Assembly (NCBI GenBank): GCA_947311515.1
Contig: CAMZLB010000052.1
Location: 1-35,428 of the forward strand
Source of the DNA: Candidatus Moraniibacteriota bacterium
GTDB taxonomy: Bacteria > Patescibacteriota > Minisyncoccia > Moranbacterales > GCA-2747515
Length of the DNA stretch: 35,428 nucleotides
Reading direction: 5' to 3'
The notes beneath the pieces are model-generated. The model ran no database searches and was not told the origin of the DNA. It was given only the letters and a program-made list of their open reading frames with translations. This document shows positions 1-35,428 of the stretch, piece after piece; within the stretch, counting starts at the first letter, position 1; every line of letters starts with the position of its first letter. A program made the position numbers and the translations under genes.

Positions 1-50
1 ACTTGTTCCATTTCTACTAAAATTTGTCTTTTTGTTTTAAAAAGTGTCAT
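1..50 (-). CDS. possible 5' end of a minus-strand CDS running off the window start
   Basis: Reverse complement reads MTLFKTKRQILVEMEQ... from ATG at 50; open to the window edge. Too short to identify. Confidence 0.3.
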   Translation of the reverse strand, partial: MTLFKTKRQILVEMEQ

Positions 51-342
51 AAAGATAACATAATTATAATTACATTCACTAGTGACTATTTATTTATCAA
101 ACAAAAAATAGCTTTAAATAGCCGTTTATGTTTTTGTGTTTGGTTAGTTTTGTGGGTTTTTCTTAATGTAAGAGAGTAAGAGGATGCTAGCGGGGACTTA
201 ATTTGATAAAAAATCTCTTGATTATAATCCTAGTATAGTCATAGATAAACCTTATGAGTTGGTGAATTATTTAGACAGTACTAATAATATAGTAAGGTTT
301 TATCAGTTATAATAAAATGATAAAGAGATAGTTTTTAGAATT

Positions 343-362
343 TTATACACAGGTTATGCACA
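343..362 (+). promoter_or_regulatory. two DnaA-box consensus matches (TTATACACA 343-351, TTATGCACA 354-362)
   Basis: Both match TTATNCACA exactly, same strand, 11 bp apart, in a ~550 bp intergenic region. Confidence 0.5.
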
Positions 363-599
363 GTTAAATATTGACAATGTTTTAAAGGTTTAATATAATT
401 AATTTAAGAGATTGGAAGTAGTTTTAAATGATTGGAGAGAAGGTTACTTGTGTACTTTATTTTGATATAGTATAGAAGCAACCCTATCTCCATCATCAAC
501 CAAAACCACACACAAAACCCAATCTCTTTTTTCTTTGATGTGAATGTAAAATTATAGATTATTTTATGATAATATCATATTAAAACTAGATTTGTATAT

Positions 600-1343
600 A
601 TGAGTATAAAAAAAGAAGTTATCAAAAATAGTAGAGATAAGAAGTTAGTTGGAGATTTTTACGAAACTGATTCTGATACAGTTGTCATTATGTCACATGG
701 TTTTGCAGAAAACAGAGTTAAATTTAAATTATTTTCGGATATTGCTACGGATTTACATAAAAATAATTTGAATGTGTTTACATTTGATTTTTGTGGATGT
801 GGTGAAAGTGATGATGAAAATCTAACTATTAGCAATAAAATTGATGACTTAAAAGCAGTTATCGATTTCATAAAGTCAAAAAAGCTTTCGAAAATTATAT
901 TACTAGGTTATAGTTTAGGAGGTCTCATTTCGCTCAAAAATTATTCAAAGGATATTTATAGTATAATTTTGTTGGCACCAGTAACAAATAAAATAGAATA
1001 TTCATTAGATAAGAGATTTAGTGAGAAACAGTTAAAAGAGTTGAAGAGTTATGGGCGAATAACTTTAAAGTCTAAAAATGATACAAGAAAAGAAATTGTT
1101 ATAGATAAACAAATGATAGAGGAGAGAAATGAGATAAATCAGGAAAAGTTACTTAAAAATATAAATTGTCCAACATTTATAATACATGGAGATAAAGACT
1201 ATACTATACCATGTATAGATTCAGAAAATGCTATTAGTTTACTGAATAAAGATTCTGATATTGAATTAGTAAAATATGCAGACCATAGATTTTCTGGAAG
1301 AGAAAAAGTGGTCCGTGGAAAGATTATTGATTGGATTATATAA
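600..1343 (+). CDS. alpha/beta hydrolase (serine aminopeptidase S33-like)
   Basis: SHGFAENR, GYSLGG nucleophile elbow, IHGDKDYTIP and DH motifs. Confidence 0.8.
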   Translation: MSIKKEVIKNSRDKKLVGDFYETDSDTVVIMSHGFAENRVKFKLFSDIATDLHKNNLNVFTFDFCGCGESDDENLTISNKIDDLKAVIDFIKSKKLSKIILLGYSLGGLISLKNYSKDIYSIILLAPVTNKIEYSLDKRFSEKQLKELKSYGRITLKSKNDTRKEIVIDKQMIEERNEINQEKLLKNINCPTFIIHGDKDYTIPCIDSENAISLLNKDSDIELVKYADHRFSGREKVVRGKIIDWII

Positions 1344-1410
1344 GTTGAAGTATTTGGTTACTAAAAATTATTTGCATTTTTTTTGAAAATGGTATATAAT
1401 ATTTTTATAT

Positions 1411-1484
1411 GCGTGCTTAGCTCAGTTGGCTAGAGCATCTCGTTTACACCGAGAGGGTCAGGAGTTCGAGTCTCTTAGCACGCA
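1411..1484 (+). tRNA. tRNA-Val (UAC)
   Basis: Cloverleaf: acceptor gcgtgct/agcacgc, anticodon loop tttacac, T-loop ttcgagt; CCA not encoded. Confidence 0.93.
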
Positions 1485-1571
1485 CATATATGAAATGATT
1501 GGATTGTAGAGATGTAACTTTTAATAGTTACCTTTGTGCAGTCCAATTATTTCTATAAGATTTTTGGATGT

Positions 1572-1643
1572 GCCGAAGTAGCTCAGTGGTAGAGCAAAGG
1601 ACTGAAAATCCTTGTGTCGAGAGTTCAATTCTCTCTTTCGGCA
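1572..1643 (+). tRNA. tRNA-Phe (GAA)
   Basis: Acceptor gccgaag/tttcggc, anticodon loop tgaaaat, T arm gagag-ttcaatt-ctctc. Confidence 0.93.
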
Positions 1644-1648
1644 CAAAT

Positions 1649-1721
1649 GGGACCGTAGCTCAGCGGTTAGAGCAGGCGACTCATAATCGCTTGGTCGAAG
1701 GTTCAATTCCTTCTGGTCCCA
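1649..1721 (+). tRNA. tRNA with CAU anticodon (Met, or Ile2 if lysidine-modified)
   Basis: Acceptor gggaccg/tggtccc, anticodon loop tcataat, T arm gaagg-ttcaatt-ccttc. Confidence 0.9.
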
Positions 1722-1726
1722 CAATT

Positions 1727-1798
1727 GCGAGTGTCGTATAGTGGTTATTACACCACCTTGCCAAGGTAGAGATGGCGGTTCGATTCCGCTCACTCGCT
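1727..1798 (+). tRNA. tRNA-Gly (GCC)
   Basis: Acceptor gcgagtg/cactcgc, anticodon loop ttgccaa, T-loop ttcgatt. Confidence 0.93.
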
Positions 1799-1820
1799 CA
1801 ATAGTATCTAGACTTAAGTA

Positions 1821-2810
1821 ATGATTATGAAAAGAAAAATTGTTGTTTTATATTCCGGAGACGACTGGGAAAAGGAAGAACCTTTTGATAAAAATACGAT
1901 AGATACACGATTGTCATTTGAAGAATGGTATGAAATGGCTAATGATTATGACATAAAGTTTTATAGGGCATCTATAGATTGGTTTGATGAAAAAACAGGT
2001 AAATTTTTAAAATCATGGACTTTTGAAGATGGTAAGTGGATAAAAATATATAATCCAATTAAGGTTCATGCTATTTATGATAAAACTGTGGGAAGTAATA
2101 ATTACGTTACTTTTGATAAAAAGATGGATATGTATTTGGAAGCGCCTATCATAAATCATCCATTGTTTCGTACGATAACCCATAATAAATTTTCTCAATA
2201 CATGCTATTTGGTAAATATATGCCAATGACATTATTAGCTAATAATAAAAAAGAATTAATAGAAACATTTGATAAAATAAAAGGAGAAAAAGTTGTTATA
2301 AAGCCACTTCATGGTTCAGGTGGTTTTGGTATATTTATAGGTAAAAAATCAAATGCATTTAAGGAGAAGTTGACTTATCCAGTAATTACTCAAAAATTTA
2401 TCAAAAGTACAAGAGGAATTCCTGGATTTTCTCAAAAAGATGAAGTTTCTGATTTACGTCTTATTTATACAGATAATAAAATAGTTTATGCTCTTTCTAG
2501 AATTGCTAAAGAGGGTTCTTTGTTTACGAATTTCCATCAAGGAGCAAATGCTGTTTTGGTTCCAAGAAATAAAATACCAAAAAGTATTGAAAAAATAGCT
2601 GAAGAAATCACAAAAATACTTGCAGTATTTAAAAATAATCATTATTCCTTAGACTTTATTTTTGATGATGATGAAAAACCAATTTTCGTAGAAATGAATA
2701 CGAGTCCTGGTTTTGACTTGTTGAAAATTGTGGGTACAGAAAAAATTAAAAAAAGAAACTTTGAATTATTTGTTAAATCTCTGGATGATATTTTGAGTAT
2801 ATCTATGTAG
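1821..2810 (+). CDS. ATP-grasp domain protein
   Basis: VVIKPLHGSGGFGI nucleotide-binding segment, DFIFDDDEKPIFVEMNTSPGFDLL C-terminal ATP-grasp motif. Confidence 0.75.
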   Translation: MIMKRKIVVLYSGDDWEKEEPFDKNTIDTRLSFEEWYEMANDYDIKFYRASIDWFDEKTGKFLKSWTFEDGKWIKIYNPIKVHAIYDKTVGSNNYVTFDKKMDMYLEAPIINHPLFRTITHNKFSQYMLFGKYMPMTLLANNKKELIETFDKIKGEKVVIKPLHGSGGFGIFIGKKSNAFKEKLTYPVITQKFIKSTRGIPGFSQKDEVSDLRLIYTDNKIVYALSRIAKEGSLFTNFHQGANAVLVPRNKIPKSIEKIAEEITKILAVFKNNHYSLDFIFDDDEKPIFVEMNTSPGFDLLKIVGTEKIKKRNFELFVKSLDDILSISM

Positions 2811-3074
2811 ACTGAGGAAAACTAAAAATTTAATAATGTAGTTAGTGTAGTGTGATATTTAGATATAAACTTTAAAATAATAGATTATATAAAAAAAATC
2901 ATATAAAAAATGCTTTACAAATAAAATATGACATTTCTTCAGGTTTTTAGAGAAGTTTGGCATAAAAAGAGTTCGTATGTTTTTATGCTTAATTTTGTAA
3001 GTTATAAAATTAGTATTGTTTTATTATTTGTTATATAATAAGAAGTAATAGTAAAATAAATTTGAACTAAACTT

Positions 3075-4934
3075 ATGAATATGCACAAATCTGATGGTAT
3101 ATCCAAAAAATCTTTTAAAAAACATAATTTAACAAAGAAAGATGAAGTAATTATAGAGAAAAAATCTGATGATGTTGAAATGGTGAAAACTAATAAAGGA
3201 AGAAAGATTTCTGGAATTAGGAAGTCTGGTGTTGAAATTGTAAATTATGCTAGTAAGTCAGAAGATGAAAAGGATTTAAGGAGCGTTGTAAAAAAAAATA
3301 TCAGTGAGGAAGTTGTTGAAGAGGATGAAGATATTATATTTGACATTGAAGGTGATAAAAATGAACTTGAGGAGAGATTTGAATTTGAAAATGGAAAAAA
3401 ATGGGAAGAAAATGAGGATGTTAGTATTGACGATGATATGGAAAAAGATGGAAATAAAGTTAAGTTAGAGACAGAAAAGAAGAATCAGGAAATTTCTGAA
3501 AAGGAGAGGAAAGAATTACGAAAAGAAAAGAGAAATGAAATACTTAAAGGTATAGAATCTCTTGAAAAAAAAGAAAAAAAATCAAAGGATGATAATAGTT
3601 CCAGTGAAGAAATCGATGAAATAATTGAAAAGCGGGATGAAACTCTTGACAAAGAGGTTGTTGAAAAAAAGGTAATATCAATAAATAATGATAAATTAGA
3701 TGATGAGAATAAAGAAAAAAAATCAGATACTAAAAAAGATGATAAATTAGAAAAAGATGAGGATGGATTGATAGTAAAGGAGTCTAGTGAACTTGATAAG
3801 GTGAAAATTGATAAAAATAAATTAAATTCAAGTAATCATTTTTTTACTAACAAAAAACAAGCTGAACCTGAGAATGTTATAGCTACAAATGATAATGATT
3901 ATAGTAAAAATTTATTACTTATGATTGTAGGAATTATTGTTTTAATAAGTATTCTAATAGGAGGTCTTGTGTTTTATAAGAAAATTAAATCTAAAAAACA
4001 AGCTGAAAATAGTGAAATACGTACTGAGAAAGTTGGAGAAAAGAATATTAAGGATGAAAGTAATGAAGATAAGAAAATTGAAGAGAATGCTAAAAAGAAG
4101 GAAGAAAATAATGAGGTTGGAGATAAAGTTAAAATAAAAAAATTATTTTCAGATTGTAGTTACTTTTCTAATAATCTAAGTTCATGTACACCATATTCAT
4201 GTAAGTATGAACATCCAGATACACATGAAATAATGAAAAGAGAGGTATCTGGAGTTAAAGATGGAAAGTGTGAATACAGTGAGACGTTGGTAGATGAAAA
4301 AATATTAACCTGCAACTATGACAAAGAATCTCAGAAATTAGTTACGGAATTTTATGATAAGATACTTACAGCAAAGTTTATAGGTCAAGCAGAAATAAAT
4401 GAAGAAAAAGTTAAGGGAATTGAAAATCCAATTAAAAAAATGGTTGAGGAAGGGATTTGTACTGTTACAAAGAATACTGAAATATCAGTTGGAGATTGTC
4501 CTGAAGGTAAAGAATATAGAGGAGAATATAGCAATGATGGTATACTGCTCATGCCACTTTGTATAGATTCAAATCTTGTATGTGAGACATGTGTGGGTTG
4601 TATTAGCGATAAGCAAAAAATAATAATAGATAGAACAAAGGGCATAGGAACATGTAAGGATTGTTCAATTTCTAAAGACTGTAAAGAAGGATATCACTGC
4701 TTTAATAATTCTTGTGTTACTAATGAAATACTGTTAAATGAGGTAGCGTGTTCTGATGAGAATGCTAATTGCACAAAGCTTCCATGTAAGAATTGCACAG
4801 ATGGTAATAAGTATTGTAATGATGGAGAAAAGACCTGGGGGGAAGATTTAGCAAAAAAATGTGTTGATTGTACTGATACAAAATATTGCAAAGAAGGATT
4901 TAAATGTAAAAATTATAAGTGTGTTGATAATTAA
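3075..4934 (+). CDS. hypothetical membrane protein: long Lys/Glu-rich N-terminal region, one TM helix, Cys-rich C-terminal region
   Basis: TM segment NLLLMIVGIIVLISILIGGLVFY; C-terminal repeats CKDCSISKDCKEGYHCFNNSCV and CVDCTDTKYCKEGFKCKNYKCV. Confidence 0.75.
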   Translation: MNMHKSDGISKKSFKKHNLTKKDEVIIEKKSDDVEMVKTNKGRKISGIRKSGVEIVNYASKSEDEKDLRSVVKKNISEEVVEEDEDIIFDIEGDKNELEERFEFENGKKWEENEDVSIDDDMEKDGNKVKLETEKKNQEISEKERKELRKEKRNEILKGIESLEKKEKKSKDDNSSSEEIDEIIEKRDETLDKEVVEKKVISINNDKLDDENKEKKSDTKKDDKLEKDEDGLIVKESSELDKVKIDKNKLNSSNHFFTNKKQAEPENVIATNDNDYSKNLLLMIVGIIVLISILIGGLVFYKKIKSKKQAENSEIRTEKVGEKNIKDESNEDKKIEENAKKKEENNEVGDKVKIKKLFSDCSYFSNNLSSCTPYSCKYEHPDTHEIMKREVSGVKDGKCEYSETLVDEKILTCNYDKESQKLVTEFYDKILTAKFIGQAEINEEKVKGIENPIKKMVEEGICTVTKNTEISVGDCPEGKEYRGEYSNDGILLMPLCIDSNLVCETCVGCISDKQKIIIDRTKGIGTCKDCSISKDCKEGYHCFNNSCVTNEILLNEVACSDENANCTKLPCKNCTDGNKYCNDGEKTWGEDLAKKCVDCTDTKYCKEGFKCKNYKCVDN

Positions 4935-5378
4935 AAATATTTTATAATACGAAAATCAATTATTTTGTAAATAGAGTTGCTACGGATAATGAAAAAATTT
5001 AATTGTAAATTATAATGATTGTGAATTATCAAAAATTGAAATTAGGCAAGTAAAAGAGTTAAAAAAAGTAAACATAGATAAATTTTATCATTTTCTATTT
5101 TGATTAAAAAAAGGACACAGATACAGCTGAATTAGCTTTTTCCGATAGATCCGAATTAATACAAAATGCTTATTTTGTAGAATGTGATCATAGAGAATCA
5201 ATTTAACACAAAAAGAATATTAAAGACTTTTGGAAATATATTTCGATTTATTTTATTAGTTTATTGATAACATTGGTTTCGAAGTTTCTTCTTGGCGATA
5301 GATTGCTAGTATGTAAAAAAAGTACTAATATTATAGTAATGATAAAATAAACACTCACTTAAATAATAATGTGGACAT

Positions 5379-6842
5379 ATGTCAAAATATAATGTAACAA
5401 TAGGAATGGAGATTCATGTAGAATTAAAAACTAAATCAAAAATGTTCAGTAGTGCGCCAAATAAATTAGGAACAGAGGATGAGGCAAATACTTCAATTGA
5501 TGCAGTAACAACGGCACAACCAGGTGCATTGCCAGTACCAAATAAAAAAGCTATAAAATATGTACAAATGGCAGGAATTGCATTGGGCTGTAAGATTTCT
5601 AAAGTTAGCAAATTTGATAGAAAACATTATTTTTATCCAGATTTACCAAAGGGTTATCAAATATCTCAATTTGATCAACCGTTATGCGAAAAAGGGTCAG
5701 TAGAAATAAATGGACGCAAAATTGGAATTACTAGAATACATATAGAGGAAGATACAGGTAAAAATATTCATGATGGACACGATACTCTGGTGAATTTAAA
5801 TCGTGCAGGACTTCCTCTTATGGAACTTGTTAGTGAACCAGATATAAAAAATGCAGAAGAAGCGAGAGCATTTTGTCAAGAATTACAGAGAATTTTTAGA
5901 TATGCTGGAATTGCAGATGCTGATATAGAAAAAGGACAAATGAGATGTGAAGTAAATATTTCACTTTATAAAGATGGTGAAGATCCACTTTCTGGAACAA
6001 AGGTTGAAATAAAAAATATAGGCTCTTTTCGAAGTGTTCAAAAAGCTGTGGAATATGAGATAATCAGACAAACGGAGGATTTGAATGAAGGGGAAATTAT
6101 AAAGCAAGAAACTAGGGGGTGGAATGATACAAAGCAAAAAACTATCTCACAACGCTCAAAGGAAAATGCAAATGATTATAGATATTTTCCTGAACCAGAT
6201 ATTCCTCCAATGATTTTTGATGATAGATATATACAGGACTTGATAGATATAATTCCAGAATTACCACAAGCAAAGAGATTTAGATTTAAGGAACAATATA
6301 ATACAAATGCAGAGATACTAGAGGTTTTAATAGATGATAGATATTTTGCAGATTATTATGAAAATGTTGTGAGCGAAATAAGAGATAAGAAAAAAACAGG
6401 AGAGTTTAAAGGAGAAGAAGGGAAGGCTATTAAGCTTATCGGAAATTATTTGGTTAACGAATTACCACCGCTGCTCACAGAGTTGGAGATTAGTATTTCA
6501 AATATTAAAATTTCAGCAGAAAACTTTGCAGAACTTATAGCTATAATTGCTGATGGGAAAATAAATTCGTCAGCTGCTCAGACTGTACTTAATATAATGG
6601 CAAAGACTGGAGGTGATCCGAGTAATATTGTAGAAGATAAAAATTTAGCACAAGAAAATAATGAGGAAGCTCTTGGCAAAATAGTTTTTGAAGTTATGAG
6701 TAGTAACGAAAAAGCAGTAAATGATTACAAAGAAGGAAATGAGCGAGCTATTAAGGCATTGATGGGACAAGTAATGGCAAGGTCAAAAGGAAAGGCAAAT
6801 CCACAAGCTGTGATGCAAATATTAAAAGAAAAATTGAAATAG
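5379..6842 (+). CDS. gatB: Asp-tRNA(Asn)/Glu-tRNA(Gln) amidotransferase subunit B
   Basis: MEIHVELKTKSKMF, FDRKHYFYPDLPKGYQISQ, RCEVNISL, YRYFPEPDIPP. Confidence 0.97.
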   Translation: MSKYNVTIGMEIHVELKTKSKMFSSAPNKLGTEDEANTSIDAVTTAQPGALPVPNKKAIKYVQMAGIALGCKISKVSKFDRKHYFYPDLPKGYQISQFDQPLCEKGSVEINGRKIGITRIHIEEDTGKNIHDGHDTLVNLNRAGLPLMELVSEPDIKNAEEARAFCQELQRIFRYAGIADADIEKGQMRCEVNISLYKDGEDPLSGTKVEIKNIGSFRSVQKAVEYEIIRQTEDLNEGEIIKQETRGWNDTKQKTISQRSKENANDYRYFPEPDIPPMIFDDRYIQDLIDIIPELPQAKRFRFKEQYNTNAEILEVLIDDRYFADYYENVVSEIRDKKKTGEFKGEEGKAIKLIGNYLVNELPPLLTELEISISNIKISAENFAELIAIIADGKINSSAAQTVLNIMAKTGGDPSNIVEDKNLAQENNEEALGKIVFEVMSSNEKAVNDYKEGNERAIKALMGQVMARSKGKANPQAVMQILKEKLK

Positions 6843-7062
6843 ATTGATAATCTTCTTTTTTGATATGTATTTATAGGTGCATAGGTAAGAATCTAAATTA
6901 AGTTTAAGAAGACTCAGGAATAAGCTATTTAAGAGAATCAGATATATGAAAAATAATCTGGATATAAGTATAGTGCATAAAGGATTTTTGTTGTAATTTT
7001 CCCCACTTAGTTAATTTATGTGGTAATATTAAATATAGTAAGTATTTAAGGTTGTTTTAAAT

Positions 7063-9429
7063 ATGAAAAAGAAAAATTTAAAAAGGCAAAAAAAGAAAAA
7101 AAAATTAGAAAAAAAGGATAATAGTGAAAGTTTCATGTCTATGAATATAAGTGGAGGAGCAAAAAGAACTATAGCTTCTGTTTTCTTTGTGATTTTTGCT
7201 ATAATTTTTACACTTGGATTTTTTGAAAAGGCTGGGATGATAGGTATATTTTTGACAGGAGTTGTAGGAAAATCTTTTGGATTTGTTGGTAAGTTTCTAG
7301 CTCCATTTGTTTGTTTGTTTATTGCTTATATATTAGTTCGTAAAAAGAAGATGAGTTTTTATATAACAAAAATTGTAGGAATAATAGTGGTTTTTGTTTC
7401 AATTTTAGGATTGTTGCATATACCTATAAGTATAGATGACTTTAAGATGGAGGCTCTTTTGGGAAATGGTGGCGGATTTATTGGTTATTTAGTTGTGAAT
7501 GCACTAGTTACTTTAAGTGGAAAAATTGTAGCTACTATTGTATTATTAGGATTGATTATGGTTGGAGGTATAATTGCATTTAATATGTCATTCGTAGGAA
7601 TTTTAGATAAAGTTTCGGATATAAAAATCTCAAGAAAAAAGAAAAAGGAAGATGAGCTTGAGTACGGAGAAGATAAAGAGGATATTATAGAAGAGGTTGT
7701 AGTCTCTAAATTGGATGATAGTATAGAAAATGAACTTAGCACAGAAGGATTTGATGATGATGTGAATATAATAAATGAAAATTTAAAAGTTGAAGACATT
7801 GAATTAAATGAGGTAGAAAATAATTTCATAAATGGAATAAAACAAAAGGAATTAATTGAATCAAAGTCTGACAGATGTCCTGTTGATAAAAGTACTAAGG
7901 AATGGAAATTACCATCTACAGATTTATTGGATGCTGGAATTTCTAAGCCAAGAGGTGGTGATGTTAAAGAAAAGGCTAGAATAATAGAGGAAACTTTTGC
8001 AGATTTCAATATAAATATGGAGTTGGATAATATAGTAACTGGACCAACTGTTACACAATTTAGTTTTCGACCTCAAAGTGGTATTAAAGTATCAAAGATT
8101 GTAACGCTTAGTGCAGATTTAGCTCTAGCATTGGCAGTACATCCAATAAGGATAGAGGCACCTATACCGGGAAAGTCTTTGATTGGGGTTGAGATTCCAA
8201 ACAAAAAAGTTTCCATGGTTAGGCTTAGAAATTTACTTAATTCTAAAAAGTTTAAAAAATCTGATAAAAAACTTTTATTAGCTCTTGGACAAGATGTTAA
8301 TGGAGTTGATATAGTACAAGATTTAGGAAAAATGCCACATTTGTTAGTGGCTGGAGCAACTGGAGCAGGTAAATCAGTTGCGATAAACAGTATAATTTTG
8401 TCTCTTCTGTACAAAAACTCACCAGAAGATTTAAAAATGATACTAGTTGATCCAAAGAGAGTAGAGCTTTCACTTTATAATGGAATTCCGCATTTATTAT
8501 CGAATGTTATAACAGATAACTCAAAGGTTGTAAATGCATTAAAATGGGCAGTTAGTGAAATGGAAAGACGTTATTCACTATTGGAAAAAGTGGGCACTAG
8601 AGATTTAGGGTCTTATAATGAAAAAAGACAGGCAGGAGAAACTTATTTAGATATTGGCGAAGGAGTTAAAAAGAAATTAGAGAATTTGCCTGTTATAGTG
8701 ATTGTTATAGATGAAATGGCTGACCTTATGGGAACAAATAGTAAAGAAGTTGAGGGTGTTATAGTTAGGCTAGCTCAGATGTCTAGAGCTATAGGAATTC
8801 ACTTGATATTATCAACTCAGCGTCCAAGTGTTGAGGTTATAACTGGAACAATTAAAGCAAATCTACCAACTAGAATAGCATTACGTGTTGCCACAGGAAT
8901 AGATTCAAGAACCATAATAGATAGAACTGGAGCTGAAAAATTGGTGGGAAATGGAGATATGCTTTTTGTGGGACCTGCTCAACAGAGTCCTCATAGGTTA
9001 CAGGGTGTTTATGTGGGAGAAGATGAAGTAAAAAAAGTAATTGATTATATTAAAAAACAAGCAAAAGAAATAGGTGCTTATGATATAGATAAGAATTTTA
9101 ATGAAGAAACTTCTGATAGTAAATTTAGTGAATGTGGCGTGGTTTCTGTGGACTTTGATAATATTAATTCAGAAATATTAGATGATCTTGGTAATGATTC
9201 TAAGTTAGATCCTTTATTTGATAAAGCAAAAAGTACTGTTATTGAAGCTGGTAGGGCATCTACATCATATTTACAGAGGAGGTTACGAATTGGATACTCA
9301 AGAGCCGCTAGACTTGTAGATGAGCTGGAGGAACAAGGTATTGTTGGTCCAGCAGAAGGATCAAAAGGTAGAAAAATTCTTATTAAAAGTGATAACGATA
9401 CATTAGATAAAAGTTTCATAGAAGAATAG
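7063..9429 (+). CDS. ftsK: FtsK/SpoIIIE-type DNA translocase
   Basis: N-terminal TM helices, Walker A GATGAGKS, LILSTQRPSVEVITGTIKAN, C-terminal gamma winged helix (ASTSYLQRRLRIGYSRAARLVDELE). Confidence 0.95.
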   Translation: MKKKNLKRQKKKKKLEKKDNSESFMSMNISGGAKRTIASVFFVIFAIIFTLGFFEKAGMIGIFLTGVVGKSFGFVGKFLAPFVCLFIAYILVRKKKMSFYITKIVGIIVVFVSILGLLHIPISIDDFKMEALLGNGGGFIGYLVVNALVTLSGKIVATIVLLGLIMVGGIIAFNMSFVGILDKVSDIKISRKKKKEDELEYGEDKEDIIEEVVVSKLDDSIENELSTEGFDDDVNIINENLKVEDIELNEVENNFINGIKQKELIESKSDRCPVDKSTKEWKLPSTDLLDAGISKPRGGDVKEKARIIEETFADFNINMELDNIVTGPTVTQFSFRPQSGIKVSKIVTLSADLALALAVHPIRIEAPIPGKSLIGVEIPNKKVSMVRLRNLLNSKKFKKSDKKLLLALGQDVNGVDIVQDLGKMPHLLVAGATGAGKSVAINSIILSLLYKNSPEDLKMILVDPKRVELSLYNGIPHLLSNVITDNSKVVNALKWAVSEMERRYSLLEKVGTRDLGSYNEKRQAGETYLDIGEGVKKKLENLPVIVIVIDEMADLMGTNSKEVEGVIVRLAQMSRAIGIHLILSTQRPSVEVITGTIKANLPTRIALRVATGIDSRTIIDRTGAEKLVGNGDMLFVGPAQQSPHRLQGVYVGEDEVKKVIDYIKKQAKEIGAYDIDKNFNEETSDSKFSECGVVSVDFDNINSEILDDLGNDSKLDPLFDKAKSTVIEAGRASTSYLQRRLRIGYSRAARLVDELEEQGIVGPAEGSKGRKILIKSDNDTLDKSFIEE

Positions 9430-9467
9430 ATTTGGTGTGATGAATGGTAGTAATAAATTAAATTAAT

Positions 9468-10442
9468 ATGGAGGGAGAAAAAAAAGGATTCAAGAGAAAG
9501 AAGGTGAAAGCTTTGATTCTTGGGGAGCAATTAACTAAGCTTAGAGAGAAGTATAAAGTTAGTATTAATGACTTATCTGTGCATACAAAAATTCAGGAAA
9601 AATATTTAAAAGCACTAGAAAGTGGTTTTTATGATAAATTACCGTCACCTGTTTACATAAGGGGCTATCTAAGAGAGTATGAAAATTTTTTTAATTTAAG
9701 AGAGGAAGTTTTAGTAAAGGTTTTTGAAAAAGAATATAGAATATATATAAACATAAATGAAAAAGATGAGCAAGACGTTGAAGAGTTGTCCAAGATAAAA
9801 ACAAAATCAAAGATTGTAGTTACATTAAAGTTTTTTATAATAACTTTTGTAAGTTTAATTTTTTTATGTATTGTAGGATATCTATATTATGGAGTAAATA
9901 AATTTGTTTCAGCTCCATGGATTACAATTGAGAGTCCAAAAAATGGACTTGAAACAGACAAGAAATCAATTGTTATAGAGGGCTTTACACATCCAGATGC
10001 GATTCTTGAGATAGGAGGAAGAAAAGTATTTGTTGATACAGATGGATCTTTTAGTGAAAGAGTCTCTTTGATGTTTGGTGAGAATTTGATAAATATAAAA
10101 AGTAAAAGTTCAACTAATAAAATTTCAGAAAGAGTTTTAAGAATTTTTTCAACTAAAAAACTATCTAAAAACATAAAAGAAATTACAGAAAAAGAATTAC
10201 AAAATAATATAATTATAAAAAGCAGTGATAAAAATTTTCCAATTTTTGTGAAAATAGATAATTTTGAAAAAGAAGAACTAACTTTAAAAGATTTAGAAGA
10301 ATATCAATTTAATTTTAAAGATAAGATTCTAATAAGTACAAAAAATGGTAGTGATATTAAAATTGTATTAAATGGAAAAGATGTAGGGATTTTGTCAGAT
10401 TATAAAGATAAAACAGAGGGTATAATTTTTGAAAAAAAGTAA
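9468..10442 (+). CDS. RodZ-like HTH_25 membrane protein
   Basis: N-terminal HTH (LGEQLTKLREKYKVSINDLSVHTKIQEKYLKALESG...LPSPVYIRGYLREY), one TM helix, periplasmic beta-rich region. Confidence 0.75.
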   Translation: MEGEKKGFKRKKVKALILGEQLTKLREKYKVSINDLSVHTKIQEKYLKALESGFYDKLPSPVYIRGYLREYENFFNLREEVLVKVFEKEYRIYININEKDEQDVEELSKIKTKSKIVVTLKFFIITFVSLIFLCIVGYLYYGVNKFVSAPWITIESPKNGLETDKKSIVIEGFTHPDAILEIGGRKVFVDTDGSFSERVSLMFGENLINIKSKSSTNKISERVLRIFSTKKLSKNIKEITEKELQNNIIIKSSDKNFPIFVKIDNFEKEELTLKDLEEYQFNFKDKILISTKNGSDIKIVLNGKDVGILSDYKDKTEGIIFEKK

Positions 10443-10680
10443 ATATAGTAAAGATGTTTGTTATAATCGTAGACTGTTATATTTTTTTAATGGGTATGGT
10501 GTGCAATAATTTATTTTAATAGAAAATGAAAATAATTAATATTATTAGAAAACAGTAGGGATGTTATTTTTAATAAAAATGAAGAGGATAAATGTATACT
10601 CTTAGAAGATGAGGGAGAGATGAGGGCTGTTATATTTACACTCAATAAGATAGATAAATAAAATGACATAAAAATTAAAC

Positions 10681-10709
10681 TTGACATAAAAAGTAAAATA
10701 ATGCATTAT
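10681..10709 (+). promoter_or_regulatory. putative sigma70-type promoter
   Basis: TTGACA 10681-10686, 17-bp spacer, CATTAT 10704-10709. Confidence 0.4.
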
Positions 10710-10771
10710 TAAATAATGAGTGATTTGAGTTTTATAAATTGCTCACTAGTACTTTTAAAAAAGGATTTAAA

Positions 10772-11455
10772 ATGGATATAAATATTGAGGAATTTATAAA
10801 AATGATGCAAAGTGTAAATGAACTTCAGAGAACTGATTTATTAAATAAAATAGGTAAGAAACATTACCTACCAACAAGAAAAGAGTTCTTAGAAGCCTTT
10901 GAAAGTACTCCAAGCGAATTGCTTGAGTATTGTTCGTTGAGAAACATATATGAAATATGGACTAAGGAATATATAGAACAAATGGTACGCTATATTTCTA
11001 GAAGAAAGAGAGACAAAAAATTAACTGTGGTAGAAATTGGCGCAGGAGATGGAAAATTATCTCATTTCCTTAGAAAGACCTGGAAGAAAGAAGCTATTGA
11101 TTTAATAGCAACAGACACGGGAGAATGGGATATCCCGAGTGAGTTTGTTGTGGAAAAAATAGGAGTAGTAGAAGCTATCGAAAAATATAATCCGGATATA
11201 ATTATATGTTCCTGGATGGTTCCAGGTATTAATTTATCAATTAGCTTTGATAATGTTCAAGAGTATATCTTGATAGGTGACCCAACTGTATGTGGGTTGA
11301 GAACCACTTGGGAAGAAAACAATAGATATGAAAAAGTAGTTTTAAAATCAATGAAGGAACTTCAGATATGTCATTCTGACATATTAACAAGTAACTTTAA
11401 TAAAAGTAAATCTACGACAGTATCGTTTAGGAGGAGGTGTAACAAGCTTTTATGA
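10772..11455 (+). CDS. SAM-dependent methyltransferase-like protein
   Basis: VVEIGAGDGKLSHFLRK motif I-like. The ORF track starts at a TTG (10739); the internal ATG at 10772 is more plausible. Ends with TGA. Confidence 0.55.
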   Translation: MDINIEEFIKMMQSVNELQRTDLLNKIGKKHYLPTRKEFLEAFESTPSELLEYCSLRNIYEIWTKEYIEQMVRYISRRKRDKKLTVVEIGAGDGKLSHFLRKTWKKEAIDLIATDTGEWDIPSEFVVEKIGVVEAIEKYNPDIIICSWMVPGINLSISFDNVQEYILIGDPTVCGLRTTWEENNRYEKVVLKSMKELQICHSDILTSNFNKSKSTTVSFRRRCNKLL

Positions 11456-11473
11456 TTATCATAAAAGCTTTTT
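11444..11473 (+). terminator. rho-independent-type terminator
   Basis: aagcttttatga-tta-tcataaaagctt-ttt: 12-bp perfect stem. Confidence 0.7.
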
Positions 11474-11690
11474 AAATTATGAAATAAGTATATATGCATA
11501 TTAAATGAGTATCTTGTAGTTTTTTGTAGCGTTAGATAATACGTTATAGGAAATAAATTTTTTTAGTTATGTATTTGCGAATGTTAGTTTTTTAAAGGAA
11601 TGTTTACAAAATTTTATAAATTAACTTTAAGAAGGGACTGCAAAACTAACTTATTATCAAAAATTAATAAAATAGTTCTAAACTATATTT

Positions 11691-11770
11691 TCAAAAGTCT
11701 TTATTTGTAGGGTTTTTTGTAAATTGTATTTTAAAAAAAATAAAAAGAGAAATTTTTAGAGTTTTACAGA
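11691..11770 (+). repeat. dispersed intergenic repeat, copy A
   Basis: tcaaaagtctttatttgtagggttttttgtaaattgtattttaaaaaaaata...tttttagagttttacag; aligns by eye with copies B and C. Confidence 0.65.
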
Positions 11771-12009
11771 TATTCCACAAGTCTAGTGGTAGTTTTTGCT
11801 CATAAATATTTTCTAATTATTATTATTTAGTTAGTTTAATATTTATTTAGAGTGTTGTAAGTAATTGTTGAACTTTTGAGACTCTTAAATTAGACTTTTT
11901 TTTGGTTTAATGTTAAGATACTAGCATCAATAAATACTTATTTGGAGAACCTAAGATGACTAATTTAACAAATATTTTACTTAGAATTTATTAATACTTA
12001 TATACATCT

Positions 12010-13014
12010 ATGACAAAAAAGAAGGAAAATAATGATAATAAACTCAATGAAGCAATAGATGAAATACGATCAAAGTTTGGAGAAGGAATGCTCATGAAAC
12101 TTGGAGAGGTGAGAAAAGTAAATTTAGATTCTATACCGACAGGATCATTATCACTAGATATCGCTCTTGGAATCGGTGGAGTTCCTCGTGGCAGAGTGAT
12201 TGAAATTTATGGACCTGAGTCATCGGGTAAAACAACTCTTGCATTACATATAGTTGCAAACTTACAGAAAAAAGGAGGAATCGCTGCATTTGTAGACGCA
12301 GAACATGCATTAGATCCAGTTTATGCAAAAAAAATAGGAGTGGATACTGATGAACTACTAGTTTCACAACCAGATTCAGGTGAACAAGCTCTTGATGTGG
12401 TTGAGACTTTGGTTAGGTCTGGAGCAGTAGATGTTATAGTTATAGACTCTGTTGCTGCACTTACTCCTCAATCAGAAATTGATGGAGATATGGGAGATTA
12501 TCATGTAGGAAAGCAGGCGAGACTTATGTCACAAGCCCTTAGGAAGCTTACGTCTATTGTAGCTAAGTCAAAGGTTACTGTGATTTTTATAAATCAAATA
12601 AGGATGAAAATTGGGGTAATGTTTGGAAATCCAGAAACCACAACTGGAGGAAATGCTCTTAAATTTTATTCATCTGTGAGACTTGAAGTGAGACGTGCTG
12701 CACAAATAAAAAAAGGAGATGATATCGTAGGAAATAAAGTAAAAGTTAAAGTTGTAAAAAATAAAGTAGCACCACCGTTTAAGGTTGCAGAATTTGATAT
12801 CATGTATAATGAAGGAATTTCTTTATCCGGAGATGTTTTGGAGATTGCTACAAAATATGAAATAATTACAAAAAAAGGACACTCATATAATTATCAGGAT
12901 GTAAAGTTAGGTGTGGGACGAGAAAAAGCAAAAGAAATTTTAAAAAATGATGAAAAGTTGCTAAATGAAATAGCTCAAAAAGTACATAAGGTCATAGAAG
13001 ATAAAATGAATTAA
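12010..13014 (+). CDS. recA: recombinase RecA
   Basis: [13 protein letters not shown] Walker [39 protein letters not shown]. Confidence 0.98.
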
Positions 13015-13035
13015 GAAATATTAAAGTTAAAAGTT

Positions 13036-14793
13036 ATGAATGATAAAAACAAAAAATTAACTGGAGCGGAAGTTTTACTTAAATCTTTTTCTGAGTTAGG
13101 CCTTGACCTTTTAGTGGGGTATACAGGAGGAACTATAATGCCAGTATTAGATAAACTTGAAAAATTTAAAAATTTAAAATTTATAACATGTAGACATGAG
13201 CAAGGTGCTGGTTTTATCGCACAGGGATATGCAAGAGCTAGTGGTAAAATTGCACCGCTTTTGGTTACTTCTGGACCCGGTATAACGAATACTGTGACAG
13301 CTGTAGCTGATGCTATGTTGGATTCCGTTCCTATGCTTTTAGTTTCTGGGCAAGTATCTCAGGAAGTTGTAGGAACAGATGCTTTTCAGGAGATAGATGT
13401 GTTAGGAATAATGTATCCAATTACAAAATATGCAGTGTTACCAGATAAGGTAGATGATATATCAAAAATAGTAGCTAGAGCAGTATATATAGCTCACCAT
13501 GGTAGAAAAGGTCCTATTTGTATTGATTTACCAAAAAATTTACAATTTGAAATTACAAAAAATACAAGCATACCAAAAAAAGTAAGCTTTCCAGGATTAA
13601 AGGAATGTCTTAAGATGGATAGTAATTTAGAAAGTGTAAAAAAATCACTAGAGCTAATAAAAAATTCAAAAAAACCAGTTGTATTATTAGGTCATGGAGT
13701 AATCATATCAAATTCAAAAGAAGAGGTTTTGAAATTTATAGAAAAAATTAAAGCACCTACAGCACTTACATTACATGGACTTTCAGCTATATCAGCAAAT
13801 CATGAGTTATGTTTGGGTATGATGGGTATGCATGGCGAAATAGAAGCTAATAGAGCAATAGAAGAATCAGATTTGCTTATTGCACTTGGGATGAGATTTG
13901 ATGATAGAGTTACTGGCAAATTATCGGAATATGCCAAAAATGCAAAAGTTATTCATATAGAGATTGATTCTTCAGAAGTAGATAAAAATGTTTTGACTAC
14001 TGTTAGTATCAATGCAGATCTCAAAAAAGCGCTTATAGTATTAAATTCTGAATTAGAAAATGTAGAAATAAATCTAGATGAAAGGGATAAATTTTTAGCA
14101 AGTATTAAAATTAATAAAAAACTAAGTAAAAAGTTTTATAATCATATATTTGATAAGGGCGTGGGAAATTCAGGTAAGTTGCTTATGAGTCATATAATTC
14201 ATAAATTATCAGAATTTACAAGAGGTGAGGACAATATTGTAACAGATGTAGGACAGCATCAAATGCAGGTTGCAAAATTTTATAAATTTAATAAGTTTAA
14301 TAATTGGTTTAGTTCAGGAGGTCTAGGTACTATGGGATTTGGAATTCCTACTGCTATTGGAGTTAAACTTGCGAGACCAAATGAGGAGGTTTGGGTAGTA
14401 GTAGGTGATGGAGGAATACAGATGAATATTCAAGAATTAGGAACAATTCTTCAAGAAAAGTTAAACATAAATATTTTATTACTTAATAATTCATTTTTAG
14501 GTATGGTTCGACAATGGCAAGATTTATTTTTTGAGAAAAAACGAGCGGAGACTACTATGATTTCACCTAATTTTTCATGTATCGCAGAAGCTTATGGATT
14601 AGGATATAGGAAAGTTGAGTCTGTTAATGAAATAGGCTCAGCATTAGAATGGTCAAAGAAAGAAGCAAGAGCTACTATAGTGGAATTTATATGTGATTCC
14701 GATGAAGTAATTTATCCTATGGTACCACCAGGAAATACTTTATCTGAAATGCTAGAAAATGAAGATGATGCGAAGAAAAAGTTAAATATTTAA
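13036..14793 (+). CDS. ilvB: acetolactate synthase large subunit
   Basis: ThDP enzyme fold: GYTGGTIMPVLD, RHEQGAGFIAQGYARA, GLGTMGFGIPTAIGVKLARP, VVGDGGIQMNIQEL. Confidence 0.95.
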   Translation: MNDKNKKLTGAEVLLKSFSELGLDLLVGYTGGTIMPVLDKLEKFKNLKFITCRHEQGAGFIAQGYARASGKIAPLLVTSGPGITNTVTAVADAMLDSVPMLLVSGQVSQEVVGTDAFQEIDVLGIMYPITKYAVLPDKVDDISKIVARAVYIAHHGRKGPICIDLPKNLQFEITKNTSIPKKVSFPGLKECLKMDSNLESVKKSLELIKNSKKPVVLLGHGVIISNSKEEVLKFIEKIKAPTALTLHGLSAISANHELCLGMMGMHGEIEANRAIEESDLLIALGMRFDDRVTGKLSEYAKNAKVIHIEIDSSEVDKNVLTTVSINADLKKALIVLNSELENVEINLDERDKFLASIKINKKLSKKFYNHIFDKGVGNSGKLLMSHIIHKLSEFTRGEDNIVTDVGQHQMQVAKFYKFNKFNNWFSSGGLGTMGFGIPTAIGVKLARPNEEVWVVVGDGGIQMNIQELGTILQEKLNINILLLNNSFLGMVRQWQDLFFEKKRAETTMISPNFSCIAEAYGLGYRKVESVNEIGSALEWSKKEARATIVEFICDSDEVIYPMVPPGNTLSEMLENEDDAKKKLNI

Positions 14794-14802
14794 TATAAAA
14801 AA

Positions 14803-15279
14803 ATGAAAAATTGTCATATAATATTGATATTCGCACAAGATGAAAAAGGTGTTATAGAACGTATAGCTATGTCATTTCGTAGAAAGATGTATAATATAAG
14901 TCAAATATCTACATCTGACACTGAAAAAGAAGGTATAAAAAAGATTACGGTAGAATTAGATAATTTGGAAGATGATAAAATATCTAAAATTTTAAAACAA
15001 ATAAATAAAATAATAGAAGTGATAGATGTTGTGCATATAACCTATGATAAGGCAATAGTTATTAAAGTTGCTCTTGTTAAAATTAAAAATAATGATGATT
15101 ATACACTAAATAAATTACAAAAAATGCAAGAAATAGAAGTATTGAATGTATCAAGAAATAATATAATTTTTAGAGTTATCCAAAATCCAGAGGAGTTAAA
15201 AAAAATATTAGAGAAAATTAGTAAAAATTTTATAATAAATGAAATAACTACAAGTGGAGCAGTAGTTATGGAAAAATAG
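14803..15279 (+). CDS. ilvN: acetolactate synthase small subunit (ACT domain)
   Basis: Directly downstream of ilvB; N-terminal ACT-like region and C-terminal ALS_ss-like region. Confidence 0.85.
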   Translation: MKNCHIILIFAQDEKGVIERIAMSFRRKMYNISQISTSDTEKEGIKKITVELDNLEDDKISKILKQINKIIEVIDVVHITYDKAIVIKVALVKIKNNDDYTLNKLQKMQEIEVLNVSRNNIIFRVIQNPEELKKILEKISKNFIINEITTSGAVVMEK

Positions 15280-15340
15280 ATTTTTAAAAGTATTATTTTG
15301 TTGTGATATAATTTAAATATTAATTTTTTATAATATTAAA

Positions 15341-15886
15341 ATGACAAAGTTATCAGCAGAGAATAGAAATATTCTTTTAAAAAGTATTAGAAATATACCT
15401 AATTTTCCAGAAAAAGAAATTATATTTAAGGATATTACGACACTTTTAAATAATCCAAAGGCTTTTGATATTCTCATGAATCATTTGGAATCTAGATACA
15501 ATAGTTACAACTTGGATTATGTAGTAGGCATTGATGCACGTGGATTTATTTTTGGATCAGTTCTTGCAGACAGGTTAAATGTTGGATTTGTACCAATAAG
15601 AAAGAATGGTAAGTTACCAGCTGAAACAATTTCAGAAAAATATGAATTAGAATATGGTTTTGATGAAGTTCAAATTCACACAGATGCTTTTTGTGATAAA
15701 GAGAATCCAATAGTTTTACTTGTTGATGATTTAATAGCAACAGGAGGAACAGCAGCAGCTGCAGAATTACTCATAAATAAAGCGGGAGCAAATTGTATTG
15801 AATGTTGTTTTGTGATGGAATTGGACTCGTTGAAAGGTAGAGATAAAATAAAAGGTGAAATTTATAGTGTATTAAATTTTTCATAA
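15341..15886 (+). CDS. apt: adenine phosphoribosyltransferase
   Basis: IPNFPEKEIIFKDITTLL, VVGIDARGFIFGSVLA, VLLVDDLIATGGTAAAA PRPP motif. Confidence 0.95.
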   Translation: MTKLSAENRNILLKSIRNIPNFPEKEIIFKDITTLLNNPKAFDILMNHLESRYNSYNLDYVVGIDARGFIFGSVLADRLNVGFVPIRKNGKLPAETISEKYELEYGFDEVQIHTDAFCDKENPIVLLVDDLIATGGTAAAAELLINKAGANCIECCFVMELDSLKGRDKIKGEIYSVLNFS

Positions 15887-15895
15887 AGCATACTT

Positions 15896-15996
15896 CCAAA
15901 AGTCTGTATTTATAGGGTTTTTATAAGCTATATGTTTTTTAAAAAAAACAAAAATAGTAAATTTTAAAGTTTTGTAGAGTTTTTTGAGGAATTACA
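15896..15996 (+). repeat. dispersed intergenic repeat, copy B
   Basis: ccaaaagtctgtatttatagggtttttataagctatatgttttttaaaaaaaac...attttaaagttttgtagag...gaattaca. Confidence 0.65.
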
Positions 15997-16104
15997 ATAG
16001 AAATTTAACAATCGACACAATAATATCTATATGTTATTATTAGTATAATTAAATAGGAATTAACTTTAGTTTTAAGTAGATTAAACTATAAACAAAATAA
16101 AAAA

Positions 16105-17709
16105 ATGAAACAAAATACATTAAACATTGTTATGATTATACTCATAGCATTAGTTATATCTATTGGCATATTTAAGATAATAGACACTTCTCCAGAAATT
16201 GCAGAAAATAAAGAAGATATTAATATTAAGATAAAACAAGAAATAGTGGATGGTAACATGGGTAATTTGTATGCATGTAAAGAAGGTAATAAATTATATA
16301 TAAATAAAATTAATAATGATATAATTGACATAACAATTATTCACTCAGATGAGACCTATAGTTCCATTGTATTAAAAAGAAAAGATACAGATGGTAAAGT
16401 TATTTATGCAGATGAGTACAATAAACATAAATTATCTTTTGTAAAAAAGAAAGCTTCATTTACTATAAATGATAAAAAAGTAGCAACTTCTTGTAAGATC
16501 ATAAGTAAGAAGGAACTTGATTTACCTGAATTATTTGATAAAACAAATGCTATAAATAGTCTATCAGATAGGATGGATTATATGCTATATGGAGATCCAG
16601 CATTTAATCGTGTAGTTGTCATGAAACTTTCTACTTTTGAAAAAGTTGCAGAATTTGAAATTGAAGGAGAAAATGTTTATTGTACTGATCATGTGAGTGA
16701 TAAAAAGTCGTATGTTATACCAAGAGGCAGTGATTTCGTTCAAATAATGAAAGGAAATGCAAGAGAAGGTTTTGAATTGGGTAAAAAAATTAAATTACCA
16801 TTTTATCCAAGAACAGGAGCAAAGAATGATTTTATTGATTTAGAATTGATTAGTAGTAAAAATAAGGCAATGTTTGCTATTTTAGACTTAAAAACTGATA
16901 AAGTTTTATATATTGGTGGAAAGAATGAAGTTACTGATGTGGTTGCTGCATATGGAGGAAAAAATTCAACTGGACATGCAAAATGGATATCAGCAAATTA
17001 TTTTATTTTTTCTGACAGGTCTACGAATGAATTATCTTTGTATCATGTTTCTAGAAAGTCTTCAGAAGAAATCGAAGTTATAAAAACAGATTCTGTTAAA
17101 TTATCTTTTTCAGTGCATACATTTTTTGATATTAAGATAAAATCAGAAGATATTTATGAATTCTATGCTACTTTAGAGGGTGATGATAAGAATAATGGAG
17201 GCGTTGTTGAAATTTTTGTAAATAATGGTAAATTAACTGTTGGTAGAACAGTTATATCTTCAGGAGGAGTTCATCATGCTGAAGCACATCCAACTAAGGA
17301 TTTAATATATATACCGACTGGAAATGGATTTTTAGATATAGTAGATGAAAATACAATGAAGGTTGTAAAAACTATTAAAACCGGTAAAGGTTCTGGGCAT
17401 GTTATATGGGTTCAGGAACACAATATTGCGTTAATTCTTAATCATAATGACACTTACATAACTGTAGTTGACATGGAAAAGCATAAGAAAATAAAAAATA
17501 TAGAAGTGGCAAAAGATAATCCAAAATATGACACAATGTTACAGTCTCATAGTACAAGAGTTAGTCCTGATAGTAAGTATTATTATGGATTTGCAACAGA
17601 TAATGGAACATTTTTTCGTGTCAATTTAGAAAAATTGGAATTAGATAAGGAGTTATATGTAGGAGGAACGCCGAAGCAAGCATCGCAACCTTCTGAGTTA
17701 AATGGTTAA
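16105..17709 (+). CDS. membrane-anchored/secreted beta-propeller (YVTN-like) protein
   Basis: N-terminal signal/TM helix, then propeller-like repeats (DLIYIPTGNGFLDIVDENTMKVVKTIKTGKGSGHVIW...). Confidence 0.65.
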   Translation: MKQNTLNIVMIILIALVISIGIFKIIDTSPEIAENKEDINIKIKQEIVDGNMGNLYACKEGNKLYINKINNDIIDITIIHSDETYSSIVLKRKDTDGKVIYADEYNKHKLSFVKKKASFTINDKKVATSCKIISKKELDLPELFDKTNAINSLSDRMDYMLYGDPAFNRVVVMKLSTFEKVAEFEIEGENVYCTDHVSDKKSYVIPRGSDFVQIMKGNAREGFELGKKIKLPFYPRTGAKNDFIDLELISSKNKAMFAILDLKTDKVLYIGGKNEVTDVVAAYGGKNSTGHAKWISANYFIFSDRSTNELSLYHVSRKSSEEIEVIKTDSVKLSFSVHTFFDIKIKSEDIYEFYATLEGDDKNNGGVVEIFVNNGKLTVGRTVISSGGVHHAEAHPTKDLIYIPTGNGFLDIVDENTMKVVKTIKTGKGSGHVIWVQEHNIALILNHNDTYITVVDMEKHKKIKNIEVAKDNPKYDTMLQSHSTRVSPDSKYYYGFATDNGTFFRVNLEKLELDKELYVGGTPKQASQPSELNG

Positions 17710-17824
17710 ATATTGCTGCAATTCATAACATAAAATATTTATAAAAACGGAATAATTCTGCTAGATTGAAATAGTTATCTGAATATAAATATATTAAGAT
17801 AATGGTAAAAGGTTCTAAGTTTAC

Positions 17825-17853
17825 TTGACAAGACTAATAAATGTGCTATTATA
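17825..17853 (+). promoter_or_regulatory. putative sigma70-type promoter of the L,D-transpeptidase gene
   Basis: TTGACA 17825-17830 and TATTAT/ATTATA 16-17 bp downstream. Confidence 0.5.
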
Positions 17854-17915
17854 TAGATATTAGTGAATGATTTAAGTAATTAAATTATTCGATTTTTCAT
17901 TCAAAATTTATTTAA

Positions 17916-19202
17916 ATGGTTCATAATGTAAAGATAAATTGGTGTATGACGGTAGTTAAAAATAAATTTTTTTTAACTAAAATTTATAGTTTTTACAAAA
18001 AAATAAAAAAGAGTCATTTGCGTACTTTTAATTTTTATTTTAAGCAAAAAATGTTAATAGTGGCAATGGTATTCTTGCCCATGGTTTCAATAACGTCTAT
18101 TTTTTATAGTCAAAAATTACCTAGAGAATCTTATATTTACGATAGTGAATTTCATATTTCTACATCTACAGGAGATATATTGAAAATAGATGAAAGTATT
18201 AATTTTTCATTCATAAAAAGTCAGATACATACAAAAGTTGAAGTATTTCCAGATATTCCAGTTAAAATAATTTGGAATACTAACAAAACAGAGCTTAACA
18301 TTGAACCAGTTAAGACGTGGGGGGAATTTGAATCATACGAAGTAGTTTTAACAAAGTATCTAGATGATGATAATAGTGATGATAAAAGTTCTTCAACTGC
18401 TGTTTATAAATTTAATGTTGAAGAAAAACCTAAAATATTAAAAAGTATTCCGAAAATAGGATCAAAAAAGTCTGTTCTTGAAAATAATAATATAATTAGA
18501 GTTTTTTTTGATAGAAGTATCTCAAATTATGAATTTTTTGTTAAAATAGAGAATAATGAGATATTAAAAACAGATTTTAATTCAGATAATAATTCATTAA
18601 CTATAATATTGAAAGATTCTATAAAAGCAAAGCAGAATTTAGAGATTTCTATTTTTGGAAGATATGATTTTTTAAAAGATGAGATAGATGTTTTAGGCAC
18701 AATATCCATGGAAGTTATTCCTTCTAAGCCAAATAGTTGGCCAATAGATAAAGAAGATAGGTTAAATATTGCGTCAGAATCGACGATACCTTATATTGGT
18801 GATGGTAAATATATTGATGTAAATCTTGAATCTCATATAACAACCCTGTATAGTGATGGAGAAATAATACATCAGTTTATAAATTCGCCTGGAGCCAAAG
18901 ACTCTCCTACAATAAAAGGAGTTTTTAAGGTAAAAGCCAAAGCATTAAAACCAATATCTAATACATTTAAGGTATTTCTGCCTTACTGGATATCGTTTAC
19001 TGATGATGGAATGTATGGATTACATAGCTTAGTTGAATGGCCTGCTAATCATCCAGATTTTCCTAATTCTCCAGGGGGTGGCAAGGAATCTATAAGAAGT
19101 ATAGACAAAGCAATTTCACCAGGATGCATTAGACACACTGATCAAGATTCAAAATTAATTTATGAGTGGGCAGAAATAGGAACTGTTATTTACATATATT
19201 AA
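17916..19202 (+). CDS. L,D-transpeptidase (YkuD domain)
   Basis: TM anchor; C-terminal YGLHSLVEW...SIDKAISPGCIRHTDQDSKLIYEWAEIGTVIYI with catalytic H...SPGCIR. Confidence 0.9.
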   Translation: MVHNVKINWCMTVVKNKFFLTKIYSFYKKIKKSHLRTFNFYFKQKMLIVAMVFLPMVSITSIFYSQKLPRESYIYDSEFHISTSTGDILKIDESINFSFIKSQIHTKVEVFPDIPVKIIWNTNKTELNIEPVKTWGEFESYEVVLTKYLDDDNSDDKSSSTAVYKFNVEEKPKILKSIPKIGSKKSVLENNNIIRVFFDRSISNYEFFVKIENNEILKTDFNSDNNSLTIILKDSIKAKQNLEISIFGRYDFLKDEIDVLGTISMEVIPSKPNSWPIDKEDRLNIASESTIPYIGDGKYIDVNLESHITTLYSDGEIIHQFINSPGAKDSPTIKGVFKVKAKALKPISNTFKVFLPYWISFTDDGMYGLHSLVEWPANHPDFPNSPGGGKESIRSIDKAISPGCIRHTDQDSKLIYEWAEIGTVIYIY

Positions 19203-19228
19203 ACTCAAAGAAGTATAAAAGATAAATT

Positions 19229-19264
19229 AAAAAACACCATTATTTTGAAAAAGGTGTTTTTTAA
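19229..19264 (+). terminator. terminator hairpin
   Basis: aaaaaacacc...ggtgtttttt, 10-bp stem with flanking A/T tracts, just after the transpeptidase gene. Confidence 0.75.
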
Positions 19265-19287
19265 AACAATGATAACACAAAGTCTTA

Positions 19288-19401
19288 TTAGGCTAGTGTA
19301 TTAACAACATAATCTGCTAAAAATAATCCTACTAACAGAGCGAATACTCCAAAAAGAATCATGTTATGTCGATTTTCTGAGTTATTTTTGTTTTTATTCA
19401 T
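19288..19401 (-). CDS. small single-pass membrane protein (37 aa), absent from the supplied ORF track
   Basis: Reverse complement: MNKNKNNSENRHNMILFGVFALLVGLFLADYVVNTLA*. Confidence 0.5.
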   Translation of the reverse strand: MNKNKNNSENRHNMILFGVFALLVGLFLADYVVNTLA

Positions 19402-19463
19402 AATAAAATATTAATTACTTACTTATATTATACAATACAATTTGAAAATTTAAAAGCATATAT

Positions 19464-19493
19464 AAAAACATGAAGTTTACTCCATGTTTTTAT
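19464..19493 (-). terminator. terminator hairpin downstream of sod
   Basis: aaaaacatg...catgttttta inverted repeat 3' of the minus-strand sod gene. Confidence 0.6.
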
Positions 19494-19508
19494 ATGGTTA
19501 AAATCTAG

Positions 19509-20081
19509 TTATACTTCAAATCTATTACTTACTATGCTCCAGTTAATTGATTTCATAAATGTTTGTATATAGGAAGCTCTATCCATCTCATAATCAAGTA
19601 TATAAGCATGTTCAAATACATCCATGACTAATAAAGGCACTGTACCAACTAAATGACCTAAGTCATGTTCTCCAATCCAAATATTAAATAATTCATCAGA
19701 TTGTTTGTCATATAAAAATACAACCCATCCAATTCCTCTCATTTTACCAATAGCTTCAAAATCTTCTTGCCATTGATCGAAGTTACCATAAATCTCATTC
19801 AACTTCATGCCTAATTTAGAATTTTCCAGTAAATCAGTTGGATTAGAAGTTAGTCCATCAAAATATAATTCATGCATTCTCATACCATTCCATTCCCATC
19901 CTAACCTTCTTTGAGTCTCAGCATGTTCAGGTGTTCCAAATTCCAGAACATCTAGTTTATCGATTAATTTATTTGTATTTGCAACATATCCTTTATATAA
20001 GCCAAAATGATTATTTAAGAGAGACTTACTAAACCCAGATATACCCAGTAAATTAGTATAGTCTTTTTCTGTATAAGTCAT
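19509..20081 (-). CDS. Fe/Mn superoxide dismutase
   Basis: RRLGWEWNGMRMHELYF, GIGWVVFLYDKQSDELFN, LLVMDVFEHAYILDY (DVFEHAY metal motif). Confidence 0.92.
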   Translation of the reverse strand: MTYTEKDYTNLLGISGFSKSLLNNHFGLYKGYVANTNKLIDKLDVLEFGTPEHAETQRRLGWEWNGMRMHELYFDGLTSNPTDLLENSKLGMKLNEIYGNFDQWQEDFEAIGKMRGIGWVVFLYDKQSDELFNIWIGEHDLGHLVGTVPLLVMDVFEHAYILDYEMDRASYIQTFMKSINWSIVSNRFEV

Positions 20082-20082
20082 A

Positions 20083-20706
20083 TTAAATTTTATTTATTAA
20101 ATCAACTCCTGGAGTTAAAGTAGCTTTTCCTGGTTGCCAATTTGCAGGACATACTTTATCACCATGTTCCGCTACAAATTGAGCAGCTTTAATTTTTCTA
20201 ACAGTTTCAGATACATTTCTACCAATGCTATTATCATTTACTTCATAGGCCTTTAATATTCCATCAGGATCTACTATAAATGTGCCTCTGAGTGCTAGAC
20301 CTTCTTCTGGTAGGTAAATTCCACATGCTCTAGTTAGATTTCCAGTAGGATCTGCTCCCATAGGGAATCTTACTTGTCCTACAGCTTCGCTTTGATCATG
20401 CCAAGCTTTATGAGAAAAGGCTGTGTCTGTAGAAATACTTATAACTTCTGTATTCATTTCTTTTAATTCTTCGTAATGTTTAGCCATGTCTTCAATTTCT
20501 GTGGGACAAACAAATGTAAAATCAGCTGGATAAAAGAATAGTATCAGCCATTTTCCTCTATAATCAGATAAGTTTACTTTTTTTATTTCTCCATTTTGAT
20601 AAATTTCAATGGGCATATCTACAATGTGTTTTCCAATTACTGGTAGATCATTTTCGAAATAATAGTCTGAATGGTCCTCTTCTAATTCTTGTGTATGATT
20701 TGTCAT
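20083..20706 (-). CDS. ahpC: 2-Cys peroxiredoxin AhpC
   Basis: FFYPADFTFVCPTEIEDMAKHYEE peroxidatic Cys; second Cys in HGDKVCPANWQPG. Confidence 0.95.
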   Translation of the reverse strand: MTNHTQELEEDHSDYYFENDLPVIGKHIVDMPIEIYQNGEIKKVNLSDYRGKWLILFFYPADFTFVCPTEIEDMAKHYEELKEMNTEVISISTDTAFSHKAWHDQSEAVGQVRFPMGADPTGNLTRACGIYLPEEGLALRGTFIVDPDGILKAYEVNDNSIGRNVSETVRKIKAAQFVAEHGDKVCPANWQPGKATLTPGVDLINKI

Positions 20707-20855
20707 AGTTTTTAATTTAATTTATGTTACATTATTAATAATAAACTATATTATTTAATAGTCAATATTTTTTAGATTTCTATTTTATGTTGTATACTAT
20801 ATAAGTAAGCTGGTAGATTTTAAGCTTTGACTTTAATTAACATAATAAGAATAGA

Positions 20856-21854
20856 ATGAATAAAGAATTATTGAAAGAAGTGGCCAATAAAATGGTTGCT
20901 TCAGGAAAAGGAATACTTGCAATAGATGAGTCTCATGGAACATGTGAAAAAAGATTTGTAGCATTAAATGTTTCTTTTGAGGAGAAAAGTAGACAAAATT
21001 ATAGAGAATTGTTAGTTACAACCAAGGGAATAGAGGAAGCAGTTTCTGGATATATCTTATTTGATGAAACAATAAGACAAAAAACAACAGAAGGTGAAAA
21101 ATTTGTTGATATTCTATCAAAAAAAGGAATTTTATCTGGTATAAAAGTAGATAAAGGTGCAAAGGATTTAGCGTTATCAGATGGAGAAAAAGTTACGGAA
21201 GGACTTGATGGTTTAAGAGAACGACTTGTAGAATATAAAGAGTTAGGAGCTTCTTTTGCGAAATGGCGTGCAGTTATAATAATAGATGAACAAAATAATT
21301 TACCAACAAATTCCTGCATAGTTTCAAATACTCACGCACTTGCGAGATACGCTGCTTTATGTCAAGAAGTTGGAATAGTTCCAATGGTAGAACCTGAAAT
21401 ATTATTAGATGGAAATCATTCTATAGAATTATGCAGGGAAGTTAGTGAAAAGACTTGGATTGAATTATTTAAGCAATTAGAACTTTTGAATGTATATTTA
21501 CCAGGTACAATTTTGAAAACTTCCATGATTTTGCCAGGAATAAATAATAAAAATCAGGCTTCAGATGAAATAATTGCAAAAGAAACTATTGAAAGTTTTA
21601 AGAAAGTTGTACCAAAAGATCTTGCTGGTATCGTATTTTTGTCAGGTGGACAAACCGCAGAGGAATCAACAAATAGACTTGCAAAAATGAATGAATTATA
21701 TAACGATTTACCTTGGCCAGTATCATTTTCGTATGGAAGAGGAATACAGCAACCAGCGTTAGAACTTTGGGCAAAGGATGCGAAAAAAAATTATAAATTA
21801 GCACAACAAGCACTTCTAGAAAGAGCAATAGCAAATGGAAGAGTTGTTAAATAA
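20856..21854 (+). CDS. class I fructose-bisphosphate aldolase
   Basis: GKGILAIDES, GILSGIKVDKG, FAKWRAV, VPMVEPEIL, FLSGGQTAEEST, SFSYGRGIQQPAL. Confidence 0.96.
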   Translation: MNKELLKEVANKMVASGKGILAIDESHGTCEKRFVALNVSFEEKSRQNYRELLVTTKGIEEAVSGYILFDETIRQKTTEGEKFVDILSKKGILSGIKVDKGAKDLALSDGEKVTEGLDGLRERLVEYKELGASFAKWRAVIIIDEQNNLPTNSCIVSNTHALARYAALCQEVGIVPMVEPEILLDGNHSIELCREVSEKTWIELFKQLELLNVYLPGTILKTSMILPGINNKNQASDEIIAKETIESFKKVVPKDLAGIVFLSGGQTAEESTNRLAKMNELYNDLPWPVSFSYGRGIQQPALELWAKDAKKNYKLAQQALLERAIANGRVVK

Positions 21855-21859
21855 AAATT

Positions 21860-22066
21860 ATGGAATTAAAGGAGATAAAACAAATACTACAAAATCAAGA
21901 AAAGAAAATCGACTCTATGGCTAAGGATCTACATAGAATTAAGCAATTTTTTCTGTGGTCTTTTGTTGCAACTATAGTTACATTTGTTCTTCCTATGATA
22001 GGAGCTGTAATATTTATACCAATAATGTTAAAATCATACTTAGGAGCTTTTGATGGACTACTCTAA
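21860..22066 (+). CDS. small membrane protein, hypothetical
   Basis: 68 aa, basic coiled N-terminus plus one hydrophobic segment; starts 6 bp after the aldolase stop. Confidence 0.65.
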   Translation: MELKEIKQILQNQEKKIDSMAKDLHRIKQFFLWSFVATIVTFVLPMIGAVIFIPIMLKSYLGAFDGLL

Positions 22067-22075
22067 TGAGAGAAT

Positions 22076-22107
22076 AAAAAACACGACATTTTTTGTCCTG
22101 TTTTTTA
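22076..22107. terminator. bidirectional terminator between convergent genes
   Basis: aaaaaacacgaca-ttttt-tgtcctgtttttt, 12 of 13 paired. Confidence 0.75.
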
Positions 22108-22117
22108 TTTGACTTTA

Positions 22118-22999
22118 TTAAAATAAATTAAATAAAATTAAACTAGATATAGCACTATATAGAAAAGTTATTATAAAAATAAGTATTAATAAGCTAGAAG
22201 TTTTTGCTATATATTTAAGTTTTATTTTTACATTCAATACGAGAAAACAAGCGATACCAGAAATTGTAGATAGTAACCATAAAGATTTTAAATTTATTAG
22301 TATAGCACTAACTAAAAAAGAAATAAATAAATTAATTCCAATTATTTTTCTTGATTTATTCATTCCAAATAGTACAGGTATGGTTTTTATGTTGGCATAC
22401 TTATCTCCAGTGTAATCTTTTAAATCTTTTAAGGGTAAAGATAATGTATAACCTATTAACATTGATAATATAAAATCTAAAGGAATATATTTTAAATTAA
22501 TTAAATTGTCAAATGATGATAAAAATCCAATTATAATAATTAAAATTGAAGCACATGATGCAATAAAGGTTGCAACTAGTGGTATTTTCTTTAATCTTAA
22601 AGGATTCATATTATATATCCATGATAAACCATGATAACATGATATTAATATTAAAGTATTTTTAGAAATTAAAGCTGATAACAATAATGAAGTTATGAAT
22701 AGCAAAAAACCATAGATCAAACTTTGTTTAATAGTTAAAATACCCTTAGGTAAAGGTCTATGAGGATTTGAAATTTTATCAATTTCAATATCAGCTACAT
22801 CATTAAAAAAAACAGTACTAATCCAAGAAATAATTACTATTATACTTAATAATATTGTTGAATAAATATTTGGTAATTGAGTATTTGGTATATAAATATA
22901 TGAAAAGCCTATTCCAATAAACAAAAGTCCTATATGATATATAATTTGCAAAAAACGAAAATTTAAAATAAGTTCAAATATTTTAGGTTTTTTATTCAT
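22118..22999 (-). CDS. UbiA-family prenyltransferase
   Basis: NDVADIEIDKISNPHRPLPKG and DLKDYTGDKYANIKTIPVLFG Asp-rich motifs; multiple TM helices. Confidence 0.88.
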   Translation of the reverse strand: MNKKPKIFELILNFRFLQIIYHIGLLFIGIGFSYIYIPNTQLPNIYSTILLSIIVIISWISTVFFNDVADIEIDKISNPHRPLPKGILTIKQSLIYGFLLFITSLLLSALISKNTLILISCYHGLSWIYNMNPLRLKKIPLVATFIASCASILIIIIGFLSSFDNLINLKYIPLDFILSMLIGYTLSLPLKDLKDYTGDKYANIKTIPVLFGMNKSRKIIGINLFISFLVSAILINLKSLWLLSTISGIACFLVLNVKIKLKYIAKTSSLLILIFIITFLYSAISSLILFNLF

Positions 23000-23097
23000 G
23001 AAACATTATTAAAATAATAAATATTCTATTCAAAAGTTTATTATAATTATACTTCATAGAAGAGGTAACGACAATTTTTTTATGTTACAATAAATAT

Positions 23098-25257
23098 ATG
23101 ACAAATTTACTTAAAGGACTAAATACACCACAAAAAGATGCTGTAAAAGCAAATAAGGGTCCTTTTTTGGTTATCGCTGGTGCAGGTTCAGGTAAGACAA
23201 CAGCTCTTACAAGAAGAGTTGCTTATTTGATATTGGAGAGAAAAGTATATCCGCACAATATATTAGCAGTGACTTTTACAAATAAAGCTGCAAAGGAAAT
23301 GAAGCAGAGAATCTCAGGTTTAATTGGAATCGATAATATGGTTCCTCTTGTAGGCACATTTCATAGTGTGTGTGTAAAAATTTTGAGAAATAACATATCA
23401 AATTTACATTATAGTTCAGATTTCACTATTTTAGATACTCAAGATACACAAGCTATAATAAGAAAGAAAATAAAAGAACTTAAATTACCATCAAAAAAAA
23501 TTACACCAAGAATGGTATTGAATAAAATATCTCATGCAAAGAATTTATTACTAACTCCAAAAGACATAGCGTTACAAGTTAAAGATAACTATGATAAAGA
23601 CATAGCAAATATTTACGATAAATATCAAGAATATCTATTTAAATCAAATTCTTTGGATTTTGATGATTTAATTAGATTAACGATTAAATTATTTAAACAG
23701 TTTCCAGAAATTTTAGAATCTTATCAAGAACGGTTTAAATACATATTAGTAGATGAGTATCAAGATACTAATTATGCACAATATACTTTTATAAATTTAC
23801 TTGCTAAAAATCATAAAAATATATTTGTAGTTGGTGATGATTGGCAAAGTATTTATAAATGGAGGGGTGCAGATATTAATAATATTTTAGATTTTGAAAA
23901 AGATTATTCAGGAGCTAAAATTATCAAACTTGAGCAAAATTATAGATCTACTCAAATTATATTAGATGCCGCATACTATGTAATAAAAGAAAATAATAAA
24001 AGAACAAATAAAAAAATTTGGACGAATCAAAGGGAGGGTCAAAAAATTATAGTTTTTGAAGCAAGTAATGAATCTCAAGAAGCTGCTTATATTTCAAAAA
24101 AAATATTGGAATATGTGGAAGATAATAAAAAAACATTTAATGATTTTGTTGTTCTATATAGAACAAATGCACAATCCAGAGTTATAGAGGAATATTTTTT
24201 AAAAAATGATATACCATATAGAATTGTGGGCGGTATTAAATTTTATGCTCGTAAAGAGATAAAAGATATTATTGCATATTTAAAATTAATAAAAAATCCA
24301 TATGATCAAACATCTCTTTTTCGTATTTTGGATGCAGTAAAAATAGGAATAGGGGAAAAAACTATAAATAAATGGATTATAGGAGCTAATAGATATAATA
24401 TGGATTTTATAACTTTTGCATTAAGTGAAAAGTTGGGAGAGTTTATAACAGTAAGTAGCAGAAGACAAAAAATAAAATATTTTTCACTCTTTATAAGAGA
24501 TATTAAAAAAAATAATATAGATTTAGATGTGTCTTTATTAATTCGTCATGTCTATGATAATAGTGGTTATAAATCTATCATAATGGATGGTACAGAAGAG
24601 GGAAATATTCGAGATGAAAATATCAAAGAATTATTATCTGTTTCTTCTAAGTATAAAAATATGGATAATCAACTCAATTTATTTTTAGAAGAAGTGGCAT
24701 TAGCTAGTGATTCAGATACTATTTTGGAAAATTTAGATAATGTTCATCTTATGACGTTACATAGTGCAAAAGGATTGGAGTTTCCTATAGTATTCATAAT
24801 AGGATTAGAAGAAGGATTACTTCCGCATGTAAATTCTATAAAAAATGAATCTGAGTTAGAAGAAGAAAGAAGGTTAATGTATGTGGGTATCACAAGAGCT
24901 AAAGAAGAAGTATTTTTATTATATGCTAACCAAAGAATGTTATTTGGTAACTTTAAGATAAATCTACCAAGTAGATTTATAAATGACATACCAAGTAAGT
25001 TGATAGAAAAAGATATAGCAAGAGGCTCTATGATTTTACTTGGTAATACAAAGAAAAAAGAAAGCAATATTAAGGATATTTATAAAATCCCAAAGGAAAA
25101 CCAAACTAACATAAAAAAAGGAATGAAGGTTATACATGCACAATTCGGTATAGGAGTTGTTCTTTATGTTGATAAGGATACCGTAAGTATCATATTTAAA
25201 GGTAAGGCAATCAAAAAGTTATCCAGGACTTATGCACAACTTACAATTGCTGAATAG
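23098..25257 (+). CDS. UvrD/PcrA-type superfamily 1 DNA helicase
   Basis: LNTPQKDAVKANKGPFLVIAGAGSGKTTALTRRVAYL, VDEYQDTNYAQY, GDDWQSIYKWRGAD, LMTLHSAKGLEFPIVFIIGLEEGLLPH. Confidence 0.96.
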   Translation: MTNLLKGLNTPQKDAVKANKGPFLVIAGAGSGKTTALTRRVAYLILERKVYPHNILAVTFTNKAAKEMKQRISGLIGIDNMVPLVGTFHSVCVKILRNNISNLHYSSDFTILDTQDTQAIIRKKIKELKLPSKKITPRMVLNKISHAKNLLLTPKDIALQVKDNYDKDIANIYDKYQEYLFKSNSLDFDDLIRLTIKLFKQFPEILESYQERFKYILVDEYQDTNYAQYTFINLLAKNHKNIFVVGDDWQSIYKWRGADINNILDFEKDYSGAKIIKLEQNYRSTQIILDAAYYVIKENNKRTNKKIWTNQREGQKIIVFEASNESQEAAYISKKILEYVEDNKKTFNDFVVLYRTNAQSRVIEEYFLKNDIPYRIVGGIKFYARKEIKDIIAYLKLIKNPYDQTSLFRILDAVKIGIGEKTINKWIIGANRYNMDFITFALSEKLGEFITVSSRRQKIKYFSLFIRDIKKNNIDLDVSLLIRHVYDNSGYKSIIMDGTEEGNIRDENIKELLSVSSKYKNMDNQLNLFLEEVALASDSDTILENLDNVHLMTLHSAKGLEFPIVFIIGLEEGLLPHVNSIKNESELEEERRLMYVGITRAKEEVFLLYANQRMLFGNFKINLPSRFINDIPSKLIEKDIARGSMILLGNTKKKESNIKDIYKIPKENQTNIKKGMKVIHAQFGIGVVLYVDKDTVSIIFKGKAIKKLSRTYAQLTIAE

Positions 25258-25402
25258 TGCTATTGTAGGTGTGTATAACCTGTGGATATGTGTACAACTT
25301 GTGGATAAGTATTATTATAAATGTTAATTAAATTTTCTTTTTTTATTCTAAAAATATAATTTTGAAAATATGGATATTTTAAATTCTTATTCAAACCATC
25401 TC

Positions 25403-25428
25403 AAAAGCCCTTAGATAAGGGTTTTTTC
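25403..25428 (+). terminator. rho-independent terminator
   Basis: aaaagccctt-agat-aagggtttttt. Confidence 0.75.
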
Positions 25429-25439
25429 TATGCTATAAT

Positions 25440-25468
25440 TTGACCTTAATTATTTTACTTGGTATAAT
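25440..25468 (+). promoter_or_regulatory. near-consensus sigma70 promoter
   Basis: TTGACC 25440-25445, 17-bp spacer, TATAAT 25463-25468; no ORF follows. Confidence 0.75.
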
Positions 25469-25474
25469 GTATTT

Positions 25475-25700
25475 AGAAGGTTGAGGGAGAAGAGAAAAAA
25501 ACAGCCAAAGTTATGCACATTAACATCATTGCTACTGACAGAGGAAGAGTTTCCAATCATATTTTCCCCCTATTTATGATTGGAAACCCTTCCCCTGTCT
25601 CATAAGAGAGGTTAACATACCACTCTTCGTGAAGAATTTTCTTAAGAGGTTAGCTAGTCAGTTGTGACTACTAAATCATAAGATATTCCTAGTCTTCACA
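25475..25700 (+). ncRNA. candidate structured non-coding RNA (~220 nt), family unassigned
   Basis: Strong promoter upstream; 24-nt stem 25537-25560/25576-25599 with only 2 A-C mismatches; hairpin 25655-25660/25665-25670; closing stem 25476-25485/25688-25697; no ORF. Confidence 0.6.
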
Positions 25701-25722
25701 AACAAAAAAACAAAAATAAAAA

Positions 25723-25760
25723 TATATCACTTATTTTTTCTAAAAAAAATAAGTGATATA
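25723..25760. terminator. perfect 17-bp inverted repeat, possible AT-rich terminator of the candidate ncRNA
   Basis: tatatcacttatttttt-ctaa-aaaaaataagtgatata. Confidence 0.5.
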
Positions 25761-25823
25761 CTAATGAAATAAAAACAAAAAATAAAAGAGTTTAGAAATA
25801 ATAGTTCTTTCAGATAAAAAAAG

Positions 25824-26160
25824 GGGGGCTAAATGCCATGAGACGGAGGTAAGAAGTAGCAATAGGAATATGCGAAAAATTAACAACAAGCATGCAAAAA
25901 AGAGGCATGTAATAGTATGTACGGAAATCACATATGATTTTCTAAACTAGTATGAATAAATTGAATTGATTGTTTTTTCACCCGGAAATAAGAAGTTTAA
26001 AAAGTTCAAAAAGTTTAAAGAATTTATGTTCGGTGCATACGCACTATGCCGGGCGCTTGCCCATACAACGATTAGGGGCCATTAGCGCCCGGTGAACAAC
26101 CATCCTTAGATATATTTCGAGGAAATGATTCATCGGTAGATATTTGAAGGTGTGTTTTTC
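25824..26160 (+). ncRNA. second candidate structured RNA/DNA element, family unassigned
   Basis: GC-rich island in AT-rich surroundings; stem ccgggcgct/agcgcccgg (26049-26057/26084-26092), hairpin gtgc-atac-gcac, outer gttc/gaac; upstream hairpins catgc..gcatg and aaatca-cata-tgattt. No coding potential seen. Confidence 0.4.
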
Positions 26161-26332
26161 TAAAATGATTTAATTTTTGTTAAATAGGTCATTTATTATT
26201 ATAGGTATAAGTATGCTATACATTATACTATTTATAATTTTTATATAAAAAATCACCAAAGAAAATTGTAAAAAAATAGATATTAGTACAAATATCCTAG
26301 CAAAATTTTCATATTATAGGATATAATTTTTT

Positions 26333-26692
26333 ATGGATAAGTATAAGTTTAAATTATTTAATCTTTGTAAAGTCTAGAATAGAAGATTTCATAAAAGTAA
26401 AGAAAGGTTATTATTTTTTTGCATTGTCTAAATATCGTGGATATATAGAATATAGGCATGTAGATTTTTTGATATGTGATAAAAAAACTAGTTATTGAGT
26501 TAGATGGATACTCTCATAATTTTAAAAAACAGAGATAGTATACTTAATAAAACATACAAAATTGTAAATTTATCAGTTATTCATATTGTAGTGCATGATA
26601 TAAATAATAAAAAGCACTTAGAATATGTTTATGGAAAAATATTCAGATTTAAAGTAGTATCTATTCTTAAATATTTTGAAGATTTCAGTTGA
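26333..26692 (+). pseudogene. frameshifted DUF2726-like (nuclease-fold) gene remnant
   Basis: Conceptual reading across three frameshifts: MDKYKFKLFNLCKV / SRIEDFIKVKKGYYFFALSKYRGYIEYRHVDFLICDKK / LVIELDGYSHNFKKQR / DSILNKTYKIVNLSVIHI...; the 26504-26692 ORF is its 3' fragment. Confidence 0.65.
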
Positions 26693-26718
26693 CATGATAT
26701 TATGTATTTAAGTATACT
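26689..26718 (+). promoter_or_regulatory. putative ilvC promoter
   Basis: TTGACA 26689-26694, 18-bp spacer, TATACT 26713-26718, 30 bp before the ATG. Confidence 0.55.
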
Positions 26719-26748
26719 TAGGTACATGTAACAAATTAAAACTATTTT

Positions 26749-28200
26749 ATGAAAAATAAAATAAAGTCTTCAATTTTTGATATAAAAGATTTAGTTGTTC
26801 CTGGAGAAAATGAACAAATTGTAGTTGGAGGAAGAGATAAGTTTGAAATTGCCATAGAAGCATTAAAAAAAGCTAATATAAAAAAAATTGGAGTAATTGG
26901 TTGGGGATCGCAGGGTCCGGCACAATCTCAAAATTTAAAAGATTCTTTAGATAATACGGATATTGAAGTTACTATAGGACTCAGAAAAGGTAGTTCTTCA
27001 TGGGATAAAGTTGAAGAAGTTGGGCTTAAGGTGGATGAAATGTATAAAGTTTTATCGGAATCAGATTTAAATATCTTACTTATAAGTGATGCAGCTCAGG
27101 CTGATAATTATAAAGAAATATTTAAAAATCTTAAATCAGGTTCAACGCTCGGACTTTCACATGGCTTTTTACTTGGACATTTGCAAAATGTAGGTGATAA
27201 ATTTCCAGATGATATAAATATAATAGGTGTATGTCCAAAAGGCATGGGTCCTTCAGTTAGAAGATTATATGAGCAAGGAAAAGAGGTCAATGGCGCTGGA
27301 ATAAATAGTTCATTTGCTGTTGAAAAAGATATAGATGGAAAAGCTACAGATATAGCACTTGCTTGGTCTATTTTAATAGGGTCTCCTTATATATTTAAAA
27401 CCACACTTGAAGATGAATTTAAATCAGATATTTATGGGGAAAGAAGTATTCTTTTGGGAGCAGTTCATGGAATGGTAGAAGCACTTTATCAAAAAAGAAC
27501 AGTAGAAGAAGATGAAAAAGACGTATATAGAGAGACAGTGGTAAATATAACAGGTCCAATAAGTAGGAAAATATCTAAAGAAGGTATAGAGTCTATTTTT
27601 AAGGAGTTTGAAGGAAATGATGTTTTTTATAAGTCTTTAAATGCTAGTTATAAAGAATGTTATCCATTATTAGAAGAAATATATGATGAGGTATCAAGTG
27701 GTAATGAGATACGAGGTGTTATTTTAGCAGGTAGGAGGAAGCAAATATTTGTTCCTGAGTTAATTGATAAAACTCCAATGTGGAGAGTTGGTGAAGTTGT
27801 TAGGAAGAGTAAAGATAATGGAGATAATTATGAGATAGTTGCGGAAACTTCAGGATTTTATGTGGGCGTAATGATGGCTCAAATTGATGTTCTTAAGAAA
27901 AATAAACATTCTTGGAGTGAAATTGTAAATGAATCTATAATAGAAGCAGTTGATTCACTTAATCCATATATGCACGCAAGAGGCATTGATTATATGGTTG
28001 ATAATTGCTCTAGAACTGCTAGATTAGGCTCTAGAAAATGGGGACCAAGATTTAGGGCATGTATAGAAGTAGCAATCTATGATGTTAAATATGATGAATT
28101 TGATATTGAATTGATAGATAGACTCAGAAACCACGATGTTCATTCAGCTTTAAAATCATGTGGAGAATTGAGACCATCAGTGGATATATTTGTAGAATAG
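26749..28200 (+). CDS. ilvC: ketol-acid reductoisomerase, long (class II, plant-type) form
   Basis: KKIGVIGWGSQGPAQSQNLKDSL, LLISDAAQADNYKEIF, GLSHGFLLGHLQ, VCPKGMGPSVRRLY, YMHARGIDYMVDNCSRTARLGSRKWGPRF. Confidence 0.95.
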   Translation: MKNKIKSSIFDIKDLVVPGENEQIVVGGRDKFEIAIEALKKANIKKIGVIGWGSQGPAQSQNLKDSLDNTDIEVTIGLRKGSSSWDKVEEVGLKVDEMYKVLSESDLNILLISDAAQADNYKEIFKNLKSGSTLGLSHGFLLGHLQNVGDKFPDDINIIGVCPKGMGPSVRRLYEQGKEVNGAGINSSFAVEKDIDGKATDIALAWSILIGSPYIFKTTLEDEFKSDIYGERSILLGAVHGMVEALYQKRTVEEDEKDVYRETVVNITGPISRKISKEGIESIFKEFEGNDVFYKSLNASYKECYPLLEEIYDEVSSGNEIRGVILAGRRKQIFVPELIDKTPMWRVGEVVRKSKDNGDNYEIVAETSGFYVGVMMAQIDVLKKNKHSWSEIVNESIIEAVDSLNPYMHARGIDYMVDNCSRTARLGSRKWGPRFRACIEVAIYDVKYDEFDIELIDRLRNHDVHSALKSCGELRPSVDIFVE

Positions 28201-28220
28201 TGTAAATAAAAAACTGTACA

Positions 28221-28262
28221 AAAACCAAAAAGCTACTAAATTTTAGTAGCTTTTTGGTTTTT
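28221..28262. terminator. bidirectional terminator between convergent genes
   Basis: aaaaccaaaaagctactaaa/ttttagtagctttttggttt inverted repeat. Confidence 0.8.
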
Positions 28263-28272
28263 GTATAAATAG

Positions 28273-30339
28273 TTACTTAGATAAGGTATTTACGGTAGGC
28301 TTTTTAATAAGTGAAAAATCTTGTACCTTTTGCCAATCATTTTCATTTAGGATAATTATTTTATCTTCAGATATAATGTACAGATAATCATTTATATATA
28401 AAGCTCTGCGAACTCCTGTTGTGCTTATCGCTTTTTTCATTTCTAGATTACCATTTTCAAAAGTAAATATATAACCCCCCTTGTTTCCAGGTAAGAAAAA
28501 TATATTGTGTTTATCATCAAGTAGAAAAGCATGATGATTATTTACTGCCTCTGAATAGTACTCATCAAGTAGGTATTTAGAAGTTTCCTTTGGATTAGTT
28601 ACATTAGAAACATCAAAGACTGATAGTTTTACCTTCCCATCTTCTTCTCCTATTCCGAGGATTAAATCATCTCCTAGTGAATGTAAGTATGATGAGTATC
28701 CTGGTATTTTTAGTTCGCCTGTAATCTTGGGAGAAGCGGGACTTTTTAAATCTAGAACATAAAATGGATCAGTCTCTCTAAATGTTACCACATATCCTTT
28801 GTCTTCCATGAATCTTACAGAATAAATCCTTTCATCTTTGCCCATATCAAATACAGAGCCTATAATTTTCATTTTTTTATCAAAAATATAAACATCATTT
28901 GTACTAGCTATATCATATTCATTGGTATCTATAGTTGTTGCTATACGTAAATTGCTCTTGTATTCATCTATTGAGAATTGATTTAATAAATGTCCAGGTA
29001 CTATACCTATATTATTAATTTGTAATTTCCCAAGAGAAACCTTTACAATAGAAGAATTTTCTAATTTTCTTATATGTTCTTCTAAATAATTTTTTATTTT
29101 ATTTTCAAGTTCATTTTTAAATTTTAAGGATTCATCTTCAGTCAATGTATTGAAATAAGTATCAATAAGTATTTCAAGTTCATGTGTTTTAGTGCTGTCA
29201 CTTATATCATAACTTATAAGTTTAGTTATTTTTTCTTTGAACTGATTCGGAATAGGACTTGAGTCAGATAATAAAAATTTAGTAAATATATCGAATTTAC
29301 TTGTTCGATTTGGATATGCTATGTAGAAATTTTCAAGAGACATGTATGTTACAATGTTTCCTTGAGATCCTATAAATGATAGTTTATCTTTTAGTTCACC
29401 AGTATCCACATTAATCTTTATGAGAGAGTATGTTATATCTGCTGAAATAGGATTTGTGGGATAATTTATAGTGTTACAAGGAATTATTATATCTACTCCA
29501 TTTATAACAAGTGGACGAATAGGGCAGGGTGTAGATGGTTTGATTTTAGTTTTTGTTAGTAAATAAAGTGTGCTATCTGACAATCTAGCAGTTTCAATTT
29601 GTACTTCATTATTTATTTTTATACTCCACTTTTTATCAGTATTGGAATTTGAGATATCATAACCATATATGTATTCATTTCCAAGTACTACTAAATTTTT
29701 ATTTTCTAGGAGTAGTTCGCCATGAACATCTAAATCATTGATAAGTTGTATATCTCCTGGAGGAATTGCTTTAATAGTGTAAATTCCTTCATTCCTTTGC
29801 ATTGGAGGGGCTATCTTCTTTTCTGATATCATGCTATTTTCTTTGCTTATTTCATCAAAAAATGTAGGCTCTTCTAAAAAATATGGAAAATTAAACCGTT
29901 CATGAGCTAAAAATATATTTTTTCCATCAGTTTTAACTATATCGGGTTCATCTATTCCTACAACTTGAACATTAGTTTTTGATGAGCGAGTAGATTTATT
30001 TTTGCTAAAATCTGTACCGGAACTCTTTAGACTGCTAGCAGTATTACTGGAGTCAACTTGGTTAGGTGACATTGTTAGGAGTCTTTCTTCTTTCACATTG
30101 AAAGTATCGTAACTACTATAATAATTTCCTTTATCTTCATTTTGTGCTAGGTAATTTTTAAAATCTGCTTCCGATTCAAATGTTTTGATTCCAGAAACAT
30201 CTTTTTTAACAATATTATTCTTTATGAAGTCTGGTGTAATTATACTTACAACATGACTACTATTATTTTTAAAGTAAGTTACTAGTAACAGTACTACAAA
30301 TAGAGATACTGCTAACAAAACAATTAGTGCTTTTTTCAT
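28273..30339 (-). CDS. secreted/membrane-anchored beta-propeller domain protein (PF09826-like)
   Basis: N-terminal signal helix; NVQVVGIDEPDIVKTDGKNIFLA signature; GYVVTFRETDPFYVLDLKSPASPKITGELKIPGYSSYLHSLGDDLILGIGEE. Confidence 0.85.
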   Translation of the reverse strand: MKKALIVLLAVSLFVVLLLVTYFKNNSSHVVSIITPDFIKNNIVKKDVSGIKTFESEADFKNYLAQNEDKGNYYSSYDTFNVKEERLLTMSPNQVDSSNTASSLKSSGTDFSKNKSTRSSKTNVQVVGIDEPDIVKTDGKNIFLAHERFNFPYFLEEPTFFDEISKENSMISEKKIAPPMQRNEGIYTIKAIPPGDIQLINDLDVHGELLLENKNLVVLGNEYIYGYDISNSNTDKKWSIKINNEVQIETARLSDSTLYLLTKTKIKPSTPCPIRPLVINGVDIIIPCNTINYPTNPISADITYSLIKINVDTGELKDKLSFIGSQGNIVTYMSLENFYIAYPNRTSKFDIFTKFLLSDSSPIPNQFKEKITKLISYDISDSTKTHELEILIDTYFNTLTEDESLKFKNELENKIKNYLEEHIRKLENSSIVKVSLGKLQINNIGIVPGHLLNQFSIDEYKSNLRIATTIDTNEYDIASTNDVYIFDKKMKIIGSVFDMGKDERIYSVRFMEDKGYVVTFRETDPFYVLDLKSPASPKITGELKIPGYSSYLHSLGDDLILGIGEEDGKVKLSVFDVSNVTNPKETSKYLLDEYYSEAVNNHHAFLLDDKHNIFFLPGNKGGYIFTFENGNLEMKKAISTTGVRRALYINDYLYIISEDKIIILNENDWQKVQDFSLIKKPTVNTLSK

Positions 30340-30749
30340 ATTTTATTATTTATTTTATTATTTATTTTATTATAACATGATTTTAAAAAATGGTACGATT
30401 CTCCAAATTAGTTTCATCTGTAGTTATAATTTTTTCTAGTCGAAAATACATAATCTTCTTGAAGTTACTTATTTTAAATGAGTCTATGTTGTATCATTTT
30501 GATGTCACAGGATTTCCAGTAGAAAATGGAGGTACTCATTCTTTGCATGTTGTTATAGTTAGTGAGAGGTGGTAAGGCTCTAATATCAAAAATTGAAAAA
30601 AACTTAGCGGTTTATTTTTAGCCAGTCTTCGCATGCTTCCATGGATGTTTAATAATTTTAAAAGGATTTTATATAACAGAAGATAATTATTTTAATTTGG
30701 TCAGATTTACATAGTGATTCAGAATAAGGTTTTACAATATTTCCAGTGA

Positions 30750-31580
30750 TTATAATTTCTTTTTGGAAAAAATAAATGATCTTGCTAATAAAATGAAAAC
30801 AAAAATAATTGTTGCAGATACAACAATTGAAGCTCCTGATGGTAAATCAAGATAGTAAGAAGTGAAAAGTCCAACAATAAAGGAAATAAATGCAAATATA
30901 ATTGCAAATAATACATATGAATAAAATGAGCGAGCTATTAATTTTGAGGTTACTGGTGGAATAATTAAGAGAGCACTAACTAGAATAATTCCCAGTAATT
31001 TAACACCGAGAACAACTGCAAGTGAGAGAAAAATATAAAAAAGTAAATCAAGATATTTCGTATGTATTCCAGATGTCCACGCCATCTCTTTTGAAAGTGA
31101 GATAAGAATAAATTGTCTAAAAAATATATAGACTATTAATAAAATTCCAAAAGACAAGGCGGTAATCGTCCAGATATCTGCCCATGTTACTGCTAAAATA
31201 TTACCAAAAAGAAAAGAAATTAACTCTGGTTGATATCCGGGTTGAAGTGAAACGAGGATGATTCCGAGTGCCATTCCAGTAGTAAAAACAATACCCACAA
31301 CAGTATCAGAAGCGAGCTTGGAATACTTCTCTAAAAAATACATAGTTATTCCTAAAAGTATACCAATTATTAAAGCTCCTATAAACGGTAAAATACCGAT
31401 AATAATTGCAATAGCTACTCCTAATAGAGAGGCATGTGCGATGCCGTCAGCAAAAAAGGACAGTTTACGTAGTGTCATAAATGAGCCAAGTACAGCAAGA
31501 AGTGGTGCGAGTACCATTCCTGCGATAAAAGCTCTCTGCATAAATTCCATTTGTAATAGTTCAATCATATTTTTTAACAA
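30750..31580 (-). CDS. zinc/manganese ABC transporter permease (ZnuB/ABC-3 family)
   Basis: Polytopic; MTLRKLSFFADGIAHASLLGVAIA, LLGIILVSALLIIPPVTSKLI. Confidence 0.92.
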   Translation of the reverse strand: MLKNMIELLQMEFMQRAFIAGMVLAPLLAVLGSFMTLRKLSFFADGIAHASLLGVAIAIIIGILPFIGALIIGILLGITMYFLEKYSKLASDTVVGIVFTTGMALGIILVSLQPGYQPELISFLFGNILAVTWADIWTITALSFGILLIVYIFFRQFILISLSKEMAWTSGIHTKYLDLLFYIFLSLAVVLGVKLLGIILVSALLIIPPVTSKLIARSFYSYVLFAIIFAFISFIVGLFTSYYLDLPSGASIVVSATIIFVFILLARSFIFSKKKL

Positions 31581-32293
31581 TGATGTTTATAAAGTGATAC
31601 ATTTTCGCCATACAATTCTTTAATAATTTTTGGAGTAATAACTTTTTCTGGTGTACCACTGCAAAGCATGGTTTTATTTATACAAATAACTTGAGTAGCA
31701 ATAGAGCTAACCATATTAATTTCATGTGAGACCATGATTATAGTCACATTGTAATCTTTTTGAATTTCTCTCATCAATTGATAAAAATTTTGCTCTCCAC
31801 CAATATCAATTCCACTAACTGGTTCGTCTAAAAATAATATCATAGGTTCTCCCAGTAATGCTTTTGTGATTAAGACTCGTTGTAACTGTCCACCAGACAA
31901 TTCTCCAAGTAGTGATTTTTGCAATTTTTTAATATTAAGATTTTTTAGTATTTTAATAATGCTTTGACTAGAAATAGTAGGGTGAGAAAATTTTAAAAAT
32001 TCAAGAACTGTAATAGGGAAAGTTTTATCAAAGCCTAATTTTTGCGGAACATAGCCAACTTTATCTCTTATTTTATCGGGTTTTTCTTCTAGAATAGAAA
32101 CACTCCCTTTATTGGGATTTAGTAGTCCAATAAGTATTTTTAATAAGGTAGTCTTTCCAGAACCATTTGGACCAATGATCATTACCATAGCATTTTGTTC
32201 TATCTGAAAAGAAATATTATTGAGCACAAAGTTACCACCATTTTTATAGGAGAAAGATAAATTTTCTACTTTTATTACAGTTGACATACTCAT
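31574..32293 (-). CDS. metal ABC transporter ATP-binding protein (ZnuC-like)
   Basis: GPNGSGKTTLLKILIG Walker A, LSGGQLQRVLITKAL signature, LFLDEPVSGID Walker B. Confidence 0.94.
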   Translation of the reverse strand: MSMSTVIKVENLSFSYKNGGNFVLNNISFQIEQNAMVMIIGPNGSGKTTLLKILIGLLNPNKGSVSILEEKPDKIRDKVGYVPQKLGFDKTFPITVLEFLKFSHPTISSQSIIKILKNLNIKKLQKSLLGELSGGQLQRVLITKALLGEPMILFLDEPVSGIDIGGEQNFYQLMREIQKDYNVTIIMVSHEINMVSSIATQVICINKTMLCSGTPEKVITPKIIKELYGENVSLYKHHC

Positions 32294-33309
32294 TATTTTT
32301 TAAGTGAATTTATTACTTGTTTTAAATTATATCTTATTAAATCAATATATGTCGTTCTCTCAAAAACTCCTCCCAACGGATCCATTGTAGCAATTCCTAG
32401 GTTGTTGTCTTGTGCAAAAGCTTTAATGATGCTACTTGAAAGTTGCGGCTCTACAAAAATCATAGAAATATTTTTATCTTGCACTTCTTTGCCTAAGTGC
32501 GCTAAATGTTTAGGTGATGGGTTTTCTCCAACTAAAGACTTGAAGCTACCAACAATATTTAAACCAAATTCATCAGCAAAATAATTCCAAGCATCATGCA
32601 AAACAACTACATTACGATTATCATAAAGCTCTATTTGTTTTTGTAATTCCATTCGTAATGTTTTTAATTCTTTTTGATATGCTACTGCTCTTTTTAAGTA
32701 TATATCTGCATTATCTGCATCTAATACTGATAATTCTTCGGCTATATTGAAAGCAATTTGTTCTGCATTTTTTGTAGAAAGCCAATAATGCGGATCAGTT
32801 GTGCCATGATTATGTTCATCTTCTTTTTTTTTCTCTTTATGTTCGTCATGATTATCTTGATGTTCATCATACTTATCTTTGTGATTAGTATGAGTGTCAT
32901 TTTCTTTTCTGTCTGTATGTGTAGCTTTTTTAGATTTTAACAGAGGGATATTGTTTTCTACTAGAAGTACTGGAATTTCTAAAGAATTGGTAATTTTTTC
33001 TGTCCAGTTATCTACACCATGTCCTATTGCAAAAATAACCTTAGATCCAGTCAATTTTTTAAGAACGCTTGGTTGGGGTTCAAAAGAATGTGGAGATGCT
33101 CCAGGAGGAGTTAAGAGTACTACTTCAAATTTATCTCCGGCGATTGTTTTCGTGATATCATAAAGTGGAAAGACAGTCGCAGCAACTTTTTGTTTTTGCT
33201 CTATTTTTGTGTCCGGTAATACTTCTTTTGTAATAGTTCTATTTTTTATTGCAAAAAATATCGCAATGAATGTCATAACTATGGCGACAATAAGGATTAT
33301 TTTTTTCAT
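32293..33309 (-). CDS. metal ABC transporter substrate-binding protein (ZnuA/AdcA-like)
   Basis: VAATVFPLYDITKTIAG, LTPPGASPHSFEPQPS, His-rich loop (HTDRKENDTHTNHKDKYDEHQDNHDEHKEKKKEDEHNHG), TTDPHYWLS. Start at 33309 preferred over the ORF-track start 33372, which overlaps the regulator gene. Confidence 0.93.
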   Translation of the reverse strand: MKKIILIVAIVMTFIAIFFAIKNRTITKEVLPDTKIEQKQKVAATVFPLYDITKTIAGDKFEVVLLTPPGASPHSFEPQPSVLKKLTGSKVIFAIGHGVDNWTEKITNSLEIPVLLVENNIPLLKSKKATHTDRKENDTHTNHKDKYDEHQDNHDEHKEKKKEDEHNHGTTDPHYWLSTKNAEQIAFNIAEELSVLDADNADIYLKRAVAYQKELKTLRMELQKQIELYDNRNVVVLHDAWNYFADEFGLNIVGSFKSLVGENPSPKHLAHLGKEVQDKNISMIFVEPQLSSSIIKAFAQDNNLGIATMDPLGGVFERTTYIDLIRYNLKQVINSLKK

Positions 33310-33331
33310 AATAGTTTTAATTTTAATAGGT

Positions 33332-33685
33332 TTAGTAACATTTTGCACAAAGTCCTTTAGCAATAACATCAAGAACTTTATATTTTGGAGGTAATGATAA
33401 TTGCGGAATACTCATCTTCTTTATACTACCACAATCAAGACATAAAAAATGATTGTGTTGATTTCTTGTACACACAATTTCATACATAACTTTTCGTTTT
33501 CCAAAGGTTACCTTTTTTATCTTTTTTTCACTAATAAGTTGTATAATATTTCTATAAATAGTTGAATAATCGACAGGATCTAGTTTTTTATGAATATCAG
33601 AGATACTTAAAAGATGATTTTCTTTTAAGAGACTTAATATTTTATCTTTGTATATATTTCTTTTCATATTAGATATATTATGCAA
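33332..33685 (-). CDS. Fur-family transcriptional regulator (Zur-like by context)
   Basis: LDPVDYSTIYRNIIQLISEKKIKKV HTH, CTRNQHNHFLCLDCGS metal site, C-terminal CAKC; first gene of the znu-like operon. Confidence 0.9.
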   Translation of the reverse strand: MHNISNMKRNIYKDKILSLLKENHLLSISDIHKKLDPVDYSTIYRNIIQLISEKKIKKVTFGKRKVMYEIVCTRNQHNHFLCLDCGSIKKMSIPQLSLPPKYKVLDVIAKGLCAKCY

Positions 33686-33758
33686 GTTACTTGTATAATA
33701 GTATATAATATAAATAAATACTTTGCAAGAAAAATAGATCTAGATATATTTTAAATTT

Positions 33759-33846
33759 TAAAGGATTTTTATTCATAGGGTTTTTGTAAGTTGTATTTTG
33801 AAAAAAAGTAATTTTAAAGTTTTGTAGAGATTTCTAAAAAATTACA
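33759..33846 (+). repeat. dispersed intergenic repeat, copy C
   Basis: aaaggatttttattcatagggtttttgtaagttgtattttgaaaaaaagtaattttaaagttttgtagag...aattacac. Confidence 0.65.
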
Positions 33847-33976
33847 CTCAAATTGATATTTGTGATATTATGTAATATATAGAGAAGATATATAATTATT
33901 AGATTTTATTTATAAAGTTTTAATTTGTGAATTAAATTGAATTTAGAGTTTTTTCAGTAATTTTTTAGTAGGTAGT

Positions 33977-34234
33977 ATGTTGATTATTATAGGTACTTTA
34001 TATTTTTTGTTTATAATTTTCATTATTGTAGCATCTGTAGTTATTGTTTGGCATCTTATGAGATATTCAATGAATAAAAAATTAGCTACAACGACAGTAC
34101 TAGTATTCATTACAGTGACCATTATACTTCTTGTGATGAGTTTACTGCTGTTTTTGAATGTTATGTCAACAATGAAAAAATCAGGTAATCAAGTTGATTA
34201 CTATAATCAGGATAATAATTCCTATGGTTTATGA
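33977..34234 (+). CDS. small membrane protein, hypothetical
   Basis: 85 aa with two hydrophobic helices; 4-bp overlap (ATGA) with the next gene. Confidence 0.65.
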   Translation: MLIIIGTLYFLFIIFIIVASVVIVWHLMRYSMNKKLATTTVLVFITVTIILLVMSLLLFLNVMSTMKKSGNQVDYYNQDNNSYGL

Positions 34235-34821
34235 AGCAGTTCAAACATTTTACAGCAAGTAGTAACGAAAAAATATACATGATTGTTTATAGGCATTGGT
34301 TTAATATTTTTAAGCAATATATACCCATACTATTATTTATTATTTTTGTTACTATAGGAATAGCTACACTTCTTGCATTGACAACTGATTCAAAAACTGT
34401 TATTAATACTAGTGGCTTTTATAATTCTGGTTTATATCTTTTAGGTATTGTTTTGTACTTAGTAGCTTGGGTGTATGGATTTATTATTTGGGTTGATTAT
34501 CATTTAGATATATGGATAGTGACAAGCTCTAGAATTGTAAATATAGAGCAAAAAGGATTTTTTTCTAGAACCGTCAGTGAACTTGAGTATATGCATATAC
34601 AAGATGTTACTAGTGATATACATGGAATTGTACACACAGCTCTTAATTATGGAGATGTGAATATTCAAACAGCAGGAACTCATGGTAGATTCACTTTTAG
34701 AAATATTCCAAAACCAGAAAAAATGAAAACTCTTGTAATGCATCTACATAGACAAGCATTGGCAAAGAAAGCTCATCCGAGTTATATAAAAAAAGAAAAA
34801 GAAATACAAAAAAATAACTAA
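34231..34821 (+). CDS. bacterial PH-domain (YdbS/bPH_2-like) membrane protein
   Basis: Two TM segments, then DIWIVTSSRIVNIEQKGFFSRTVSELEYMHIQDVTSDIHGIVHTALNYGDVNIQTAG. Confidence 0.85.
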   Translation: MKQFKHFTASSNEKIYMIVYRHWFNIFKQYIPILLFIIFVTIGIATLLALTTDSKTVINTSGFYNSGLYLLGIVLYLVAWVYGFIIWVDYHLDIWIVTSSRIVNIEQKGFFSRTVSELEYMHIQDVTSDIHGIVHTALNYGDVNIQTAGTHGRFTFRNIPKPEKMKTLVMHLHRQALAKKAHPSYIKKEKEIQKNN

Positions 34822-34848
34822 CTTAGTCTGTAATAATATAATATTACT

Positions 34849-35428
34849 ATGCGTTACACAATCATTTTTTGTATAATTTTTTTGTTTTTAAATAGTTCTG
34901 TTTTGGCAAGGGAGAATGAAAAACCATTAAGTATTGTTGCTAAAGATGAGAGCTTACTAACACTTAGAATAAATGAAGTATTGCCAAACCCAGAAGGAAA
35001 AGATTTAAATAAAGAATATGTAGAGATATATAATTATGGAGATACTGCAGTGAATTTGGTAAATTGGAAAATTTGTGATGATAAAAATAAATGTAAATTA
35101 TTTCTTGATAAGAAGATTAAAAAACATTCTTTTGTAGTTCTATATACTTTTTCATTAAAAAATAATGGTAAAAAAATATTTTTAAAATATTTGGATAGTG
35201 AAATAGATTCATTTTTATATAGTAATTCGTCAGAAGGAGTTAGTTGGAATTATTCTTCTGATAATTGGTATGAAGCAGTACCTACACCAAATGCAGAAAA
35301 TAAGCTTCCAGTAGTTGAGATTGTAACATATCCAAAAATCTTACTAAATGAAATCTACCCTAATCCAAAAGATAAAGATAAGCAAGATGAATTTATAGAA
35401 CTTTATAATCCAAATGATTTTGAGGTAG
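34849..35428 (+). CDS. secreted lamin-tail-domain (LTD) protein, truncated by the window end
   Basis: ATG at 34849, signal peptide MRYTIIFCIIFLFLNSSVLARE, LRINEVLPNPEGKDLNKEYVEIYNYGDTAVNLVNWKICD, second LTD start LLNEIYPNPKDKDKQDEFIELYNPNDFEV. No stop in window, so absent from the ORF track. Confidence 0.8.
   Translation, partial: MRYTIIFCIIFLFLNSSVLARENEKPLSIVAKDESLLTLRINEVLPNPEGKDLNKEYVEIYNYGDTAVNLVNWKICDDKNKCKLFLDKKIKKHSFVVLYTFSLKNNGKKIFLKYLDSEIDSFLYSNSSEGVSWNYSSDNWYEAVPTPNAENKLPVVEIVTYPKILLNEIYPNPKDKDKQDEFIELYNPNDFEV

Follow-up and report, generated by a model that had tools for sequence, protein, structure and literature searches.

A conserved candidate structured RNA with competing helices in Candidatus Moraniibacteriota

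Background

What occupies the 1.5-kb stretch without a conserved open reading frame (ORF) which separates a UvrD-type helicase gene (23098-25257) from ilvC (26749-28200, named by Pfam) in a draft genome of Candidatus Moraniibacteriota? The window, meaning the whole 35,428-nt stretch of DNA under analysis, is contig C52 of G000, a 1.2-Mb draft genome which is 96% complete. An earlier note on this DNA had proposed an undescribed non-coding RNA of about 220 nt at this place, and the presence, extent and possible role of such an RNA are addressed here. It is rare for a new large RNA to prove near-universal across an order, and the earlier cases, tmRNA, 6S, OLE and ROOL, each opened a separate line of work.

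The RNA gene and its boundaries

The near-consensus promoter described in the earlier note is present at 25440-25468 (TTGACC-17-TATAAT, extended TG, 11 of 12 matches), and a similar promoter lies 5' of the RNA in 92 of 93 homologs, as against 3.8% of shuffled upstream regions. The absence of an ORF downstream of it also held, in that no conserved one was seen. The length of about 220 nt, in contrast, proved too short. The 226-nt piece 25475-25700 has a fold z of -6.1, with none of 200 shuffles as low, and the full span (25475-26160, 686 nt) reaches -10.1. When the loci of relatives are read side by side, sequence conservation extends to about 26159 and elements follow one another in the same order for about 450 nt beyond this piece, which represents the 5' third. 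With its ends predicted from the promoter and the terminator, the RNA gene would run from about 25475 to about 26159, approximately 685 nt, within a range of about 450-700 nt among members. A simple terminator test is passed by 53 of 88 homologs.

The common architecture of the relatives comprises P1, P2, P3, A-rich linkers, P5, P6, a CACCCGG motif, P8 and P9, with a terminator in most. Their downstream order consists of A-rich linkers (AAAACAAAAATAAAAA), GUUCUUU, a GGC/GCC hairpin, a second hairpin, CAUGUA/UACAUG, CACCCGG, a GC-rich helix and usually a terminator, and the window copy carries every downstream element seen in them. Its parts are listed below, with the basis of each in brackets.

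25440-25468, + strand: sigma-70-type promoter TTGACC-17-TATAAT with extended TG; predicted transcription start near 25475 (pattern; 92/93 homologs)
25475-26159, + strand: whole RNA gene, about 685 nt, predicted ends (conservation; fold z = -10.1)
25537-25599, + strand: hairpin P1, conserved loop ATTTTCCCCCTATTT at 25561-25575 (covariation)
25537-25549, + strand: strand A, the 5' base of P1, pairs with B (covariation)
25589-25603, + strand: strand B, the 3' base of P1, complementary to A and C (covariation; duplex energies)
25604-25627, + strand: hairpin P2 (sequence; full-span fold; counterparts in relatives)
25629-25699, + strand: P3, closed by 25629-25635/25693-25699 (sequence; position equivalent to P3 of relatives)
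25683-25691, + strand: K1 (AUAUUCCUA), pairs with K2 (covariation)
25699-25722, + strand: first A-rich linker, CAAACAAAAAAACAAAAATAAAAA (conserved in relatives)
25723-25760, + strand: P4, a 17-bp inverted repeat forming an internal stem between the A-rich linkers (95% self-complementary; full-span fold)
25767-25788, + strand: second A-rich linker (relatives)
25804-25810, + strand: conserved GUUCUUU motif (relatives)
25827-25837, + strand: P5, mini-hairpin GGC-UAAAU-GCC (relatives)
25838-25854, + strand: strand C, pairs with B and excludes A-B (covariation; constrained folds)
25859-25873, + strand: P6, containing K2 (UAGGAAUAU, 25863-25871) (covariation)
25915-25935, + strand: hairpin P7 (sequence; counterparts in relatives)
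25979-25985, + strand: CACCCGG motif, CACCC in 46/46 aligned relatives (alignment)
26033-26044, + strand: hairpin P8 (sequence; P8 of relatives)
26048-26093, + strand: helix P9, 26048-26057/26084-26093, inner GCCC/GGGC (covariation; full-span fold)
26101-26159, + strand: terminator-like hairpin, then a U run (sequence; full-span fold; 53/88 homologs pass the test)

Covarying helices and a contact between loops

The compensatory changes in relatives which the earlier note had named as a check were found in P1, P9 and three further pairings, K1-K2, A-B and B-C. The long hairpin with a C-rich loop is P1, whose arms (25537-25561/25575-25599) form 23 pairs within 25 nt and carry two single mismatches. 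Across 72 distinct sequences, 92.4% of the P1 cells are paired and 17 of the 23 pairs show double changes. Double-changed cells amount to 262; shuffling gave 76.5 and sliding the partner no more than 58. Here as for all covariation counts, the shuffle controls leave shared ancestry in place. The loop, AWUUUCCCCCUAUUU, is nearly invariant inside a stem which varies and covaries, although its conservation among these 72 sequences comes partly from their selection by a pattern which took in the loop together with the three pairs beside it. With minor changes, this loop recurs in an unselected DNA search and in divergent copies. In P9, double changes affect 10 of 12 pairs, and the covariation of both helices lies far above the shuffled and slid controls.

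A contact at longer range involves the loops of P3 and P6, which bear matching hexamers. With the motifs picked independently in each loop, 91.8% of the K1-K2 cells are paired in 69 members, and 57 are double-changed, against a shuffled mean of 16.3 and a maximum of 26. Two earlier tests of this pairing, based on the longest complementary run and on the loops of single-sequence folds, gave weak results, since flanking stems and motif classes have letters in common. Pair variants observed include UCUGAC/GUCAGA, UCUGAG/CUCAGA, UCUAAC/GUUAGA, UCUAAG/CUUAGA and CCUAAC/GUUAGG; in the window, AUAUUCCUA (25683-25691) and UAGGAAUAU (25863-25871) form 9 pairs.

These pairings revise the outline originally drawn for the RNA. 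A stem joining its 5' and 3' ends (25476-25485/25688-25697) had been proposed, and it is absent from the minimum-energy fold of the full span. On the comparative evidence, 25683-25691 is used with 25863-25871 and 25693-25699 with 25629-25635, so that the K1-K2 pairing removes the partner of the closing stem. The 17-bp inverted repeat which had been placed after that stem does exist, at 25723-25760, but as the internal stem P4 and not as the 3' end.

Two helices competing for one strand

Strand B is complementary both to A, at the 5' base of P1, and to C, a segment just after P5, with 10.8 positions on average complementary to both. Among 77 distinct sequences, B-A and B-C show 193 and 177 double-changed cells, versus shuffled maxima of 72 and 85. 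The mean duplex energy of B is -18.3 kcal/mol with its own downstream region, -12.6 with those of other members and -11.4 with shuffled ones. In constrained folds, whose energies leave out the loop-loop contact, the A-B form is usually lower than the B-C form, with a median gap of 4.4 kcal/mol and half of the members within 5 kcal/mol. The B-C helix was not recovered in L218 and L222.

A-B being slightly favoured in most members, pairing with C might perhaps be part-time. Judged from sequence comparison, the two helices are read here as a conserved strand exchange, either as a folding step, in which P1 forms first and C invades later, or as a working switch.

Comparison with known RNA families

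An Rfam search, another check that had been proposed, was run at gathering cut-offs (Rfam 15, 4227 models) and gave no match to the RNA in the window or in ten relatives; the window matches only tRNAs elsewhere. A permissive search of the window and six relatives produced only sub-threshold, chance-like matches. The near-matches mir-547, RsaE, rli49 and Six3os1 fall far below their cut-offs and were taken as chance, the RsaE match over the P1 hairpin scoring 23.6 bits where the gathering score is 79. The RNA has in common with RsaE/RoxS (RF01820) an unpaired C-rich motif in a hairpin loop, and differs from it in this low score and in giving no sign of G-rich ribosome-binding-site targets; RsaE is about 110 nt long.

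The earlier note was right in setting aside RNase P and tmRNA, which are found elsewhere in the genome, at G000:C16 (RF00010) and G000:C22 (RF00023). The 6S model RF00013 finds nothing in the region or in the whole genome, and it also misses most of 14 control genomes; the small SRP model RF00169 has no match at the locus or elsewhere in the draft and likewise misses some controls. The lack of both matches in G000 may reflect divergence or a draft gap, and it is not claimed that the RNA replaces 6S or SRP, since both models miss some control genomes. A closed rod reminiscent of 6S, as once envisaged, conflicts with the length of about 685 nt, the multi-domain structure and the lack of an RF00013 match at the locus. 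No 6S-type rod with a central promoter-like bubble was found, the closing stem being contradicted by K1-K2 and P3. What the RNA has in common with 6S is to be stand-alone, chromosomal and equipped with its own promoter.

A closer likeness is offered by OLE, GOLLD and ROOL, which form RNA-only homo-oligomers and whose cryo-EM structures reveal kissing loops and flexible linkers (PMC12286853). The RNA fits such a class of large stand-alone RNAs with a conserved multi-helix fold and kissing loops. Like these three, it is non-coding and hundreds of nucleotides long, with kissing loops, unstructured linkers and numerous conserved helices (PMC12286853). It differs from them in its lack of an Rfam match, the invariant C-rich P1 loop, the A-rich linkers and the three-strand exchange; moreover, it was seen only in Patescibacteria, as a chromosomal single copy and with no genuine copy on viral contigs. 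The raiA motif, or ModT RNA, is likewise a stand-alone, conserved structured RNA from comparative genomics, which acts in trans (PMC11706538), as the present RNA would; unlike it, the present RNA has no Rfam match, is larger and is unrelated in sequence and pairing. No earlier description was found in the literature searched, a scope which left out bioRxiv preprints and most subscription journals, and these could change the result.

Conservation within the order and gene context

A DNA search with the 226-nt piece matched 38 of 57 genomes, its own included, the others matching on the long hairpin. In the order (Candidatus Moraniibacteriota), a covariance model of P1 gave matches in 113 of 132 genomes, covering 62 of 67 genera. 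Each of these genomes has a single site; the second match listed corresponds to the opposite strand of the same palindrome. In the class sample, the P1 model missed five members of the order, four of which were picked up by a model built on the 3' domain, so that one or the other is found in 38 of 39. The earlier proposal of an undescribed non-coding RNA is thereby strongly supported, through compensatory changes, single copy, order-wide conservation and the lack of an Rfam match, and it is close to certain that a real class of structured RNA has been found. Patescibacteria genomes are minimal, and since an RNA of about 450-700 nt is kept in almost all members of the order, it probably does something needed.

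Across the order, one strand usually carries, in succession, pnp, a membrane-protein gene, the RNA, yraN (UPF0102), traR/dksA and lspA, where pnp and lspA were named from sequence features, without a family search. Most members of the order (e.g. L008 and L099) have the membrane protein next to the RNA. The protein is about 350-450 aa long and, judged by eye, combines a disordered N-terminus with a single membrane helix and an outer domain which is conserved; Pfam gave no domain in the one protein tested. It could be a partner of the RNA or merely a neighbour. In the window, the RNA lies between the helicase gene and ilvC, with neighbours which differ from those of most relatives, and it appears that the RNA moved or that its surroundings were rearranged. 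It is nonetheless intact, and this favours a trans-acting RNA.

The DNA separating the RNA from ilvC contains, at 26300-26700, broken reading frames, one of them with KKLVIELDGYSHNFKKQR, which resemble the remnant of a small nuclease-like gene, presumably DUF559-like; a 62-aa ORF at 26504 had no Pfam match.

Proposed role and alternative explanations

Promoter, terminator, single copy, fixed order, many helices, a kissing loop, unpaired A-rich linkers and an invariant loop together make up the pattern of a structural RNA, which argues for a scaffold or an assembly. By analogy with OLE, GOLLD and ROOL, the RNA is probably a stand-alone, single-copy, trans-acting structural RNA with strand exchange, serving as a ribonucleoprotein scaffold or as an RNA-only assembly; that the exchange is also functional within such a scaffold or assembly is plausible and is put forward with some reserve. 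Its own strong promoter would drive transcription, and its own terminator would stop it. P1 would form at once on transcription; strand C, emerging about 250 nt later, would displace A from B and build the long-range B-C helix. In turn, this helix would gather P2-P5 into one domain, to be locked by the pairing of the P3 and P6 loops. The mature RNA would most likely act in trans, with the C-rich P1 loop presented to a partner, and the exchange between A-B and B-C would either act as a checkpoint during folding or switch the RNA from one working state to another. Covariation supplies a secondary structure that can be tested, together with a contact between loops and a possible two-state switch, so that function becomes directly approachable.

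Four other explanations were weighed. C-rich motifs of RsaE/RoxS pair with G-rich sites near mRNA starts, and an antisense regulator could work in the same way, the invariant P1 loop meeting such sites near many mRNAs and the remaining RNA only presenting it. The nearly invariant loop inside a covarying stem and the sub-threshold RsaE match over the hairpin speak for this reading, which is nevertheless unlikely: among 359 genes of the genomes analysed, GGGGG occurs at most 22 nt upstream of the start in 0.3%, not above the 0.8% inside genes, G-rich ribosome binding sites are rare (GGAGG 1.4%), and the kissing loop, the strand exchange and P9 would be left unexplained. A long cis-acting leader of the downstream gene, a riboswitch or attenuator with A-B/B-C as expression switch, would account for the conserved gene order upstream of yraN and traR/dksA, for hairpins directly upstream of traR/dksA in some other classes and for a mutually exclusive helix pair, which is a typical switch feature. 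It is quite unlikely all the same, as the RNA is intact in the window where the downstream gene is not yraN, most copies end in terminator-like hairpins well upstream of yraN, and hundreds of nucleotides separate the conserved parts from the gene that follows.

The nearby traR/dksA of the relatives belongs to a polymerase-binding family, and 6S is apparently absent from the genome by RF00013; both would suit an RNA polymerase decoy which replaces 6S. That absence is weak evidence given the control genomes missed by the model, and a decoy of this kind is improbable for an RNA three to four times the size of 6S, in which P1 is a solid hairpin, the rest is multi-domain and no closed rod with a central promoter-like bubble is seen. 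P1 and P4 are near-palindromic in DNA as well and could act there, as double-stranded or cruciform elements in replication, recombination or transcription end, the RNA being incidental. This is scarcely credible, since the conserved loop is C-rich and strand-specific, the long-range K1-K2 and B-C pairings require a single RNA strand and the strand agrees with that of the promoter in 92 of 93 copies.

Occurrence beyond the order

Nearly all members of one order carry the RNA; elsewhere in Patescibacteria its occurrence is patchy or it goes unrecognised. In the remainder of the class, the P1 model gave one weak match among about 350 genomes and the 3'-domain model several in other orders; CACCC is kept in the diverged copies of class relatives. 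Other classes yielded five clear P1 matches (E 4e-8 to 3e-11), which keep a diverged plan of A-rich linkers, a C-rich or altered P1 loop and a P9-like helix. Among distant copies, a C strand matching B is found in L216, L217 and L234. The hairpin is present at 5 of 30 loci around traR/dksA genes in the phylum, and in other classes it can sit directly upstream of that gene. A hairpin-pattern scan of 85,462 genomes returned genuine matches almost only in records labelled Patescibacteria or unnamed bacteria, with L109 as the sole exception.

A wider reading is offered tentatively, and is on the whole rather doubtful: the RNA might be an ancient RNA machine, a core RNA of the Candidate Phyla Radiation at the level of the phylum, which descends from an early ancestor of the Patescibacteria and has stayed near pnp and traR/dksA. 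It would function through an obligatory three-strand exchange from A-B to B-C, and would have been missed because sequence divergence between orders makes it unrecognisable.

Several matches were rejected. Ten of 86 pattern matches in the genome collection are chance occurrences with no stem; the distant Patescibacteria matches G640, G796 and G307/G276 look false, and G306 is ambiguous. A phage origin was likewise set aside, as six pattern matches on viral contigs have no stem and no genuine viral copy was seen; the phage collection held no match to the window copy.

Three copies from another order of the same class (L210, L211 and L215) keep the A-rich linkers, AUUCUUU..AAAGAAU, CACCC and the P9 helix, and lack a C-rich loop in the first hairpin; the loop would accordingly not be essential class-wide. 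Two records, L109 (titled Micavibrio) and L104 (titled Saccharibacteria), carry the Moranbacteria RNA and are probably mislabelled.
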